Both the position numbers and the translations under genes were made by a program. A stretch of DNA of 64,000 nucleotides from Candidatus Uhrbacteria bacterium (lineage in GTDB: Bacteria; Patescibacteriota; Patescibacteriia; 2-12-FULL-60-25), in assembly GCA_020854265.1 (NCBI GenBank), contig JADZFU010000004.1, forward strand, positions 62,001 through 126,000, given 5' to 3'. Positions 1-64,000 of this stretch are shown in pieces. The stretch's first letter is position 1. Every line of letters starts with the position of its first letter. The notes beneath the pieces were generated by a model. It was not told the origin of the DNA. It worked only from the letters and a program-made list of their open reading frames with translations, and did not search any database.

Positions 1-1
1 G

Positions 2-547
2 GTAGTCGTGAACAATCGATCGATTTGGTCTGGTGGAGATAATGATGCATCTCGACAAACAGCTGCAGAAGGAATATCGGAAGCTGTTAATAACTATCAA
101 TTTGCTGATGGTGAAAAGTTAAACCTTGTTGGTCATAGCCATGGCGGAAATGTGGCGAATCTGGTTACAGGTATGGTTGACCGCCAGGTAGATAACCTCG
201 TGACCCTGGGTACTCCTGTAATTAGTGGATATAGCGCAGATAGATCGAATGTAAAAAATCATGTGAATGTCTACTCGGGGCGTGATGCTGTTCAGGGCCA
301 TGGCGGTAATCAGTTAAATATGTCTGCTTTCTTGGGGGCATTTTTTGGGGGACAGTCAGTGGGCGGAAATATAAAGGGCTGGCTTGATGGGAATGGTTTG
401 GGTTGGGGTCAATTTGGAATAGCTGGTAGAGTTGTAGACGGCGCAACAAATATTAATTCAGGTTCTCGCGCATCAGATCCGTTCACTGAGCATGGTTCGT
501 ACTTCGACTCGGCTGTATGGGACCAGGTTAAAAAAGATTTAAAATAG
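2..547 (+). CDS. Lipase-like (alpha/beta-hydrolase) C-terminal toxin tip, 5' end outside window
   Basis: The frame is open to the left window edge, so the GTG at position 8 is probably internal and the protein is truncated here. Counting from that GTG, residues 42-47 read GHSHGG, the nucleophile elbow of class-3-lipase-like hydrolases, with Ser44. Asp92 (in YSGRDAV) and His162 (in TEHGSYFD) fit the other triad members. A small membrane protein follows 6 bp after the stop, and an RHS core remnant lies 0.8 kb downstream, so this is probably the toxin tip of an RHS/polymorphic toxin acting on lipids. The lipase fold is seen; the toxin role is inferred from context. Confidence 0.6.
   Translation, partial: VVVNNRSIWSGGDNDASRQTAAEGISEAVNNYQFADGEKLNLVGHSHGGNVANLVTGMVDRQVDNLVTLGTPVISGYSADRSNVKNHVNVYSGRDAVQGHGGNQLNMSAFLGAFFGGQSVGGNIKGWLDGNGLGWGQFGIAGRVVDGATNINSGSRASDPFTEHGSYFDSAVWDQVKKDLK
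386..547 (+). repeat. Direct repeat copy 1 (toxin tip 3' end)
   Basis: This 162-bp segment encoding the last part of the lipase-like protein is repeated at 925-1089. The first ~60 bp are nearly identical and the rest has diverged while keeping the protein pattern (GWGQFGIAGRVVDGA, then EHGSY, then VWDQV). Confidence 0.85.
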
Positions 548-553
548 TAATAT

Positions 554-850
554 ATGAAAAACATACATCCATATTTCAAGATATTCGCTATATTTATTTT
601 AGCAGCATGGTGCTTGTATGGGACGATTGCACCATTCTTTCGCCCCCATGCTATAAGTGATCCATTTGGATTCTTTGTAGTTTTCCTAACTCTGGTCCTT
701 CCCGGTCAATTCCTTCTTTTTATTATTTCTTTTTTTGTAGGTTTAGAAAAAAAAGGAAATCAAAAAGTGTTGGGATGGGCAGGGGTTTTTATAAGCATAA
801 TAACATTAATAGTAAATCTCGGAGTTGTTATCTGGAATTTTGCTCGATAA
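554..850 (+). CDS. Immunity-like three-helix membrane protein, copy 1
   Basis: This is a 98-residue hydrophobic protein with helices at about residues 8-27, 40-63 and 75-95. It starts 6 bp after the toxin-tip stop and has a paralog at 1094-1378 sharing AWCLY, a DPF motif and LLF-x-x-SF. A small membrane protein directly behind a lipase-like toxin tip is the expected place for an immunity protein. I do not recognise a named family, so the immunity role rests on context and on the parallel duplication of toxin tip and membrane gene. Confidence 0.6.
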   Translation: MKNIHPYFKIFAIFILAAWCLYGTIAPFFRPHAISDPFGFFVVFLTLVLPGQFLLFIISFFVGLEKKGNQKVLGWAGVFISIITLIVNLGVVIWNFAR

Positions 851-903
851 ATAGAAAAGGATACACTCCTTTGAATGAGAAGGGCCAATAGTGGCCACAA
901 TAG

Positions 904-1089
904 CTGGTTCCGGAGCCTCATCGTGATGGGAGTGGTTTGGGTTGGGGTCAATTTGGAATAGCTGGTAGAGTTGTAGACGGCGCAATTAATATTAATTCAG
1001 GCATGCGAACTACAAATCCGATTTCTGAACATGGTTCGTATCTAGATCCCTCTGTATGGGATCAGGTCAATAAGAATCTTAAAAAGTAG
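904..1089 (+). pseudogene. Second, partial lipase-like toxin tip (no start codon)
   Basis: An in-frame TAG at 901-903 precedes this open segment and no start codon is seen. From 925 it repeats the C-terminal end of the first toxin (GWGQFGIAGRVVDGA, EHGSYLD, VWDQV), keeping the predicted triad histidine but not the serine elbow. It ends 4 bp before a second immunity-like gene. This is the structure of an orphan toxin module that can recombine onto an upstream RHS core; alone it cannot be an active hydrolase. Confidence 0.6.
925..1089 (+). repeat. Direct repeat copy 2 (toxin tip 3' end)
   Basis: This is the second copy of the 386-547 segment, 165 bp long, and it also ends at a TAG stop just before an immunity-like gene. 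Confidence 0.85.
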
Positions 1090-1093
1090 AACT

Positions 1094-1378
1094 ATGAAAA
1101 ATTTTTATCTTTATGCGAGGTATTCAGTTATCCTATTCTTGATGGCTTGGTGTCTATACATTACTTTTGACCCGTTACGTTACCCGCTCGATCCTTTTGC
1201 CCTATTAATAGGCTATTCATTATACGCTGTTCCATTTGAGGTGCTATTATTTTTTGTTTCATTTTTAACGATAAATGACTCCAAAAGTCATAGAATGTGG
1301 GGGCTGATCGGCTTATCAACTAGTGCTATTTGTTTTCTTGCTAATATTTTTATTTTTCTTTGGAGTAGATATCAATAG
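1094..1378 (+). CDS. Immunity-like three-helix membrane protein, copy 2
   Basis: This 94-residue hydrophobic protein is a diverged paralog of the 554-850 product, with the same helix spacing and the shared AWCLY and DPF motifs. It follows the second toxin-tip fragment by 4 bp, repeating the first toxin/immunity spacing. The sequence divergence between the two copies fits immunity genes that track different toxin variants. No named family is recognised. Confidence 0.6.
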   Translation: MKNFYLYARYSVILFLMAWCLYITFDPLRYPLDPFALLIGYSLYAVPFEVLLFFVSFLTINDSKSHRMWGLIGLSTSAICFLANIFIFLWSRYQ

Positions 1379-1652
1379 CGGTACTGGAGTCTCGTCAACC
1401 GTCTCTTCCATCCTCACCGACCATCTCACAGGCTCAAATATCGTCACTGATGCCTCCGGAGCCATTATCGAGGCGTCAGACTACTATCCATACGGAGCTA
1501 TTAGGATCGATGACCAAACAGGCTTCAATGAGCAGAGGAAGTTTGCTGGGCATGAGTATGATGCAGATACGGGCATGAGCTACATGCGAGCGAGGTATTA
1601 CAATGGAAACTTTGGGAGGTTTGTGAGTCAGGATCCGGTGTTCTTGAAGTAG
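1379..1652 (+). pseudogene. RHS repeat-associated core fragment
   Basis: The translation shows the end of an RHS core: TDHLTGSNIVTD, then DYYPYGA, KFAGHEYDADTG, MRARYYNGNFGRF and SQDP. The frame is open from 1323, inside the preceding gene, but RHS similarity begins only after that gene's stop. The reading frame ends four residues after SQDP at a TAG that lies inside a tRNA D-arm. No large core precedes it, so it is a displaced remnant of an RHS gene, cut close to the point where variable toxin tips normally begin. Confidence 0.7.
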
Positions 1653-1719
1653 CTCAGTTGGATAGAGCAGCTGCCTTCTAAGCAGCAGGTCGGACGTTCG
1701 AATCGTCCCGGGGACACCA
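1643..1719 (+). tRNA. tRNA-Arg(UCU) 3' portion with broken 5' acceptor strand
   Basis: D-arm (1652-1668), anticodon arm (1670-1686, loop CTTCTAA, anticodon TCT), T-arm (1692-1708) and encoded CCA (1717-1719) are all intact. The 3' acceptor strand 1709-1715 (CGGGGAC) should face GTCCCCG, but the 5' strand at 1643-1649 is CTTGAAG, which belongs to the RHS fragment. At most three of seven pairs form, so this copy is probably non-functional and marks a recombination junction. Confidence 0.65.
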
Positions 1720-1722
1720 TGC

Positions 1723-1751
1723 AAAAACCCTCCGTGAGAATGGAGGGTTTT
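1723..1751. terminator. Bidirectional hairpin terminator
   Basis: The stem ACCCTCC/GGAGGGT is flanked by an A-run on the left and a T-run on the right. It can end the tRNA side (plus) and the 1755-2369 gene (minus). Confidence 0.75.
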
Positions 1752-1754
1752 GAG

Positions 1755-2369
1755 TTATGTTCCTTTGAGCTTGTAGATCTTTTCCAGCCAAGCCAGGAAC
1801 CGTTTGTAGGCCGTGTGCCTTCCCCAGAATGTCGAGTATATGAATACAGGGATATCAGACTCGAGGGTGTGCTTGCTCGCACCTTGTATGGAGCTTTTTA
1901 CCTGGATCGGTATCTCGCCGCGATCCGTTTCCGCAACCAAGTCGATTTTGAGGCGATCTTCCTCGGCTGTTCCGCGGCGGATATTTTTGAGCCAGACGGG
2001 TTTCGTTTTAGCCCAAGGGTCACCGGTCATCTCCACGAGGAGACGTTCTTTTATGTGTCCGATGACTTCGCCTGCATGCTTGCCGAAGCGCTGACGAAAG
2101 ATTTCTTGATGCGGAAGGGCTATGTCGAATTTTTCCTCTTCGATCTGTCGGGCGCTTCCATTTTTATCGAGGAATTCGACCGCATTCTTTACGGCCAACT
2201 TTTTTGCTGGACGTTCGTCTGCATGCTGACCTTGGCCGACGACGATCGAATCCAGGAGCACCTCTATGATCCAGGGCCGCGTTCTGTAGCTTCCCCTTTG
2301 GACGATTCGGTACCTGATCGCTTTTCCGTAACGGTCTTTTAGTCTTTGTATCGGGTCCAGTTTTGCCAT
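1755..2369 (-). CDS. dsRBD-like plus PD-(D/E)XK-like nuclease fusion protein
   Basis: The protein has 204 residues. Residues 5-70 fit a double-stranded RNA-binding domain: PIQRLKDRYGKA, a beta hairpin ending VVGQGQ, then KKLAVKNAVEFL, where RNase III-type dsRBDs have their KK/A helix. Residues 95-180 fit a restriction-endonuclease-like core: Glu101 in a helix, Asp143 (KIDLV) and Gln156-x-Lys158 (IQVKSS). I know no named family with this order. It lies just outside the toxin island and is transcribed toward the tRNA remnant. Cutting of structured nucleic acid is a guess; the domain calls are by eye. Confidence 0.5.
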   Translation of the reverse strand: MAKLDPIQRLKDRYGKAIRYRIVQRGSYRTRPWIIEVLLDSIVVGQGQHADERPAKKLAVKNAVEFLDKNGSARQIEEEKFDIALPHQEIFRQRFGKHAGEVIGHIKERLLVEMTGDPWAKTKPVWLKNIRRGTAEEDRLKIDLVAETDRGEIPIQVKSSIQGASKHTLESDIPVFIYSTFWGRHTAYKRFLAWLEKIYKLKGT

Positions 2370-2420
2370 TCGGACGCCGCTATAGGACTAATGAATTTCT
2401 CACTTTTTGTCAAGGCTTGA

Positions 2421-2449
2421 TTGACGCAAAGGATATATTTTTCTAGGCT
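2421..2449 (+). promoter_or_regulatory. Promoter of the stomatin-like gene
   Basis: TTGACG at 2421-2426, a 17-bp spacer and TAGGCT at 2444-2449 predict a transcription start at about 2457, next to the ATG at 2458, so the mRNA would be leaderless. Confidence 0.6.
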
Positions 2450-2457
2450 GGACGCAT

Positions 2458-3219
2458 ATGGAATTACTTTTCTCGTTTTCATTCTTGTTTTGGCCGTTTA
2501 TTGTCCTTGTTTTAGCCTCCGTTCGTCAGGTAAACCAGTATGAACGCGGTGTAAAATTCATGTTTGGACGTTTTCACAAGCTCGCCGAGCCAGGCTGGCG
2601 TCTCGTGTTCCCGGTCATCCAGAGCATGACCCAGGTCGATATCCGCACCAAGGCCGTTGAGGTGCCGTATCAGGATGCCATCACCCGCGATAACGTCTCT
2701 TGTAAAGTGAATGCCGTGGTTTACTACCGCGTGGTCGATGCAGGACGTGCCGTCATCGTTGTCGAGAATTTTTGGAATGCCGTCTCCCAGCTTGCACAGA
2801 CAACCATGCGTAACGTCGTCGGTGAACTTTCTTTGGACGAACTTTTGTCTGATCGCGATCAGGCATCGGCGCGTATCAAAGAATTGGTTGCCACACATAC
2901 AGCTGATTGGGGTATCGAGGTACAGAGCGTCGAGCTCAAAGACATCGCCCTCCCAGAAGACATGCAGCGCACGATCGCCAAGCAAGCCGAAGCCGAGCGC
3001 GAACGTCGCGCCGTCATTATCAGTTCGGAGGGTGAAGTTATTGCCGCCGAGAACCTCCGCAAAGCAGCAGAAATTCTTGCTTCAAATCCTGCGGCAATCC
3101 ATTTGCGCACGTTGAATACGATTAACGACGTGTCGAGCGACGAGAGCAATACCATTATTTTTGCCTTGCCGCTCGAGACAATCCAGAGTCTCGGGGGAAT
3201 GATGAAGGGCAAGGGGTAA
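2458..3219 (+). CDS. SPFH/band-7 (stomatin, slipin) family membrane protein
   Basis: The 253-residue protein starts with a hydrophobic anchor (residues 3-22), then the slipin signature QVNQYERGVKFMFGRF and a band-7 domain to about residue 180. A charged helix (QAEAERERRAVIISSEGE) suited to oligomerisation follows. Slipins form ring-like scaffolds on the inner face of membranes. The partner NfeD-type protease often found beside slipins is absent here. It stands alone between two nuclease-like genes and has its own promoter. Confidence 0.9.
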   Translation: MELLFSFSFLFWPFIVLVLASVRQVNQYERGVKFMFGRFHKLAEPGWRLVFPVIQSMTQVDIRTKAVEVPYQDAITRDNVSCKVNAVVYYRVVDAGRAVIVVENFWNAVSQLAQTTMRNVVGELSLDELLSDRDQASARIKELVATHTADWGIEVQSVELKDIALPEDMQRTIAKQAEAERERRAVIISSEGEVIAAENLRKAAEILASNPAAIHLRTLNTINDVSSDESNTIIFALPLETIQSLGGMMKGKG

Positions 3220-3280
3220 GTCTTGACAGGAGATATCCAAACAAGGGACCACTTGGGACAATACCAAGCGGTTCTTTTGT

Positions 3281-3286
3281 AAGGAG
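3281..3286 (+). promoter_or_regulatory. Shine-Dalgarno site that sets a TTG start
   Basis: AAGGAG lies 5 nt upstream of TTG at 3292. No ATG fits the frame, so this site decides the start of the next gene. Confidence 0.7.
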
Positions 3287-3291
3287 ATGTA

Positions 3292-4008
3292 TTGGTTTCC
3301 AAAGCGGCTGCACGATGGACGAAGCTGAGCTATGGACGCATTCCGCAACAAGTCGGAACGTTTTTTGAACAGCTCACGCGCCAGCTGACGCGAGGGACGG
3401 CACCGGATTCGAATATCGATCTGAATGCCTGGAGTATCGACTCCGGCATCGAGGTGAAAGGCGGGGATAATACCCATTCTTTCCGGATTCCATCCGACCA
3501 GCTCGAACGGCATGCGGCACTCGCCGAGTTTCCGTTTTCGAACGTACTGTACTTTTTGTACCGCTACGATAACCGGTTGTCCCATAACGGACCAACGGGA
3601 TTGTCACGGACGCGCGGACCGCACCAACGATCGATCTACCTCTTCCGTCGCATGATGGATCTTACAATCATCGATCACCGTGTTTTGCTAGCGCTCGCCC
3701 GAAAGCGTTATGCAGTCCGGTCCAAGGCTCTGCCAATGGATCCGGAGCGAGAGTGTCTCATCCTGCCATCGCGTGAGCTGGGACGCTATCTCTCAACCGA
3801 ATGGTCTGAGCTTATGACCAAGCTTGGATTCGATACGGCAGATTGGCTGATGAATCAGCGCGTGCTGCGTATTGAGTTGAGTGACGGATTGGAGCTGCAT
3901 GAAAACAAGCTTCCTATCCGGGCTCTTCTCCCGACCGCTTTGCCGTTTGATCGAATCTTCAAACGCCAAAAGCGCCAAACGATCCTTCTTCCGGATCTTG
4001 AACTCTGA
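3292..4008 (+). CDS. PD-(D/E)XK nuclease-like protein of unknown function
   Basis: The 238-residue protein begins at TTG behind AAGGAG. Its N-terminal third carries a restriction-endonuclease-like pattern: Glu26 in the helix VGTFFEQLT, then Asp43 or Asp50, Glu54-x-Lys56 in GIEVKGG, and a following helix with Gln70. The rest (arginine-rich, residues 90-238) is not recognised. No methyltransferase or helicase is adjacent, so a restriction system is not supported; a repair or resolvase-type role is equally possible. A hairpin terminator follows directly. Confidence 0.5.
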   Translation: MVSKAAARWTKLSYGRIPQQVGTFFEQLTRQLTRGTAPDSNIDLNAWSIDSGIEVKGGDNTHSFRIPSDQLERHAALAEFPFSNVLYFLYRYDNRLSHNGPTGLSRTRGPHQRSIYLFRRMMDLTIIDHRVLLALARKRYAVRSKALPMDPERECLILPSRELGRYLSTEWSELMTKLGFDTADWLMNQRVLRIELSDGLELHENKLPIRALLPTALPFDRIFKRQKRQTILLPDLEL

Positions 4009-4033
4009 ACCCCGTCTTTTAAGACGGGGTTTG
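4009..4033 (+). terminator. Terminator after the nuclease-like gene
   Basis: The stem ACCCCGTCTT/AAGACGGGGT at 4009-4030 is followed by TTTG. The next promoter (-10 at 4037) begins a few bases later. Confidence 0.8.
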
Positions 4034-4042
4034 TGTTATACT
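4034..4042 (+). promoter_or_regulatory. Extended -10 promoter
   Basis: TGTTATACT (TGn plus TATACT) lies immediately downstream of the terminator T-run and about 33 bp before the ATG at 4075. Confidence 0.55.
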
Positions 4043-4074
4043 CCGACCACTAAATCTTTTAAAAATAATTTCAT

Positions 4075-4278
4075 ATGCATACGATTGCATGTCAGGACGT
4101 GAGCGGTATCGAGTGTTCGTTTGTCGCCAAAGGCGAGACGATGGAAGCGGCCATGGGGCAGCTCAAGGAACACGGGATGGGAATGCACCAAGAGGAGCTT
4201 GCGAAAATGATGGCGGACGGGATGTCCGAAGAGCAGATGATGGAAAAGATGAAAGCCGTCGCCAAAGAAGAAATGTAA
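4075..4278 (+). CDS. DUF1059-like small protein
   Basis: The protein has 67 residues. It begins HTIACQDV, the usual opening of DUF1059 proteins, followed by a GETMEAAM helix, a HGM segment and a Met/Glu-rich C-terminal helix. The function of the family is unknown to me. No SD sequence precedes the ATG. It is a single-gene unit bounded by terminators on both sides. Confidence 0.65.
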   Translation: MHTIACQDVSGIECSFVAKGETMEAAMGQLKEHGMGMHQEELAKMMADGMSEEQMMEKMKAVAKEEM

Positions 4279-4281
4279 GGT

Positions 4282-4310
4282 AACTCCCTGCTTAGGCAGG
4301 GAGTTTTTTT
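4282..4310 (+). terminator. Terminator between convergent genes
   Basis: A 10-bp stem AACTCCCTGC/GCAGGGAGTT is followed by a run of seven T. The stop of the opposing gene lies in its loop. Confidence 0.85.
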
Positions 4311-4861
4311 AAGGCGACAAGCACGCTCGGAACATCGCGTATCCCTTGATTGCCGCTGTAATGCTTCATTCCATGATCGACGATGATTTCGGAGCTGAGT
4401 TTTTCCTCGAATGCTTTTCGGTTTATTTCGAGGGGAACAAAACGGTCATTGTCGGAGAAAATGGCGACGGATTTATTCATGATGCGTTTTACTTTTTCCA
4501 GATCAATCGGCGTTTTTGTCCATGCTTCGGCTATTTTCTCTTCGGCTACGGATTCAAGTCCTTCCAGTTTAAAAAAACCGGCGACAAAAATTGCGCCACG
4601 TATCGGCGTGTCCAGAGTTTCGAGATAACGAATAATGGCCTGACAGCCGATACTGTGACCAATAAAGATCGTATCTTGATCGACCGGTCCAACGATTTTG
4701 GAAAGATGCCCGACCCATTTTTTCATGATCGGGATGAGCGGTGCAGGCATTTTTGGAACCAGAACTTCGTAGCCCAATTTTTCCAGCTCGTTTTTTAGCC
4801 ATGGAAACCAGCCGTCTTTTGGATGGCTGGCCCAGCCATGGACGATGATTGCGCGTTTCAT
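4292..4861 (-). CDS. RBBP9/YdeN-type serine hydrolase
   Basis: The 189-residue single-domain alpha/beta hydrolase opens with KRAIIVHGW, carries the nucleophile elbow GHSIGC, an acid loop SDNDRFVP and a terminal histidine in HGMKHYSG. This order and length match the RBBP9/YdeN family of small serine hydrolases. The substrate is unknown. It is divergent from the FAD oxidoreductase at 4906, with 44 bp between the two starts. Confidence 0.8.
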   Translation of the reverse strand: MKRAIIVHGWASHPKDGWFPWLKNELEKLGYEVLVPKMPAPLIPIMKKWVGHLSKIVGPVDQDTIFIGHSIGCQAIIRYLETLDTPIRGAIFVAGFFKLEGLESVAEEKIAEAWTKTPIDLEKVKRIMNKSVAIFSDNDRFVPLEINRKAFEEKLSSEIIVDHGMKHYSGNQGIRDVPSVLVALKKLPA

Positions 4862-4905
4862 ATTTGACCAAAGTCTAGCGATCGAGCCACAATTCGGCCA
4901 ATCCT

Positions 4906-6519
4906 ATGAAGAAATCAAGCACCAGCGCCCTCACAAAAGAACAGCATGCCGCACAAGATGCGCGCTATGCCCAAGGGCATACGTACGATTACGTGATTAT
5001 CGGGACGGGGAGCTCGGCGCTTACGGTCGGTGCGCTTTTGGCGCATGCCGGCAAGAAAGTCTGCATGCTTGAAGCGCATGATTTGCCTGGCGGATATTGC
5101 CAAACGTTTCATACAGGCGATTATCATTTCTGTGCACAAGTCCACTATATTTGGGGATGCCACCCAGGAGGAAAGATCTACGAGTTTTTGAAACGTATTG
5201 GGCTTGAGAAAGATATTACCTTCGAATTGTTCGAAAAGGACCGGTACGACGTCATGGCGATGCCCGATGGAAAAAAAGTGAATATTCCTTATGGATGGAA
5301 CAATCTGGTAAAGAGCGTATGTGACTCATATCCCGACCAAAAGGCCGGAATGGAAGCGTTTGTCGATGTCATGAGGAAGTTGCGAAACGAGTTCCGGACA
5401 TTTCCCGAGAAACGCACGCTCACGGATTATGTGCGATTTTATAAATACCTGACGATCATCAAATATCGGAATGCAACGCTTCAAGACCTATTTGATGAAT
5501 GCAAACTGAGCAAAGAGGCGCAAGCAGTCCTGTGCGCAAATGCCGGAGATTTTATGCTGCCGCCGGAGAAGCTGTCGTTGTTTATGTATGTAGCCTTGTT
5601 CGGCGGATACAATACAGGCGCCTACTATCCGACCAAGCATTTCAAATACTATATCCAGCGCTTGGCCGACTTCATTACTTCGCATGACGGCTGCCATATC
5701 TACTACGAGACGGAAGTCACGAAGATCAATAAAGACGATCATCGTGTAACAAGTGTCGAAACGAAGAATGGAAAAACATTTACTGCAGATAATTTTATCT
5801 GCAATGGCGATCCTAAAAAGATGGGCAAGATGATCGGCCTGAATTACGATTACAGATACTCTGCTGCCGGCGTCGTGGTTTATCTTGGTTTGAAGGGTAT
5901 TGACCTGCGCGATTACGGATTCGGATCATTCAATATCTGGCACCTCGAGCAGTGGGACATGAACAAGATGTGGCGCGAGATGGCGAGTGTGAACTTTGAG
6001 AATCCATGGGTGTTCTTATCGACCCCGACTTTGCATACCAAGGAGGGTGGTACAACTCCCGGTCCGGATTGCCAAATTCTCGAACTCGCATCTTATACCG
6101 AATACCAGCCATTCAAGGATGCGCAGGACAAGAGCTATGCCGATTACGTGAAGCTTAAATTGAAGACTGCAGAAAAAATGATCGACATAGTCGAAAAGAA
6201 ATACATTCCGGATTTACGCAAACATATCGTAGTCAAAACAATCGGAACATCAACCACGAATGAAGATTTTGTCCTGACGCCTTTTGGCAATGCGTACGGT
6301 GCAGACATGATTCCGTCGCAGGTTAGCAAAAATCGGATCAAGGCACATACGCCATTCCCAAATTTTTACTGGTGCAATGCGACCAGCGGCTGGGCAGGAA
6401 TGTACGGTACCGTCTCTACGGGGATGTCGCTGTATATGGATTTAACCGGAGACCGTTTTTACAATCCGCAGACGAGTCCGACCGATGAAGAGCTGTTCAA
6501 GCAGCTCGGAGTTTCTTGA
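4906..6519 (+). CDS. FAD-dependent oxidoreductase of the phytoene desaturase/CrtISO/retinol saturase type
   Basis: The protein has 537 residues. A dinucleotide-binding motif (VIIGTGSSALTVGALLA) occurs near residue 30, followed by LEAHDLPGGYCQTF, the conserved segment of carotene desaturase/isomerase and retinol saturase enzymes. A C-terminal FAD segment (SGWAGMYGTVSTG) is near residue 500. No carotenoid biosynthesis genes are visible, so the substrate is unknown. It ends 23 bp inside the convergent gene at 6497-7768, also an FAD enzyme; the two may act on related substrates. Confidence 0.8.
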   Translation: MKKSSTSALTKEQHAAQDARYAQGHTYDYVIIGTGSSALTVGALLAHAGKKVCMLEAHDLPGGYCQTFHTGDYHFCAQVHYIWGCHPGGKIYEFLKRIGLEKDITFELFEKDRYDVMAMPDGKKVNIPYGWNNLVKSVCDSYPDQKAGMEAFVDVMRKLRNEFRTFPEKRTLTDYVRFYKYLTIIKYRNATLQDLFDECKLSKEAQAVLCANAGDFMLPPEKLSLFMYVALFGGYNTGAYYPTKHFKYYIQRLADFITSHDGCHIYYETEVTKINKDDHRVTSVETKNGKTFTADNFICNGDPKKMGKMIGLNYDYRYSAAGVVVYLGLKGIDLRDYGFGSFNIWHLEQWDMNKMWREMASVNFENPWVFLSTPTLHTKEGGTTPGPDCQILELASYTEYQPFKDAQDKSYADYVKLKLKTAEKMIDIVEKKYIPDLRKHIVVKTIGTSTTNEDFVLTPFGNAYGADMIPSQVSKNRIKAHTPFPNFYWCNATSGWAGMYGTVSTGMSLYMDLTGDRFYNPQTSPTDEELFKQLGVS

Positions 6520-7768
6520 TGACTTGTTCGGCGACGCGCTCACCGTTGCGTAGCGCGCCTTCGGTCCATGGACCGTTCATGTAGTCGCCGCAAAAAAATA
6601 CACTGTTTTCACCCTGTCCATCCTGCATAAACTCGCTGACACGTTTCAAGTGTCCATGCGAGAATTTTGGCATCGCTTCAACCCATCGTTCCAAGTCATG
6701 GTTTTCCAGCTGATCGATCGAGGAAAACCAAGGGCAAACATTGAGTATCTCGGATTTTACTGCAGCAAAAATTTCTTCGTCGGTTTTTCCCATCATCTCT
6801 TTGGCAAATTCCTCATGTAACCACGCACATAACAAGGTTTTTCCATTGTGCGCGAGCTCTTCTCCTTTCATGGATTCATTGATGTATCCAGATATTTTGC
6901 GGCTTTCGACATACGGAACCCACACGACGGCAGTATCCGGCATTCGTGCACGATCAACGCGGAATGCGATACTTATGGATGATGCGTACTGCGTATTTTG
7001 GAGAAGCTGAGCCTGTGATTTCGTTGGATTTTTGTAGATGTTTACACTCGCAGTCGCTTGAGAGGCAAGCACGACTGCATCGAATGATTCGCCATCAACG
7101 GATGGCAAATCTCCGCCCGTAACTTGTGTTACCGCATGATTCGTTTTCACGTTTAGTCGCGATGCGAATGCATCCGGAAGTGCCTGCATGCCGCCTTTCG
7201 TGCGATGCAGGTGCCAACGAGCAGGCTCGGTTTCGATCGATTTGAGTATGCCTTTAAGGGCTCCAATACTTATTTCTTCGGCACGATGAAATTGATAGGT
7301 CGAGGTAAATGCATCTATGTAATAATCCGCGACGTCTTTTCCTACCCAGCGCTGCATGTAGTCGTATGCATTGTCCGTGTCGTTTGCCGCCAGCTCATCC
7401 AGATTCAAAAAGTTACCGGCATTTTTGGCGAGAAAAAATTGCCAAGTCAGCTTAAGTTTAGAAAGGGTGCCGACAGCCTCGCGTACTGGTACCAGCTTGC
7501 CTTGTTTAAGCAGGGCGTATTTCAGAAAACGCATTTTTTCCCATTCAATACCGAATTCATTGCAGTAATATTTGATGCGGTCATAGAGATCGCATAAATG
7601 GTCGGCTCCAAGGTCGAATATAAATCCATCTTTGGAACGTGATGACATGCGGCCGCCAACGCTCGGCTTTTTTTCGAGGACGGTCACATCAATACCTTCT
7701 TTTTGCAGGACGTACGCACAACCAAGTCCGGAGATTCCCGCACCTATGACGGCAACGCGTTTTTTCAT
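6497..7768 (-). CDS. FAD-dependent amine oxidase/protoporphyrinogen oxidase-like protein
   Basis: The start at 7768 places RVAVIGAGISGLGCAYVLQ at residue 4, as usual for the family; an upstream in-frame ATG would add 30 residues without similarity. The 423-residue protein continues with VLEKKPSVGGRMSS, then a substrate domain, and ends with an FAD-contact motif (FCGDYMNGPWTEGALRNG). This is the flavin amine oxidase/PPOX superfamily. No heme pathway genes are nearby, so substrate assignment is open. It is tail-to-tail with another FAD enzyme. Confidence 0.8.
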   Translation of the reverse strand: MKKRVAVIGAGISGLGCAYVLQKEGIDVTVLEKKPSVGGRMSSRSKDGFIFDLGADHLCDLYDRIKYYCNEFGIEWEKMRFLKYALLKQGKLVPVREAVGTLSKLKLTWQFFLAKNAGNFLNLDELAANDTDNAYDYMQRWVGKDVADYYIDAFTSTYQFHRAEEISIGALKGILKSIETEPARWHLHRTKGGMQALPDAFASRLNVKTNHAVTQVTGGDLPSVDGESFDAVVLASQATASVNIYKNPTKSQAQLLQNTQYASSISIAFRVDRARMPDTAVVWVPYVESRKISGYINESMKGEELAHNGKTLLCAWLHEEFAKEMMGKTDEEIFAAVKSEILNVCPWFSSIDQLENHDLERWVEAMPKFSHGHLKRVSEFMQDGQGENSVFFCGDYMNGPWTEGALRNGERVAEQVIKKLRAA

Positions 7769-7895
7769 ACGCCGAAAGTATGCTCCGAAATTAGCCCAAT
7801 CGCAAGTTTTTTTGGTGTGTTTTTTTGGCTTAGATACCATAGCCCCATTTATAGGCAATTTTGCTTATCTTAGCCCAAAAATTGGCTTCTTAGCC

Positions 7896-7924
7896 TTGAC
7901 AGAATCATAATAAAATGCTATTCT
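7896..7924 (+). promoter_or_regulatory. Promoter, consensus -35 and extended -10
   Basis: TTGACA at 7896-7901, a 17-bp spacer and TGC-TATTCT at 7916-7924 place the transcript start near 7931. That rules out an ATG at 7915 and supports translation from 7963. Confidence 0.75.
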
Positions 7925-7962
7925 CCTTCGTCGATCGCAAACGCGGTCGTTTTTGTTTCCCT

Positions 7963-8547
7963 ATGATCCAACTCATCAATCAGATCGGTTTTGAACCGAT
8001 CCAAAAGACTCTTGAAAAAGGCGCAGCTACTTTGATGCTCGTAACCCTCGTTACGGGCCAGCCTGTAGTTGCAAATACGTTTCCGAACCCGGTTTCCGCA
8101 CCTATCGTCCAAGAAGCGGCGGTTGAAACGACGGAGGACTCAAAACCCGAGCCCACGGTTCAGGAGGTCCTGCTTATGGTGTGTAAACAAAACGGCTACG
8201 GTGAAGATTGTGCCAAAACGCTTACCGGAATGCTTTGGACGGAATCTTCGAATCGTTCAACCATTATTGGAGATAATGGAAAAGCGCGCGGTTACTTCCA
8301 AATCCATTACAAGCTGCATAAGGTTTCTACCGCATGTGCGGAAGATCTCGTGTGTGCATCCGAGTGGACGATCAAGTATCTTGAGCGCAATGGCTACCCG
8401 CATCGCGTAAATTGGGCTATCCAATGTCATAATGGATGCGGTGCAAATAACGGCTATACAGCCAAGGTGCATCGTTATGCTGCTCAGTTTTGGAACCAAC
8501 CGTTAACCATTACCCAAGCGGAGCCTATTACGCTCGCCATGGAGTAA
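7963..8547 (+). CDS. Secreted lysozyme/transglycosylase-like protein
   Basis: The 194-residue protein starts at 7963, because the promoter at 7896-7924 lies over the upstream ATG. A hydrophobic stretch (residues 20-37) would export or anchor it, followed by a Pro/Glu/Thr linker. The domain from about residue 65 has the SLT/lysozyme pattern: MLWTESS with the candidate catalytic Glu, then GDNGKARGYFQIH. Four or more cysteines (CKQNGYGEDC, CAEDLVC, CHNGC) suggest disulfides outside the cytoplasm. Cleavage of peptidoglycan, its own or that of a host cell, is inferred. Confidence 0.7.
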   Translation: MIQLINQIGFEPIQKTLEKGAATLMLVTLVTGQPVVANTFPNPVSAPIVQEAAVETTEDSKPEPTVQEVLLMVCKQNGYGEDCAKTLTGMLWTESSNRSTIIGDNGKARGYFQIHYKLHKVSTACAEDLVCASEWTIKYLERNGYPHRVNWAIQCHNGCGANNGYTAKVHRYAAQFWNQPLTITQAEPITLAME

Positions 8548-8548
8548 T

Positions 8549-8577
8549 AAAAAAACGACCTTCGGGTCGTTTTTTTA
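8549..8577 (+). terminator. Terminator after the lysozyme-like gene
   Basis: The stem AAACGACC/GGGTCGTTT with a three-base loop is followed by a T-run; A and T runs on both sides make it bidirectional with the gene at 8586. Confidence 0.85.
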
Positions 8578-8585
8578 TTTTTCTA

Positions 8586-9467
8586 TTAATCGAATGTGGC
8601 TGCGTTTTGCGTTTCAAGCGTCGGGTTGAATTCCGTTGCCGAAATGATATCGGCTCCAAAGGTGTAGTTTGTGTAGAAGGTGTCCGGAATATCATCAATT
8701 TTGGTGTTCCAGTTATCGCCGTACAGGGCGCGCGCGATTTCTTCGGAAGCGATCCAGCGAAGAACACCGCCCCTTCCAACCACATACACTTTGTTCAATG
8801 TAACGAATTTGACCATGCGCACCCCGGGGCGATACGTCACGTTCATTCCGAGCGGAAACGAGGAGAGTTCGCTATCGGATACTTCCTGCACTGCATCAAA
8901 ATTCTGATACCAAGTGAAGAATGCGCGGGAGTTTGGAAAGGCATGACGCTTTCCGTCGGCCCCAATGTAGTAGACGGCCTTACACGCATGATCAACGCCA
9001 GCATTCGGAGGGCAAATGAGTTTTATCAGTTGGCGTGCGCGGGTTGGAACGGTATTTGGACCGGGCGTCGGCGAAGGAGCTGGAGCCGGAGCCGGTGTTG
9101 GAGCCGGAGTCGGGAAAGGGCCTTGGTTTTGAAGCTGGCCTTCAACCCAGATGGATGTATTTGGACCGGTGGCTAACCCGCCTCCGGTATCACGGCAAAA
9201 AACAAATGCGATGTGAGAACCGCCGAACATAAAGGTATAGGAACGGCTCGCGGTATTGCCGGAAATCGTCATCGGACCAACATCTTCCAAGTCTACATAT
9301 AAATTGCACGATTGAATCGGCGTACCGGAATTGACGGTAGCGGACATGGTGACGGCTACATTGGCTGTGGCCGTTCCTGGAGTAACGGATCCGACCATTG
9401 GAGCTGCGAGTGCGATATACGGAAAGAAGAACGAGCTTGCAGCGGCAGCTGCGAGGAGTTTTTTCAT
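8586..9467 (-). CDS. Secreted Ig-like protein with a paralogous C-terminal domain
   Basis: The start at 9467 gives a clean signal peptide (MKKLLAAAAASSFFF, cleavage after ALA). The 293-residue product has an Ig-like beta domain (about 25-120), a Pro/Ala/Thr linker (about 130-150) and a 147-residue C-terminal domain with two cysteines (LICP and DHACKAVYY), GADGKRHAFPNS, RMVKF, LRWIASEE and KIDDIPDTFYTNYTFG. The same domain ends the protein at 10340-11215. Its function is unknown to me; a cell-surface or extracellular role is likely. Confidence 0.75.
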   Translation of the reverse strand: MKKLLAAAAASSFFFPYIALAAPMVGSVTPGTATANVAVTMSATVNSGTPIQSCNLYVDLEDVGPMTISGNTASRSYTFMFGGSHIAFVFCRDTGGGLATGPNTSIWVEGQLQNQGPFPTPAPTPAPAPAPSPTPGPNTVPTRARQLIKLICPPNAGVDHACKAVYYIGADGKRHAFPNSRAFFTWYQNFDAVQEVSDSELSSFPLGMNVTYRPGVRMVKFVTLNKVYVVGRGGVLRWIASEEIARALYGDNWNTKIDDIPDTFYTNYTFGADIISATEFNPTLETQNAATFD

Positions 9468-9476
9468 ATGGGTTCC

Positions 9477-9482
9477 ATTATA
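9477..9482 (-). promoter_or_regulatory. -10 element TATAAT giving a near-leaderless mRNA
   Basis: TATAAT on the minus strand lies 9 bp upstream of the ATG at 9467, so the start of transcription would fall only a few bases before the codon. Confidence 0.55.
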
Positions 9483-9567
9483 CTCAAGCTCTTGCCTTTG
9501 GGCGAGCGAGTGCTTGCATGAAACACGTTTTTGGACAAAACTTTTCATGCTGAAAGGCAAGGTTTGC

Positions 9568-10296
9568 ATGCTCCTTCAACGATTGGCGGAAATGTCCGGA
9601 GTGTTTACGTTTTTTGCCAGCGGCCAGGAAAGGCCGCTTGCGCACCACAAGAGCAGGCGGCAGCCTCACGCGGTGTATGCCGGTGCGGCGCTTAGCCCGG
9701 TGTTCTGCAATCTGCGGACGGCAACCAATGCCGGGGATAAGCAGGGGGTGCTCGACGAAGACATTCTCGACATGATCGGCGACAAGCTCTTTGAGCTCGC
9801 CATCGAAGATGTACCGGATCTCCGGTATGTCGCGGGAATTCCGAATGCGGGACGTCCGATTGTCGAGGCGCTCGTACTCGCTGCGGGCAGGCAGGGATAT
9901 CAGATCGGTCCGGTGCCGTTCGACAAATGCGAAGACGATTCAGGCCGTTTGTTCGTCTGCCGTGCTCCGGAGGCGATCAGTCTCATCCAAGCCGTGTTCG
10001 ACGATGTCGTCACGGTTGCGGATGTGAAGGTCCGATTCCTGAAGACGCTACCGTGCAAGCCTCCTCTGTTTGTCTTGATCGACAGGCAGGAGGGCGGCAT
10101 GGAGATTCTGGAGGCCATGGGCTACGAGGTCCGTTCCGCGTTTGGCTTGGATGACGTGATCGAGGCATGCCTCGAAAACGGGCGGATCGATCTTGAAACC
10201 GCAGAACGCGTACAATCGTACGCTTTCATGCGGCGCCAGCTGATTCGTAAGCACATGAAGGAAATAGTCGCGGATCTCAACGGAGAATTCGCCTGA
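9568..10296 (+). CDS. Orotate phosphoribosyltransferase-like protein with degenerate PRPP loop
   Basis: The chosen start has AAGG five bases upstream; ATG 9547 is an alternative. The 242-residue protein aligns with OPRT in order: helix LLQRLAEMSGVF, the segment AGIPNAGRP, a PRPP-type loop FDDVVTVADV, then VLIDRQEGGMEIL and a final helix AFGLDDVIEACLENG. The loop keeps the paired Asp but has TVA where the family has TTG, so activity is uncertain. No pyr genes are adjacent. It may be a scavenging or regulatory PRTase rather than true PyrE. Confidence 0.6.
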   Translation: MLLQRLAEMSGVFTFFASGQERPLAHHKSRRQPHAVYAGAALSPVFCNLRTATNAGDKQGVLDEDILDMIGDKLFELAIEDVPDLRYVAGIPNAGRPIVEALVLAAGRQGYQIGPVPFDKCEDDSGRLFVCRAPEAISLIQAVFDDVVTVADVKVRFLKTLPCKPPLFVLIDRQEGGMEILEAMGYEVRSAFGLDDVIEACLENGRIDLETAERVQSYAFMRRQLIRKHMKEIVADLNGEFA

Positions 10297-10300
10297 ACGC

Positions 10301-10341
10301 AAAGAGCGCGGGTTATTAGACCACGCGCTCTTTATTTTTTT
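10301..10341. terminator. Hairpin terminator between convergent genes
   Basis: A 10-bp stem AAAGAGCGCG/CGCGCTCTTT at 10301-10333 is followed by ATTTTTTT. Confidence 0.8.
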
Positions 10342-11215
10342 AATCGAATGTGGGGGATTGTGCTGATTCCGATGTAGGATTGAAATCGTTTTCCGATGCA
10401 ATTTCTGTTCCGAATGTGTAGTTGGTATAGAAGGTATCCGGGATATCGTCGATTTTTGTGTTCCAGTCATTTCCGTAAAATGCTTTCGCAAGTTCTTCGC
10501 TTGCGACCCAGCGTAGAATTCCGCCGCGAGCAACTGCGTAAACTTTATTATCGGTTGTGAATTTCACCATACGCGTTCCCGGGCGATAGGTGACGTTTGC
10601 TCCAAGCATGTAACCGCCGAGCCGTTCTGAGGTTACGGATTTTACGGAATCAAAATTTTCATACCAAGTGAAAAATACTTTGCTATTTGGAAATGCGTGG
10701 CGCTTGCCATCGGCGCCGATATAATACACTGCTTTGCATGGGTGGTCGGCCGTGGTTGACGAAGGGCAAACGAGCTTGATCAACGAACGTTCGGAGATGG
10801 TTCCTGTATATGTTTCTTCGGTTGCGGGCGTTGGTGTTGGCTCGGGTGCCGGAGACGGGACTTCAGAAGGGCGGTTCAGTTGATATTCTTCGTAATTCGA
10901 CCAGCTCACGCCGGTGCGCTCTGCGCTATTGTCCAAAAATTGTTGGCCAATCCAGCCTCGCTTGCCTCCGGAGATGACCTCATACCAGCCGTCCGTGTAA
11001 CCGACGACTTGGACGGTTGCTCCGGCGGACAATGTGCGGAGAATCATGGTTCCGGAAGTACATGCTTCGCTTCGGAGAAAAACGGCTGATTTTATCTTGC
11101 CTGTTCCGGAGTATTGGAAGACCGGATCGACATAGCATCCACCGGCCATTGCTGTATTTGGGATGATGCTTACTAGAAAGATAAAGATACCAAGAGATGT
11201 CAGAAGGCGTTTCAT
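10340..11215 (-). CDS. Secreted SH3b-domain protein with the same C-terminal domain
   Basis: The 291-residue protein has a signal peptide (LLTSLGIFIFLVSIIP, cleavage after AMA), an SH3b-type domain (about 30-100; SAVFLRSEACTSGTM, then DGWYEVISGGKRGWIG), a Pro-rich linker (118-135) and the 147-residue C-terminal domain also found at 8586-9467. That domain aligns without gaps, including both cysteines and KIDDIPDTFYTNYTFG. SH3b domains usually bind peptidoglycan or peptides, so this probably sits on the cell wall. The terminal domain's job is unknown. Confidence 0.75.
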   Translation of the reverse strand: MKRLLTSLGIFIFLVSIIPNTAMAGGCYVDPVFQYSGTGKIKSAVFLRSEACTSGTMILRTLSAGATVQVVGYTDGWYEVISGGKRGWIGQQFLDNSAERTGVSWSNYEEYQLNRPSEVPSPAPEPTPTPATEETYTGTISERSLIKLVCPSSTTADHPCKAVYYIGADGKRHAFPNSKVFFTWYENFDSVKSVTSERLGGYMLGANVTYRPGTRMVKFTTDNKVYAVARGGILRWVASEELAKAFYGNDWNTKIDDIPDTFYTNYTFGTEIASENDFNPTSESAQSPTFD

Positions 11216-11236
11216 ATCGATACAATATAAAACAAA

Positions 11237-11260
11237 ATCCGGTCTCTTGCGAGACCGGAT
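11237..11260 (-). terminator. Terminator of the cold-shock gene
   Basis: A 10-bp stem ATCCGGTCTC/GAGACCGGAT with a four-base loop is followed on the minus strand by TTTGTTTT. Confidence 0.85.
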
Positions 11261-11273
11261 CTGTTTACCTCGT

Positions 11274-11486
11274 TTACGAGGCGCGTTTGACGCCTACGGC
11301 GCGCGGACCCTTGTCGGAATCCTGCTTTTCAAATTCGACTTTTTCGCCGACTTGGAGTTCTGCGAAGGTTACGCCTTCGAGCGATGTGCTGTGGAAGAAG
11401 ACGTTGTTGGCTTTTTCATCGGCCATGCCCTCCGGAGTGATGAAACCAAAACCCTTCTCTTCGTTCTTACCGGCAATAATTCCCAT
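11274..11486 (-). CDS. Cold-shock-domain protein
   Basis: The start at 11486 gives the usual opening MGIIAGKNEEKGFGFI. The 70-residue protein has both RNA-binding motifs: RNP1 KGFGFI and RNP2 NVFFHST. CspA-type proteins bind single-stranded RNA and DNA and loosen RNA structure. It is a single-gene unit with a TATAAT box at 11518-11523 on the minus strand and its own terminator. An insertion (MADEKANN) before RNP2 lengthens the usual loop. Confidence 0.9.
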   Translation of the reverse strand: MGIIAGKNEEKGFGFITPEGMADEKANNVFFHSTSLEGVTFAELQVGEKVEFEKQDSDKGPRAVGVKRAS

Positions 11487-11531
11487 CATAATGTTGCGTA
11501 CCAATGAAAAAGTATAAATTATACCGGATTT

Positions 11532-11549
11532 TTGCTCTCAAGTGAGCAA
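11532..11549 (-). other. Short inverted repeat upstream of the cold-shock promoter
   Basis: TTGCTCTCAAGTGAGCAA is a near-perfect palindrome next to the -10 region of the csp gene. It could be an operator or a terminator remnant. Nothing else is seen in 11525-11622. Confidence 0.3.
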
Positions 11550-11622
11550 TAGGAATCCAAATCACTGGCTTGTTACTACCCTTACATGTATTAGAGAATA
11601 AGGGAAGGAGGCCTCGGGTTGC

Positions 11623-12150
11623 TTATTGACCTGCCTGGACTTCACCGACGATTACCGTGCCTTTCATGCTCGCGTGCACTCCGCATCCGTATTCGTATCT
11701 TCCGCTTGCGGAAAATTTCCTGCTATAGGTTGCACCCGGCACCAGATTGCCGGAATCCCACAGTGCTCCGGTGATGTTGTGGACCGTATGATTGCCTTGG
11801 CCGGAGTTTTTCCAAATAACCGTATCGCCTGCATTGATTGCAATGATTTGCGGCGAAAAGACATTGTCGCGTATTTCGACCGTGACAGTTTTTGGCTTTA
11901 CCGTTGAACTTGTTTTTGGAGCAGGGGCCGGTTTTGGGGTCGTGGTTTTTGCAGGTGCGGGCGCCGGAGCAGGAGTTGGTTCGGTGGTTGTCGGAGCAGG
12001 GTCTAAGGCCGGCTGGGCGGTAGCGGGTTCGGATGCTGCAGGCTGTTCCATTGGTTTTGCGGGGATCGGGGCAGGCGATGGGGAAGTGGACATGCAGCCT
12101 TGGCCCATAAGAGCCGCGGCTAAGACGATGGGAAGGAGGCGTTGTTTCAT
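11623..12150 (-). CDS. Plastocyanin-like (type 1 copper) lipoprotein
   Basis: The 175-residue protein has a lipobox (LMGQGC, Cys19), a Pro/Ala/Thr linker to about residue 90 and a cupredoxin domain. The copper ligand pattern is complete: His in GNHTVH, then Cys and His in YGCGVH, then Met in HASM. It should be a lipid-anchored electron carrier or copper binder on the outer face of the membrane. No respiratory genes are seen in the window, so its redox partner is unknown. It is a single-gene unit. Confidence 0.85.
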   Translation of the reverse strand: MKQRLLPIVLAAALMGQGCMSTSPSPAPIPAKPMEQPAASEPATAQPALDPAPTTTEPTPAPAPAPAKTTTPKPAPAPKTSSTVKPKTVTVEIRDNVFSPQIIAINAGDTVIWKNSGQGNHTVHNITGALWDSGNLVPGATYSRKFSASGRYEYGCGVHASMKGTVIVGEVQAGQ

Positions 12151-12163
12151 AGTGTTGGTTTTA

Positions 12164-12940
12164 TCATATACCTAGATCAAGCGTTACTTCTAGCGCTGCG
12201 TGATCAGAGACTTCTTCCGGAAGCACTTGAAAGCTTTTCACAATGAGGCCTGGAGTAGTAAATATATAATCGGCGAATTTATCGGGTTTTGTGTAGTAGG
12301 ATGTTCTGGTTGAGGTAACTTGATATTCTTTGATCAGATTACGGAGGCCAGATTCTTCGATCATTTGGATGCTTTTTGTATCCGGAAGTAAATTAAAATC
12401 TCCGCATAATACGTATTCATTTTTTCGTGTTTGGAGAAAACGTATAATTTTTTTTGATTGTTCGAGCCTGTCTTCGGTGTCTGCTTTTCCCTGGCCGGTC
12501 CAGAGTCCGTGGAAATTGATAATTGTTATTGGCCGGGCGGCTGTTTCAAGTGTGACGTATTGGATATTCCGCGCATGCAGCCCCACATCGCCCTCCGGTA
12601 CAAAGCCTTTATACTTATATACAAATTCTTCACCTTCTTCCCGCACGTTCAGATTCTTTTTTACAAGCATGAGCAAGCCGTAATGATCGCCATGATGCGG
12701 GTGAAAAAATGTAACGTGATCCGGAAGGATGTTGGAAATCTCCTGCATGCCGGATGTCATGATGTCCGAATTGTTAATCTGTGTCCCGCCTGCGCTCGCT
12801 CCTTCAAGATGGTCATAGGGCGCTGACCAAATTTCTTGCAAGCAGAATACGTCGGTAGATGGTCCGTATTTTTGAAAAAACGAGAGGAGTTTTTCTTTTC
12901 CTCCGCGTCCGCCCCATGTGTTTAATGTAATGATTTTCAT
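12164..12940 (-). CDS. Endonuclease/exonuclease/phosphatase family protein
   Basis: The start at 12940 opens with KIITLNTWGG. The 258-residue protein has the EEP motifs: Asn in LNTWGG, Glu in CLQEIW, the metal/catalytic segment CGDFNLLPD and the terminal SDHAALEV. EEP enzymes are Mg-dependent phosphodiesterases acting on DNA, phospholipid or phosphate monoesters. It is last in a three-gene operon after rhodanese and a two-helix protein, and its ATG overlaps the upstream stop (ATGA). The substrate is unknown. Confidence 0.85.
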   Translation of the reverse strand: MKIITLNTWGGRGGKEKLLSFFQKYGPSTDVFCLQEIWSAPYDHLEGASAGGTQINNSDIMTSGMQEISNILPDHVTFFHPHHGDHYGLLMLVKKNLNVREEGEEFVYKYKGFVPEGDVGLHARNIQYVTLETAARPITIINFHGLWTGQGKADTEDRLEQSKKIIRFLQTRKNEYVLCGDFNLLPDTKSIQMIEESGLRNLIKEYQVTSTRTSYYTKPDKFADYIFTTPGLIVKSFQVLPEEVSDHAALEVTLDLGI

Positions 12941-13170
12941 GATCCTCGATGCGTCTTCTTTAACGCCAAACCGCTCATGAGCGAAAGGATCAGATACAGG
13001 AAGAATCCATACACGCATGCAGGATATCCAAAAACCGTGCCAGGGGCTCCAGGTGCGGGGCAAGACGCTGCGGTTGAGAGGAACAGTTCCTGATAAGTCA
13101 GCACTCCAGAAAACAAGGCTCCGAATATTGAAATGCCTAAAATTGCCAAAAGCAAAGAACGCAGGTTCAT
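12937..13170 (-). CDS. Two-helix membrane protein with a conserved cysteine pair
   Basis: The start at 13170 gives 77 residues: helix 1 (about 4-27), a loop with two cysteines (ASCPAPGAPG and GYPACVYGF) and helix 2 (about 52-68). The Cys pair near the membrane and the neighbouring rhodanese suggest a sulfur or disulfide role, but I cannot name the family. The upstream stop lies one base away and the downstream start overlaps by ATGA, so translation is coupled. Confidence 0.65.
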   Translation of the reverse strand: MNLRSLLLAILGISIFGALFSGVLTYQELFLSTAASCPAPGAPGTVFGYPACVYGFFLYLILSLMSGLALKKTHRGS

Positions 13171-13171
13171 A

Positions 13172-13465
13172 CTATTTTTCAGAATTCCAGGCATCGATCC
13201 CACCCTCAAGATACTCTATGTCGTATCCTTTCTGCTTAAGTTCTCGTGCCACAATTTCACAACGCGTTCCAGATTTGCATACCGTGACAATTTTTTTATC
13301 CTTCGGCAATTGGCCTTTGGAAGCTTCCACGAATACTTGGCCCATCGGAACATTTTTCGAACCGGGAATTGATTCTCCTCCTGAGGCTTCTTCATGTTCT
13401 CGCACATCCAGAATAAGAACGTCTTCGTGGTTCTGGAGCTTGGCTTTGAGTTCATTTGATTTCAT
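13172..13465 (-). CDS. Rhodanese-like sulfurtransferase
   Basis: The start at 13465 (MKSNELKAKL) gives 97 residues; ATG at 13480 is possible but would sit at the predicted transcript start. Single rhodanese domain: LILDVREHEEASGG, active loop CKSGTRCE with the catalytic Cys, and YLEGGIDAWN at the end. It should move sulfur as a persulfide. It leads the operon with the Cys-pair membrane protein and the EEP phosphodiesterase. Confidence 0.85.
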   Translation of the reverse strand: MKSNELKAKLQNHEDVLILDVREHEEASGGESIPGSKNVPMGQVFVEASKGQLPKDKKIVTVCKSGTRCEIVARELKQKGYDIEYLEGGIDAWNSEK

Positions 13466-13486
13466 AAGAAAATAGTCCATGAAATA

Positions 13487-13492
13487 ATTATA
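13487..13492 (-). promoter_or_regulatory. -10 element TATAAT of the rhodanese operon
   Basis: A perfect TATAAT on the minus strand lies about 22 bp before the chosen ATG; no good -35 is seen. The tRNA-His terminator hairpin is just upstream. Confidence 0.5.
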
Positions 13493-13510
13493 CACAGATT
13501 ATAAACGAAA

Positions 13511-13534
13511 AACCGACCTCATTCGAGATCGGTT
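13511..13534 (-). terminator. Terminator downstream of tRNA-His
   Basis: The stem AACCGATCTC/GAGGTCGGTT read on the minus strand (one wobble or mismatch) is followed by TTTTCG. Confidence 0.65.
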
Positions 13535-13539
13535 GTTCG

Positions 13540-13615
13540 TGGGGTGACTAACCGGATTCGAACCGGTGATAACGGGACCACAACCCGCTGTGATAACCAC
13601 TTCACCATAGTCACC
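13540..13615 (-). tRNA. tRNA-His(GUG)
   Basis: Cloverleaf on the minus strand with loop TTGTGGT, anticodon GTG, encoded CCA (13540-13542) and the extra 5' G(-1) at 13615 opposite C73, the identity mark of tRNA-His. Acceptor GTGACTA/TAGTCAC and T-stem ACCGG/CCGGT are perfect. Confidence 0.95.
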
Positions 13616-13697
13616 ATGTGGCGATTTTGCCCGCCATTTATAGCCCAAAAAACGAGTCTTGGCAAGAGCGGCTCCCCTTATGCTAGCGTATCTGCAT

Positions 13698-14342
13698 ATG
13701 AAACGCCTTCTTTCCTTGTTTGCCATGACCGTTCTGCTAGGTGCGGGATGCTCACCAGCCCCCACCGTTGAGACCGGTACCACGCCGGAAACTCCGGCGG
13801 CAAACCAGCCTTCAGTCTCCGTGCCTCCAGAAGATCCGGCAACAAAAGATTGGCTTACTTATTCCAGCCGTCAGTTTGGCTTTACGTTCAAGTATCCGAA
13901 GCACATCATCCCAACCGATTTAGAACCAAGAGAAATTCCGCTCGGTACTGCCGTAGAAAATTACGGCTCAAAAAATGTTCCAGTGCGCTGGATGCAGGTT
14001 CTGTTACTTCGCTCCGATGACCCGGGTTTGAAAGAGCATTACTATTCCGCCAATGGCTGGACCGAGGGCGAAGAACTCACAGATGCAAAAACCGAAACGA
14101 TCGGCGGACTCACGTGGTATATCCTGAAGGAATCGGATGCGGCTGCTGGAAATCGTTATTCAACCCATTCGTATACAACCACGATCGGTTATACGCATGT
14201 CGTGCTTTTGTTCAAAGTCCATTCTGTCGCGTGCCAGAATTACGGAGAAGATTGGCAGGAGAAATGTGTCGAGTTTGATGAAGCCCGCGATACCGAGTTA
14301 TTCCGCAAGATTGTCGAAACCTATAAACCAAAATCCGAATAA
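13698..14342 (+). CDS. Lipoprotein of unknown function
   Basis: The start at 13698 gives a type II signal peptide (KRLLSLFAMTVLLGAGC, Cys18). After a Thr/Pro-rich linker (19-45) comes a single domain with YSSRQFGFTFKYPK, GGLTWYILKE and a late VACQNYG/KCVEFDE cysteine pair; the FGFTFKYP opening recalls PsbP-like lipoproteins of Patescibacteria. The function is unknown. It is followed 2 bp later by a membrane protein, forming a two-gene unit. Confidence 0.65.
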   Translation: MKRLLSLFAMTVLLGAGCSPAPTVETGTTPETPAANQPSVSVPPEDPATKDWLTYSSRQFGFTFKYPKHIIPTDLEPREIPLGTAVENYGSKNVPVRWMQVLLLRSDDPGLKEHYYSANGWTEGEELTDAKTETIGGLTWYILKESDAAAGNRYSTHSYTTTIGYTHVVLLFKVHSVACQNYGEDWQEKCVEFDEARDTELFRKIVETYKPKSE

Positions 14343-14344
14343 GT

Positions 14345-14872
14345 ATGATTTCATGGAGCCGAAGCTACATCCTTCAAGGCGCGACAAGAAATTGGTTTGT
14401 AGGGATTGTGTTTTTTCTCGTCGGAATCGGGTTCGGCATCGGAGGATTCTTTATTCCGCTTGAACCGGCTGACGAGATTGCGCGCTGGGCATTGTGGTTT
14501 ATGGCTGCCGTGTTTGGATTCATTGGGGCTGCAATCCTTCTCATGATGATACGGGGCGGAAATATCCAGGATATCAGTACGATTGGCGGTTTGATGGGCG
14601 CGCTGGCGTACGGTCTTCCATCCACATTCGCATTGCCTGTGCTGTATCTTTTGTATCAAAGTCGTCCGAATGCCGTGTATGCATCAGATGCGGTTTTTGA
14701 CACCGAACAATGGGTTTTAGGTTCGGTTTTCAGTCTGACTGGAATTTTCGTGACCTTGGCGAGCATTGCCTTGGCTCGATATCAGCTACGCACAGGAAAG
14801 AGCGGTTGGAATTGGTCCTGGACATCCGATGGCGGCGTCAAGCAAGACGATTCCGATTCAGAATCCAGCTAA
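14345..14872 (+). CDS. Four-helix membrane protein, unknown function
   Basis: The 175-residue protein has hydrophobic segments at about residues 17-37, 47-67, 80-105 and 122-145, and a Ser/Asp-rich acidic tail. It starts 2 bp after the lipoprotein stop. Its last 35 bases overlap the convergent ATPase-like gene. No family is recognised. Confidence 0.6.
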   Translation: MISWSRSYILQGATRNWFVGIVFFLVGIGFGIGGFFIPLEPADEIARWALWFMAAVFGFIGAAILLMMIRGGNIQDISTIGGLMGALAYGLPSTFALPVLYLLYQSRPNAVYASDAVFDTEQWVLGSVFSLTGIFVTLASIALARYQLRTGKSGWNWSWTSDGGVKQDDSDSESS

Positions 14873-16484
14873 TAACACCTGCCTGCAGCAGTCTTCCGGC
14901 GGCGATAAACATTGCGCCAAGCCAACCGAATCCGCTTGCCACAAGGAGGAGAGCTACTGTTACCAACCAAAATACCGATGCGTAGCGGAATCCGGAAAGC
15001 CAGGTTTGTGCCGTTCTAATAATTATCGGCAGAGCAGTCAGGTGATCCGAAAGAAGGATAATGGCATTGTTGTCGCGGATAGCAGCGGTGCCTGTCGGAT
15101 CGGGAATAATGCCCAGATCCGCCCGGAGCATTGCCTGCGCATCGCTTACTCCGTCTCCGATGAGCGCGGTCGGTATTCGTTTGGACAGCTGGTCCAATTC
15201 GCGCCAAACATCGTCTGGTCGAGCCGCAGGATGGAATTGTTCTATACCCCACGCTTCGGCTTGGCGTCCTGTCTGCTCGATTGGGTCGGCCGATACGTAG
15301 ATTTTTTCCACAATTCCGTTTTTTTTGAGCGCTTCGGAGATGCTCCAGCTATTTTCTTGCGGGCGTATGCTGATGCGCAGACGTCCTACGCATGAGCCAT
15401 TAACCGCGACGTAATATTCTTGCATGCGGTCACCGGATTCTGCATCTTTCATTTCTCCATGCCAGCTTTCGTGGATCGCAACCCCGCGCTCAGTAAAGAG
15501 CGCTGCGTTTCCGACCAGAATCTCCCGATCTGAGATACGTACCCAAATCCCGCGTCCGGGATATACATGGAAGCGTTCAGGATCGGCTACTGCGCCGATT
15601 CTCCGGACGGCCTGACGATACAGCAGACGGCCGATGGCGTGCTCGGAGTGTTTCTCAGCCACCGCTACGGATTCCCAAACAAAATTTTCGGTTACAGCGG
15701 GTATGCGGTCCAGACTGTGCAAAGTGTATGTTTCAAGCGGATTCAGCTCGCTTTTATGAAAAACAAGTCCGCGAATTTCAGCGAGCTGTTCAAGTTCGGC
15801 CGCGGTTTTTAGCACGGCACCATTTTGTTGGATGCGGCGTATAGAGGAGCGAATCCAAGCGGCGATTTTTGCGGATAACTCGGCTCCTCCGCCGGCTATC
15901 AATATGCTGCCGGCGACGAGCGGGGATTGGTTCATCCACCCAACAGCGATGGCCGTACCTGCCGCTATCCCGAATACGGTAAACCCGCATGTTTGGATCC
16001 ATTGTTCGGTCTTTGTGTCGAATCCCGGTGTCGAGAGGAGAAGCTCGTTTCTTCCGAGAATGCTCTCTTCTCCACCGCGCATGACACGGACGACTGCCGA
16101 ACCGGCTTTGCACATACTGCCTCCAAACACGACATCCCCGGCACGGCGCTCGCGTATTTTTGTTTCTCCGCTCACGGCGGATTCATCAACAAGAATAACT
16201 CCTTGCAGAATGCGTCCATCCGCCGGAATGCAGGAACCGTCTTTTATCGGTATGGATTCGCCCATACGCGGAGCCGGTTCGGATACGCAGGAGGTGTCCG
16301 CATGTTCTTTGGGCGGGCGGATGAACCAAGCAAGGATCCATCGTGCGGCCAGAATTGATCCGGCGATCCCGGCTATATTCCAAGATCCGGACCAAGCGAT
16401 CAGCCCAATACCTGCAGCATCGAAAACCGCCTGTGTGGCTGACAGGGGGATTCCGACATTGCCTTGGACGGAGCGCGAACGCAT
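14838..16484 (-). CDS. P1B-type ATPase homolog lacking the catalytic aspartate (pseudo-pump)
   Basis: The 548-residue protein keeps the P-type ATPase layout: an actuator domain with IPADGRILQGVILVDESAVSGET (about 86-108), membrane helices, an N-domain with SEHAIG (280-285) and GRGI, and a hinge GDGVSD (443-448). Key residues are lost: the phosphorylation motif DKTGT is HKSEL (His243), the transmembrane CPC metal motif is GGGAEL (198-203), GDGxND is GDGVSD and TGD is SAD. The frame is intact, so it is probably expressed as a non-pumping relative. The start at 16484 avoids overlap with the divergent gene. Confidence 0.75.
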   Translation of the reverse strand: MRSRSVQGNVGIPLSATQAVFDAAGIGLIAWSGSWNIAGIAGSILAARWILAWFIRPPKEHADTSCVSEPAPRMGESIPIKDGSCIPADGRILQGVILVDESAVSGETKIRERRAGDVVFGGSMCKAGSAVVRVMRGGEESILGRNELLLSTPGFDTKTEQWIQTCGFTVFGIAAGTAIAVGWMNQSPLVAGSILIAGGGAELSAKIAAWIRSSIRRIQQNGAVLKTAAELEQLAEIRGLVFHKSELNPLETYTLHSLDRIPAVTENFVWESVAVAEKHSEHAIGRLLYRQAVRRIGAVADPERFHVYPGRGIWVRISDREILVGNAALFTERGVAIHESWHGEMKDAESGDRMQEYYVAVNGSCVGRLRISIRPQENSWSISEALKKNGIVEKIYVSADPIEQTGRQAEAWGIEQFHPAARPDDVWRELDQLSKRIPTALIGDGVSDAQAMLRADLGIIPDPTGTAAIRDNNAIILLSDHLTALPIIIRTAQTWLSGFRYASVFWLVTVALLLVASGFGWLGAMFIAAGRLLQAGVISWILNRNRLA

Positions 16485-16499
16485 CGGTACTATTCTAAC

Positions 16500-16724
16500 A
16501 TGTCCAGACATCACTTCATCCCGGATTGGCGAAAAGTCATTGCGTATTTACGCGATCCAAAATCCGATTGGAAACCCAAGGTAGCGCTCATGCTGGCGCT
16601 TCTGTATCTGCTTTGGCCAATCGATTTGTTTCCGGATATCGCGCCCTTGCTTGGCTGGCTCGATGATTTGGGCTTTGGAGCCCTCGCTGTCGGTTATCTG
16701 ATCAGCAAGTCTTCTAAAACTTAA
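16500..16724 (+). CDS. DUF1232 (YkvA-like) membrane protein
   Basis: The 74-residue protein has the DUF1232 signature ALLYLLWPIDLFPDIAPLLGWLDD, shown in parts: LLWPIDLFPD then GWLDDLG. One or two short hydrophobic segments flank it. The family has no established function that I can state. It starts 15 bp from the divergent ATPase-like gene, and its stop overlaps the convergent peptidase gene. Confidence 0.8.
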   Translation: MSRHHFIPDWRKVIAYLRDPKSDWKPKVALMLALLYLLWPIDLFPDIAPLLGWLDDLGFGALAVGYLISKSSKT

Positions 16725-17163
16725 CCGCCATCATCCATCGTTTGGTTGAGTTACCGGATTCATCCATGTCAAACCAGAGATTTTCGAATTCTTCGATCGG
16801 CATGATGCGGATACCGGATTCAGTCGATGGGTCCATCATGAAAATCTTGTTTTTTCCTACATCGTATACAACGGTGTAATGGTTCTTTCCGTCCAATTGC
16901 CAGCCGACGATTACGGGTACGTTTTCATCAACCGAGTTGCGGACATCGTCGATACTTGCGTCTTCTTTGGGGGTTGCTTTTCCGCTCACGGATTTTACGG
17001 CTGCAACCATGGCAGCATGCGATGCATGGTCCTCGGGGGTCGCATTACACAGGGCGGCGATTTCTGATTCGGAAAAATCTTTTTTGTAATGCGTTAGAAT
17101 GATTTTCAAGCAGGCCGGACCGCAGAGACCGGGCGACATGCGGAAGGGGAGAAGCGGTTTCAT
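16714..17163 (-). CDS. C39-like (papain-fold) cysteine peptidase
   Basis: The 149-residue protein has the C39 pattern: Cys in GLCGPACLKIIL, His in KNHYTVVYD and Asp in FMMDPST. No signal peptide is seen. It is the last gene of the ruvB operon, 2 bp after the PH-domain protein. A second peptidase of the same type lies at 50889-51362 beside an ABC transporter. The target is unknown; double-glycine leader cleavage is the classic role. Confidence 0.7.
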   Translation of the reverse strand: MKPLLPFRMSPGLCGPACLKIILTHYKKDFSESEIAALCNATPEDHASHAAMVAAVKSVSGKATPKEDASIDDVRNSVDENVPVIVGWQLDGKNHYTVVYDVGKNKIFMMDPSTESGIRIMPIEEFENLWFDMDESGNSTKRWMMAVKF

Positions 17164-17165
17164 AG

Positions 17166-17750
17166 TTATTTTTTGCTTGAAGAGTCGGGTGGCTGGAATT
17201 CTTCGATGGCGTCATCGAGCTGCTCGCGGCGTTCAACTTCTGCGCGTTCTAGAATTGATTTTGAAATGCGGGTCGGGTGCGGGATTTCTTCAAAGATAAA
17301 ACGGGTTTTTTCACCTGCAGTTTGAATCTCTACATCACCGAAGTCAAACAAGGTATGCAGGAATCCGCTCACGGTCGAGGTAACGTCTTGAATGCGATAT
17401 AAGCGCAATTCGGAGACCGTGCGGGAGAAAAGACCGGTCTGCTCAATATTGAGAATGCGTTTCGTGGTTACAATCCAGACATCGAGGTAATAGTCCATGA
17501 AATTCTGGAATAGGAAGAGCCAAGCAAATAGAAAAAAGATCGATCCGAAGAGGATGATCAAGGTCATGAAGACCGGATTTGCAACCAGCTCTGGCTGGTA
17601 AAGGGGCAAAATCCATGCGGCGAGAAATGGAGATGCAAGCAGCACCACAAATCCGATCATGACCGTTAACAACGTAATTGGGTGGCGGCGCAAAACATGC
17701 ACGACCTCTTCGTCGGGCACGGCATTCGGCAAGTGTTTGAAATCAATCAT
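17166..17750 (-). CDS. Membrane-anchored bacterial PH-domain protein (YdbS-like)
   Basis: The start at 17750 gives 194 residues: two membrane helices (about 28-50 and 60-85), then a PH-like domain with the bPH2 signature DYYLDVWIVTTKRILNIEQ and LYRIQDVTS, and a charged tail. Such proteins sit in the membrane with a cytoplasmic PH fold; their ligand is unknown. It is third in the ruvB operon, one base after the preceding stop. Confidence 0.8.
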   Translation of the reverse strand: MIDFKHLPNAVPDEEVVHVLRRHPITLLTVMIGFVVLLASPFLAAWILPLYQPELVANPVFMTLIILFGSIFFLFAWLFLFQNFMDYYLDVWIVTTKRILNIEQTGLFSRTVSELRLYRIQDVTSTVSGFLHTLFDFGDVEIQTAGEKTRFIFEEIPHPTRISKSILERAEVERREQLDDAIEEFQPPDSSSKK

Positions 17751-17751
17751 G

Positions 17752-18003
17752 TTATTCGTATTGAAGGCCAGAGATCGGCGCACCGATCAGTACGCTTTGC
17801 GACCAGTCCACGCTAACCAAGTAGCTTGCGGTAATAAACAGTACGAGTCCGCTTACGCCTACAAAGAGCAAGGTGCTTAAAAATGTCATGGAGCCCGCAA
17901 TGCCAAAACGCAGGTACATCATTATGCTGATGGCGCTGGCGAGCAGGAACAATCCGACCAGGACAAGCCAAGCCAGAAGGAAGAATGTCAGGGGTATAGC
18001 CAT
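17752..18003 (-). CDS. Small two-to-three-helix membrane protein
   Basis: The 83-residue hydrophobic protein has helices at about residues 3-28 and 38-65 and a short polar tail. The start at 18003 is 1 bp after the ruvB stop, so it is translated with ruvB. No family is recognised. Confidence 0.55.
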   Translation of the reverse strand: MAIPLTFFLLAWLVLVGLFLLASAISIMMYLRFGIAGSMTFLSTLLFVGVSGLVLFITASYLVSVDWSQSVLIGAPISGLQYE

Positions 18004-18004
18004 G

Positions 18005-19036
18005 TTAGGTATCGAAATCCAGTTTACCTGCTCGGGCAGGCGGCGTGAAGCCAAGGTGGTTATAGGCCAAATCGCTTGCGACGCGGCCGCGGGGGGTGCG
18101 TATTAATAAGCCCTGCTGCAGGAGGAATGGCTCGATGACATCTTCGAGGGTTTCTACTTCTTCGGCGGTTGAGGCAGCAAGCGTTCCAAGACCAACGGGG
18201 CCTCCGTTGAATTTGTTGATGATGGCGAGCAAGGTGCGGCGGTCGGCTTCATCCAGCCCGAGTGAGTCGATTTCGAGCGAGGTGAGCGCTTGCGTAACAA
18301 TATCTTCTGCCATGCGTCCTTCCGCTTTGACTTGGGCAAAGTCGCGTACGCGTTTTAGCAAGCGGTTGCCAATGCGCGGCGTCCGTCGAGAGCGTTTTGC
18401 AATGAGAGAGAGCGGCTGTTCTTCTGCCGAGAGTTCAAGCAGGCGCGAAGATCGTTTCAGGATTTCCAGCATTTCGTTTTCGCCATAAAAATCCAAATGA
18501 AAATGCACGCCAAAGCGGTCGCGAAGAGGTGCGGACAGCAAAGAGAGCCGTGTCGTAGCTCCGATAAGGGTGAAACGTTTTAAGTCGAGACGCAATGTGC
18601 GCGCGGTCGGCCCCTTTCCAATGACAATATCGAGTGCAAAATCCTCCATGGCAGGGTAGAGGACTTCTTCGATTGAGCGGTTCATACGGTGGATCTCGTC
18701 GATAAACAAGACATCGCCCTCTTCGAGATTGGTGAGGATGGCCGCCAAGTCGCCGACGCGCTCTAGTGCCGGACCGCTCGTGATACGGATATTGGCGCCC
18801 ATTTCGTTCGCGACTACATGGGCAAGCGTGGTTTTTCCCAAGCCGGGAGGACCGTAGAGGAGAACATGGTCACAGGGCTCGTTGCGGCCTTTGGCGGCCT
18901 GCAGAAAGATCGAAAGATTTTCTTTTACAGACGGCTGGCCGATAAAATCTGACAAGGATTTTGGACGCAAAGCCGCATCAAAGCCGGAATCTTTTTCCTG
19001 CTCTTCGGGAGCGACTATGCGCGGTTCCTGTTCCAT
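18005..19036 (-). CDS. ruvB: Holliday junction branch migration helicase RuvB
   Basis: The 343-residue protein has all RuvB landmarks: [11 protein letters not shown], Walker [10 protein letters not shown] (62-70), Walker B LFIDEIH (110-116), sensor LIGATTR, RDRFG and the winged-helix segment [12 protein letters not shown]. With RuvA and RuvC it drives branch migration of recombination junctions. Those partners are not in this window. It leads a compact four-gene operon with two membrane proteins and a C39-like peptidase that have no obvious link to recombination. Confidence 0.97.
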
Positions 19037-19053
19037 ATTTGTTCTGGAACAGC

Positions 19054-19686
19054 CTAGCAGGTTTTCCGGGCAACGACCAACCGGTTCTTTTTATTCTTGT
19101 CAAAGCCGATTTGGTCGATGGCGAGGCAAGGATGCGTCCACAGGGCTTGCCAATCTTCCTCGGTAAATAGATGCACGAAGCGTTTGGTCTCCGCACCCTC
19201 TGCTTTCCAATCGATCCATACGTCGCCTCGCCAACCGTCGGCAACCGGTTCGTATGCATCTGGCGACAGGTGCCAAGCCGTGACCACTAACAACCCTCCG
19301 ATTTTGGTTATGCGAACCAATTCTTCGACAGCCGCTTTTTGATCAGGGACAGGAATATGGTGGAAGACGGCAAGACAGGTTATGATATCCGCAGATTCAT
19401 CTGCGGCAGGCAGTTTCGGGAGAGTTCCGGGAAATATCGAGGGGTTGTTTCCGCGCAACGAGGAAGATGGTTCAAAACCGGTATAGTTGACGTCGGTTGG
19501 GAGGAATTCAGCCAAACGTCCATTGCCAGCACCCACATCAACCAAGACCATACCCGGCTCGCAGGCTTCGTAAATCAGATCAAATACATCCCAATGCTGA
19601 TGCCGTGTACGAGAAAAGGCCTCTCCGTGATTTTCGTAGAAATCGGCTACACTTTGGGCCAAATCCTTGGCAAGACGCTTATCCAT
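19054..19686 (-). CDS. Trm9/ABH8-like tRNA wobble-uridine carboxymethyl methyltransferase (predicted)
   Basis: The 210-residue class I SAM methyltransferase matches Trm9 in order: FSRTR followed by HWDVF near residue 24, motif [10 protein letters not shown] (49-57), [15 protein letters not shown] where Trm9 has a DV-x-x-PW segment, and RFVHLF where Trm9 has RYYHLY. Trm9 methylates cm5U34 to mcm5U34 in tRNA, after Elp3 makes cm5U. An Elp3 gene starts 17 bp away on the other strand, which strongly supports this role. The Trm112 partner is not seen. Confidence 0.7.
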
Positions 19687-19703
19687 GCTAGGCTCATGTC
19701 ATC

Positions 19704-21350
19704 ATGGATTATTCCCGTCGTCGAGTGGCTCAGCCGCGTCCTCCAGCTGCCTTGATCAACAAGGTGGCTGCGGAGTGTATGGAGCTCGAGGCACCGACCG
19801 AAGAATTGCTTCGAAAAATTATTCGAAAGCACCTTACGGGGACGCCATACCGATTCCCTCGAATTCCAGAGCTCGTGAAAGCTATCGGCGGCAAGCAGAC
19901 GCTTTTCCGCCAAAAGAAAACAAGGACGGATTCCGGTGTGGCCCCGATTACGCTTTTGACCAAACCGTATGCCTGTCCGGGCAAGTGCGTGTACTGCCCG
20001 ACGGAAGTCCGCATGCCGAAGAGCTATATTTCTTCCGAACCGGCAGCGGCGCGTGCGCTGCGCCTGGGATTTGATCCGCATCGTCAAGTAACGCAACGCG
20101 TCCAAGCGCTCGAGCGGAATGGGCATGAAGCAAAAAAAATCGAACTCATCATCAAGGGCGGGACATGGTCAGCGTATCCGTGGGCATATCGAAAATGGTT
20201 TATCAAGCGGTGTTATGACGCAGCAAACCATTTATCGCAGCATGATAATCGAAAAAAATATCAGACGCTGAACCAAAGTCAGAAAGCAAATGAAACAGCC
20301 GAGTATCGTGTAATCGGTCTCACGATCGAGACGCGGCCGGACTGGATTAATCCAAAAGAGATTGAACGTTTACGCGAGCTCGGAGTCACACGTGTCGAGC
20401 TCGGTATCCAAGCGCTGGATGACAAGATTTTGGATTTAACGCAGCGCGGTCATACGGTAGCCGATGCGATACGCGCGACCATCCTGCTTAAAGCTGCTTC
20501 ATTTAAAACGGATTATCATTTTATGCCGGGACAGCCCGGTTCTACCGCTGCACATGATGTCGACATGTACCGGCAAATGTTTGATGATCCGGCTTTCCGT
20601 CCCGACATGGTAAAACTGTATCCTTGTGTTGTTTTACCGAATGCAGAGCTTCAAGGTTGGTATGAACGCGGAGAGTTTACGCCGCTGCAAGGCGAGGAGC
20701 TAATCGAAACCATGATCCAAATCCAAGCGTTGACGCCTGCGTATTGCCGCGTTCCGCGCTTGATCCGCGACTTTCCATCCACGGATATTTCTGCGGGAAA
20801 CAAAGTGACAAATTTGCGCGAAGAAATCGAGCGCCGTATGCGAGAGCGCGGTATCAAGCTCTGGGATCTGCGCGCCCGTGAAGCCGGACACATGCCGACA
20901 CTTGCTCCTGATGTCGAATTGAAACTCTTTGTCGAAGAGTATGACAATGCGGGAGGAAAGGAATTATTTTTGAGCTTTGAAGATTCCGAGCGAACTACGG
21001 TCATGGCATTTTTGCGTTTACGCCTGCCAAATCATGAATATATTCCGGAGGATGAAAAGACAGCAAAGATGTTAGCAGAAGTACGCAAGCTGCTCCCGGA
21101 ATTAAAGGGCGCCGCTTACATCCGAGAACTGCATACGTATGGCCAAGCATTGGCGCTTGGACAGGCAAGAGGCGATGCGGTACAGCACAAAGGGCTTGGA
21201 AAAAAACTCATGATGGAGGCCGAGAAAATAGCCAAGAAACACAAGTACAAATATCTGTCCGTGATTTCCGGGATCGGTGTGCGCGAGTATTACCGTAAGG
21301 CGGGCTTCAAGTTACAGGGGAGCTATATGGTGAAAAAATTGAAGGCATGA
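19704..21350 (+). CDS. elp3: Elp3-like tRNA uridine C5-carboxymethyl-forming enzyme
   Basis: The 548-residue protein is a full Elp3. The N-terminal tRNA-binding part (LLRKIIRKHLTGTPYRFPRI) precedes the radical-SAM cluster C91-x3-C95-x2-C98 in CPGKCVYCPTEVR, then IIKGGTWSAYP, GLTIETRPDW, RVELGIQALDD and YPCVVL. The C-terminal acetyltransferase domain has IRELHTYG, QHKGLGKKLMMEAEKIA and SGIGVREYYRKAGF. Elp3 uses acetyl-CoA and SAM to build cm5U at tRNA position 34. The Elongator partners of eukaryotes are absent, as in other bacterial and archaeal Elp3s. It is divergent from a Trm9-like gene. Confidence 0.93.
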   Translation: MDYSRRRVAQPRPPAALINKVAAECMELEAPTEELLRKIIRKHLTGTPYRFPRIPELVKAIGGKQTLFRQKKTRTDSGVAPITLLTKPYACPGKCVYCPTEVRMPKSYISSEPAAARALRLGFDPHRQVTQRVQALERNGHEAKKIELIIKGGTWSAYPWAYRKWFIKRCYDAANHLSQHDNRKKYQTLNQSQKANETAEYRVIGLTIETRPDWINPKEIERLRELGVTRVELGIQALDDKILDLTQRGHTVADAIRATILLKAASFKTDYHFMPGQPGSTAAHDVDMYRQMFDDPAFRPDMVKLYPCVVLPNAELQGWYERGEFTPLQGEELIETMIQIQALTPAYCRVPRLIRDFPSTDISAGNKVTNLREEIERRMRERGIKLWDLRAREAGHMPTLAPDVELKLFVEEYDNAGGKELFLSFEDSERTTVMAFLRLRLPNHEYIPEDEKTAKMLAEVRKLLPELKGAAYIRELHTYGQALALGQARGDAVQHKGLGKKLMMEAEKIAKKHKYKYLSVISGIGVREYYRKAGFKLQGSYMVKKLKA

Positions 21351-21365
21351 TAGAACATGCCGCGT

Positions 21366-21449
21366 GCCCGAGTGGCGGAATGGTATACGCAAGGGACTTA
21401 AAATCCCTGGCCGAAAGGCATGCGGGTTCGATCCCCGCCTCGGGTACCA
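21366..21449 (+). tRNA. tRNA-Leu(UAA)
   Basis: Class II tRNA with loop CTTAAAA, anticodon TAA, a long variable arm (GGCCGAAAGGCA region), T-stem GCGGG/CCCGC and encoded CCA at 21447-21449. Acceptor pairs are complete with one G-U at position 1. Confidence 0.95.
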
Positions 21450-21451
21450 TC

Positions 21452-21476
21452 AAAAAACCGCGAAAGCGGTTTTTTG
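21452..21476 (+). terminator. Terminator after tRNA-Leu
   Basis: The stem AAAAACCGC/GCGGTTTTT with loop GAAA is followed by T-rich sequence. Confidence 0.9.
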
Positions 21477-21524
21477 TATTGACATTTTAATAATTTTGTA
21501 CTACCTTCCGCTTTGGAGGCTGTA

Positions 21525-22208
21525 ATGAGTTCCGATCATGTTCTTTCCATCCGGTTTGATGAGCCTGGACCGAGGTCGTTTTCGTTCAAGATGCGCGGCA
21601 TCCGGCTCTTGGTGCGAACCGAGGGAGAGGCCATTCTGATCGAAACGAATGCAGCGAGCGTCGAGCACCAAGAGGGTGAGCTCCGTTCGATGCTTACGCT
21701 TCGGGGTGTGAAGATCACCCCCGAAGCCGCCTCGATCAAGCCGAGTGAAGACATGAGGGTCATCCTTGACCGTATCGTCGGTACGCTCGAGCTCAATACT
21801 AGGATGAAAAACGTCCTCAGTAACAACCGTATCGTCTATATCGGACAGCTCGTGCAGTTGAGCGCTCGCGATTTGATGAGACAAAAAAATTGCGGAGCGC
21901 GTGGTGTGAGTGAGCTTGAGGTTAAATTGTCCGAGCTCGGTTTGTCCCTTGGTGTGAAGCTGGACGGTTGGACGGCGCCAACCGGGTATACCGATGCCCA
22001 GAAAGCGCTCTTCAGCTTGCCGTTGACTTCTCTCGGATTGTCCAAGAAAACTCTGAACAAGCTCGAGAAAGCCAAACTGTATACCGTAGTTGAGCTCATC
22101 GAGAGGTATGCGCAGGAACGCGGTTCACTTTGGATCGACTACCTTGCGCAGAGAGAGCTCACAAGCGCTCTCGAGAAGCGGGGGTTTGCAGTGATTCGGA
22201 CCGATTAG
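21525..22208 (+). CDS. Standalone RNA-polymerase alpha-CTD-like helix-hairpin-helix protein
   Basis: GGAGG at 21515-21519 sets the ATG at 21525 (227 residues). After an N-terminal beta-rich part (1-70), residues 80-145 match the alpha-CTD fold: LELNTRMKNVLSNNRI, YIGQLVQLSARDLMR, NCGARGVSELEVKLSELGL. A second related HhH segment follows (TSLGLSKKTLNKLEKAKL, ELIERYA). The rest of RpoA is absent. It may bind DNA or contact polymerase as a transcription regulator. This is inferred; no close named family is known to me. Confidence 0.6.
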   Translation: MSSDHVLSIRFDEPGPRSFSFKMRGIRLLVRTEGEAILIETNAASVEHQEGELRSMLTLRGVKITPEAASIKPSEDMRVILDRIVGTLELNTRMKNVLSNNRIVYIGQLVQLSARDLMRQKNCGARGVSELEVKLSELGLSLGVKLDGWTAPTGYTDAQKALFSLPLTSLGLSKKTLNKLEKAKLYTVVELIERYAQERGSLWIDYLAQRELTSALEKRGFAVIRTD

Positions 22209-22227
22209 TCAAACTGAAATAACTATG

Positions 22228-22257
22228 ACCCCGCTCTTCAAAAGGAGTGGGGTTTTG
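22228..22257. terminator. Bidirectional terminator
   Basis: The stem ACCCCGCTC/GAGTGGGGT is followed by TTTGATTT, between the alpha-CTD-like gene and the convergent polX. Confidence 0.75.
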
Positions 22258-22259
22258 AT

Positions 22260-23234
22260 TTACCTTGTTATAAATTCATCTTTCCCTAATCGTTTTTCTG
22301 GCGGGGGAGTTTTGAGGCCGAGAATCCGATAAATATCGTCTTCGGTATGGACGGGTATTATTTTTCCTTTTTTTGTGAGGCCGTATTCATTCAGCTTGTA
22401 TCCTTGCTGGATCGCGCGTTCACGCAGGAGGATATTGTGCCGCCGGTCGCCGGTAAAATATTGGAGCGTAGATCCGAAAACTTTGTCCGGTACGACGCGC
22501 AGGTCGGCATCAATGCCATTTTTTAAGCGGACCGATGAGCCGGTCTTTCCAAGCGTGTGTACGGTTTCGACTTCCGGCATGGAAACGAACGCTTCCATGA
22601 CCGATTTCGGATCGGATGAAGTCGCAATCAAGTCGATATCGCCGACATCTTTCTTTTTTCGACGGAGCGATCCGGCGTATGTGCAGTGTTTTACGCCTTT
22701 TACTTTCTTCAAGCGGGCAACAATTTTATCGGCCAGAGGAAGGATTTTTTTGAGCGGATGCCGACCTGACGAACTGCGCAAGAGCGTTATTCCAAGGGCG
22801 AGCTTTTCTTCCGATTTTGGACCCCATCCTTTGAGTTTTCGGATTTTTTTGTGCTCGATCGCGAATTCAAGATCATCGATATTGGCTATTTTCAATTTTT
22901 TCCAAAGTTCGCCGATATGCTTCGGGCCCAGGCCTTCGATGCGCGAGAGTCCCCAAATATCCACGGGAAATTTTCGCTTCATGGCTTCGTATTCTTTTAC
23001 GTGTCCGGTTCGGAAATACTCGTCAATCTTTGAGGCGATTGCCGGGCCGACGCCGGTTAGCCGGTCGAGTGCTTTGATGCCCCCTTTCTTCCAGGTTTTT
23101 TGTATGTCCTCACCCAAACCCATGACGGACTCGCTGGCCAGTTCATAGACTTGCGGCCGAAACGGATGTCCCTGGATCGCATGCCAATATGAAAACTCGA
23201 ACAGCATCCGTCCGAGAAATTCATGGGGTTTCAT
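22260..23234 (-). CDS. Family X DNA polymerase without PHP domain
   Basis: The 324-residue protein has the PolX order: 8-kDa-like domain with LTGVGPAIASKIDEYF, a second HhH (IEGLGPKHIGELWKKL), the palm motif GSLRRKKKDVGDIDLI with two catalytic Asp, a third Asp in GIDADLRVV, and an end YRILGLKTPPPEKR typical of the thumb. Bacterial PolX usually carries a C-terminal PHP nuclease domain and is near 570 residues; it is missing here. Gap-filling repair is the expected role. It is third in an operon after pfkB-like and fba. Confidence 0.9.
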   Translation of the reverse strand: MKPHEFLGRMLFEFSYWHAIQGHPFRPQVYELASESVMGLGEDIQKTWKKGGIKALDRLTGVGPAIASKIDEYFRTGHVKEYEAMKRKFPVDIWGLSRIEGLGPKHIGELWKKLKIANIDDLEFAIEHKKIRKLKGWGPKSEEKLALGITLLRSSSGRHPLKKILPLADKIVARLKKVKGVKHCTYAGSLRRKKKDVGDIDLIATSSDPKSVMEAFVSMPEVETVHTLGKTGSSVRLKNGIDADLRVVPDKVFGSTLQYFTGDRRHNILLRERAIQQGYKLNEYGLTKKGKIIPVHTEDDIYRILGLKTPPPEKRLGKDEFITR

Positions 23235-23235
23235 A

Positions 23236-24153
23236 TTATGCTTTTCCTTTTGAGCCGAAGACTTCCATTTTGCGCATGGCGACTTCTCGCATCAGGAGAT
23301 TTGCCGGTTCGAGCAGTTTGCGCGGGTCGATGACTTTCGGCATATCGGAGACCGCTTCACGGATGCCGGCGGTGAATGCCAAGCGCAAGTCCGTGTCGAT
23401 ATTTATTTTTGCGACGCCGTTTTTGATTGCTTGCTTGATATCGGCATCAAGCACGCCCCGCGCTTCGCCGATCTTGGCGCCATAACATTCGGCGAGCGCT
23501 TTCACATCTTCTAAAACACCTGATGCTCCGTGCAGTACAATCGGAATTTTAACCAGCTTTGCAATCTGTTTTAAGCGCTCGATGTCCAGATGCGTTTCGC
23601 CTTTAAATTTGTATGCGCCGTGCGAGGTGCCAATTGCCACGGCGAGCGAGTCGCAGCCGGTTTTCTTTGCAAAATCGGCAGCCTGTTTTGGGTCGGTAAG
23701 TTTTGCATCGCGCTCCTCGACGCTCACAAAATCTTCGATGCCGGCCAATACGCCTATTTCGGCTTCTACCGAGACGCCTTTTTTATGCGCCCATGCGACA
23801 ACTTTTTTTGTATTTTCAATATTTTTTTTGTTTGGGAGCGACGAACCATCGTACATCACGCTCGTATATCCGGCGTCTATGGCTTGTTTGATTGTCTGCA
23901 GATTCTTTCCATGGTCGACATGGAGAACAACCGGGATTTTTGCCTTGGCGGCAACTCGGACCATGGCAATCAGATACTCCATGCCGGCGTACTCAATTGC
24001 ACCCTCGGATGTTTGGACAATGACCGGCGATTTCATTTTTATTGCCGCGTCCATGACGGATTTCAATACTTCCAGATTGTTAATATTGAAGGCCGGAACG
24101 GCATAGCCTTTGGAGCGGGCTTTTTTTAATAGGGGAGCAGAAGGGACGAGCAT
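23236..24153 (-). CDS. fba: Class II fructose-bisphosphate aldolase
   Basis: The 305-residue protein has the class II hallmarks: AFNINNLE near the start, catalytic Asp80 and zinc ligand His81 in HVDHGK, Glu132 (EAEIG), His179 (GTSHGAYK) and His208 (LHGASG). It splits fructose-1,6-bisphosphate to DHAP and glyceraldehyde-3-phosphate. It lies 9 bp after a PfkB-type kinase, which suggests a sugar-phosphate route feeding glycolysis or its reverse. Confidence 0.95.
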   Translation of the reverse strand: MLVPSAPLLKKARSKGYAVPAFNINNLEVLKSVMDAAIKMKSPVIVQTSEGAIEYAGMEYLIAMVRVAAKAKIPVVLHVDHGKNLQTIKQAIDAGYTSVMYDGSSLPNKKNIENTKKVVAWAHKKGVSVEAEIGVLAGIEDFVSVEERDAKLTDPKQAADFAKKTGCDSLAVAIGTSHGAYKFKGETHLDIERLKQIAKLVKIPIVLHGASGVLEDVKALAECYGAKIGEARGVLDADIKQAIKNGVAKINIDTDLRLAFTAGIREAVSDMPKVIDPRKLLEPANLLMREVAMRKMEVFGSKGKA

Positions 24154-24162
24154 AGAAAATAA

Positions 24163-25149
24163 TTACGTCATGATCGGCACAGCCGTTGCGTTAATTTTAT
24201 GGAATTTTTTCATGGATGCCTTGAGCTGGGATTTGGTCAGCAAACCTTTTAATGGTCCAATATACATAACAACGCTTCTGCTATTGGCCGTGCCGGCGCG
24301 CATCGCCTCCGGGATGTTCATTCCCATGTGCAATGAGCAGACAAAGGCGGTTGCAAACGAGTCGCCAGCGCCGGTACGTTCTACGATTGGCCCGTCAAAA
24401 ATTGGCAGACTCCATACGGTTTTTCCGTCGGATGCATGCGATCCTTTTGGTCCGTCGGTAATGACGACGATCTTTGCTCCCATGTGGATAAAACTCGCAA
24501 GAAGATTTTGGATCGGACGAACGCCGTCGCCCAAGAGCAGCTCGGCTTCTTCTTTGTTGACGATGAAGACATCGGATCTCGCAATAACCGGTTTGATGGA
24601 ATCAAGTCCACGGCGAAGCTGTTTTGTGCCTGGATTGAAGCACAATTTTTGATGCGGATGCTTTTTTAGATGTGCCAAAAGCTGCTTCTCGAGTTTTTCA
24701 TGTCCGGGACCAAGCGCCGTGTAGTAGACCCAATTGACGCCTTCGATATTCGGTAGCACATATTTCCGTTTTTCGGCATGCACCAAAATGGTCCGTTCGC
24801 CCTTGAAATTTAAGACCGTTGAATAGTTCGTTTCTTTTTTCGGATCAAAAACGACATATTTGGTGGAAATTTTTTCCCGTTTCCATCCAGAAAGGATTTC
24901 TTTTCCGATTTCGTCTTTTCCGAGCACGCTCACGATGGCCGATTTTAGTCCGAGGCGGCTCGCTCCGACGGCTGCGTTTGATGCATTACCTGCGCCGGGG
25001 ATTTTCACCACGCTATCGACCGGGATTTTTTCGGCGTATTCGAGACAAAGAAGGCATTGTTCTTTATTGATTTGACACGAGACACTGGCTTCGGAAATGG
25101 TCAAAAATACGTCTAACGTCGAATCTCCGATGGCAATGAAATCATACAT
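24163..25149 (-). CDS. PfkB-family carbohydrate/nucleoside kinase
   Basis: The 328-residue protein has the ribokinase fold: AIGDSTLDVF at the start, PGAGNASNAAVGASRLG (51-67) for substrate binding, and ERTGAGDSFATAF with the catalytic Asp and anion hole. A cysteine cluster (CQINKEQCLLC, residues 25-35) in the lid region is unusual. The adjacent aldolase suggests a sugar-phosphate substrate, but PfkB members also act on ribose and nucleosides. It leads the operon. Confidence 0.88.
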   Translation of the reverse strand: MYDFIAIGDSTLDVFLTISEASVSCQINKEQCLLCLEYAEKIPVDSVVKIPGAGNASNAAVGASRLGLKSAIVSVLGKDEIGKEILSGWKREKISTKYVVFDPKKETNYSTVLNFKGERTILVHAEKRKYVLPNIEGVNWVYYTALGPGHEKLEKQLLAHLKKHPHQKLCFNPGTKQLRRGLDSIKPVIARSDVFIVNKEEAELLLGDGVRPIQNLLASFIHMGAKIVVITDGPKGSHASDGKTVWSLPIFDGPIVERTGAGDSFATAFVCSLHMGMNIPEAMRAGTANSRSVVMYIGPLKGLLTKSQLKASMKKFHKINATAVPIMT

Positions 25150-25195
25150 ATTGCCCAGATCGTAGCATACCGTTAATATATGGGCATAAATCCTG

Positions 25196-25537
25196 ATGAA
25201 AACTCATATGCCAGAAGCAAAGAAAAAATCCTCACATCTCGGTGCCGGTTTGGCTGCCGGGGCAGTTCTCGGTCTTGCGGCCGGTTTGTTTCTTCAGTCC
25301 CGTAAGGGCAAGGAGCTCACGCGCGATGCCATGAAAAAGGCCCAGCTGCTCCAAAAGCAGGTACAAAAAAAGCTCAATGAAAGCGGCGCCATGAGCAAAG
25401 AAAAATACGAAGAAGTGGTCGATTATGTCGTCGGATATTACACAAAGACCAAGGAGATCGCCGCAAAAGAAATTCCCCAGGTCAGAAAATATCTTTTGAG
25501 CCAGTGGAAGACCATCGAGAAAGAACTCAAAAAATAA
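25196..25537 (+). CDS. YtxH-like membrane-anchored coiled-coil protein
   Basis: The 113-residue protein (or 109 from ATG 25208) has a Gly/Ala-rich membrane helix (GAGLAAGAVLGLAAGLFL) followed by QSRKGKELTRDAMKKA, the YtxH pattern, and a Lys/Glu-rich coiled coil. The family is linked to stress in Bacillus but has no defined activity. It is 1 bp upstream of rsmE. Confidence 0.75.
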   Translation: MKTHMPEAKKKSSHLGAGLAAGAVLGLAAGLFLQSRKGKELTRDAMKKAQLLQKQVQKKLNESGAMSKEKYEEVVDYVVGYYTKTKEIAAKEIPQVRKYLLSQWKTIEKELKK

Positions 25538-25538
25538 C

Positions 25539-26234
25539 ATGAAACGGCACCGATTTATCGGTCCTTACGATCTCCGGTCACCGGAGATCGTTTTGGAGGA
25601 TGATGCCGCCAGACAAATGGCGCTGGTGTTAAAATTGAAGATCGGCGAAGGCGTCATTTTGTCCGACGGACTTGGTCATGAGGCCGAATACGAAATCCTC
25701 CAGATAAAAAAGTCCTCGGTCCGGCTCGTGCGCGATAGCGAAATCTCCACCGTCAAAACCGAGCCGACAAATCGCGTCATGCTGTATGCTTCGATTTTGA
25801 AACGTGAAAACTTCGAGCTTGTAGTCCAAAAAGCGACGGAATGCGGCGTATTGCGGATCGTGCCTGTCTTGAGTCAGCGTACAATCAAAAAAGACGTCAA
25901 GCTCGATCGCTTGCGCGAGATCGCAAAGGAAGCGGCCGAGCTCTCTGGCCGCGGAACAATTCCGGAGATCGCCGAACCGATGAAATTGGAACAAGCACTC
26001 AATGACGCCGAGATCAACGGACAGAATTATTTTTTTGACCGTGATGCCGCCATGACAGTTTTCAAATCGCCGGCAAGTGGGTCAATCGGCTTGTTTATCG
26101 GTCCGGAGGGCGGTTGGACTCCAGAAGAGGCTGAGCGGGCCAAAGAGGCCGGCTGTAAAACGGTTTCGCTCGGACCGCGTGTTCTGCGCGGAGAAACAGC
26201 CGCAATTGTTGCGGTGTTTCTGGCGGTTATTTGA
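25539..26234 (+). CDS. rsmE: 16S rRNA m3U1498 methyltransferase RsmE
   Basis: The 231-residue protein has the SPOUT features of RsmE: KRHRFIG start, [35 protein letters not shown] and the knot loop [13 protein letters not shown]. It methylates N3 of U1498 in the decoding region of 16S rRNA. Its last 8 bp overlap the end of the convergent clpB. Confidence 0.95.
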
Positions 26235-28863
26235 TCACGATTTTGTCTTTCGCCGCGTCTACTTTTACTTCATCACCTTCTTGCACTTTTCGTTCCACCA
26301 TGCGCAAGGCGAGTTCGTCCAAGATCAAATCCTGGATCGCGCGTTTGAGCGGACGTGCGCCGAAGCTCGGATCATACCCTTTTTCGGCGACGAGTGCTTT
26401 GGCTTTGTCCGTGAATTCAATTTTGATTTTTTTGGCCGAGAGACGTTTTACAACATCTGCAAGCTGAAGCTCGACGATTTGCGCGAGCTCGGGTTTGCCA
26501 AGTGCCTGGAACATCACGATTTCATCGACACGGTTCAAGAATTCCGGACGGAAGTGGTCGCGCAGCATGCCGAGGACGCGTTCTTTGATATTCTTTCCGT
26601 TTGATTCATCCGACTTTTCTTCTTCGTCGGCAAAACCGATTTCGCCGCGCTTCTTTCCGTAATCCAAGATGACATCAGAGCCGATATTCGAAGTCATGAT
26701 GATGACGGTGTTTTTGAAGTTGACCGTGCGGCCTTTGCCGTCGGTTAAGCGTCCGTCATCGAGAACCTGCAAGAGCGTATTGAATACATCCGGATGCGCT
26801 TTTTCGATTTCGTCGAACAAGACAACCGAGTACGGACGCCGGCGTATTTTTTCGGTCAGCTGTCCGCCTTCATCATAACCAACATACCCCGGAGGCGATC
26901 CGATCAGGCGCGAGACAGCATGCTTCTCCATATACTCCGACATATCCACGCGGACCATGGCGTTTTCATCATCAAACATGATTTCTGCCAAGGAACGTGC
27001 AAGTTCGGTTTTTCCGACACCGGTCGGTCCGAGGAATAAGAAGGATCCGATCGGACGTTTTTCTTCGCCGATGCCAGCGCGCGAACGGCGGATGGCATTC
27101 GAGACGGCTTTTACCGCTTCATTTTGTCCGATGACGCGCTTGTGAAGCTCGTCTTCGAGTTTTGCGAGCTTGTTTGCTTCGCTTTCGAGCATTCGCGAAA
27201 CCGGGACTCCGGTCCAGCGCGCTACAACGGTCGCAATATCCTCATCCGTGACGGCGTCTTTCAATAAGCCGCGTTTGCCCTGCAGTTCTTTCAATTTTTT
27301 TTCGGTCGTTTTTTGTTTCTTTTCGACGAGCGGCAGTTTTCCATAACGGATTTCGGAAGCTTTTTCCAAGTCGCCACGGCGCTCGGCAATGTCGGCTTCG
27401 GATTTGAGTGCTTCTTGTTCTTTTTTTGCGTTTTGGATTTCGGCGATCAGGTCTTTTTCTGCTTTCCATGAAAGCTCCATGCCTTCCGATTTTTCGCGGA
27501 CCTCGGCCATGCGGCGCTCTACCTCATCCAAACGCTCTTTGGATTCCTTGTCATCCTCTTTGGAGAGCGCGCGTTTTTCGATATCGAGCTTCACAAGCTC
27601 GCGCTTCAATTTATCGAGCTCTTCGGGGAGCGAATCGATTTGCATACGGAGTGCAGCGGCTGCTTCGTCTACAAGATCAACGGCCTTGTCGGGTAAAAAA
27701 CGGTCGGTGATATAGCGGCTGGAAAGATTCACGGCTGCAACAAGAGCCGTATCCGTAATGCGGACACCGCTATGCACTTCGTATTTGTCCTTTATGCCGC
27801 GTAAAATTGCGAGCGTATCGTCTTCGGTCGGTTCTTCGACCATGACAGGCTGGAAGCGGCGGGTGAGAGCCGGATCTTTTTCGATATGCTTTTGATACTC
27901 CTGCAAGGTGGTTGCACCGAGCGCGCGCAGTTCGCCGCGGGCCAATGCGGGCTTCAGCATATTTGAAGCATCAAGCGAACCGCCTTCGCCGGAGGCTCCG
28001 GCTCCAACGAGCGTATGGAGCTCGTCAATAAACAGGATAATTTTCCCGGAAGATTTTTCTACTTCGCGTACGACGGCTTTGAGACGTTCTTCAAATTCGC
28101 CGCGGAATTTTGTCCCTGCAACGAGTGCGCCGATATCAAGCGCCATCACTTCCTTGTCCTTGAGCGATTCCGGGACGTCTCCAGCCACAATGCGCTGAGC
28201 GAGCCCTTCAACAATTGCGGTTTTCCCGGTACCGGCTTCGCCGATTAAAACCGGATTATTTTTGGAGCGGCGAAGCAGGATTTGCATGACGCGGCGGATC
28301 TCGTCGTCGCGGCCGATTACCGGATCCAGTTTTTCGCTGCGGGCCAATGCGGTCAAATTTCGGGAGTATTTTTCGAGGGCTTGATACGCCGACTCAGGAT
28401 CGGGGGAGTCGATTTTGACCGAGCCGCGAACATCCTTCAATGCTTTTAAAATTTCATCCGTGTTTACGCCGGAGTTTTTTAAAATCTGCGCCGAAACATC
28501 CTTGCTCTCGGCAAGTGCGATCAATAAATGCTCGGTCGAGATATACGCATCTTTAAATTGTTTGGCGGCTTTATCGGCGGCCTGCAGGATTTTGGCCATT
28601 TCCGGAGCAAGATACAGCTGGCCTACGCCTCCTTGGCCGGCCGCTTTTGGCAGGCGAGCAAGTACATCGTCGACATCGGCTTTCATGGCTCCGACATCAA
28701 TCGAGATTTTTTTTAAAACGGCAGGCACGACGCCGTCCTCCTGTTCGAGCAAAGCAGAGAGCAGGTGTACAGGTTCGAGCGCCGGCTGGCCATTGTGCAG
28801 CGCGAGCTGCTGGGCAAGCTGGAGAGCTTCTTGGCTTTTGGTAGTGAAATTTTGCGGTAACAT
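26227..28863 (-). CDS. clpB: ATP-dependent disaggregase ClpB
   Basis: The start at 28863 ([15 protein letters not shown]) gives 878 residues; an upstream ATG would lie within the CIRCE operator. Order: Clp-N double repeat (1-150), NBD1 with GEAGTGKTA, long coiled-coil M domain (about 410-530), NBD2 with GPTGVGKTE, and a C-terminal domain. The M domain distinguishes it from ClpA and ClpC. It rescues aggregated proteins with DnaK. It is monocistronic behind a CIRCE element, so HrcA-type heat-shock control is likely. Confidence 0.97.
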
Positions 28864-28871
28864 AGTGTCGT

Positions 28872-28898
28872 TTAGCAGTCTAACATGTAGAGTGCTAA
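28872..28898 (-). promoter_or_regulatory. CIRCE operator (HrcA site) of clpB
   Basis: On the minus strand TTAGCACTC, a 9-base spacer and GACTGCTAA match the CIRCE consensus with a single mismatch. It starts 9 bp upstream of the clpB ATG. A promoter TTGTCA (28900-28905) with 17-bp spacing to TAGACT (28877-28882) is covered by the operator. Confidence 0.85.
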
Positions 28899-28952
28899 TT
28901 GACAATCAGCCTGCAAATTGATTGGATTGGGCGGCACATTTTGGAGGTAACC

Positions 28953-29066
28953 ATGGAGCCGCCCGAACCTTCTCCAACGCATAAGCGCGTGATGCTCATA
29001 CTCAATTGGGGCGGAGTAAGCCTACTTCTCCTCTACTTGTTTCTCCATGCTCATTGCGGCCACTAG
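28953..29066 (+). CDS. 37-residue membrane peptide with strong SD
   Basis: GGAGGT at 28943-28948 precedes an ATG that opens a 37-codon frame. The N-terminal half is polar (MEPPEPSPTHKR), the C-terminal half one hydrophobic helix (VSLLLLYLFLHAH). A hairpin terminator follows 4 bp after the stop. The start signal and terminator argue that it is a real gene. It is divergent from clpB and a TTGACA at 28899 overlaps the CIRCE edge, so shared stress control is possible. No homolog is recognised. Confidence 0.6.
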   Translation: MEPPEPSPTHKRVMLILNWGGVSLLLLYLFLHAHCGH

Positions 29067-29070
29067 ACCT

Positions 29071-29100
29071 ACCGCTCCGCCTTCCTGCGGAGCGGTTTTC
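29071..29100 (+). terminator. Terminator after the small peptide gene
   Basis: A 10-bp stem ACCGCTCCGC/GCGGAGCGGT is followed by TTTCCTTT. Confidence 0.85.
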
Positions 29101-29105
29101 CTTTA

Positions 29106-29114
29106 TGCTATGCT
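29106..29114 (+). promoter_or_regulatory. Extended -10 promoter, leaderless
   Basis: TGCTATGCT sits at the end of the preceding terminator; the predicted start of transcription coincides with the ATG at 29121. Confidence 0.6.
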
Positions 29115-29120
29115 TCGGTT

Positions 29121-29414
29121 ATGAGCAGATTTAAACAGGGGTATTTTGCGATTATCGGCATCCTTATGGTCGGCGCCTTCGTATATCTGCGCGTTTCGCT
29201 TATGCTTCGCCAGCCAGAAACGGTTTTGCCCCAATCGGTCATCACTTCGTCTACCGATGTGCATCGTTTATACAATATTCCGGATTTGCGTTCGGCGAAC
29301 CCAGATTTCTATGCCCAAGCCCAAGAAGGTGACGTAGAAGTGACATATGAGGACAAAGTCCTGATTTATCGTCCGACGACGAAGCAGATCATTATCGAGA
29401 GGCCAAAGCAATAA
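29121..29414 (+). CDS. Single-pass membrane protein of a Patescibacteria-type family
   Basis: The 97-residue protein has one membrane helix (about 8-28), then a small outer domain with DVHRLYNIPDLRSANPDFYAQ and GDVEVTYEDKVLIYRPTTKQIIIE (given here as separate pieces). I have seen similar small anchored domains in Patescibacteria, without known function. It is 3 bp upstream of the endonuclease Q gene. Confidence 0.55.
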   Translation: MSRFKQGYFAIIGILMVGAFVYLRVSLMLRQPETVLPQSVITSSTDVHRLYNIPDLRSANPDFYAQAQEGDVEVTYEDKVLIYRPTTKQIIIERPKQ

Positions 29415-29417
29415 TAT

Positions 29418-30668
29418 ATGCGCGTGATTACGGATTTCCATCTCCACTCGAAATATTCGCGTGCATGCTCGAAAGATCTGACGATACCGAATATCGCAAA
29501 AGCGTGCGAACGCAAAGGAATTCAGTTTGTCGGAACATCGGACTTTACCCACCCGGCTTGGCGCGCGGAAATCGGAAGAGAACTCACCGAAGACCATGGC
29601 GGGACGTTCCGTTTGAAGAATGGCGATTCGCCGACGCGATTTTTGCTGTCAACCGAGCTGTCTTCCATTTACAAGCGAAACGGCAAGGTTCGGCGCGTCC
29701 ACCATTGCGTTTTGATGTCATCCTTGGACGGAGTAGACCGCTTCATATCGGCATTGAATGCGCGCGGTTGTAACTTAAAGGCAGATGGACGTCCGATTTT
29801 AGGAATTGATTCAGAAGAGCTGCTGAAGATGGTTATGGATGCCGATACGCAGGCAATGCTTATTCCTGCGCATGCATGGACACCGTGGTTTGCTGTATTC
29901 GGTTCACAGTCTGGATTTGACTCGCTGGAAGAATGTTTCGGAGAAATGACGAAGTATATTCCGGCTATCGAGACCGGATTATCATCTAATCCGAAAATGA
30001 ATTGGCGTTTGAAAAATCTCGACACGGTTTTTCTCGTTTCCAATTCGGATGCGCATTCGCTCGACAAGCTTGGCAGAGAGGCAAATGTATTCGAGATGGA
30101 TGTGCCGAGCTATGCCGAGCTTCGAAGGATTTTGCTGGAAAAGGACAAGGGCAAGTTTCTTGAAACGATCGAATTTTTTCCTGAAGAAGGAAAATACCAC
30201 GCCGATGGCCACCGCTCGTGCAAATTCTCGAGCACCCCAAAAGAAACAAAACGGTTGAAAGGAATGTGTCCGGTTTGCGGAAAGCCGCTCACGGTAGGCG
30301 TATTGCATCGCATAGACGATCTCGCCGACCGAGAAGAAGGAGAAATGCCGCCCCTCGCGGTTCCGTACCGTTCCATCGTTCCGTTGGATGAATTGGTCGG
30401 AAGCGTGCTTGATGTCGGCGCTTCATCCAAAAAGGTAAAAAAAGAGATCGACCGTTTGGTGGCAGATGGCAGAAGCGAATTTGGCGTGCTTTTAGATGTT
30501 GAAAAGAGCGAGTTGGCACGGGTTACGTCGCCGGAAATTGTCGATGCCATTATGCAGATGAGAAAAGGGGAGATGGATATCGAGCCGGGTTATGACGGGG
30601 AGTATGGCGTCATCCGGCCTGCATCGGATTCACCCGTCAAACCGAAACAGCAATCGATTGTTTTTTGA
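29418..30668 (+). CDS. Endonuclease Q (PHP-domain deaminated-base nuclease)
   Basis: The 416-residue protein has PHP metal motifs (DFHLHSKYS, TSDFTHP, a late NSDAH) and the EndoQ zinc-binding stretch with His/Cys residues (HADGHRSCKF, then GMCPVCGKPLTVGV), followed by a helix-hairpin C-terminal part. EndoQ cuts DNA 5' to uracil, hypoxanthine or xanthine. It is best known from Thermococcales and some Bacillus. With PolX and dUTPase in the window, base-deamination repair seems well represented. Confidence 0.85.
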   Translation: MRVITDFHLHSKYSRACSKDLTIPNIAKACERKGIQFVGTSDFTHPAWRAEIGRELTEDHGGTFRLKNGDSPTRFLLSTELSSIYKRNGKVRRVHHCVLMSSLDGVDRFISALNARGCNLKADGRPILGIDSEELLKMVMDADTQAMLIPAHAWTPWFAVFGSQSGFDSLEECFGEMTKYIPAIETGLSSNPKMNWRLKNLDTVFLVSNSDAHSLDKLGREANVFEMDVPSYAELRRILLEKDKGKFLETIEFFPEEGKYHADGHRSCKFSSTPKETKRLKGMCPVCGKPLTVGVLHRIDDLADREEGEMPPLAVPYRSIVPLDELVGSVLDVGASSKKVKKEIDRLVADGRSEFGVLLDVEKSELARVTSPEIVDAIMQMRKGEMDIEPGYDGEYGVIRPASDSPVKPKQQSIVF

Positions 30669-30670
30669 AA

Positions 30671-30702
30671 ATCAAATCCCTCAGCTTTTGGCTGAGGGAT
30701 TC
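30671..30702. terminator. Terminator after endonuclease Q
   Basis: An 11-bp stem AATCCCTCAGC/GCTGAGGGATT is followed by T-rich sequence, between convergent genes. Confidence 0.75.
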
Positions 30703-30729
30703 TCCTCCGATGAAATCAGCTGCGAGTGA

Positions 30730-30831
30730 TTAGCTGCGCTTCTTTGATTTCTTCGATTTCTTGGCGGTCTTGCGCTTCGGAGCTGCCTTGCGCTTCGTCG
30801 TCTTCTTCTTCGCTTTTTTCTTCATGGCCAT
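30730..30831 (-). CDS. 33-residue lysine-rich basic peptide
   Basis: ATG at 30831 is preceded by AGGAG nine bases upstream. The 33 residues are mostly Lys/Arg/Ala/Ser/Thr (MAMKKKAKKKTTKRKAAPKR, then KTAKKSKKSKKRS), like tails of histone H1-type or nucleoid-binding proteins. An extended -10 at 30924 and an ~85-nt leader precede it. A role in binding DNA or RNA is inferred from charge only. Confidence 0.65.
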   Translation of the reverse strand: MAMKKKAKKKTTKRKAAPKRKTAKKSKKSKKRS

Positions 30832-30923
30832 GTATATCAACTCCTTTCTTTTTTCACCGTCGACGTAACCGTCTGATCGGTGCTCGCTTGCGCGTGTTCA
30901 TGACGCGCTGCGTGTGCAAGAAA

Positions 30924-30932
30924 AGTATACCA
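30924..30932 (-). promoter_or_regulatory. Extended -10 promoter of the basic peptide gene
   Basis: TGGTATACT on the minus strand, with no usable -35 at normal spacing. The 30832-30923 leader holds no other feature I can name. Confidence 0.5.
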
Positions 30933-30986
30933 CAGTTTTTTTATTTTGTGCGTCAAGCGATGCCTGTGGATGATTTTTTTTCGGAA

Positions 30987-31595
30987 TTATTTTTTCACGA
31001 CGAGTTTGTTTGCGTTCATCGAGACGCCGCTGATTGCGAGCGGAACTGCTTTGAACGAATATGATTTGTCTTTGATTTCTTTTTTTGCGGCGTCGGTGAG
31101 CAGGATTTCGCCGCGTTCTGCGACATCCTCTCCAAGTTTGGATGCAAGATTCAGTTCGTTGCCGTACATGTCTTCACAAAAGAGAAGGATCGGTCCGTAT
31201 CCGATTCCAACGGAAACGTGCACATCGCTTTCTTCGGCGGTCATCAGGTTTGCGACATCCAAATCGCGCTGGATATCAAGCGCGGCTTTCACGGCATGAT
31301 CAGGTTTCTCAAAAACGGCAAAACAATTGTCTGCTTCAAATTTTACGATCAGACCTCCGTTGCGTTCTACGTCCGGGCGAACGATACGACGCATCCGGTG
31401 GACCATGGCCAAGTAATGGATGATTCCATAGCGTTGGACGGTGCGGGAAAATCCAGACATGTCCAAGATAAAGATGGCGCGGGTCTGCTCGAACTCTTTA
31501 TTGATTTTTTGGTCTATTTCTACGGTTTTTTCCGGGTGTTCGATGCGGATATCGAGCAATTTGTAGAGATCTTCGCAGGAGGGGAGTTTATTCAT
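30987..31595 (-). CDS. Class III adenylate/guanylate cyclase-domain protein
   Basis: The start at 31595 (MNKLPSCEDL) gives 202 residues. One cyclase homology domain: the first metal Asp in FILDMSGFSR, the second in VKFEADNCFAVF, GIGYGP, and YGNELNLASKLGE. In that last motif the Asn is kept, but the usual transition-state Arg position is Lys (ASK rather than AxR), so activity is uncertain. No receiver or membrane domain is attached, and no cNMP-binding protein is seen nearby. Confidence 0.75.
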   Translation of the reverse strand: MNKLPSCEDLYKLLDIRIEHPEKTVEIDQKINKEFEQTRAIFILDMSGFSRTVQRYGIIHYLAMVHRMRRIVRPDVERNGGLIVKFEADNCFAVFEKPDHAVKAALDIQRDLDVANLMTAEESDVHVSVGIGYGPILLFCEDMYGNELNLASKLGEDVAERGEILLTDAAKKEIKDKSYSFKAVPLAISGVSMNANKLVVKK

Positions 31596-31655
31596 ACATC
31601 TGGGCTTAAGCATGGAGAGATTCAAAGAAAACGTCAACCTAGCCAAAGGCAACCA

Positions 31656-31684
31656 TTGACAGAAACAGGAAAATATGCCATTCT
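31656..31684 (+). promoter_or_regulatory. Promoter of the RRM gene
   Basis: TTGACA at 31656-31661, 17-bp spacer, TGC-CATTCT ending 31684. It closely resembles the promoter at 7896-7924. Confidence 0.6.
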
Positions 31685-31690
31685 ATTGGT

Positions 31691-31806
31691 GGATATATAC
31701 GTGCGAAAGTCCGTCCTCGGTCGGGGAAGTGGTCAGGCGCAGACGAGTATCCCTTGTCAATTCCTAATGGTTCGGTTCGGGGTAACTCCCGCACCGTCCT
31801 ACCCAC
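31691..31806 (+). promoter_or_regulatory. Long 5' leader of the RRM gene
   Basis: About 115 nt of GC-rich, potentially folded RNA precede the ATG, with GTCCGTCCTCGGTCGGGGAA and a CCCGCACCG segment. Leaders elsewhere in the window are short, so autoregulation by the RNA-binding product is plausible. Confidence 0.35.
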
Positions 31807-32073
31807 ATGCCCACGAAGTTGTTCGTCGGCGGCATCCCGTTCCGTTCCACGGAAGAGGAGATCCGCTCGCACTTCGCTCAGGCTGGTGAGGTGCTCTCCG
31901 TTTACATCCCGATGGATCGTGAAACGCAGCGCCCGCGTGGTTTCGCCTTCGTTGAGATGGCGGACGACGCAGCTGCGGATCAGGCCATCACGATGTTCAA
32001 CGACACGGAATTTGGTGGCCGCCGCATTGCGGTCAACAAAGCTCGTCCGATGGAGAGCCGCCCGCGCCAGTAA
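31807..32073 (+). CDS. Single RRM-domain RNA-binding protein
   Basis: The 88-residue protein is one RRM: RNP2 KLFVGGIPF near the start and RNP1 RGFAFVEM (about 44-51), with a short Arg-rich tail (ESRPRQ). Bacterial proteins of this type are common in cyanobacteria and in Patescibacteria. It should bind single-stranded RNA. Its own promoter, long leader and terminator make it a monocistronic unit. Confidence 0.93.
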   Translation: MPTKLFVGGIPFRSTEEEIRSHFAQAGEVLSVYIPMDRETQRPRGFAFVEMADDAAADQAITMFNDTEFGGRRIAVNKARPMESRPRQ

Positions 32074-32087
32074 ACTGCTAGCGAAAC

Positions 32088-32120
32088 ACAAACCCCGTCT
32101 CACGACGGGGTTTTGTTTTA
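32088..32120. terminator. Bidirectional terminator
   Basis: The stem AACCCCGTC/GACGGGGTT is followed by TTGTTTTATTT, between the RRM gene and gatB. Confidence 0.85.
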
Positions 32121-32121
32121 T

Positions 32122-33651
32122 TTACATTCCGAGCTGCCGTTTTATTTCTTGTTCGGCTGATTCCGGATTTGCGCGGCCTTCGGTCGATTTCATGACGACG
32201 CCGACGAACCATTTGATGAGCGCGACTTTTCCTCCTGCAATTTCTTTTACTTGATCAGGATTTTGGGCAAGTAAATCGGAAACGATTTTTGTCAGCGCAG
32301 CCGGATCGCTCATTTGTCCCAAATGGTTTTCTTCCATGATATGCGACGGATCTTTTCCGGTTTCTACCATAATCGCAAGGAGCTTTTGTGCGTTTGCGCT
32401 GTTGATTTTTCCCGTTTCTATCAAGTGAAGAAATTCCGCAAAATTTTCCGGACTGATTTTTGTTTCCGCAAGCGCCATGTTTTTTTGTACAAGCAAACCT
32501 GCGAGCTTGCTTGTGAGCCAGCCGCTTGCGAGTTTGGCGAGTTTCATTTTGCGTTCCGCGAGCAGGTCGCCTGCGGATTTGTCCGAACGATCGGACGACT
32601 CAAGCCAGCCGCCAAGTTCGCCCATGACTGCATCCGTAAAATCAAGCCAGCCATTCCCAACCAGAACTCTTGCATCATCGGCAGAGAACCCCCATTCATC
32701 ATGCAGACGCTTGCGCGAAGCGGCCGGAAGTTCCGGTAATCGGCCGCGTTCTTCCTGCGCGATTTTTTCCAAAGCCAAAGGCTGCAAATCCGGTTCCGGA
32801 AAATAACGGTAATCCGCAAAGGTTTCTTTCAGCCGCTGTTCGAAGGTTTGGCCCTGGTTTTCATCCCAGCCGCGGGTCGCGCCTTGCGGGGTTTCGCCTT
32901 TTTTATACAAACCCTCTTGCCGTTCAATCTCGTAAGCAAGCGCGCGCTCCACCGAGCGGAAAGAATTGAGGTTTTTGATTTCGATTTTTGGATTGTATCC
33001 CGCTTGGAGCGGCATATTGTCCTCGCCGATTTCAAGCAAGGATACGTTGGCATCGCAGCGCATATAACCCTTTTCCATATCGGCAAGCGAGACGCCGGCA
33101 GTACGCATGATCGCTTGCAGCTCCTGCAAAAACGTTTTTGCTTCGAGCGGAGACCGGAAATCTGGCTCGGTCACAATTTCTAGAAGCGGGGCACCGGCAC
33201 GATTGAAATCGACAAGGGTGCTATTACTTGCGCCATCGTGAATATTTTTTGCCGCATCTTCCTCTAGGTGTGCGCGGGTAATGCCGATGCGGATGGTATC
33301 GCGCGGTTTTTCTTGGCCGGGTACTTCAATCCAAACTTCGCCATCGATACAGATCGGATGATCGAATTGTGAAATCTGGTAGCCTTTGGGCAAGTCAGGA
33401 TAGAAATAGTTTTTTCGGTCAAAATGGGCTTCGGAAGGAATCCGGCAATTGAGAGCCAAACCCGCGCGTACACCCAGCCGTACCGCTTCCTGATTTACGG
33501 CAGGCAGCGCACCGGGCTGTCCGGTGCAGACATGGCAGATGGATGTATTGATCGGTGCAGCATCATCCACATTCGGACATGCGCAGAACATTTTGCTCTG
33601 CGTTTTCAGACGAAGGTGAATTTCCAGACCGATGATCGGGATGAGTCGCAT
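32122..33651 (-). CDS. gatB: Aspartyl/glutamyl-tRNA amidotransferase subunit B
   Basis: The start at 33651 (MRLIPIIGLEIHLRLKT) gives 509 residues. Typical GatB segments: CVCTGQPGALP-like CHVCTGQPGALP, RKNYFYPDLPKGYQISQ, DFNRAGAPLLEIVTEPD, MRCDANVS, and the C-terminal YqeY-like domain. Paired with GatA and GatC it amidates Glu-tRNA(Gln) or Asp-tRNA(Asn). gatA and gatC are not adjacent here, so they must lie elsewhere. Confidence 0.95.
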   Translation of the reverse strand: MRLIPIIGLEIHLRLKTQSKMFCACPNVDDAAPINTSICHVCTGQPGALPAVNQEAVRLGVRAGLALNCRIPSEAHFDRKNYFYPDLPKGYQISQFDHPICIDGEVWIEVPGQEKPRDTIRIGITRAHLEEDAAKNIHDGASNSTLVDFNRAGAPLLEIVTEPDFRSPLEAKTFLQELQAIMRTAGVSLADMEKGYMRCDANVSLLEIGEDNMPLQAGYNPKIEIKNLNSFRSVERALAYEIERQEGLYKKGETPQGATRGWDENQGQTFEQRLKETFADYRYFPEPDLQPLALEKIAQEERGRLPELPAASRKRLHDEWGFSADDARVLVGNGWLDFTDAVMGELGGWLESSDRSDKSAGDLLAERKMKLAKLASGWLTSKLAGLLVQKNMALAETKISPENFAEFLHLIETGKINSANAQKLLAIMVETGKDPSHIMEENHLGQMSDPAALTKIVSDLLAQNPDQVKEIAGGKVALIKWFVGVVMKSTEGRANPESAEQEIKRQLGM

Positions 33652-33691
33652 ACGACGCGTATCTTGAAGCGAATAAGACGAAACGTCAAAC

Positions 33692-33719
33692 AAAAACCCC
33701 GCTCTGCTGCGGGGTTTTC
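33692..33719 (-). terminator. Terminator between the DUF membrane gene and gatB
   Basis: A 10-bp stem AAAACCCCGC/GCGGGGTTTT; on the minus strand it is followed by TTTGTTTG. Confidence 0.8.
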
Positions 33720-33725
33720 GGATTT

Positions 33726-34493
33726 TTATTTCGTCTTTTTAAGCGAGTGGAAAATCTTTGCCGAGTAGATGATTCCCAGCGGCATCAGTACGACTTGGAT
33801 TACGCCGCTCATCATGTTCTGGATTCCTTCCATCAGAGGGCTTGGTCGCGTCATGTAGCTATTGCTCATGCCGACATCAGAAATCGCCACGATTTTATCA
33901 AATCCGATGAAGAGCCCGATGACTGCCATGATGGCCCATGCCATGATCATGGCCAAGGTTCCGACAAGGAATCCGATCACGAGGCTGCGTCCAAAAACAC
34001 CCCACCAGCGTCCTTTGACCAATTCCGACGAAGCGGAGAGGGCTTCGGTTCCTTTTTTCCCGTCTTCGATCAAGGAGAGCTGCGCGACGGAGAATTTAAC
34101 TGCGAGCCAGATACCTGGAAGCACGAAGAGGATGAATCCTCCGAGCGTGGCCAATCCTACCAGGATACTGATCCAGAACATTGACCAAAATAATTTGTAA
34201 CCTACCGCGTCGTCATGTTTGGCATTGGCCGTACCTTTGTCGCGCTTGAGGATGACATCCGTCAAGAGAATGGATGTATGAAGCGAGATGGCTGCGCCCG
34301 CGATCGAGGCGACGATTACCAGGAGCGATCCGCCTGCCAATGGAATCCGTTCCGCTACAAGTACGGCGACAAACATGATTACCGCCGCCAGAAGGTATCG
34401 GATGGACAGCTCGAGATTTGCTTTCCAATCGCGGATATATTCGTTCCAGCCTGATGTCACTAATTCACCAACGGGGATAAGGGGTTGAGGCAT
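33726..34493 (-). CDS. Multi-helix membrane protein, unknown function
   Basis: The start at 34493 gives 255 residues with about six hydrophobic segments (near 35-55, 60-85, 110-135, 160-185, 190-210, 230-245). The motif LFVLPGIWLAVKFSVAQLSLIEDG resembles, in parts, glycerophosphodiester phosphodiesterase membrane-domain or DUF975 proteins (VLPGI, then a charged LIEDG turn). The transported or bound partner is unknown. Confidence 0.6.
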   Translation of the reverse strand: MPQPLIPVGELVTSGWNEYIRDWKANLELSIRYLLAAVIMFVAVLVAERIPLAGGSLLVIVASIAGAAISLHTSILLTDVILKRDKGTANAKHDDAVGYKLFWSMFWISILVGLATLGGFILFVLPGIWLAVKFSVAQLSLIEDGKKGTEALSASSELVKGRWWGVFGRSLVIGFLVGTLAMIMAWAIMAVIGLFIGFDKIVAISDVGMSNSYMTRPSPLMEGIQNMMSGVIQVVLMPLGIIYSAKIFHSLKKTK

Positions 34494-34510
34494 ATGCCAA
34501 TAATGATAGC

Positions 34511-34543
34511 AAAACCCCGCCATTCGAGCGAATGGCGGGGTTA
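34511..34543 (-). terminator. Terminator of the thymidylate operon
   Basis: A 12-bp stem AACCCCGCCATT/AATGGCGGGGTT lies downstream of tmk on the minus strand. Confidence 0.8.
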
Positions 34544-34547
34544 TAGA

Positions 34548-35192
34548 TCAGAGTTGCGCCTTCACGGCTGCGATCGCATCTTCGATGACCTTGTCGGGCG
34601 GCTGGCCCGAGTTGATCTCGACGATGTTGGTGCCGCGGCGGCGGAATTCGTCCAGCAAGCGCGGATCGCGGTAGCGCTCCGCGATCTTGTCCTGGAAGTC
34701 GCTACGCTCGAAAATGCTATTGTCGCGCTTTTCCGAGCGGCGCTCGAGGCGCTGCATGGCGACTTCGGCGTCCACGCGCAGCACGACGAGCATGTTTGGC
34801 GCATGCGCAAGCTCGAGACGGTTGCCCTCGAGCGAGAGCAGCCATTCGAGCGTGACGCTCGGATCCTGCACGGGCTGATAGACGAGCGAGGAGAGGACGC
34901 TCCGGTCCTGCACGACGGCACGCCGGCCGGGCTGACCGAGAAAGGGGATCACGCGCTCGAGGTAGAGCTGTTCGCGGTCCATGGAGTAGGCGATCGCTGC
35001 GGTGCGGCCGGAGTAGGTCCGGCCGTCTGCGTGCTTGGCGATCAGCTCTTCACGAATGAATTTGCCGAGACCGATACCGGTCGGCTCGACAACAGTCATG
35101 ACATCGTAGCCGCTCGCGACCAGGAATTCCCCGATCCCTTTGGCCACGACGCCTTTGCCCGCCCCGTCGATAGCTTCGATGACGATGTGCAT
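34548..35192 (-). CDS. tmk: Thymidylate kinase
   Basis: The start at 35192 with GGAG upstream gives 214 residues: P-loop EAIDGAGKGVVA, VVEPTGIGLGKFIRE, DRSVLSSLVYQ and the lid with arginines (RLERRSEKRD). In the usual P-loop a Lys-Thr/Ser-Thr follows; here it is GAGKGVV. It phosphorylates dTMP to dTDP. The gene follows folA by 2 bp and ends the kinase-dut-thyA-folA-tmk series. Base composition is more GC-rich than in the neighbouring genes. Confidence 0.88.
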   Translation of the reverse strand: MHIVIEAIDGAGKGVVAKGIGEFLVASGYDVMTVVEPTGIGLGKFIREELIAKHADGRTYSGRTAAIAYSMDREQLYLERVIPFLGQPGRRAVVQDRSVLSSLVYQPVQDPSVTLEWLLSLEGNRLELAHAPNMLVVLRVDAEVAMQRLERRSEKRDNSIFERSDFQDKIAERYRDPRLLDEFRRRGTNIVEINSGQPPDKVIEDAIAAVKAQL

Positions 35193-35194
35193 GC

Positions 35195-35683
35195 TTATCT
35201 CCAGCTGGTTCTGGCGTAGGTTGCAAAGGAGAAGCCGTCTCGCGCGATGCGCTCGGACTCCGTCCATTGCTCGAGATCGATCTCGGGAAAGAAGGTGTCG
35301 CCTTCGATGTCCTGATCGATCTCGGTGAGCTCGAGCGTGTCGGCGTGTGGAAGCGCGGCGGCCTAGATCTCGCCGCCGCCGATGACGTAGAGATCGGTCT
35401 GCTTGCCGAGGATCTGGAGAGCGCTCGCAAGATCCGCGAAGCGCATGACCCCGTCGGGTACGACGAAGTCCGTGTTGCGCGTCACGATGGCATTGGCCCG
35501 ACCGGGGAGTGGGCGGAACTTCTCGGGGATGGACTCCCATGTCTTGCGCCCCATGAGCACGGTCTTGCCTGCGCCGCTGGTGAGCGACTTGAAGCGGGCC
35601 ATGTCCTCCTTGTTGCGCCAGACGAGCTGGCCGTTCTTGCCGATGCAGCGGTTGCGCGAGAGCGCGGCGACGAGGGTGATCAT
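35195..35683 (-). pseudogene. folA: Dihydrofolate reductase interrupted by an in-frame amber codon
   Basis: The frame encodes a normal 162-residue DHFR except that codon 107 (35363-35365) is TAG. Before it: MITLVAALSRNRCIG, catalytic Asp27, VLMGRKTWESIP, and YVIGGGEI. After it: AALPHADTLELTEIDQD, EGDTFFPEID and a final SFATYARTSW. The TAG replaces the conserved Tyr after GGGxI. Sequence on both sides is well kept, so the mutation is recent, is a sequencing error, or is read through. Without readthrough the product would lack the last two beta strands. Confidence 0.85.
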
Positions 35684-36513
35684 ACGGCAACCTCCAGCTT
35701 GATGGCGGGGTAGTGTTCGTAGCCGACGATTTTCGAATGGGACCATTCCCAATCGAAGACGCGCGTGAAGGGTTCGGTCTCGATGCGCGGAAGCGGATAC
35801 TTGTCCGGATCACGCGTGAGCTGCTCCCGAGCACCCTCGAGGTGGTTCTTGTAGATGTGCGTGTCGCCGAGGAAGCCGGTGATGACTCCCTCTCGCAGAC
35901 CCACCTCTTTTGCTACGAGATGGACCAGACATGCATAGCTCGCCAGATTGAAAGGCAAGCCGAGCATGCTGTCGACCGAGCGCTGATACCAATTCAGGTC
36001 GAGCCGGTCGCCCTGCACGATGAACTGGTACGAGACATGGCAAGGTTGAAGCGCCATCTGGTCCAGCTGCTCAGGATTCCAGGCGCTCACCATGATCCGT
36101 CTGCTCGACGGGTTCTTCTTGAGCGTTTCGATGGCTACGGCGAGCTGGTCGACGCCTCCGATGTCCGATCCATCTCGATGAATACCGATGGGACCTGGAT
36201 ACGGCGCACCGGAGTGCCGCCACTGGAAGCCGTAGATCGGTCCGAGGTCGCCGTTTTCGGCGGCCCACTCGTTCCAGATCGTTACCTTCCGTTCCTTCAA
36301 CCAATTGTTGTCGGTGAAGCCACGGATGAAGAATTCCAGTTCCACGAAGACGCTCTTCGGGTGGACTCTCTTGGTGGTGAGAAGGGGGAACCCCTTTGCA
36401 AGATCGTGCTGGATCATGGCCGAGCTTACGCCGATCGTACCGGTACCGGTGCGATCCGACTTTTCGACCCCTGTGGCCAGAATTCGTTCGAGGAGATCGA
36501 GATATCCACGCAT
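35680..36513 (-). CDS. thyA: Thymidylate synthase ThyA
   Basis: AGGAGG lies seven bases before ATG 36513 (277 residues). Landmarks: DRTGTGTIGVSS, the active site QPCHVSYQF with catalytic Cys, QRSVDSMLGLPFNLASYA and GDTHIYKNH. It converts dUMP to dTMP with methylene-tetrahydrofolate and yields dihydrofolate, which DHFR recycles. The stop overlaps the folA start as ATGA. This dependence makes the adjacent amber-containing folA notable. Confidence 0.96.
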   Translation of the reverse strand: MRGYLDLLERILATGVEKSDRTGTGTIGVSSAMIQHDLAKGFPLLTTKRVHPKSVFVELEFFIRGFTDNNWLKERKVTIWNEWAAENGDLGPIYGFQWRHSGAPYPGPIGIHRDGSDIGGVDQLAVAIETLKKNPSSRRIMVSAWNPEQLDQMALQPCHVSYQFIVQGDRLDLNWYQRSVDSMLGLPFNLASYACLVHLVAKEVGLREGVITGFLGDTHIYKNHLEGAREQLTRDPDKYPLPRIETEPFTRVFDWEWSHSKIVGYEHYPAIKLEVAV

Positions 36514-36514
36514 T

Positions 36515-36525
36515 CTACATCCTCC
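36515..36525 (-). promoter_or_regulatory. Strong Shine-Dalgarno site of thyA
   Basis: AGGAGG on the minus strand at optimal spacing from the thyA ATG, in contrast to the SD-less dut and kinase genes just upstream. Confidence 0.7.
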
Positions 36526-36542
36526 TGATGTAAAGGAACTCG

Positions 36543-36989
36543 CTAAACCTTGCCGGATGTGTAGCCGCCTGTCGATCCCCATCCGCCGCGGCTTGGGCCT
36601 GCCGGCTCTCCCTCATCCCATTCGACATGGGTGATAGGGATAAATATTCCTTGTGCGACACGTTCACCCGATTCTATGGTGACCGGTTCGGTTCCCGGAT
36701 TCCAAAAATAGATCAGGAGCTCGTCTTCAGGTCCGCAAAAATCCCGATCGATTATTCCGAGGGTATTTCCGAGACGCAAGCCTTTCTTTTTGAAGGTCGA
36801 TGAACGCGGCGCAATGACAAGCATGTGTCCCTCCGGTGCTTGGATCACGAGTCCGGTCGGCAAAAAGAGCGTTCCGCCCGCAGGTACGATGCCCCCTTCG
36901 CATACGGCGATATCAAAGGCCGCTGCTTCACGCGTTTTATATTCAGGCAGCTCAATTCCTTCGCGAATACGAGTAATGCGGGCTTTCAT
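36543..36989 (-). CDS. dut: dUTP diphosphatase
   Basis: The 148-residue trimeric-type dUTPase has motif 1 AAAFDIAV (variant of AGxDL), motif 2 APRSSTFKKKGL, motif 3 GIIDRDFCG, motif 4 GERVAQGIFIP and the C-terminal motif 5 RGGWGSTGG. It hydrolyses dUTP to dUMP, the substrate of ThyA encoded 29 bp downstream. It follows the P-loop kinase gene by 1 bp. Confidence 0.95.
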   Translation of the reverse strand: MKARITRIREGIELPEYKTREAAAFDIAVCEGGIVPAGGTLFLPTGLVIQAPEGHMLVIAPRSSTFKKKGLRLGNTLGIIDRDFCGPEDELLIYFWNPGTEPVTIESGERVAQGIFIPITHVEWDEGEPAGPSRGGWGSTGGYTSGKV

Positions 36990-36990
36990 A

Positions 36991-37545
36991 TCAAAAACCG
37001 AGTTCTTTCATGGTATCGCGTACGGCTGTTTCAAACTCTTCACGCGAACCGGCGTTTGGAATGGTTTTCCAGGCGCGAGACATGGTGAGCGGGATGGTTA
37101 TTTCTGTCGGGAATTGCTCCTCTTTCAAAAATTCTTCCCAGGTCATTTGGGATTCGGTGGCTTTTTCTCCGCGTTTTTTCATCCGTTCGAAACGGATTTT
37201 GGCCGGCACGGCAATCGAAACCAGTTTGAAATAGGGGAGCGGTTCAAGAGCGACGATATCTTCCGGACGCCGGATCCCGTCGATGACGACGAGGTCTTTA
37301 TCCGATGAGAGCGCCGTGCGCTCTACGGCATACGAGAGGATGTCTTCTCCAAATTCGCGGCGCAATCCATTGGAGAGCTTGCTAAAACTTTCACGGGATT
37401 TTTCAATGGCTAGTTTTTCAAGGATTTCGCCGAGGATTCCGGAAAAGCGGATATAGTCTGCGCCATATTCATTTTTCAAAAGGTCGGCGGCGGTGCCTTT
37501 TCCGCAGCCAGCCTGACCGACAAGACCGATAATGAGCTTGGGCAT
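36991..37545 (-). CDS. P-loop nucleotide kinase-like protein
   Basis: The 184-residue protein has Walker A LVGQAGCGKGTAADLL near residue 10, a Walker B-like VVIDGIRRPEDI (about 88) and a lid with arginines (RFERMKKRGEKA). This is the NMP-kinase/dephospho-CoA-kinase-like class. Leading the dut-thyA-folA-tmk series suggests action on a deoxynucleotide, but the substrate cannot be read from the sequence. Confidence 0.75.
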   Translation of the reverse strand: MPKLIIGLVGQAGCGKGTAADLLKNEYGADYIRFSGILGEILEKLAIEKSRESFSKLSNGLRREFGEDILSYAVERTALSSDKDLVVIDGIRRPEDIVALEPLPYFKLVSIAVPAKIRFERMKKRGEKATESQMTWEEFLKEEQFPTEITIPLTMSRAWKTIPNAGSREEFETAVRDTMKELGF

Positions 37546-37553
37546 AATGGAAC

Positions 37554-37617
37554 AAGTATCGAGTAACGAATAACAAATAGCAAGTATCTTTCGATACTCG
37601 CTATTCGCTATTCTATT
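37554..37617 (-). repeat. AT-rich palindromic repeat downstream of rplA
   Basis: A 13-bp stem AATAGCAAGTATC/GATACTCGCTATT (one mismatch) with loop TTTC sits inside repeated AAGTATC, CGAATAAC and CGCTATT words. It may end rplA transcription; its word structure resembles dispersed intergenic repeats. Confidence 0.6.
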
Positions 37618-37626
37618 CGATTGTTT

Positions 37627-38319
37627 TTACGCGAGTTTGGCCGGATCAACCTTGATGCCAGGACCCATGGTCGAGGCAAGCGTGACGGAATTGATGTAGG
37701 TTCCTTTTGAAGCCGCCGGTTTGACTTTACGCACGGCGTCAATGAGGACATTGAGGTTTTCGACGATCTCTTTAGGAGAAAGGGATGCTTTGCCGACGCT
37801 TTGGTGGATATTTCCGGTTGCATCGTTTTTGAAAGCGACTTTACCCTTCTTTACGTCCTCGATCATTTTTTTGATATTCGTACCAACGGTATCCGTTTTC
37901 GGATTCGGCATGAGACCGCTCGGACCGAGGATTTTTGCGACCTTGGCGAGCTTCGGCATCATGTCCGGCGTTGCGACGGCAACTTCGAAATTGATTTTAC
38001 CGCTCGAAGCGATTTCGGCGATGAGCTCTTCGCCGCCGACAATGTCAGCGCCAGCATCTTTTGCATCCTTTTCCTTGTCGGCTGGAACAAAGGCAATTAC
38101 CTTTTTTGCTTTGCCGATCGAGTGCGGGAAGATGATGGTGGAGCGGACCTGCTGGTCGCCTTTTTTGACGTCGATGCCCAAGTTGATATGGACTTCGATC
38201 GATGCATCGAATTTTGTAGTCGAGGTTTTCTTTGCAAGCTCGGCAGCCTCTTCCGGGGTGTAGAGCTTTTTCGGATCAACCAACTTTTTCAACTCGTTAT
38301 AACGCTTGGAGTGCGCCAT
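37627..38319 (-). CDS. rplA: 50S ribosomal protein uL1
   Basis: The 230-residue protein has the L1 order: MAHSKRYNELKKLVDPKKLY, DVKKGDQQVRSTIIFPHSIG, the hinge and LGPSGLMPNPKTDTV, and YINSVTLASTMGPGIKVD at the end. It binds 23S rRNA at the L1 stalk. Normally it follows rplK directly; here it is on its own promoter 2.9 kb away. Confidence 0.97.
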   Translation of the reverse strand: MAHSKRYNELKKLVDPKKLYTPEEAAELAKKTSTTKFDASIEVHINLGIDVKKGDQQVRSTIIFPHSIGKAKKVIAFVPADKEKDAKDAGADIVGGEELIAEIASSGKINFEVAVATPDMMPKLAKVAKILGPSGLMPNPKTDTVGTNIKKMIEDVKKGKVAFKNDATGNIHQSVGKASLSPKEIVENLNVLIDAVRKVKPAASKGTYINSVTLASTMGPGIKVDPAKLA

Positions 38320-38377
38320 ACGTGGTTCGGTCGGCCGCTTATTTAGCTAAGCCTCCCACATAGGATTTAGTGGCCGT

Positions 38378-38406
38378 AGAGTAGCCAAAATACGGTTTTT
38401 CGTCAA
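38378..38406 (-). promoter_or_regulatory. Promoter of rplA
   Basis: On the minus strand TTGACG (38401-38406), a 17-bp spacer and TACTCT (38378-38383) give a leader of about 50 nt before the rplA ATG. Confidence 0.6.
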
Positions 38407-38427
38407 GAATAGCCTTGGAGGATCCGA

Positions 38428-38856
38428 ATGGATAATTCGCACCTTGAATTGGCGATTTCCTTGGCGGTAGAGGGGCATCGCGGCCAAGTCGACAAGGTTG
38501 GGGCGGCGTATATCCTGCATCCGTTGCGGGTAATGCAGAAGCAGAAGACGATTCCCGGCATGATCGTCGGGGTGCTCCATGATTGGATCGAGGACTGCAA
38601 CGGGACGCCGAACCATCTTTACTCGCTCGGTTTCACGGTCGAGATCGTCGAGTCGATCCTGTGCCTGACAAAGCGTCCAGGGGAGACCTACGAGCATTTC
38701 ATCGACCGCGTCCTTGACGGGCCTGCGCTCGCCAAGCCGGTGAAGATCTCGGATGTCGAGGATAATAGCGACCGGTCGCGGATCGTAGATCCGAAGGAAG
38801 AGGACTTTGCGCGCTGGGCCAAGTACGAACGCGCTTTGGCACGCTTGCGCGCCTGA
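38428..38856 (+). CDS. Single-domain HD hydrolase, RelA/SpoT-like (possible small alarmone hydrolase)
   Basis: GGAGG lies six bases before the ATG. The 142-residue protein has an HD domain of the RelA/SpoT type: HRGQVDKVG then ILHPLRVM, VGVLHDWIEDC with the HD pair, and KISDVEDNSDR in the place of the KLSD-x-x-DN motif. No synthetase or TGS domain is attached, as in MESH1-like enzymes that cleave (p)ppGpp. It is inserted between rplK and rplA, genes tied to stringent response, which may be coincidence. Confidence 0.7.
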   Translation: MDNSHLELAISLAVEGHRGQVDKVGAAYILHPLRVMQKQKTIPGMIVGVLHDWIEDCNGTPNHLYSLGFTVEIVESILCLTKRPGETYEHFIDRVLDGPALAKPVKISDVEDNSDRSRIVDPKEEDFARWAKYERALARLRA

Positions 38857-38890
38857 AAAAAAAGCCCCGGAATTCTCCGGGGCTTTTTCT
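38857..38890. terminator. Bidirectional terminator
   Basis: An 11-bp stem AAAGCCCCGGA/TCCGGGGCTTT with A and T runs on both sides, between convergent genes. Confidence 0.9.
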
Positions 38891-40050
38891 TATTTCCGTT
38901 CCATGAATTTATGTTCAAGCGCTTTTGCCAGCGATCCGATGGTTAAGAGCATGATGATGAATGCCGCGAGCCAGCCGATGATCGGGATCCACAGGAGAAT
39001 CTCTACAGCGATCACACCGACGAGCGCCGCCTTCCAATCGAGAGGAGATGGTTTTGATTTTGATCCAAGTTTGAAAATGTATCCGCCAAGGATAATACCG
39101 GACAATATTTTTGAAACAGCCATAAGCAGGAACCAGGCGAATAGCACGATGAGTGCAAGGGGGATGCCGATCAAGGTCAGGAGCAAGACGAACGATCCTG
39201 CCGGCATGAGAACCAAGGCAGCAAATCCGAGCAGGAGCGCGGTTCCTGGTTTCGAGCCAGCGATTTCAAATGCGTGTGCCGATGTTTTCGGGAAGAGCCA
39301 CAGCATGACCATGGCGGCGATAAACAAGGCGAGCGTCTGCACGATGAATCCGATGCCAAAGAATGCGGCGAGACCCGGACCGAAATCTTTTTGGCGGAAC
39401 TCGCGCGAGGGCCGCTCGACATCAAGCTGTTTGAATTCTATGCCGTTCAATTTGGCGCCGCTTGCCACCGAGGCTTCGGTGCGGCCGGTATAGAGAACCG
39501 GCTTCGCGACAGCGGCGGTTTCGCCAAAGGTCAGGCTCTCTTCGGCTTCAATCAACACTTCTCCGTCGAGTTTGCCGTTAATCACCACGCTTCCGCCGCC
39601 GATCCAGACTTTGCCCTTTACCGTACCGTCGATAATCACGGAGCCCGACCCTACGGCAAGATCGCCTTCGATGACGGTGTCTTTCAAAATATGGAGGGAG
39701 CCGCCGCCATAGATCACGTCGCCTTTCACGGATTTTCCGATCACGGCATTGCCGCCGGCCATGCGCAGATCATCGCCAATACTCCCAAAGATCGAGAGAT
39801 TTCCGCCGGCAATGGTTGCGTCATCTGATACCGTGCCATTGATAGTTACATTTGCTCCGCCGGCAAAGAGGTCGCCGTTTACGGTGCCGTTGGATATGAC
39901 CGTGCTCCCGCCGGCATAGAGATCGTCATTGACGGTTTCCTGCGGAGCCAGAATATAGGTTTCGCCTCCGCGAACCATCATGGCTGAAGCGCTGAATGAG
40001 GGGAGTGAAAGAGCACCGACGAGCAATAATACAAAGAAGGATCGTTTCAT
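38890..40050 (-). CDS. Exported bactofilin-like beta-repeat protein with C-terminal membrane domain
   Basis: The 386-residue protein has a signal peptide (about 1-23), then repeated short beta units (DDLYAGGSTVISNGTV, GDLFAGGANVTINGTV, GDDLRMAGGNAVI) characteristic of polymer-forming bactofilin-like solenoids, to about residue 190, followed by four or five membrane helices (235-375). Bactofilins are usually cytoplasmic and lack membrane domains. Here the solenoid should face outside. A surface or envelope scaffold role is inferred. Confidence 0.75.
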   Translation of the reverse strand: MKRSFFVLLLVGALSLPSFSASAMMVRGGETYILAPQETVNDDLYAGGSTVISNGTVNGDLFAGGANVTINGTVSDDATIAGGNLSIFGSIGDDLRMAGGNAVIGKSVKGDVIYGGGSLHILKDTVIEGDLAVGSGSVIIDGTVKGKVWIGGGSVVINGKLDGEVLIEAEESLTFGETAAVAKPVLYTGRTEASVASGAKLNGIEFKQLDVERPSREFRQKDFGPGLAAFFGIGFIVQTLALFIAAMVMLWLFPKTSAHAFEIAGSKPGTALLLGFAALVLMPAGSFVLLLTLIGIPLALIVLFAWFLLMAVSKILSGIILGGYIFKLGSKSKPSPLDWKAALVGVIAVEILLWIPIIGWLAAFIIMLLTIGSLAKALEHKFMERK

Positions 40051-40060
40051 AATAGTTTCC

Positions 40061-40069
40061 AGTATAGCA
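40061..40069 (-). promoter_or_regulatory. Extended -10 promoter fused to the preceding terminator
   Basis: TGCTATACT on the minus strand begins in the T-run of the 40069-40097 hairpin and ends 10 bp before the ATG at 40050. Confidence 0.6.
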
Positions 40070-40097
40070 AAATCCCCGCCGGAGCGGGGATTTTGGT
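40069..40097 (-). terminator. Terminator, copy 1 of a repeated terminator-promoter unit
   Basis: The stem AATCCCCGC/GCGGGGATT is identical to the hairpin at 41194-41221, and both are followed by TATACT-type -10 boxes. Confidence 0.85.
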
Positions 40098-41176
40098 CAA
40101 TTTTGAATAGTCGCTTCCCATCGCTGGACCGTTTGTCCGGTCGATTTCAAATAAAGACTGTATCTGAATGTGATCTGCTCATTTGATTGGCTGATGACGG
40201 CACCTTCCTTTACTCCGTAGATGCTTGTATCGATTGCGTGGATACGGTATCCAACAAGCCGGTTATTTTGGTAATCATTGTAGTTGATATAGATGCCTTG
40301 ATCGTGTTCGTTGAATGAAACAATCGGGAACGTCAAGCCCGATTCCTCGATCGGCAAGGAGGCTACTTCTTGATACTCTTTTTCACCATTACGAATTCGA
40401 TAGTATTTTGTCACTTCATGCGTTGCCCAGTATTCCTGCTCTGGGGTTTGTTCGCATGGAGGACCGCATTGCCATGGCCGTCCGTACCAGCTGCTCCGCA
40501 GTTTTTCTTGGACCCCATACCCGTCTCGAAGTTTGAAGAACAGAATTTCATAGATACTTCCTGCCTCCGGCTGCGGTATCGTTGTGAAGTCTTTGTAGTG
40601 AGGCGGCAGAATGGTCTCGATATCGCCGTTTTCTTTCACGATTGTAATTGTTGAATTTCCCCCGGAGAAATGTCCTGGTACCGCGAGTTCATGCCGACCT
40701 GCCGCTTGGAGTATTCCGTCCACTCTCGTGATTCTTTTAAATGGCGTGCCGACACCGAAGTACTCTTGTATGCTCATCTGTCTGCGCGGATCAGGCCTCT
40801 CGGGAGTAATAGCGACGTACGTTCTCGTTAAACCTGGATGGCCATACGAACCCATCAGGACGAGAGCTGCACGACCAGCGCATGCCTCTATTGTTCCAAA
40901 TTGCGGGTAAAATTTACTTGTCCTTCCTAAAATAGAAATTTCACGGAAATGGAGACTCTCGCTTACCTTCCAGTCTCGATAGGTGACGGTTTGGCTGCAG
41001 GTAAGTTCTCGTTCGATTTCCGGTCGGGCTGTCTCCGCTTTATATTGTTTTAAAATTGAAGATGGAAATGCCGGTATATTGATACGCTGCTTGTTTGTCA
41101 GTTGAGGCGATGCGTACGTCGGCTGGGCGAAACCGAGCATCGAGACGAGGATCAGCGCTATCCAAAGGTGTTTCAT
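40097..41176 (-). CDS. Secreted protein of unknown function
   Basis: The 359-residue protein has a signal peptide (KHLWIALILVSMLGFA, cleavage near YAS). The mature part contains four or more cysteines (ELTCSQTV, EACAGRA, WQCGPPCEQ), suggesting disulfides, and mostly beta-type sequence. No family is recognised. It is flanked by two near-identical terminator-promoter units, so it may have arrived or been duplicated as a cassette. Confidence 0.65.
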   Translation of the reverse strand: MKHLWIALILVSMLGFAQPTYASPQLTNKQRINIPAFPSSILKQYKAETARPEIERELTCSQTVTYRDWKVSESLHFREISILGRTSKFYPQFGTIEACAGRAALVLMGSYGHPGLTRTYVAITPERPDPRRQMSIQEYFGVGTPFKRITRVDGILQAAGRHELAVPGHFSGGNSTITIVKENGDIETILPPHYKDFTTIPQPEAGSIYEILFFKLRDGYGVQEKLRSSWYGRPWQCGPPCEQTPEQEYWATHEVTKYYRIRNGEKEYQEVASLPIEESGLTFPIVSFNEHDQGIYINYNDYQNNRLVGYRIHAIDTSIYGVKEGAVISQSNEQITFRYSLYLKSTGQTVQRWEATIQN

Positions 41177-41186
41177 ATTACGTTTC

Positions 41187-41195
41187 AGTATAACA
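41187..41195 (-). promoter_or_regulatory. Extended -10 promoter fused to the rplK terminator
   Basis: TGTTATACT on the minus strand lies directly after the hairpin and 10 bp before the ATG at 41176. Confidence 0.6.
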
Positions 41196-41221
41196 AAATC
41201 CCCGCCGGAGCGGGGATTTTG
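41194..41221 (-). terminator. Terminator of the secE-nusG-rplK operon
   Basis: The stem AATCCCCGC/GCGGGGATT is followed by TTTTG on the minus strand, 3 bp after the rplK stop. Confidence 0.85.
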
Positions 41222-41223
41222 GG

Positions 41224-41646
41224 TTATTCGACGACGATACCCATGTTGCGTGCCGTGCCTTCGACCTGCTTCATGGCAGCTTCGATGGTGGAGCAGTTCA
41301 AGTCGGGCATTTTCTTTTCGGCGATTTCACGGACCTGGGCTTTGGTGACCTTGCCGACCTTGTCGGTATGCGGTTTGGCCGAGCCTTTTTCGATCTTGGC
41401 GGCTTTCATGAGAAAGGCTGAGACCGGAGCGGTCTTGAGGATGAAGTCGTACGAGCGGTCTTCATACAGAGTGATGACAGCCGGAACGACGTCGCCCATG
41501 CGGTCCTGCGTGGCAGCGTTGATGCGCTGGCAGAATTCCGCGATGTTCATACCGTGCTGACCGAGGGCAGGACCGAGCGGAGGTGCAGGAGTTGCACGGC
41601 CGCCAATGACCTGGACCTTGATCAGGGTCTTTACTTTTTTGGCCAT
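41224..41646 (-). CDS. rplK: 50S ribosomal protein uL11
   Basis: The 140-residue protein has the L11 order: [52 protein letters not shown], and a C-terminal RNA-binding domain with [13 protein letters not shown] and [10 protein letters not shown]. It forms the GTPase centre with 23S rRNA. A terminator follows, so rplA is not co-transcribed. Confidence 0.97.
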
Positions 41647-41683
41647 AATTCAATATTCAGCTAGAAGCGTAACAGTGGGGAGG

Positions 41684-42232
41684 TTATATCTTCTTTACCT
41701 GGGTAAAGTCAAGCTCCAAGGGGGTCTCGCGACCGAACATGGAAACGAGCACTTTGACCTTGCCGCGGGCGCCGTCGATTTCGTTGACCTTGCCTTCGAA
41801 GCCCTTGAACGGACCATCGCCGATTTTGACAGCCATTCCGACCTGCAGGTCGATGGTGATTTCCGGTTCCTCGCTCGTACCGGCGCGCTTCATAATGGCG
41901 TCAATTTCTTCCTGAGAGAGCGGGGAGGGGGTGGTACCCGTACCGATGAATCCGGTAACATTTGGCGTGTTGCGCACGACGTACCACGATTCGTCGGTTA
42001 CGAGCATGTCGACCAGTACGTATCCTGGATAGATCTTTTCTTCGACGACGCGGCGTTTGCCGTTTTTGATTTTAATTTTCTTTTCTTTCGGAACAAGGAC
42101 ATTGAAGATGTAGTCCTTCATGTTGAGCGCCTCAATGCGCTGCATGAGATTTTCGGCAACATTCTCTTCGTATCCGGAGTAGGTGTGTACGGCGTACCAA
42201 CGGCGTCCGTACTCGGCTGTTTGCTTAGGCAT
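41684..42232 (-). CDS. nusG: Transcription antitermination factor NusG
   Basis: The 182-residue protein has the NGN domain (RRWYAVHTYSGYEENVAENL, PGYVLVDM, WYVVRNTPNVTGFIG) and the C-terminal KOW domain (GMAVKIGDGPFKGFEGKVNE). It couples RNA polymerase to Rho or the ribosome. It is 2 bp after secE and 37 bp before rplK. Confidence 0.97.
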   Translation of the reverse strand: MPKQTAEYGRRWYAVHTYSGYEENVAENLMQRIEALNMKDYIFNVLVPKEKKIKIKNGKRRVVEEKIYPGYVLVDMLVTDESWYVVRNTPNVTGFIGTGTTPSPLSQEEIDAIMKRAGTSEEPEITIDLQVGMAVKIGDGPFKGFEGKVNEIDGARGKVKVLVSMFGRETPLELDFTQVKKI

Positions 42233-42234
42233 AG

Positions 42235-42558
42235 TTATTGGATCGGCGTGACCTGAACGTCCACCGGATTTCCTGATGCATCAACCGCTTCGATATCACC
42301 GGAGGCCGGAGTCGGCTGGAGATCCGGTACGACGGGAACGGTGTTTTGGATGGCGGACGGAGCTCGGCGTTTAACCAACTCATTGACGCCAGTGCTCAAG
42401 CCGTAGTCGAGGGCGGCGAAGAATCCGGCCAAAATGGCGCTCGCGCCGATTACCAGAGCGGTGTAGCGGATAATTTCTTGCCGGCTGGGCCAGGTTACCT
42501 TTTCGAGCTCAGCGCGTGCCGAGCGGAAGTAATCGAACGTTTTGGCAATCGGGTTCAT
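42235..42558 (-). CDS. secE: Protein translocase subunit SecE
   Basis: The start at 42558 gives 107 residues with the SecE core RAELEKVTWPSRQEIIRYT and one membrane helix (about 33-55). A Pro/Val-rich tail of ~45 residues after the helix is longer than in most SecE proteins. It joins SecY, whose gene starts at 62735, in the Sec translocon. Confidence 0.93.
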   Translation of the reverse strand: MNPIAKTFDYFRSARAELEKVTWPSRQEIIRYTALVIGASAILAGFFAALDYGLSTGVNELVKRRAPSAIQNTVPVVPDLQPTPASGDIEAVDASGNPVDVQVTPIQ

Positions 42559-42601
42559 AGGATAGTCTTTATTAAAAGGCCCATTACGGGCCAATGTCGG
42601 T

Positions 42602-42630
42602 ATGATAGCGGTTTTTTGCATATTTGACAA
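42602..42630 (-). promoter_or_regulatory. Promoter of the secE-nusG-rplK operon
   Basis: On the minus strand TTGTCA (42625-42630), a 17-bp spacer and TATCAT (42602-42607), about 37 bp before the first SecE codon. Confidence 0.7.
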
Positions 42631-42679
42631 GAGCGGTATATGCTCGAATCGGTATCTTTAACAAATAAGGAGCCCGGAC

Positions 42680-43018
42680 ATGCAGGCCAAAGCCGCATCC
42701 GCCGTTGTCTTTTTTGAGCTCGAGGCCGAGCTCCACTCCGCTCGCGCGCTTCTGCCAGAACCGCTCTGCGGCGAGCTTCAAACCGCTGCACGCGCATGCT
42801 CGCTCATGTACCCATTTCCGATGTTTGCGGTTGGACGCGGTTCAGCACACGCCTGCTCAATCAGCGATTGCCGTAAGGTTTTCCAGAAGACGGTCGGTTA
42901 CCTTACTGCGCAAGCCAGACCGTATTACGGGACGGAAGATCCCGAGCAGCAGACCCGGATCGAAGACATGCTTTGGCTCCGAAGCAAGGTGCTCTACGCA
43001 CTCCATGCGATCCACTGA
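42680..43018 (+). CDS. Hypothetical protein
   Basis: AAGGAG lies seven bases before the ATG and a terminator follows the stop, which supports a real gene of 112 residues. It has no membrane segment or known motif; four cysteines (EPLCGEL, ARACSLM, HACSISDC) are spread through the middle. Composition is more GC-rich than the operon on the other strand. Confidence 0.5.
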   Translation: MQAKAASAVVFFELEAELHSARALLPEPLCGELQTAARACSLMYPFPMFAVGRGSAHACSISDCRKVFQKTVGYLTAQARPYYGTEDPEQQTRIEDMLWLRSKVLYALHAIH

Positions 43019-43021
43019 AAC

Positions 43022-43054
43022 AAAAGCCCTCCGATTTGATCGGAGGGCTGTTTT
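43022..43054. terminator. Bidirectional terminator
   Basis: An 11-13-bp stem AAGCCCTCCGAT/ATCGGAGGGCT followed by GTTTT serves the gene at 42680 and the tRNA on the minus strand. Confidence 0.85.
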
Positions 43055-43056
43055 GA

Positions 43057-43133
43057 TGGTCGGGCCAGAGGGACTTGAACCCTCGACCTCTTGCACCCCA
43101 TGCAAGCGCGCTAGCCAACTGCGCCATGGCCCG
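43057..43133 (-). tRNA. tRNA-Pro(GGG)
   Basis: Minus-strand cloverleaf with loop ATGGGGT, anticodon GGG, acceptor CGGGCCA/TGGCCCG including the C1-G72 pair of tRNA-Pro, T-stem GAGGG/CCCTC and encoded CCA (43057-43059). Confidence 0.95.
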
Positions 43134-43195
43134 ATATTTTTTTGGCCAGCCGAGCTTAGCACAAGGCCCCCTCTTGACGAAATCCCCCGATTTTC

Positions 43196-43224
43196 TTGCG
43201 TTCTTTAAACATCGAGCGCATAAT
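43196..43224 (+). promoter_or_regulatory. Promoter of the HU gene
   Basis: TTGCGT at 43196-43201, 17-bp spacer, CATAAT at 43219-43224, with a leader of about 50 nt. Confidence 0.55.
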
Positions 43225-43281
43225 TCCCAACAAACCCGATATTTTTTAATTTTATACACGGGTTCTTTACACCTTCGCCCT

Positions 43282-43563
43282 ATGGCAAAAATGACCAAGT
43301 CCCAGCTCATGTCTGAGCTCGCAGCCAAAACCAACATGAGCAAAAAAGATGCAACGATGTTTGTCGAAACGCTCGTGAATATGGCCCTCAAGCATGTGAA
43401 GTCCAATGGCGAATTCGTCATTCCGGGCATGGGCAAGCTTGTAAAGGTCAAGCGCGCAGCCCGCATGGGCCGCAATCCGGCAACGGGTGCGGAAATCAAG
43501 ATTCCTGCCAAGACCGTGGTCAAGTTCCGCGTCGCCAAGGCAGCCAAGGACGCCGTGCTCTAA
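43282..43563 (+). CDS. HU-family nucleoid DNA-binding protein
   Basis: The start at 43282 gives 93 residues: helices MTKSQLMSELAAKTNMSKKD and FVETLVNMALK, then the DNA-binding arm with GEFVIPGMGKL and RMGRNPATGAEIKIPAKTV, the RNPxTG signature. HU dimers bend DNA and compact the nucleoid. It is a monocistronic gene with its own terminator. Confidence 0.95.
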   Translation: MAKMTKSQLMSELAAKTNMSKKDATMFVETLVNMALKHVKSNGEFVIPGMGKLVKVKRAARMGRNPATGAEIKIPAKTVVKFRVAKAAKDAVL

Positions 43564-43582
43564 TCAGCTCACGCGTCATGCC

Positions 43583-43609
43583 ACAAAAGGACCAAAGCGG
43601 TCCTTTTGT
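43583..43609 (+). terminator. Terminator after the HU gene
   Basis: An 11-bp stem ACAAAAGGACC/GGTCCTTTTGT; the next promoter overlaps its right edge. Confidence 0.85.
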
Positions 43610-43617
43610 GTTAGGAT
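43609..43617 (+). promoter_or_regulatory. Extended -10 promoter, leaderless
   Basis: TGTTAGGAT starts on the last base of the terminator stem; the predicted transcription start coincides with the ATG at 43624. Confidence 0.55.
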
Positions 43618-43623
43618 TTTTCC

Positions 43624-44052
43624 ATGACGAAAACGCTTTCGATCCGGGCAACTCCGTTTTCTTTCGGCGGGATCATTCTTGCCGGACTGCTTTTAGTACT
43701 TGCCGCGCTCGCGTATTCCGGGTGGATCGAGCGGGTACTGTTCATTTTGCTATTCGCGTATTTTATCGATGCGTGGAGCGAAAAACTTATCTTGAAAAAT
43801 GATACGGTTGAATTTGATTCCTTGTTCCGCCGCCGAAAAAAAATCATTGCTTGCCGAATGAGCGATGTCCTCATCGTGCATGAAGGGCTGAATCAGGAAC
43901 GGGGGATCGTGAGCGTCCGCTTCCGCCACCCGGACAAAACGACGGATTTTCTTTCCTTGGGTCCATTGTGGAAGCGCAGCGATTTGGAGGAGTTTTTTGG
44001 CGCACTCGAGAAAGCCGTCGATGATTGCAAGCTTGTCGAGCATGTCCGTTAG
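43624..44052 (+). CDS. Two-helix membrane protein with a PH-like cytoplasmic part
   Basis: The 142-residue protein has helices at about residues 14-33 and 36-52, then a beta-rich domain (LKNDTVEFDSLFRRRKKI, IVSVRFRHPDKTTDF in parts) similar in style to small bacterial PH-like modules. The function is unknown. It is followed 25 bp later by the LOG-family gene. Confidence 0.5.
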   Translation: MTKTLSIRATPFSFGGIILAGLLLVLAALAYSGWIERVLFILLFAYFIDAWSEKLILKNDTVEFDSLFRRRKKIIACRMSDVLIVHEGLNQERGIVSVRFRHPDKTTDFLSLGPLWKRSDLEEFFGALEKAVDDCKLVEHVR

Positions 44053-44077
44053 GATTTCGATGTAGTAGAATGCCAGC

Positions 44078-44941
44078 ATGGCAAAGAAAAAAGTTCCGGC
44101 GGTCAACCGGAGAAAAAAAACAATTCCCGCCGTGAATCCCGAGGAGGCCGGGCTTTACGTTCGTAAATCGAAGACCGATACGGAATTTTTTCCCCAACCA
44201 AGCTGGACCGGTCCGCATCCGGATTCCGGTACTCCTGCAGCACATCGTTTGAAGCACTGGATCTGCAATGACAATAATACGTGCGTTCCGTGGGAAGGCG
44301 AGCGATTTACGGACAATCTCAATTGGAGGATTTTTCGTATCATGTCGGAGTTCGTCGAGGGCTTCGAATTCTTGTCCGATCTCCACAAAGAAGTAACCTT
44401 TTTCGGATCGGCACGTGCTTTGCCGGAGAACAAGTACTACAAAATGACCCGCGATTTGGGCCACCGCTTGGCGAAAGACGGCTATACAATAATCACCGGC
44501 GGCGGTCCGGGCCTCATGGAAGCGGGCAACCGCGGAGCATATGAAGCCGGCGGCGAGTCCGTCGGGCTCGATATCGCGCTTCCGACCGAGCAGCGCCGCA
44601 ATAAATATGTGAAGAAGTCGAAAGGCTTCCACTATTTCTTCACGCGCAAGGTGATGCTCTCGGCCTCCGCGCAGGCGTATGTCTTTTTTCCGGGCGGTTT
44701 TGGAACCTTCGATGAACTATTCGAAGTGGTAACGCTTATCCAAACTGGAAAAATGTCGGATCAGGTGCCGGTTATTCTTATTGGAAAAGATTATTGGGGA
44801 GGACTGCTCGCTTGGATCAAGGAAACCATGATGGAAAAGAACGGTTTCATCGAGCCATTTGAATTCGAAATCTTGCATCTTGTTGACTCGGTAGATGCAG
44901 CTTACAAACTTATCAAGAATACAAAAGAACGGACCTTGTAG
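44078..44941 (+). CDS. LOG-family (TIGR00730-type) nucleoside-phosphate phosphoribohydrolase-like protein
   Basis: The 287-residue protein has a ~90-residue N-terminal extension, then the LOG domain: VTFFGSARALPE, IITGGGPGLMEAGNRGA, and the catalytic PGGFGTFDELFE. LOG enzymes cleave nucleoside 5'-monophosphates such as cytokinin nucleotides; in bacteria the natural substrate is often unclear. The basic start (KKKVPAVNRRKKT) is unusual. It forms a unit with its own terminator overlapping the stop. Confidence 0.88.
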   Translation: MAKKKVPAVNRRKKTIPAVNPEEAGLYVRKSKTDTEFFPQPSWTGPHPDSGTPAAHRLKHWICNDNNTCVPWEGERFTDNLNWRIFRIMSEFVEGFEFLSDLHKEVTFFGSARALPENKYYKMTRDLGHRLAKDGYTIITGGGPGLMEAGNRGAYEAGGESVGLDIALPTEQRRNKYVKKSKGFHYFFTRKVMLSASAQAYVFFPGGFGTFDELFEVVTLIQTGKMSDQVPVILIGKDYWGGLLAWIKETMMEKNGFIEPFEFEILHLVDSVDAAYKLIKNTKERTL

Positions 44942-44952
44942 GTCCGTTCTTG
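44925..44952. terminator. Terminator overlapping the LOG stop codon
   Basis: An 11-bp stem AAGAACGGACC/GGTCCGTTCTT with the TAG stop in the loop. Confidence 0.85.
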
Positions 44953-44964
44953 GTTCATTTCTTT

Positions 44965-45219
44965 TTATTTTTGTGCGGCGGCGGCACGGGCTGCCTGTTT
45001 TGCTGCCTTCTTTTGACGCTTGGAAGGGATTTCTCCGGCGGCGAGGGCGGCAGCGCGTTTTAAGGCGCGGGCAGCGCGGGCGGAGACGCGGAGACGCTGA
45101 TTGCCAATTTTAATCATCTGCAAGTTTACATTTTGCTTGCGTTTGGTTGCGATATTTGAGTGCGAGCGCGAGTTGATGGTGAGCGCGCGCTTGCCGGAAA
45201 TCATGCAGATGCGGGACAT
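44965..45219 (-). CDS. rpmB: 50S ribosomal protein bL28
   Basis: The 84-residue protein starts MSRICMISGKRALTINSRSH, then TKRKQNVNLQ and LRVSARAARALKRA, the L28 order. A ~25-residue Ala/Lys-rich tail (KRQKKAAKQAARAAAAQK) extends beyond the usual end. It is a single gene here, without rpmG next to it. Confidence 0.9.
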   Translation of the reverse strand: MSRICMISGKRALTINSRSHSNIATKRKQNVNLQMIKIGNQRLRVSARAARALKRAAALAAGEIPSKRQKKAAKQAARAAAAQK

Positions 45220-45307
45220 AGGAATGGTTAATAACTTTCAGGAATGGGCGAAGAATAGCTGAAGTCCCTGATTTTGTAAAGGGGGAGAGGTGTGAAAGAA
45301 TGGGCAT

Positions 45308-45952
45308 ATGAATCTACTGAATTTACTTGTACAGGACCCATTGGTTTTTCTCGCGATTGTCGGAGCATTGGTTTTTACGCTGTCCGTGCATGAGTTTTCG
45401 CATGCTTGGGTCGGATATTTGCTTGGCGACCGTACGGCAGAACGCGAGGGGAGGCTTACGATTAATCCGCTAGCCCATTTGGATCCCTTCGGATTCCTGA
45501 TGATTCTCTTCGTAGGCTTTGGATATGCAAAGCCCGTGCCCTTCAATCCATATAATTTGAAGGATCGCCGCTGGGGACCGGCAATGATTGCCATAGCTGG
45601 GCCCTTATCCAATCTTATTTTTGGGAGCGTATGCGCCGTAGCTTACGGATTGCTGTTTGCACGGCTTGGGCCAGATAATTTATTGATTTTGGTCTTATGG
45701 TTTTTGGGCCATATCAATTTTGCTCTCATGCTGTTTAATTTGATCCCGCTTCCGCCGCTGGATGGCTCAAAAGCCCTGCTCGCCATATTGGACGGTCCGC
45801 GATATGCCCAAATGCGTTATTTTTTGGAAACGCAAGGGCCAATGATCCTGATCGGCTTGATTTTGATCGATGCGGTGCTAAGGATAGGCGTTTTTAGCTG
45901 GATTTTTACAATTTCAAATTGGCTGTTTTCTCTATTGGGCGGTGTCTCTTGA
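45308..45952 (+). CDS. Site-2-protease-like M50 membrane metallopeptidase
   Basis: The 214-residue protein has five or six helices with the zinc motif SVHEFSHAW (HExxH, about residues 28-32) in the first, and the third ligand in NLIPLPPLDGSKA. PDZ and CBS domains are absent, so it belongs to the compact M50 group. It may cut transmembrane regulators. Its stop overlaps the promoter of the str operon. Confidence 0.9.
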   Translation: MNLLNLLVQDPLVFLAIVGALVFTLSVHEFSHAWVGYLLGDRTAEREGRLTINPLAHLDPFGFLMILFVGFGYAKPVPFNPYNLKDRRWGPAMIAIAGPLSNLIFGSVCAVAYGLLFARLGPDNLLILVLWFLGHINFALMLFNLIPLPPLDGSKALLAILDGPRYAQMRYFLETQGPMILIGLILIDAVLRIGVFSWIFTISNWLFSLLGGVS

Positions 45953-45978
45953 CGGAAATCGTAAAACGCTGGTAATCT
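45949..45978 (+). promoter_or_regulatory. Promoter of the rpsL-rpsG-fusA operon
   Basis: TTGACG at 45949-45954, 18-bp spacer and TGG-TAATCT (45970-45978), about 20 bp before the rpsL ATG. Confidence 0.65.
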
Positions 45979-45997
45979 CACGGCACTTTTTAACTAC

Positions 45998-46429
45998 ATG
46001 CCTACGATCAACCAGCTCGTCCGCCGCAGCCGCAAGGCTGTCCGGGCCAAGTCAAAGAGTCCGGCGCTCCAGTACGCCATGGACACGCTTCACCGTAAGC
46101 GCACCGAGTTGCGCCGCGGCGCCGCATTTAAGCGCGGTGTCTGCACCAAGGTGACTACCATGACGCCGAAAAAGCCGAACTCGGCTATCCGTAAGATTGC
46201 CCGTATCCGCCTGTCCAATGGGACGGAAGTCACGGCATACATTCCGGGTGAAGGCCACAATCTTCAGGAACACTCGATCGTCATGATCCGCGGAGGCCGC
46301 GTGAAAGACCTTCCGGGTGTGCGTTACCACATTGTTCGTGGCGTGTATGACACCCAGGGCGTAGCCAACCGCCGCAAGGGTCGTTCACTTTACGGTGCCC
46401 GCCGTCCTAAAGCTGGCGACAAGAAATAA
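45998..46429 (+). CDS. rpsL: 30S ribosomal protein uS12
   Basis: The 143-residue protein has the S12 core: [32 protein letters not shown] and [12 protein letters not shown]. The PKKPNSA loop lies in the decoding centre; Lys at the classical streptomycin position is present. It leads the str operon with 2 bp to rpsG. Confidence 0.98.
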
Positions 46430-46431
46430 TT

Positions 46432-46899
46432 ATGCGCGGAAAACAAGCCCCAAAACGCAAGACTCCGGTTGATCCGAAATACCAGAACCCGCTTATCGGG
46501 AAGCTGATCAATTACGTGATGATCGGCGGCAAAAAAACCACGGCTCAAAATATCGTCTACGCGGCCCTTGATCAGGTCGAAACCAAGATGAAAAAACCGG
46601 CCATGGAAGTATTTGATGAAGCCATGAAAAACGTGTCGCCGCTTTTGGAAGTCAAAGCCAAGCGTGTCGGCGGTGCCAACTATCAGGTTCCGATGCAGGT
46701 CCGTGCCGAGCGCCGCATCCAGCTGGCTTACCGCTGGATTTTGAACGCTGCCCGCTCCCGTAAAGGTAAGCCGATGGCTGACAAGCTCGCCTTCGAAATC
46801 ATGGAAGCCGCCCAAAACCAGGGTGATGCCGTCAAAAAGAAGATGGATGTCCAACGCATGGCCGAAGCTAACCGCGCCTTTGCTCATTTCGCCAAATAA
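46432..46899 (+). CDS. rpsG: 30S ribosomal protein uS7
   Basis: The 155-residue protein shows MRGKQAPKRKTPVDPKYQN, KLINYVMIGGKKTTAQNIVY and the helix RGKPMADKLAFEIMEAAQN-like SRKGKPMADKLAFEI. It nucleates folding of the 16S 3' domain. Normal position between rpsL and fusA. Confidence 0.98.
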   Translation: MRGKQAPKRKTPVDPKYQNPLIGKLINYVMIGGKKTTAQNIVYAALDQVETKMKKPAMEVFDEAMKNVSPLLEVKAKRVGGANYQVPMQVRAERRIQLAYRWILNAARSRKGKPMADKLAFEIMEAAQNQGDAVKKKMDVQRMAEANRAFAHFAK

Positions 46900-46911
46900 A
46901 ACTTTTGAAAT

Positions 46912-48996
46912 ATGCCCCGCGAGTATTCGCTGCAAGATACCCGTAATTTTGGAATCATCGCCCATATTGATGCCGGTAAAACCACGGTTTCCGAACGCGT
47001 GCTTTTTTATACCGGAAAGAAACACAAAATCGGCGAGGTTCATGAGGGTGAAGCCACCATGGACTGGATGGAGCAGGAGCAAGAGCGCGGCATTACCATT
47101 ACGGCTGCTGCCACCACTTGTTTCTGGAAGGGCAAGCGCATGAATTTGATCGATACTCCGGGTCACATCGACTTTACGATCGAAGTCCAGCGCAGTCTGC
47201 GCGTGCTCGACGGAGCCGTGACCGTTTTTGACGGCGTGGCCGGCGTTGAACCGCAGTCCGAAACCGTGTGGCGCCAGGCTGACAAGCACCATGTTCCGCG
47301 TTTGTGTTTTGTAAACAAACTCGACCGCATGGGTGCCGATTTTTACAAGGATGTAAAATCGATCCACGACCGCCTCACCAAGAGCGCTTACCCAATCCAA
47401 TTGCCGATCGGTGCAGAAGCGAATTTCATCGGTATTATTGATTTGCTCCGGATGAAGGCCGAGTTCTATCTCGATGAAATGGGCCAGAAATTTGAAGAAC
47501 GCGATGTTCCGGCGGACATGCTCGACAAGGCCAAAGAGTATCGTGCCAAACTGGTCGAAGCTATTGCCGAAACGGAAGAAGGTTTGATGAACAAGTACCT
47601 CGCCGGCGAAGAGCTTTCGCTCGACGAATTGAAAGCCGCGCTCCGCAAGGCGGTCATTTCCGGACAGATCTATCCGATTCTGTGCGGTTCGGCATTGAAG
47701 AACAAAGGCGTGCAGTTCTTGCTTGATGCAGTTATAGACTATCTCCCGAGCCCTCTCGATATTCCGGCTACCAAGGCTCATGATATCGACGATGAAAACA
47801 AGGCGATCGAAGTCCATGCATCGGATGACGAACCGTTTGCTGCACTGGCTTTCAAGGTCATGTCGGATCCGTTTGTCGGACGCTTGGTATTTTTCCGCGT
47901 CTACTCCGGAAAACTCCAGTCCGGTTCGTATGTTATCAATGCCAAAACCGGAGAACGCGAACGTATCTCGCGTATTGTCCGCATGCATGCCAATGAGCGC
48001 GAAGAAGTACAGGAAGTGTTCGCAGGTGAAATTGCCGCTGCCGTAGGTTTGAAGGCGACATTTACCGGACATACACTGTACGACGAGGCGCGTCCGCTGG
48101 TTCTTGAATCCATCGTTATTCCGGAGCCGGTTATTTCGATCGCAATCGAACCAAAAACCAAGGGCGATCAGGAAAAGATGGGTATGGCTCTCCAGAAGCT
48201 GGCCGAAGAAGATCCTTCGTTCCGTGTCCGTACCGATGAAGAAACGCTCCAGACCATTATCGCAGGTATGGGCGAGCTGCATTTGGAAATCATTGTCGAC
48301 CGCATGCGCCGCGAGTTCAAAGTGGAGGCCAATGTCGGCAAGCCGCAAGTTGCATATCGTGAAGCAATCCGCAGCAAGGTGGAAAATGTCGAAGGAAAAT
48401 ATGTCCGCCAATCGGGTGGCCGCGGTCAGTATGGCCATGCCGTCATCAACCTTGAGCCGAATGAAAAGGGCAAGGGTTACGAATTCATCGATGAAATCAA
48501 GGGTGGTACGGTTCCGCGCGAATTCATCCAGCCGATCAATAAGGGTATTCAGGAGGCTGTTGCCCGCGGCGTTCTTGCTGGTTACCAGGTAATCGATGTG
48601 AAAGTTACGCTCATCGACGGTTCTTACCACGATGTCGACTCGTCAGAAGCCGCCTTTAAAGTCGCCGGTTCGCTCGCATTCCAAGAGGCCGCCAAAAAAG
48701 CCGGTGTCTACCTGCTTGAGCCGATCATGAAGGTCGAAGTCGTGATGCCTGAACAGTTCATGGGAGACGTCATCGGCGATTTGAACGCCAAGCGCGGACA
48801 GATCCAAGACATGACCGAGCGCTCCGGTGCCCGTGTTGCAAATGCCCTTGTTCCGCTTTCCGAAATGTTCGGTTACTCCACCGATCTGCGTTCCATGACG
48901 CAAGGTCGTGCCAGCTACTCGATGGAGTTCTCGCATTATGGCGAAGTTCCGAACAATGTCGCACAAACCGTGATCGAAGGCCGCGCCAAGAAATAA
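46912..48996 (+). CDS. fusA: Elongation factor G
   Basis: The 694-residue protein has all five EF-G domains: G1 AHIDAGKTT, switch segment [13 protein letters not shown]3 DTPGHIDF, G4 NKLDRMGAD, domain IV ([18 protein letters not shown]) and domain V. It drives translocation. It ends the operon before a strong terminator. Confidence 0.98.
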
Positions 48997-49003
48997 ACCA
49001 AAG

Positions 49004-49040
49004 AAAAAAACGCTCCGCATCATCGCGGGGCGTTTTTTTT
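49004..49040 (+). terminator. Terminator of the str operon
   Basis: The stem AAAAACGCTCCGC/GCGGGGCGTTTTT with a short loop and a T-run of eight. Confidence 0.85.
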
Positions 49041-49048
49041 GGTATACT
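49040..49048 (+). promoter_or_regulatory. Extended -10 promoter fused to the str terminator
   Basis: TGGTATACT begins on the last T of the terminator; the predicted start lies 1-2 nt before ATG 49057. Confidence 0.6.
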
Positions 49049-49056
49049 GGTGTCGA

Positions 49057-50880
49057 ATGGAAAAAGAAAAACAAAATCAACCTTCACAAACTATCCGTCC
49101 GATTAGCTGGAGCGAGCGGTGGAAAGCGTACCGCGCATTCATCGGTACCATGTGGCGTGCAAATCCTGCATTGGCATTTGTGCGTTTTTTTCTGATTTTC
49201 GTTTCGGCTGTCATGCAGCCGGTGCAGGTGTATGTTTTCTCACTTCTTATCGATGCAATCGGATCTGGTTCCGTGGATCGTGCGCCGATCTTGATTGGAT
49301 TTGCCATCGGATCATTCGTGATCCAGCGCATCTCCAATGACATTGCGCATTCGTGGCTTGATTCATGGTTTGCCCGCGCGGTAACGCTTAAAGCAAGCGA
49401 CGAGATCTATTCCCACATAGCACAAATCCCCCCGGAGACGCTTACCGATCCAGAGGTTCGGCGTGATTTGGATTATGCCCGCGAAGATTTGTGGCGCATC
49501 AACAATTTGCCGATGCATACGGAAGGATTTATCCGCAGCACAATTCAAATCATCGGCGCCGTCACGCTCGGCTTTCTTGCTCCGTGGTGGGTCCTGCTTT
49601 TGGTTTTGGGCATATCGCTTTTGCAGGCTTGGAATGCGCAAGGCGAATCAAAGCGCGATGTCTGGAATGCAACATGGAATACCTATGACGGAAGGCAAAT
49701 CGAGTATGTCCGATATTTGTTTTTACTGGGAGAAGACTTTCGTGAACTCCGTCTTTTGGGCGCGGCCGAACGCGTTCTCGGAAATTTCCGCGCAGCGAGC
49801 AGGAGAGTGATTGCCCGTTTTCGGACCGTCGGACTCAAGAGCGCCTATTCGCGCGGGCTCCTCGCTTTGCTTCAAGGGTTTGCCTATGCGGCTATCGTTG
49901 TGTCGCTTGCTCCGCCCGCTTTTCAAGACGTATCCAAATTAGCGACGTTGTACATCGCACTCAATTTATTTAGCTTGCTTGGCGATTCACTTGATCAGCT
50001 GGCAAAAGCGTTCGGAAATCTTTCGGCGGATTTGTCGATTCTGGCACGCGTGCGCAACCTCTTGAATTTCCCGATCGAAGACAATACAGGCATCTCCATT
50101 CCAAAACAGCCGATCACGATCGAATTCCGAAATGTTTCATTCCGATACCGCGGAGCAAAAAAGAATGCCCTTAGCAATGTCAATCTTCTGATCAAAGAAG
50201 GCGAGCATTTGGCCGTAGTTGGGGAAAACGGCGCGGGGAAGTCCACATTTTTACGTTTGCTTGCCGGACTCGATCGCCCAACGGATGGAACCATCCTTGT
50301 AAATGGAAAACCGCTGAATTCCTATAAGCCCGAAGAGTGGCGGCGCGCATTCCATTTGATGCTGCAGGATGCAAAGTTATTCCAGGATTATCTCGAAGAG
50401 AATCTTCGATATGGCGAGGGTAAACGGAAATGGAAACATGCGGGTTTTCCGCTTGTGAAAAGTTTGAATATCGCCGGAGCGGATATGGTAGTACGCGAAA
50501 TCAAAAATGGGCTGGGCGCATTTATCGGAGATTGGGTTGCGCCGCCTGGCGTGATTCCGGCAAAAGTTTCGGGCGGACAATCCCAGCGTCTAGTCATCAC
50601 GCGGACTTTGATTCATGGTGGACGATTTATCTGTTTTGATGAACCGACTTCTGCGATGGATGCGCTGGCAGAAACAGCCTTTTTTGAACGGCTGCATTCC
50701 TCGCTCAAGGGGAGAGGTATCATTTATATCTCGCATCGGTTTTCTACAGTGCGGCGTGCCACGCGCATCCTTGTTTTCGATGCAGGCCAGCTGATCGAGG
50801 ACGGATCGCATGAAGATTTGTTATTGAATAGCGGACGGTATGCCGAGCTATACCAAGAGCAAGCGCGGTGGTATCAATAA
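49057..50880 (+). CDS. ABC exporter (fused membrane and ATPase domains)
   Basis: The 607-residue half-transporter has six membrane helices (about 20-320) and an ATPase domain with Walker A GENGAGKSTF, signature VSGGQSQRL and Walker B FICFDEPTSAMD. In the switch region the His is present (YISHRFST). Export of peptides, lipids or drugs is possible. The adjacent C39-like peptidase gene 8 bp downstream suggests a peptide exporter whose peptidase is a separate protein. Confidence 0.92.
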   Translation: MEKEKQNQPSQTIRPISWSERWKAYRAFIGTMWRANPALAFVRFFLIFVSAVMQPVQVYVFSLLIDAIGSGSVDRAPILIGFAIGSFVIQRISNDIAHSWLDSWFARAVTLKASDEIYSHIAQIPPETLTDPEVRRDLDYAREDLWRINNLPMHTEGFIRSTIQIIGAVTLGFLAPWWVLLLVLGISLLQAWNAQGESKRDVWNATWNTYDGRQIEYVRYLFLLGEDFRELRLLGAAERVLGNFRAASRRVIARFRTVGLKSAYSRGLLALLQGFAYAAIVVSLAPPAFQDVSKLATLYIALNLFSLLGDSLDQLAKAFGNLSADLSILARVRNLLNFPIEDNTGISIPKQPITIEFRNVSFRYRGAKKNALSNVNLLIKEGEHLAVVGENGAGKSTFLRLLAGLDRPTDGTILVNGKPLNSYKPEEWRRAFHLMLQDAKLFQDYLEENLRYGEGKRKWKHAGFPLVKSLNIAGADMVVREIKNGLGAFIGDWVAPPGVIPAKVSGGQSQRLVITRTLIHGGRFICFDEPTSAMDALAETAFFERLHSSLKGRGIIYISHRFSTVRRATRILVFDAGQLIEDGSHEDLLLNSGRYAELYQEQARWYQ

Positions 50881-50888
50881 ACGAGGTT

Positions 50889-51362
50889 ATGAAAAAACAT
50901 CTACCGATCATGCCGCACAAACAAAGGCCGAGTTATTGCGGTCCGGCATGTTTGAAGATGTTATTTGCCCATCACGGGATTCATGCATCGGAAAAAAAGA
51001 TCGGCTCAATAGCTGGAACCACCTTTGAGCGGGGGACATCGCTTGCCGGGATGAAACAGGCCGCTGAACATTTTGGATTTATTTTCAAACACAAAGATTT
51101 GAGCAGTTTTGCGGATATCAAGCGTCTGCTCGAACAAGGCATCGCGCCCATCGTCGATTGGTTTTTGGAGTCCGAAGGCCATTATTCCGTGGTGGTGGGT
51201 TTGGATGAGAAAAATATTTATCTTCAAGATCCGTATATCGGAAAAAAACGACGTATTGACCGTACGACATTTTACCGAGTGTGGTTTGATTTTCCCGGCG
51301 ATTACATCAAGGATCCTTCAACAATGTATTTGCGCCGCATGATGTATCTTAAGAAAAAATAA
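50889..51362 (+). CDS. C39-like cysteine peptidase next to the ABC exporter
   Basis: GAGG precedes ATG 50889 (157 residues). The C39 pattern is complete: YCGPACLKML with the catalytic Cys, EGHYSVVVG with His, and LQDPYIG with Asp. In bacteriocin exporters this domain is fused to the N-terminus of the ABC protein and trims double-glycine leaders. Here it is encoded directly after the transporter as its own protein. No leader peptide gene is recognised nearby. Confidence 0.8.
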   Translation: MKKHLPIMPHKQRPSYCGPACLKMLFAHHGIHASEKKIGSIAGTTFERGTSLAGMKQAAEHFGFIFKHKDLSSFADIKRLLEQGIAPIVDWFLESEGHYSVVVGLDEKNIYLQDPYIGKKRRIDRTTFYRVWFDFPGDYIKDPSTMYLRRMMYLKKK

Positions 51363-51363
51363 A

Positions 51364-51392
51364 TACCCCCTGCGCTTGAAGCTCAGGGGGTT
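51364..51392. terminator. Terminator between convergent genes
   Basis: The stem ACCCCCTG/CAGGGGGT with an 11-base loop that itself can pair. Confidence 0.7.
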
Positions 51393-51718
51393 CAGGTTTG
51401 CGTTTGCAGCCACGCGATAAGCTGTTCGATCATGGATGGCGTGAAATAGCTCATTCCGATTTTGAGAGGCGCAGAATCCTGCGGCTCATAGAGGAAGTCG
51501 ACCAAGGTCGTCATCCTGCCGACGCGCAGCGCATCTTCGGGCGCAAAGTAGTGCGTGAGGATGTAGCGTTTCTGCTGCGATGTGTCGATCGACAAAAGAA
51601 AACGCTTTAACTCTTCGGCATCGAAACGATAGGTCATTCCGATGCGTACGAAGCCGTCGTCCATCATCACTTCCGCGTTCAGCAAGTCCGGAAAATCGCG
51701 GTCTTTCAAAAGGGGCAT
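51392..51718 (-). CDS. Hypothetical protein, 108 residues
   Basis: No membrane segment, signal or known motif is visible. The protein is mixed alpha/beta with an internal similarity between RIGMTYRFDAEELKRFL and KIGMSYFTPSMIEQLIAW, so it may consist of two copies of a ~45-residue unit. It is convergent with the C39-like gene. Confidence 0.5.
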   Translation of the reverse strand: MPLLKDRDFPDLLNAEVMMDDGFVRIGMTYRFDAEELKRFLLSIDTSQQKRYILTHYFAPEDALRVGRMTTLVDFLYEPQDSAPLKIGMSYFTPSMIEQLIAWLQTQT

Positions 51719-51757
51719 GTTTACAGGTTAAAGCATACAGATTAGGGTTCTGTCCAT

Positions 51758-52075
51758 ATGTCATTCCAGCGAATTTTTGAGACAGCACGGCGTATGGGTT
51801 CGCCGCTCGTTGTGACCGATCCGGCCGGACGCGAGCCGATGGTTGTCATGACGCTTGAAGCTTTTGAGCGGATGGGGGATGGGCTGCCTTCCACAACGCC
51901 CAAAACTACGACTAGTCCAAAAACAACCATGCCGGTTCAAGACGAGGTCCGTGTTGAACCCATGTCGCAGATCAATGAGATGGTAATTGAGGTCATGGGG
52001 GAGCCAGAAAAGGCTGAAGTTAGCGAAATTTCAATGGAGGAACGGTTCTTCCTTGAACCAGAAGAAAACGGCTAA
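51758..52075 (+). CDS. Phd/YefM-antitoxin-like N-terminal segment protein
   Basis: The 105-residue protein begins FQRIFETARRMGSPLVVTD and PMVVMTLEAFERM, like the beta-strand/helix core of prevent-host-death antitoxins, then a Thr/Pro linker and an acidic tail. No toxin gene is adjacent. Similar solitary proteins occur in Patescibacteria; a DNA-binding or regulatory role is only a possibility. Confidence 0.45.
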   Translation: MSFQRIFETARRMGSPLVVTDPAGREPMVVMTLEAFERMGDGLPSTTPKTTTSPKTTMPVQDEVRVEPMSQINEMVIEVMGEPEKAEVSEISMEERFFLEPEENG

Positions 52076-52086
52076 TATCAGCCATA

Positions 52087-52121
52087 AAACCGCGTAAGAG
52101 TTCGCCTCTTGCGCGGTTTTT
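52087..52121 (+). terminator. Terminator upstream of tuf
   Basis: A stem AAACCGCG-x-AAGAG/CTCTT-x-CGCGGTTT with T-run; its right arm contains the -35 of the tuf promoter. Confidence 0.85.
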
Positions 52122-52137
52122 GTGTCTCTGCTAATAT
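52109..52137 (+). promoter_or_regulatory. Promoter of tuf and the S10 operon
   Basis: TTGCGC at 52109-52114, 17-bp spacer and TGC-TAATAT (52129-52137). The leader of ~55 nt contains a small palindrome (CGCTTTTAAAAGCG at 52147-52160). Confidence 0.6.
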
Positions 52138-52199
52138 CATCGCACTCGCTTTTAAAAGCGAACCTTTATTCTCGGCTAAATTTTCTCACTTCAACGCAT

Positions 52200-53390
52200 A
52201 TGGCGGACAAGTTTGAGCGCTCAAAGCCGCACGTCAACATCGGCACCATTGGCCACGTTGACCACGGCAAGACGACCACGACGGCAGCGATCCTTGCCGT
52301 TCTTAGCAAGCACGGCATGAAGGCCCAAACCAAGGGCGTTGATGACCTCGATAAGGCTCCTGAATCCAAATCCCGCGGTATTACGATTGCCACGGCTCAC
52401 ACGGAGTACGAAAGCGACAAGCGCCACTATGCGCACGTCGACTGTCCTGGTCACGCGGACTACATCAAAAACATGATCACGGGTGCCGCCCAGATGGACG
52501 GTGCTATTCTCGTGGTTGCTGCGACGGATGGTCCGATGCCTCAGACCCGCGAGCACATTCTTTTGGCCCGCCAGGTAGGCGTTCCGGCTATCGTTGTTTT
52601 CCTCAACAAAGTCGATCTCGTTGAAGACGCCGAGCTCATTGACCTCGTCGAAGAAGAAGTCCGTGAACTTCTCAAGAAATACGAATTCGACGGTGCTAAC
52701 ACCCCGATTATCCGCGGTTCTGCCCGCGCCGCTTTGGACAATCCGAGCGACGAAGCAGCTGCCAAGCCGATCCTTGACCTCATCAAGGCTTGCGACGAAT
52801 GGATTCCGGAACCGGTTCGCGAAACGGACAAACCGTTCCTCATGCCGGTAGAAGACGTGTTCTCGATCGAAGGTCGCGGAACGGTCGTCACGGGACGTAT
52901 CGAGCGCGGCATGATCAAGATCAACGAAGAAGTTGAAATCGTCGGTCTCGGAGAAACCCGCAAAACGGTGGTCACCGGTATCGAAATGTTCAACAAGCAG
53001 CTCGACGAAGGTTTGGCTGGCGACAATGCCGGTCTTCTCCTCCGCGGTACCAAGAAGGATGAAATCGAGCGCGGTATGGTTCTTGCCAAGCCGGGATCGA
53101 TTACTCCGCACACCGAGTTTGAAGGCGAAGTTTACGCTCTTACCAAGGAAGAAGGCGGACGCCACAAGCCGTTCGTCACGGGCTACAAACCGCAGTTCTA
53201 CATCCGTACAACGGACGTGACCGGTGAAGTAGTGCTTCCGGCCGACGTGGCCATGGTTCAGCCGGGCGACACCGTGAAAGTCACGGTTAAGCTCATCACC
53301 CCGGTTGCTATCGAAGACAAGATGCGTTTCGCCATTCGCGAAGGCGGCAAGACCGTCGGAGCCGGTGTCGTTACCAAGATCATCAAATAA
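52200..53390 (+). CDS. tuf: Elongation factor Tu
   Basis: The start at 52200 ([15 protein letters not shown]) gives 396 residues, the usual length. G1 GHVDHGKTT, switch [17 protein letters not shown]3 DCPGHADY and G4 NKVDLVED are all present. It delivers aminoacyl-tRNA. It is separated from fusA by 3.2 kb, unlike the classic str operon, and leads into rpsJ. Confidence 0.98.
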
Positions 53391-53396
53391 ATTTTA

Positions 53397-53455
53397 CCGA
53401 GAGAGGATTTCCTCCTCTCCGCCGATACTCCGAGCTCTCGGATGATTGGCGGATA
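53397..53455 (+). promoter_or_regulatory. Structured tuf-rpsJ intergenic leader
   Basis: Two hairpins can form: GAGAGGA/TCCTCTC near 53400-53419 and CCGA/TCGG around 53425-53442. An AGGAGG at 53455-53460 follows. It may control rpsJ translation. Confidence 0.35.
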
Positions 53456-53485
53456 GGAGGAATGCATGGTCCTCTCCGACTCCAC

Positions 53486-53839
53486 ATGTCAGACACCAAA
53501 GCCAAGGCCGCTCCTGCAAAGGATGCCGCCTCAAGCACACATCGCGTACGAATCAAGATTCGTGCGTACGACCACAAGATTATCGACCAGGCGACGCGTA
53601 CCATTATCGAAACGGCCGAGCGTTCCGGTGCCAAGGTGGTCGGTCCGGTTCCGCTTCCGACAGAAAAAAAGAAGTGGACGGTGAACCGTTCGACCTTTGT
53701 CCACAAGAATGCCCGCGAACAGTTCGAAATGCGTATTCACAAGCGCATCGTCGATATCCTTGATCCGAATGCCAAGACCATCGACGCTTTGACGTCGCTG
53801 AACTTGCCGGCCGGTGTCGATGTGGAGATCAAAATGTAA
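53486..53839 (+). CDS. rpsJ: 30S ribosomal protein uS10
   Basis: The start at 53486 ([14 protein letters not shown]) gives 117 residues; ATG 53462 in the same frame is closer to AGGAGG but only one base from it. Core: [36 protein letters not shown] and [13 protein letters not shown]. The ~18-residue Ala/Lys-rich N-terminal extension is absent from typical S10. Confidence 0.95.
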
Positions 53840-53878
53840 AGTTAAAATCAAAACGTTCCGTTTCCCAAGGAGAAAGTT

Positions 53879-53896
53879 GCCCCGACATGTCGGGGC
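53879..53896 (+). other. Hairpin in the rpsJ-rplC gap
   Basis: A perfect 9-bp palindrome GCCCCGACATGTCGGGGC; an AAGGAG precedes it and ACCTCC follows, which could pair with each other. Confidence 0.5.
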
Positions 53897-53942
53897 ATAA
53901 CCTCCCTGCAGCGAAACCGAATCCTGTTTCAAAGCCCGGACC

Positions 53943-53994
53943 AACCGGGGTTTGACGGCGATTTGGATCGCCGCCAGACCCCGGTTTGTTTTTA
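53943..53994 (+). terminator. Terminator- or attenuator-like hairpin inside the S10 operon
   Basis: An outer stem AACCGGGGT/ACCCCGGTT encloses an inner stem CGGCGAT/ATCGCCG and is followed by TTTGTTTTT. It lies 26 bp before rplC, in the middle of the ribosomal operon, so it may act as an attenuator. Confidence 0.65.
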
Positions 53995-54020
53995 TCCATC
54001 TAGCTAGCGACCAATCCGAT

Positions 54021-54623
54021 ATGAAATTCATCATCGGCGAAAAACTCGAGATGTCGCAGGTCTTTGCCCCGGACGGCACGGTCATTCCCGTGACGCTCGT
54101 GAAGGCCGGCCCCTGTGTCGTCACCCAGGTACGTACCACCGAAAAAGATGGAGTCAATGCCATCCAGCTCGGTTTCCGTGAGACTAAAAATCTTACAAAG
54201 CCAGAAGCCGGTCATTTGAAAGATCTTCCGCAACTTAGCGTTCTTCGCGATTTCACCATCGACCAGCCGGTCGAGATGAAACGCGGCGACGCGGTTGATG
54301 CCAGTGTTTTTGCTCCGGGCGATACCGTTTTGGTAGTCGGCCAGTCCAAAGGCAAGGGCTTTCAAGGTGTTGTGAAGCGCCATGGATTCCATGGTCATCC
54401 GACGTCACACGGTCACAAAGACCAGGAACGCATGCCGGGTTCGATCGGAGCCGGTGGTGTCCAGCACGTCATGAAGGGCCGCCGTATGGCCGGCCGCATG
54501 GGAGATGATCGTGTCACGGTCAAGAACTTGAAGGTTGTGGAGGTGCGCGAAGGCGGAATCCTTGCCATCAAAGGCGCGGTTCCGGGCGCACGCCACTCGA
54601 TTCTCGAAATCATTGCCGCCTAA
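54021..54623 (+). CDS. rplC: 50S ribosomal protein uL3
   Basis: The 200-residue protein shows KFIIGEKLEMSQVFAPDG, the GKGFQGVVKRHGF loop that reaches the peptidyl transferase centre, HGHKDQERMPGSIGAGG and AGRMGDDRVTVKNL. It follows a 181-bp structured gap, then rplD one base later. Confidence 0.97.
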   Translation: MKFIIGEKLEMSQVFAPDGTVIPVTLVKAGPCVVTQVRTTEKDGVNAIQLGFRETKNLTKPEAGHLKDLPQLSVLRDFTIDQPVEMKRGDAVDASVFAPGDTVLVVGQSKGKGFQGVVKRHGFHGHPTSHGHKDQERMPGSIGAGGVQHVMKGRRMAGRMGDDRVTVKNLKVVEVREGGILAIKGAVPGARHSILEIIAA

Positions 54624-54624
54624 T

Positions 54625-55251
54625 ATGCCGAAGATTTCTCTGTACAATACAACCGGCAAAGCCGTTGGCGAGATGGAACTCTCCGACGCGATTTTCGGCG
54701 TGAAGCCGAATCCGGCATTGGTCCACGAGGCCGTCATTGCGCAGCGCGCCAATAAGCGTCGCTCGGTTGCGCACACGAAAACCAAGGGTGAAGTATCCGG
54801 TGGCGGTAAAAAGCCATGGAAGCAGAAGGGGACGGGCCGCGCCCGCCAAGGTTCCACGCGTAATCCGCAGTGGATCGGTGGTGGTGTCGCATTTGGTCCG
54901 CGCTCGGAACGCAATTTCAGCGTGAAGTTCAACAAGAAGGCAAAACGCGCCGCCTTGTTCATGGTTCTTTCCGATAAGGTTGCCAATAAGCAGCTGCTCG
55001 CGATCGAATCAATTCCGACGGAAGCGCCGAAAACAAAAACGGTTGCGGAAATGATCAAAAAACTTCCGGTCGGCCGCACGACGCTTATTGTGTCGCCAGC
55101 ATCGAATCCGATGTTGATGCGCATGGTCCGCAATCTGCCGAATGTGAAATTGGTCACGGCCAATAGCGTCAGCATTGAAGACGTACTTGGTTACCGCTCG
55201 GTGGCATTCCTCAAGGATGCTGTCGGTGCATTTGAAAAACTCTACGCTTAA
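54625..55251 (+). CDS. rplD: 50S ribosomal protein uL4
   Basis: The 208-residue protein has GEMELSDAIFGVKPNPALVHEA-type N-terminus (ELSDAIFGV), the loop RRSVAHTKTKGEVSGGGKKP and PWKQKGTGRARQGSTRNPQW, which lines the exit tunnel. Starts one base after the rplC stop with no SD. Confidence 0.97.
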   Translation: MPKISLYNTTGKAVGEMELSDAIFGVKPNPALVHEAVIAQRANKRRSVAHTKTKGEVSGGGKKPWKQKGTGRARQGSTRNPQWIGGGVAFGPRSERNFSVKFNKKAKRAALFMVLSDKVANKQLLAIESIPTEAPKTKTVAEMIKKLPVGRTTLIVSPASNPMLMRMVRNLPNVKLVTANSVSIEDVLGYRSVAFLKDAVGAFEKLYA

Positions 55252-55255
55252 TCCT

Positions 55256-55648
55256 ATGCCGATTCTCGATCGTTTCCGTAAAAAGACCCCGGCAAAGAAA
55301 CCGGCCAAAAAGGCCGAAGCGTCGGAGGTAAAAATCAATGCAGCATCGCCGTCAAAAGGCTCGTCGCTTTCCGCTTCGCTCCTGCGCATGCCGCATGTCA
55401 GCGAAAAAGCCGCACGTCTTGCCGATGCCGGAACCTATGTGTTCCGCGTCCCGATGTCGGCCGAAAAAATCGCCGTCCGCAAGGCCGTCGAATCCCTCTA
55501 TAACGTAAAGGTTGCCAGCGTACGAATCGTGAGCCTTCCGGGCAAGCCGATCCGCCGCGGCAAGCGCGTAACGTTCCGTGCCGATTTGAAAAAAGCGCTG
55601 GTCACCCTCGCCAAGGGCCAGAAGCTGGATCTGTACGAAGGCGTCTAA
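55256..55648 (+). CDS. rplW: 50S ribosomal protein uL23
   Basis: The 130-residue protein has the L23 core MPHVSEKAARLADAGTYVF and NVKVASVRIVSLPGK, preceded by a ~40-residue Lys/Ala/Ser-rich extension (RKKTPAKKPAKKAEA). L23 forms the docking site for trigger factor and SRP at the tunnel exit. Confidence 0.95.
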   Translation: MPILDRFRKKTPAKKPAKKAEASEVKINAASPSKGSSLSASLLRMPHVSEKAARLADAGTYVFRVPMSAEKIAVRKAVESLYNVKVASVRIVSLPGKPIRRGKRVTFRADLKKALVTLAKGQKLDLYEGV

Positions 55649-55652
55649 TCCT

Positions 55653-56492
55653 ATGCCGATCAAGAAAATCCGTCCGATTACAACCGGACAGCGTAATATC
55701 TCGGTGCAGTCCTTCAAGGATGTCACGGCTTCCGAGCCGGAGAAGTCTTTGATTTCCATCCGCAAAACGCATGCGGGACGCACGAATGGAAAAATTACCG
55801 TCCGCCATCAGGGCGGCGGCCACAAGCGCTTCTTGCGCGATGTGGATTTTATCCGCTCGCGTTTCGATATTCCGGCTACGGTGAAGACGATCGAATACGA
55901 TCCGAACCGCGGCGGCCGTATCGCGCTCATCAGCTACCGCGACGGCGTGAAGAGCTATGTGCTCGCGCCAGATGGCCTGAACGTCGGAGATGTCATCGTG
56001 TCATCTAAAACCGAAGCCGAAATCCAGCTTGGCAACCGTCTGCCGCTTGAAAAGATTCCGGTGGGTACCCCGATCCACTCCGTCGAGCTCGTTCCGGGCA
56101 AGGGCGGACAGCTGGGCCGCGGTGCCGGCGCCCGAGTCGAGTTCATGGCCATCGAAGACGATTGGGCCGTGCTCAAACTTCCGTCCGGCGAATCGCGCCG
56201 CGTTCCGAAGTCAGCCATGGCAACGATCGGTACGGTGTCGAATCCAGATTGGCACTTGGTTCGCTGGGGCAAGGCCGGACGCATGCGCCATCGCGGCATT
56301 AAGCCGACGGTACGCGGCAAGGTCATGAACCCGGTTGATCACCCGCATGGTGGTGGTGAAGGTAAGCATCCGATCGGTATGAAGTTCGCCAAGACCAAGT
56401 GGGGCAAGCACGCGCTCGGCGTAAAGACCCGCCGCCGCAAGCTCGGTTCCGACAAGCACATCATCCAGCGCCGTAAGGGCAACAAACTCTAA
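55653..56492 (+). CDS. rplB: 50S ribosomal protein uL2
   Basis: The 279-residue protein shows [43 protein letters not shown] and the conserved [17 protein letters not shown] loop near the peptidyl transferase centre. Four-base gap from rplW, no SD. Confidence 0.98.
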
Positions 56493-56496
56493 TCTT

Positions 56497-56820
56497 ATGT
56501 CCCGCAGTCTCAAAAAAGGACCGTTTACGGATCCCCGCCTCCTCGAGAAAATCGCGAAGGCAGGACCGAATTCAAAAACGGTTATCAAAACTTGGTCGCG
56601 CGCATCGACCATCACTCCCGAAATGGTCGGACTGACGTTTGGCGTGCACAACGGCAAACAGCACATCGCTGTCCATGTCGTCGAGAATATGGTCGGACAC
56701 AAGCTCGGAGAATTTTCCCCGACGCGTAAATTCACCCGTCACGGCGGCAAGCTCGCCAAGACGACCGAAGCCGCTGCCGCACCGGCTGCACCTGCAGCCG
56801 CGCCGGCCGCCAAGAAATAA
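56497..56820 (+). CDS. rpsS: 30S ribosomal protein uS19
   Basis: The 107-residue protein begins [19 protein letters not shown] and has [20 protein letters not shown] and [13 protein letters not shown]. An Ala/Pro-rich tail ([18 protein letters not shown]) of about 20 residues follows the normal end. Confidence 0.97.
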
Positions 56821-56823
56821 TCT

Positions 56824-57249
56824 ATGGACGTCCACGCATCTCTCCGCTTCCTCCGCATGTCGCCCCGCAAGGTGCGCCTTGTGGTTGATGCTGTCCGCGG
56901 CTTGCCTGTAGCCGCCGCAGAAACGCGCCTGCAATTTTTGCCGAAGCTTGCGGCAGAGCCGGTGCTCAAACTCCTGCGTTCGGCAATCGCCAATGCTGAG
57001 CATAATTTCCATCTCAATAAAGAAGACCTTGTGATCAAGACGATCGTGGCCGACCAAGGCCCGACGATCAAGCGCTCACGCCCTCGCGCCTTTGGCCGGG
57101 CAGCGCCGATCCGCAAGCGTACGACGCACATCAGTTTGACGCTTGCCACCAAAAGCGAGGCAAAAGCTGCAAAGGCAGAAGCCAAAGCCAAGGTCGTGAA
57201 GCCGAAGACCGAAAAGAAGCCGCGCGCCGCTAAGAAGACCACCGCCTAA
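56824..57249 (+). CDS. rplV: 50S ribosomal protein uL22
   Basis: The 141-residue protein has FLRMSPRKVRLVVDAVRG, the ANAEHNF helix and RSRPRAFGRAAPIRKRTTHI, the tunnel hairpin. Its C-terminus continues ~30 residues as Lys/Ala-rich low complexity (EAKAAKAEAKAKVVKPKTEK). Confidence 0.96.
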   Translation: MDVHASLRFLRMSPRKVRLVVDAVRGLPVAAAETRLQFLPKLAAEPVLKLLRSAIANAEHNFHLNKEDLVIKTIVADQGPTIKRSRPRAFGRAAPIRKRTTHISLTLATKSEAKAAKAEAKAKVVKPKTEKKPRAAKKTTA

Positions 57250-57252
57250 CCT

Positions 57253-58053
57253 ATGGGACATAAAGTAAATCCAAATGTATTCCGCCTCGGCACGACGACC
57301 ACTTGGCCGTCGCGCTGGTTCGCGCGTGATGATGCGTACCGCGCATCGCTCCGCCAGGACCTCGGAATCCGCGCCTTCCTCCGCAAGGAATTGAAGGACG
57401 CTGCCGTGAATCGTATCGACATCGAACGCTCGCGCGGCATGATGACGGTTACCGTCCATACGGCCAAACCCGGTTTGGTCATCGGTCGTGCCGGTGACGG
57501 TGCCGAAGGACTCAAGAAGAAACTTCTAAAAACCTTTTTCCCGGCAAAAGCCAAGAGCATCAACCTCCAGCTGAATATCGTGGAAGTTGGCCGCCCTTCG
57601 CTCGAAGCCGCGCTCGTAGTCCAGGGTGTTATCACGGATCTTGAGCGCCGCATGCCATTCCGCCGTGTACTGAAGATGGCAATCGAACGCGTGAAAAAGG
57701 CAGGTGCACTCGGTGTGAAAATCGCCGTATCGGGCCGTCTGAACGGAGCCGAAATCGCGCGCCGCGAATGGCTCGCATGGGGAAAGATCCCGCTCACCAA
57801 CCTGCGTGCCGATATCGACTACTCCGCCGACGCCGCACGAACCATGGCTGGCGCCATCGGAGTCAAGGTCTGGATCTATCGCGGCGATGTCTTTGCCCAG
57901 GACCGCTTGAACCAATATCAACCAACGACGCCGGCCCGCCGCGGCGAACGCGACGGACGCGGACGAGGTCCTCGCCGCGACGCACCGGTCACGGCTCCGG
58001 AAACCGCCGCCCCGGCTGAAGCTCCGGCCGCGGATAAACCGGCCACGACCTAA
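57253..58053 (+). CDS. rpsC: 30S ribosomal protein uS3
   Basis: The 266-residue protein has MGHKVNPNVFRLG, the KH domain with LVIGRAGDGAEGLKKKL and the C-domain GRLNGAEIARREW and VWIYRGDVF. In the KH loop GRAGDG replaces the common GRxGxx form but keeps both glycines. A ~45-residue Arg/Asp/Ala/Pro tail follows. Confidence 0.97.
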   Translation: MGHKVNPNVFRLGTTTTWPSRWFARDDAYRASLRQDLGIRAFLRKELKDAAVNRIDIERSRGMMTVTVHTAKPGLVIGRAGDGAEGLKKKLLKTFFPAKAKSINLQLNIVEVGRPSLEAALVVQGVITDLERRMPFRRVLKMAIERVKKAGALGVKIAVSGRLNGAEIARREWLAWGKIPLTNLRADIDYSADAARTMAGAIGVKVWIYRGDVFAQDRLNQYQPTTPARRGERDGRGRGPRRDAPVTAPETAAPAEAPAADKPATT

Positions 58054-58063
58054 CCCCACGCCT

Positions 58064-58474
58064 ATGTTGATTCCAAAGAAAGTCAAACACCGCAAGTGGC
58101 ATAAAGGCCGTGCCCGCAATATCCGCATCGCGACCGACAAGGTCGATCTCGCCTTCGGTCCGTACGGACTCAAAGCGATGACGCCTGCCTGGATCTCGAG
58201 CCAAGAAATCGAAGCCGGCCGCCGCGTGCTTACCCGCTACATCAAAAAAGGAGGAAAGATCTGGATCCGCGTGTTCCCGGACAAGCCGATCACCAAGAAA
58301 GGCAGCGAAGTCCCGATGGGTGCCGGTAAAGGCGCCGTCGATCACTACGTTGCCGTGATCAAGCCGGGTACCATCATTTACGAAATGGACGGCATCCCGG
58401 CAGACCAGGCGAAGATCGCGCTCCAGAGCGCCGCCTACAAACTGTCTCCGGTCTGCAAGTTCATCCAAAAATAA
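58064..58474 (+). CDS. rplP: 50S ribosomal protein uL16
   Basis: The 136-residue protein has [36 protein letters not shown] and [21 protein letters not shown]16 organises the A-site tRNA elbow region. Followed by rpmC after 1 bp. Confidence 0.97.
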
Positions 58475-58475
58475 T

Positions 58476-58667
58476 ATGTCTTCCAAAGAACTCCTGCAGA
58501 AGACGGCTGCCGAGCTCCGCCGCGAAGCGGATGCCCTGCGCAGCGAAATCCGCGATCTTCGTTTCAAGATTGCGACCCGCCAGCACACCAAGGTGCACGC
58601 GATGGGTGAAAAGCGCCGCCAACTTGCCCGCATCGAAACCGTCCTCGCGACGAAAAGCGAAACCTAA
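58476..58667 (+). CDS. rpmC: 50S ribosomal protein uL29
   Basis: The 63-residue two-helix protein: SKELLQKTAAELRREADALR then LRFKIATRQHTKVHAMGEKR and RRQLARIETVLATK. Normal order between rplP and rpsQ. Confidence 0.93.
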   Translation: MSSKELLQKTAAELRREADALRSEIRDLRFKIATRQHTKVHAMGEKRRQLARIETVLATKSET

Positions 58668-58669
58668 TT

Positions 58670-58933
58670 ATGACCACGCCTAAAAAACAACCCGCACCGC
58701 GTCGCCTCACCGGAACCGTCACTTCGACGGCCATGTTGAAGACGGCCGTGGTCCGCGTCGATCGCCGCGTGGCGCACGAGAAGTATGGCAAGTACTTCAC
58801 GCTCTCGAAGAAATTCAAGGTCCATGATCCTGAAGCGAAAGCCAAGGTCGGGGACACGGTCACCTTCGAAGAATGCCGTCCGATCAGCAAGGACAAATGC
58901 TGGCGCTATGTCGAGACGGTAAAAGTCTCCTAA
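58670..58933 (+). CDS. rpsQ: 30S ribosomal protein uS17
   Basis: The 87-residue OB-fold protein: [39 protein letters not shown] and [19 protein letters not shown]. Starts 2 bp after rpmC. Confidence 0.96.
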
Positions 58934-58937
58934 TCAT

Positions 58938-59309
58938 ATGGTGCAACATCGCTCAATGATCGCCGTGGCAGATAATACGGGAGCTAAACTCCTGCAGGTT
59001 ATCAATGTCACTGGCGGCTACAAGAAACGCTACGGCGTACTCGGCGACGTCGTGACCTGCGTCGTCAAAGTCGCGGATCCGCGCGGAACCGTGAAGAAAT
59101 CGGATATTGTCCATGTCGTGCTTGTCCGCACGCGCAAGGAGACGCGCCGTCCTGACGGCACGTACATCCGTTTCGACGAAAATGCCGGCGTAATCATCGA
59201 TACCAAAAATAAGGAGCCGAAAGGCACCCGCATCTTTGGCCCGGTCGCACGCGAACTTCGCGGACGCGGCTATGCCAAGATCGTGTCACTTGCTCCGGAA
59301 GTTCTCTAA
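58938..59309 (+). CDS. rplN: 50S ribosomal protein uL14
   Basis: The 123-residue protein: [60 protein letters not shown] and [13 protein letters not shown]. Usual length and position. Confidence 0.97.
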
Positions 59310-59313
59310 GCCT

Positions 59314-59580
59314 ATGTCTTTCAACCTCAAAGCTGGCGACGAAGTTCTCGTCATTGCCGGAAAAGATAAAGGAAAGAAGGGCAAAGTTGTCCAGGCTTTT
59401 CCAAAACTGAACCGCGTCGTGGTCGACGGCGTGAATATTACGAAACGCCATCTCAAGAGCCGCAAGGGCGGCGAGAAGGGCCAGGCCATTTCTTTTGCCA
59501 TGCCGATCCATGCATCCAATGTGCAGCCGGTCGGTGCAGGAGGAAAACCGGTCCGCCACACCAAGGCGGTCAAGAACTAG
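59314..59580 (+). CDS. rplX: 50S ribosomal protein uL24
   Basis: The start at 59314 gives 88 residues, shorter than the usual ~103. KOW motif LKAGDEVLVIAGKDKGKKGK, then VDGVNITKRHLKSR and IHASNVQPV. It ends with TAG, showing that TAG is a working stop in this genome. Confidence 0.95.
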   Translation: MSFNLKAGDEVLVIAGKDKGKKGKVVQAFPKLNRVVVDGVNITKRHLKSRKGGEKGQAISFAMPIHASNVQPVGAGGKPVRHTKAVKN

Positions 59581-59581
59581 T

Positions 59582-60118
59582 ATGACTCTCCAAGAACGCT
59601 ACCAGAAAGAAATTGTTCCGGCGCTCAAGTCGAAGTTTGGCATTACCAATGCCAATGCCGTTCCGAAGGTGACTTCGGTTACGGTTTCGGTCGGTCTGTC
59701 GCAGGGCATCAAGGATCCGAAAATCCTCGAAGTCGTCGAGCAGACGCTCCGCCGTATTACCGGCCAGCAGCCGGTCAAGACCAAAGCGAAAAAATCCATC
59801 GCAAGCTTCAAACTTCGCGAAGGACAGGTCGTCGGCATGATGGTGACGCTCCGCGGCAAGCGCATGTGGGATTTTCTCACGCGTTTGAACGCCTTCACCT
59901 TCCCGCGTATCCGCGACTTTCGCGGTATCTCGTCGAAGATCATCGACGGCCGCGGCAATATGTCCATCGGTTTCCGCGAGAATCTCGCATTCCCGGAGAT
60001 CCGTCCGGACGAGGTCGAGCGCGTCCATGGCCTTCAGGTCACGGTTTCAACCACGGCCGGCACACGCGAGCGCGGAGACGCGCTGCTGCGCGCCCTCGGC
60101 TTTCCCTTCTCCAACTAA
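59582..60118 (+). CDS. rplE: 50S ribosomal protein uL5
   Basis: The 178-residue protein: LQERYQKEIVPALKSKFG, GQQPVKTKAKKSIASFKLRE, VTLRGKRMWDFLTRLNAFTF and RDFRGISSKIIDGRGNMSIG. It binds 5S rRNA. One base after the rplX stop. Confidence 0.97.
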   Translation: MTLQERYQKEIVPALKSKFGITNANAVPKVTSVTVSVGLSQGIKDPKILEVVEQTLRRITGQQPVKTKAKKSIASFKLREGQVVGMMVTLRGKRMWDFLTRLNAFTFPRIRDFRGISSKIIDGRGNMSIGFRENLAFPEIRPDEVERVHGLQVTVSTTAGTRERGDALLRALGFPFSN

Positions 60119-60121
60119 TCT

Positions 60122-60307
60122 ATGGCTACCCAAGCGCAAATTGCCAAGTCCAACCGCAAGCCGAAGTTTTCGACCCGCGAAGTTCGCCGTTGCTGGCGCT
60201 GCGGCCGCAAACACGGATATATGCGTGATTTCGGACTCTGCCGTATCTGCTTCCGTGAATTGGCCAACCGCGGCGAATTGCCCGGTGTAACCAAATCGAG
60301 CTGGTAA
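60122..60307 (+). CDS. rpsN: 30S ribosomal protein uS14, zinc-binding (type Z)
   Basis: The 61-residue protein is the short zinc form: two CxxC pairs, CWRCGR and CRICF, then [16 protein letters not shown]. The long zinc-free S14 is not present in the window. Confidence 0.97.
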
Positions 60308-60311
60308 TCCT

Positions 60312-60704
60312 ATGTATACCGACCCAATCAGCGACTTCCTGACCCGCATCCGCAATGCGCAGGCAGCGCACCATGAAACGGTGCGTTTGCCCGGTTCGAA
60401 GCTCAAGCTCGCCCTTGCAAAAGTGCTCGAGCGCGAAGGCTTCGTGACCGGCGTAAGCGAGACTGCCGAAGGCCCCAAGAAAATCTTGGAGCTCTCCTTG
60501 AAGTATCTCGGCAAAACGCCGTACATCCGTACGCTCACGCGTGTCTCGACTCCGGGACGCCGCGTTTACAAGAAGGCTTCGGAGCTGCGCCCGGTTCTCT
60601 CCGGTCAGGGGATTGCCGTGCTCTCGACTTCCGCCGGATTGATGAGCGACCGCGACGCACGCAAGCGCAAGCTTGGCGGCGAAGTGTTGTGCGAAATCAA
60701 CTAA
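60312..60704 (+). CDS. rpsH: 30S ribosomal protein uS8
   Basis: The 130-residue protein: DPISDFLTRIRNAQAAHHET, a central beta part and RPVLSGQGIAVLSTSAGLMS, GGEVLCEI at the end. S8 binds 16S helix 21 and often represses the spc operon. Confidence 0.97.
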   Translation: MYTDPISDFLTRIRNAQAAHHETVRLPGSKLKLALAKVLEREGFVTGVSETAEGPKKILELSLKYLGKTPYIRTLTRVSTPGRRVYKKASELRPVLSGQGIAVLSTSAGLMSDRDARKRKLGGEVLCEIN

Positions 60705-60714
60705 CTTTATCTTT

Positions 60715-61263
60715 ATGTCCCGCATTGGCAAAAAACCGATTCTCCTGCCCTCGGGCATCGACCTTACGGTCGAGGCTGGGAAGGTGATCGTGAAGGGCCC
60801 AAAAGCCGCGCTCACGATTCCGCTTCCTCCGCATGCCTCGGTCGCTCTCCAGGACGATCCTCGTTCGGCCGTCGTAACCGTGGAAGATGAAACGAATGTG
60901 TCCCAGCGCGCTATTTGGGGGCTGACTCGTCAGCTGGTCCAGAATGCCGTGCAGGGTTTGCAAAAACCGTACGAAAAATCACTCGAGTTTGTCGGCGTCG
61001 GCTACAAGGTCGCGCTCGAAGGACGAACGGTGGTGATGGATGTCGGCTACTCGCATTCCATCAAGTTCCCGCTGCCGGAAGGTGTCGATGGAAAAGTCGA
61101 CAAACAGGTGCTCAACCTTTCTTCCGCTGATAAGTATCTGCTTGGCGAAACCGCTGCCCAGATCCGACGCTACCGTCCGCCGGAGCCGTATAAGGGCAAG
61201 GGCGTCAAATATGTCGATGAGGTCATCCGCCGCAAGGCCGGTAAGACCGCGAAGTCTGCCTAA
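60715..61263 (+). CDS. rplF: 50S ribosomal protein uL6
   Basis: The start at 60715 gives 182 residues: [56 protein letters not shown] and the motif [16 protein letters not shown]. Confidence 0.97.
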
Positions 61264-61267
61264 TCGT

Positions 61268-61630
61268 ATGCCGAAACTCAACTCCTCCACCGCCAAGGCC
61301 CGCCGCATCGCTCGCGTACGCGCGACGGTTTCCGGTACCACGGAACGTCCGCGTCTCGCGGTGTTCCGCAGCCTGGCCCACATTTCCGCCCAGGTGATCG
61401 ACGATACCAGCGGTAAAACGCTTGCCGCTGCGAATGACCGCGATCTCTCCGAGGGCGACCGCAAGGGCAAGAAAAAGTCCGAATTGGCGACCATGGTCGG
61501 CAAGCTGATTGCCGAACGCGCGAAAGCCAAAGGCGTAACCCAGGTCGTCTTCGACCGCCGCGACAAGCAGTACCATGGCCGCGTGCAAGCGCTGGCTGAA
61601 GGCGCTCGCGAAGCCGGCTTGAAATTTTAA
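61268..61630 (+). CDS. rplR: 50S ribosomal protein uL18
   Basis: The 120-residue protein: [40 protein letters not shown] and [20 protein letters not shown]. It binds 5S rRNA. Four bases before rpsE. Confidence 0.96.
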
Positions 61631-61634
61631 GCAT

Positions 61635-62273
61635 ATGAATGACGAATCCAAAAAGGTAGAAGGAGCCGCTCCGGCTGCTCCGGCCGCATCAGCTCCGAGT
61701 GCCCGTCCGGCAGGACGCGGCGGTTTTGGCCGAGGCGGTGCTGGCGGACGCGGCGGTGCTGGCGGACGCGGACGCGGGAATGACCGCCGCGGTCCCCGCG
61801 CCGAGGTCCCGGCCGAAGCCGACTACGAAGAAAAGAATCTTGAAGTCGCCCGTGTTACGCGCGTGACCAAGGGCGGCAAGCGCATGCGCTTCCGTGCATT
61901 GACCGTGATCGGCAACCGCAAAGGCCGCGTAGGCTTTGGTCTTGCCAAAGGCGTTGATGTCGCAGCCGCTACGGGTAAAGCCGTCACACAGGCGCGCAAG
62001 TCGCTGCTTACGGTTCCACTCAAATACGAAACCATTCCGCATGCTGTCGAAGCAAAATTCGGCGCAGCCAAGATTTTGCTCAAGCCGGCTCCGGCAGGTA
62101 GCGGTATCAAGGCCGGCGGTGCCGTACGTATCGTGCTTGAGCTTGCCGGCGTGCCGAACGTTGTCTCAAAGATTCTCGGTTCCGGAAACAAGATCAATAA
62201 CGTGAAAGCAACCTTCGTTGCGCTCAAGAAGCTCCGCATGCCGATTACGAAGACCGAAGCATCGGAAAAATAA
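61635..62273 (+). CDS. rpsE: 30S ribosomal protein uS5 with RGG-rich N-terminal extension
   Basis: The 212-residue protein is longer than usual (~165). Residues 1-50 are low complexity: Ala/Pro-rich, then repeated RGG/GRGG units (RPAGRGGFGRGGAGGRGGAG, GRGRGNDRRG). The S5 core follows: VARVTRVTKGGKRMRFRALT, GNRKGRVGFGLAKGVDVAAA and GIKAGGAVRIVLELAGV. RGG stretches usually bind RNA; here they would project from the mRNA entry side of the 30S. The downstream gene is rplO, with no rpmD between. Confidence 0.97.
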   Translation: MNDESKKVEGAAPAAPAASAPSARPAGRGGFGRGGAGGRGGAGGRGRGNDRRGPRAEVPAEADYEEKNLEVARVTRVTKGGKRMRFRALTVIGNRKGRVGFGLAKGVDVAAATGKAVTQARKSLLTVPLKYETIPHAVEAKFGAAKILLKPAPAGSGIKAGGAVRIVLELAGVPNVVSKILGSGNKINNVKATFVALKKLRMPITKTEASEK

Positions 62274-62274
62274 T

Positions 62275-62712
62275 ATGACGCTTACTCTCCACACGCTCGC
62301 TCCGAAACACGGAGCCCGTACCAAATCGTTCCGCATTGGACGCGGACACGGTTCTGGCCGCGGTAAAACCGCCGGAAAAGGTACCAAGGGTCAAAAATCC
62401 CGTACCGGCGGCGGCAAAAAGCTCAAACTCAAGGGTTTGAAGCAGATGCTTTTGTCCTTCCCAAAGAATCGCGGTTTCCAGAGCCGCTACCAGAAATCGG
62501 CCAGCGTCCAGCTCAAGCGCCTTGAAGCATTCAAAGATGGCGAAATCGTCAACTTGGCTTCGCTCCGCAAAAAGGGCATGATCAAGCGCACCGACCTCTC
62601 GGCAAAAATTGTCGGTTCGGGAACGTTCGGTAAGAAGCTCGTGATCGAAAAGATCGGAGCAAGTGCAAGTGCCAAGGCCTCCATCGAGGCTGCAGGCGGT
62701 TCGATCAAATAA
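62275..62712 (+). CDS. rplO: 50S ribosomal protein uL15
   Basis: The 145-residue protein: LHTLAPKHGARTKSFRIGRG, HGSGRGKTAGKGTKGQKSRT and the C-terminal VIEKIGASASAKASIEAAGG. It follows rpsE by one base; in most bacteria rpmD (uL30) would lie between. Confidence 0.97.
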   Translation: MTLTLHTLAPKHGARTKSFRIGRGHGSGRGKTAGKGTKGQKSRTGGGKKLKLKGLKQMLLSFPKNRGFQSRYQKSASVQLKRLEAFKDGEIVNLASLRKKGMIKRTDLSAKIVGSGTFGKKLVIEKIGASASAKASIEAAGGSIK

Positions 62713-62734
62713 ATTCTTTTTCTTTTTTCCGTCT

Positions 62735-64000
62735 ATGTGGGACAAGCTCCTGCAGGCCTGGCGCGTCAAGGAAGTCCGTAACGGGCTCTTGTTCGTCCTC
62801 GGCGTCATGGTGATCTTCCGGATCGCCGCGAATATCCCGCTTCCGGGCGTTGACCTCATCGCGCTCCGGCGTTTCTTCGACGCCAATCAGGTGCTCGGTC
62901 TTCTGAACCTGTTCTCGGGCGGAACGATCGAAAACTTCAGCATTGTCGCGCTTGGTGTTGCGCCGTACATCACGGCATCCATTATCTTCCAGCTTTTGGG
63001 GATGATGATTCCGCGTCTGGAAGAAATCCAGAAAGACGGCGAACAAGGCCAGCGCAAGATCAACCAATGGACGCGCTGGCTCACGGTTCCGCTGGCGATT
63101 ATCCAGTCGTTTGCGCTTTTGCAGCTCCTCCGACAATCGCAGTTTCCGATTCTTACCAATAACGATCCGCTCCATATCGTGATGATCGTTTGTACGGTGA
63201 CTGCCGGTACGCTGGCACTCATGTGGATGGGCGAACTCATGTCCGAAAAGAAAGTAGGTAACGGCATCTCGCTGCTCATCTTTGCCGGTATCGTTGCCGG
63301 GCTGCCGTCCCAAGCGACCCAGCTCATCAGCACGTATGACCAGAGCCAGTTGTTTACGATTGCCCTCTATGTTCTCGTCGGTATTGCGATGATTGCGGGA
63401 GTCGTGTTTGTCTCGGAAGGCCAGCGTAATATTCCGGTGCAGTATGCCCGCGCTTCGCGCGGAACCGGCTCATCGGTCGGCGGTGTTGCATCGTCGCTCC
63501 CGCTGCGCGTGAACCTTACGGGCGTTATTCCGATCATCTTTGCAATTTCACTTCTCCTGTTTCCGTCGGTGATTGCACAGTTCTTCGTATCGGCGCGTTC
63601 GGCATGGCTTTCGGGTGCGGCCCAGTGGGTGATTGTAACGCTCCAAAACCAGACGATTTACGGTATCTTGTATTTCCTTTTGGTGGTGTTGTTTACCTAC
63701 TTCTACACTTCGATTGTCTTCCAACCCGAGCGCATCGCGGAGAATCTTCAAAAACAGGGAGGCTTTATTCCGGGTATTCGTCCGGGCAAGCCGACCGTTG
63801 ATTATCTCAATGCGGTTATTAATCGCATCACGCTTGGCGGCGCCTTGTTCCTCGGTGCGATTGCCGTAGCTCCGATTGCGGCACAGGCGATTACCGGTAC
63901 TTCGACCATTGCCCTCGGCGGTACTTCGCTGCTTATCGTGGTTTCGGTGGTCATTGAATCCATCAAACAAATCGAGTCGCAGCTCACCATGCGCGAGTAC
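62735..64000 (+). CDS. secY: Protein translocase subunit SecY, 3' end outside window
   Basis: ATG 62735 opens a frame that runs to the window end (422 codons). SecY features: RNGLLFVLGVMVIFRIAANI, the plug region IENFSIVALGVAPYITASII, IPRLEEIQKDGEQGQRKINQ and FYTSIVFQPERIAENLQKQG. Only the last helix is missing. It forms the Sec channel with SecE (42235). A T-rich stretch (62713-62731) precedes the start and no SD is seen. Confidence 0.97.
   Translation, partial: MWDKLLQAWRVKEVRNGLLFVLGVMVIFRIAANIPLPGVDLIALRRFFDANQVLGLLNLFSGGTIENFSIVALGVAPYITASIIFQLLGMMIPRLEEIQKDGEQGQRKINQWTRWLTVPLAIIQSFALLQLLRQSQFPILTNNDPLHIVMIVCTVTAGTLALMWMGELMSEKKVGNGISLLIFAGIVAGLPSQATQLISTYDQSQLFTIALYVLVGIAMIAGVVFVSEGQRNIPVQYARASRGTGSSVGGVASSLPLRVNLTGVIPIIFAISLLLFPSVIAQFFVSARSAWLSGAAQWVIVTLQNQTIYGILYFLLVVLFTYFYTSIVFQPERIAENLQKQGGFIPGIRPGKPTVDYLNAVINRITLGGALFLGAIAVAPIAAQAITGTSTIALGGTSLLIVVSVVIESIKQIESQLTMREY

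Follow-up and report, generated by a model that had tools for sequence, protein, structure and literature searches.

The window, a 64,000-nucleotide stretch of the genome of a Candidatus Uhrbacteria bacterium (contig JADZFU010000004.1), carries two divergent genes that are predicted to act on the wobble uridine (U34) of tRNAs. One encodes a class I SAM-dependent methyltransferase, the other a complete Elp3, and a tRNA gene lies just downstream of elp3. Open reading frames, strands and coordinates all agree with those of the original prediction, including the 17 bases between the divergent start codons. In the list below, the correspondence between methyltransferase residues and yeast Trm9 was assigned by motif, and conservation was counted over 27 relatives.

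19054..19686, minus strand: class I SAM methyltransferase of 210 aa, Trm9-like; from its sequence, a candidate tRNA cm5U34 carboxyl methyltransferase
19084..19086, minus strand: N201, corresponding to yeast Trm9 N271; asparagine in 26 of 27 relatives and in Yarrowia Trm9
19171..19182, minus strand: RFVH, residues 169-172; R169 is equivalent to yeast R241 (26 of 27), V171 to yeast Y243
19207..19227, minus strand: GDVWIDW, residues 154-160, first lid strand; D155 and W160 in 26 of 27 relatives and also in Yarrowia Trm9
19357..19362, minus strand: H109-H110 of AVFHHIP; one of the two corresponds to yeast Trm9 H115; H110 in 27 of 27, H109 in 24 of 27
19603..19617, minus strand: FSRTR, residues 24-28; R28 is the counterpart of yeast Trm9 R29; in 27 of 27 relatives and Yarrowia Trm9
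19687..19703, strand not applicable: 17-base spacer separating the two divergent ATG codons
19704..21350, plus strand: Elp3, 548 aa, radical SAM and GNAT domains; predicted tRNA U34 carboxymethylation
19974..19997, plus strand: Elp3 radical-SAM cluster motif C91-x3-C95-x2-C98
21183..21299, plus strand: Elp3 acetyl-CoA site, QHKGLG (494), SGIGVREYYRK (522), active-site tyrosine Y529/Y530
21366..21449, plus strand: tRNA-Leu(UAA), 15 bases 3' of elp3; possibly a substrate through its U34

No shared promoter was recognized in the 17-base spacer: sigma-70-like sites occur in the region at about chance level, and none of them lies at the spacer. Elsewhere in the window, a P-type ATPase-like protein with an E1-E2_ATPase domain (14838-16514, minus strand) apparently has HKSEL in place of the DKTGT phosphorylation motif and is possibly a non-transporting relative.

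Elp3 scores 521 bits against the NCBIfam model TIGR01211 (cut-off 350), with both the radical-SAM and the acetyltransferase parts covered, and archaeal Elp3 structures match it at E ~1e-116. The protein is of full length and both active sites are present, as had been claimed from C91/C95/C98 and the acetyltransferase domain. Moreover, K145, K304 and Y529/Y530 align with the GNAT acetyl-CoA residues of archaeal Elp3; MinElp3 activity requires K150, K266 and Y517 (PMC6367351). In the window organism, Elp3 is therefore predicted to form cm5U34, as judged from its sequence. The zinc-binding linker cysteines, present in Dehalococcoides Elp3 and conserved in archaeal Elp3, are missing from the window protein, and eukaryotic Elp3 likewise lacks them.

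The 210-aa methyltransferase matches only general class I families in NCBIfam and Pfam, no specific family reaching its cut-off. Scans of genome contigs and of viral contigs with the single window sequence returned generic methyltransferases only; against the PDB, this single sequence finds Trm9 second (1e-4), after B. subtilis YcgJ, both matches being weak. A profile was then made of 20 members, taken from matches for which resemblance to the window protein was the sole criterion. Against all PDB sequences, its first match is Yarrowia Trm9 (5cm2), at E 2.2e-27 and aligned over nearly the whole length; the second follows at E 2.3e-19, and most others cover the core only. On the controls, the profile scores 97.9 bits for Trm9, 72.3 for 3sm3, 37.5 for UbiG, 32.9 for UbiE, 26.0 for CmoA and 24.6 for BioC. 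CmoM is not detected by the profile, and its pairwise alignment with the window protein consists of fragments only.

Structure prediction points in the same direction. The AlphaFold model of the window methyltransferase (pLDDT 95.1) has Trm9 as its best fold match in the PDB (E 2.5e-13), as has the model of a distant relative (pLDDT 94.3; E 6.3e-16, TM-score 0.82 on the target). A two-stranded lid is visible in the model (strands 155-162 and 165-172), and the match to Trm9 includes it. In a tree built without the two longest unrelated branches, the bacterial methyltransferases form one clade with Yarrowia Trm9 and a haloarchaeal Trm9-like protein (support 95/83); the latter two are nested among the bacterial rows, and UbiE, UbiG, BioC, CmoA, CmoM and 3sm3 fall outside. 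When all outgroups are included, one long unrelated row breaks the clade, which is nevertheless not rejected (p-AU 0.32). The structure and tree of the 19054-19686 product, which the original prediction had named among its checks, thus place it on the Trm9 side and not with UbiE; membership in the UbiE, UbiG, BioC, CmoA or CmoM families is not supported by the profile scores and the trees.

When Yarrowia Trm9 alone serves as the query, the elp3-linked methyltransferase is the best match in nearly all carriers. In the window genome, a methyltransferase fused to a Trm112 domain scores higher (27.8 bits, core only) than the window protein (22.9 bits, over a longer alignment). Because profile, fold and tree agree, this reciprocal result is read as the weakness of a single sequence in a divergent family, not as a refutation. 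On the evidence of sequence and model together, the 210-aa protein is a Trm9-like methyltransferase.

All the motifs that had been quoted as a Trm9 signature were found in the translation, in the same order. They are not a chance occurrence, since they fall on columns conserved over the 27 relatives, Yarrowia Trm9 and the haloarchaeal protein; the shared columns are R28, W32, H109/H110, W138, D155, W160, R169 and H172. N201 is conserved in the relatives and Yarrowia Trm9 and differs in the haloarchaeal protein. In yeast Trm9, the substitutions R29A, H115A, R241A, Y243A and N271A impair tRNA affinity and catalysis (PMC5372719). Four of these five positions are kept in the window protein (R28, H109/H110, R169 and N201); at the Y243 position, several relatives have a tyrosine and the window protein has a valine, V171.

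The absence of this tyrosine leaves some room for a different reaction on the same tRNAs, such as methylation of another cm5U derivative, or of a base or 2'-O position in the anticodon loop, instead of the cm5U carboxylate. Other U34 methyltransferases do exist in bacteria, and a gene pairing points to a common substrate or pathway without defining the reaction itself. However, the equivalents of R29, R241 and N271 are retained together with the lid motifs, and the top profile and fold match is Trm9 and no other tRNA methyltransferase, so that such a reaction appears unlikely.

The gene pair was surveyed in two samples: 57 relatives, in which the methyltransferase was searched first and Elp3 second, and 286 genomes drawn evenly from the phylum, with a completeness of at least 90%. 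The latter contain the methyltransferase in 78 cases, Elp3 in 103 and both in 76 (Fisher p 2.5e-43, a value that ignores shared ancestry). The matched regions are at most 400 bases apart in 64 of the 76 genomes, which belong to 32 family groups, and all 64 pairs are divergent. Of the remaining 12 genomes, half have the two genes on different contigs; in the other six, the distance is 1-5 kb, and five of these pairs are divergent. The divergent arrangement also recurs repeatedly at the inspected loci of the relatives. The pairing is therefore not unique to the window genome, a point on which the original prediction depended.

This distribution bears on the idea that the neighbour of elp3 is an ordinary metabolic methyltransferase, placed there by coincidence or by inheritance of the gene order. 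Methyltransferases of class I are widespread, their core is universal, and the Pfam matches of the window protein are generic only. However, adjacent divergent pairs across 32 families, the 12 genomes that keep both genes non-adjacent and the presence of Elp3 in 76 of the 78 methyltransferase carriers make this very improbable, and the similarity extends to the Trm9-type lid and the termini, outside the core.

Elp3 occurs without a detectable methyltransferase in 27 of the 103 Elp3 genomes, ten of them in a single family (f43); Elp3 can therefore stand alone, and in some of these lineages, modification probably ends with cm5U or continues by a different second step. Some relatives, also within the same genus, lack Elp3, the methyltransferase and MnmG. 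In seven relatives from various families of the class (loci L030, L032, L036, L037, L040, L043 and L046), glyA, encoding serine hydroxymethyltransferase, is found shortly 3' of elp3.

In most bacteria, the wobble U34 pathway is that of MnmE-MnmG, of which MnmG is one half. MnmG was found in none of the 57 relatives and in four of the 286 phylum genomes, none of which carries Elp3. The U34 thiolase MnmA, on the other hand, is encoded by 54 of the 57 relatives, including the window genome, and its presence suggests that the likely product is extended to mcm5s2U. A pair of the CmoM type (mcmo5U), or an MnmM/MnmC-like methylation of an amine on a different radical-SAM product, is hardly credible: CmoM does form a methyl ester at U34 and the radical-SAM relative MnmL weakly matches the window Elp3 (63 bits), but CmoM aligns in fragments only, escapes the profile and stands apart in the tree, Elp3, with both domains, is above its own family cut-off, and there is no MnmG to supply an amine route.

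The tRNAs of the window genome with U34 comprise Lys(UUU), Glu(UUC), Gln(UUG), Arg(UCU) and Gly(UCC), the full mcm5(s2)U set, and also Leu(UAA). Partner tRNAs with C34 are present for the U34 boxes, a set consistent with U34 reading mainly A-ending codons. The genome also has a tRNA-Ile with a UAU anticodon (L088:1501-1577; contig C3, 103506-103579), and no lysidine synthase (TilS) above the family cut-off was found in the 57 relatives; AUA would hence be read by a U34 tRNA and not through lysidine. This use of tRNA-Ile(UAU) was considered as a speciality of the Elp3 carriers and dropped, as carriers and non-carriers both lack TilS. Genomes of about 1 Mb without MnmG and TilS are in keeping with Patescibacteria.

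Known eukaryotic Trm9 enzymes require Trm112, and the system had been predicted to work without it. This stands as far as a free-standing protein is concerned: no match to the Trm112 model of this kind was found in the window genome or in almost all carriers. The domain itself occurs in four of the 57 genomes, each time as part of a reading frame of 325 codons or more. In the window genome, it is found at the N-terminus of a methyltransferase of 340 aa, as a zinc knuckle resembling Trm112 (Pfam Trm112p, 32.6 bits); the gene of this fusion stands beside a glycosyltransferase-like frame (L060:1489-2508; contig C4, ~187000). Since Trm112, the activator of Trm9/ALKBH8, was not found here as a free protein, the window enzyme is named Trm9-like and not Trm9. 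Some enzymes of the archaeal Trm112 network function without Trm112 (PMC5372719). The Elp3/Trm9-like pair probably works without Trm112, although a fused or highly diverged partner may fill its role.

The window enzyme shares with eukaryotic Trm9 (yeast Trm9 and the methyltransferase domain of ALKBH8) the fold, the motifs, the two-stranded lid, most of the mutation-tested residues and the partnership with an Elp3 product. It differs in being bacterial, in lying back-to-back with elp3 and in the valine at the Y243 position. A parallel in gene content comes from archaea: Haloferax has an Elp3 (HVO_2888) with putative Trm9 proteins (HVO_0574/HVO_1032), also without other Elongator subunits (PMC5372719), and in Sulfolobus solfataricus elp3 and trm9 are clustered (PMC2584109). 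Archaeal Trm9 has been reported in some archaea only. Thiolation differs as well, being of the Tuc1/Ncs6 type in archaea (PMC2584109) and assigned to the bacterial MnmA in the window genome.

In bacteria, the Elp3 of Dehalococcoides mccartyi is likewise a stand-alone enzyme modifying tRNA, a rare bacterial example, and the available text of that report does not mention a Trm9 partner (PMC6367351). Elp3 alone makes cm5U in archaea and probably also in bacteria (PMC13315578, PMC6367351). The bacterial MnmE-MnmG-MnmC/MnmL-MnmM pathways act on the same nucleotide and serve the same decoding role; however, they build aminomethyl side chains with unrelated first-step enzymes, and MnmG is missing in the window organism. 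E. coli CmoM (mcmo5U34) also forms an ester at U34 from SAM, but gives no meaningful sequence match. According to a review from 2017, bacteria carry mnm5-type wobble uridines, and relatives of the Trm9/Trm112-dependent methyltransferases were undetected there (PMC5372719). The modification mcm5U has been treated as a eukaryotic signature (PMC2584109), and the (c)mnm5s2U of Bacteria has been contrasted with the mcm5s2U of Eukarya (PMC5400242). In the open-access literature, no description of Elp3, of Trm9 or of the pair in Patescibacteria/CPR was found.

Taken together, the divergent pair is most likely a two-enzyme U34 pathway leading from cm5U34 to mcm5U34, with mcm5s2U formed via MnmA. The original prediction is thereby supported, with its product extended and its statement on Trm112 qualified. 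Elp3 would use acetyl-CoA and its radical-SAM reaction to carboxymethylate U34 at C5, and the Trm9-like enzyme would transfer a methyl group from SAM to the carboxylate of cm5U, giving mcm5U. Neither an Elongator scaffold nor Trm112 as a partner would take part in this route. MnmA, whose gene lies in another part of the genome, would add the 2-thio group on tRNA-Lys, -Glu and -Gln, where mcm5s2U would result, and the Elp3/Trm9-like system would substitute for MnmE-MnmG. Against this pathway speak the valine at the Y243 position, the higher score of the Trm112-fused enzyme in the window protein's own genome, the lack of a free Trm112 and the Elp3 genomes without methyltransferase.

We regard the Elp3/Trm9-like pair as a new, bacterial form of a known pathway, and an mcm5-type wobble modification, thought to be absent from bacteria, probably occurs in them. 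We lean, with more reserve, towards a phylum-wide bacterial cassette of Elp3, a Trm112-independent Trm9 relative and MnmA, which would make mcm5s2U and replace MnmE-MnmG, the archaeal and eukaryotic Trm9 lying inside the bacterial diversity. Such a two-gene system, which would need neither the six subunits of Elongator nor Trm112, would be useful for reconstituting mcm5U synthesis. The conserved pair would also explain how U34 is modified in reduced genomes that lack MnmG, of which there is a large group, and it would overturn the split between bacterial and eukaryotic wobble uridines.
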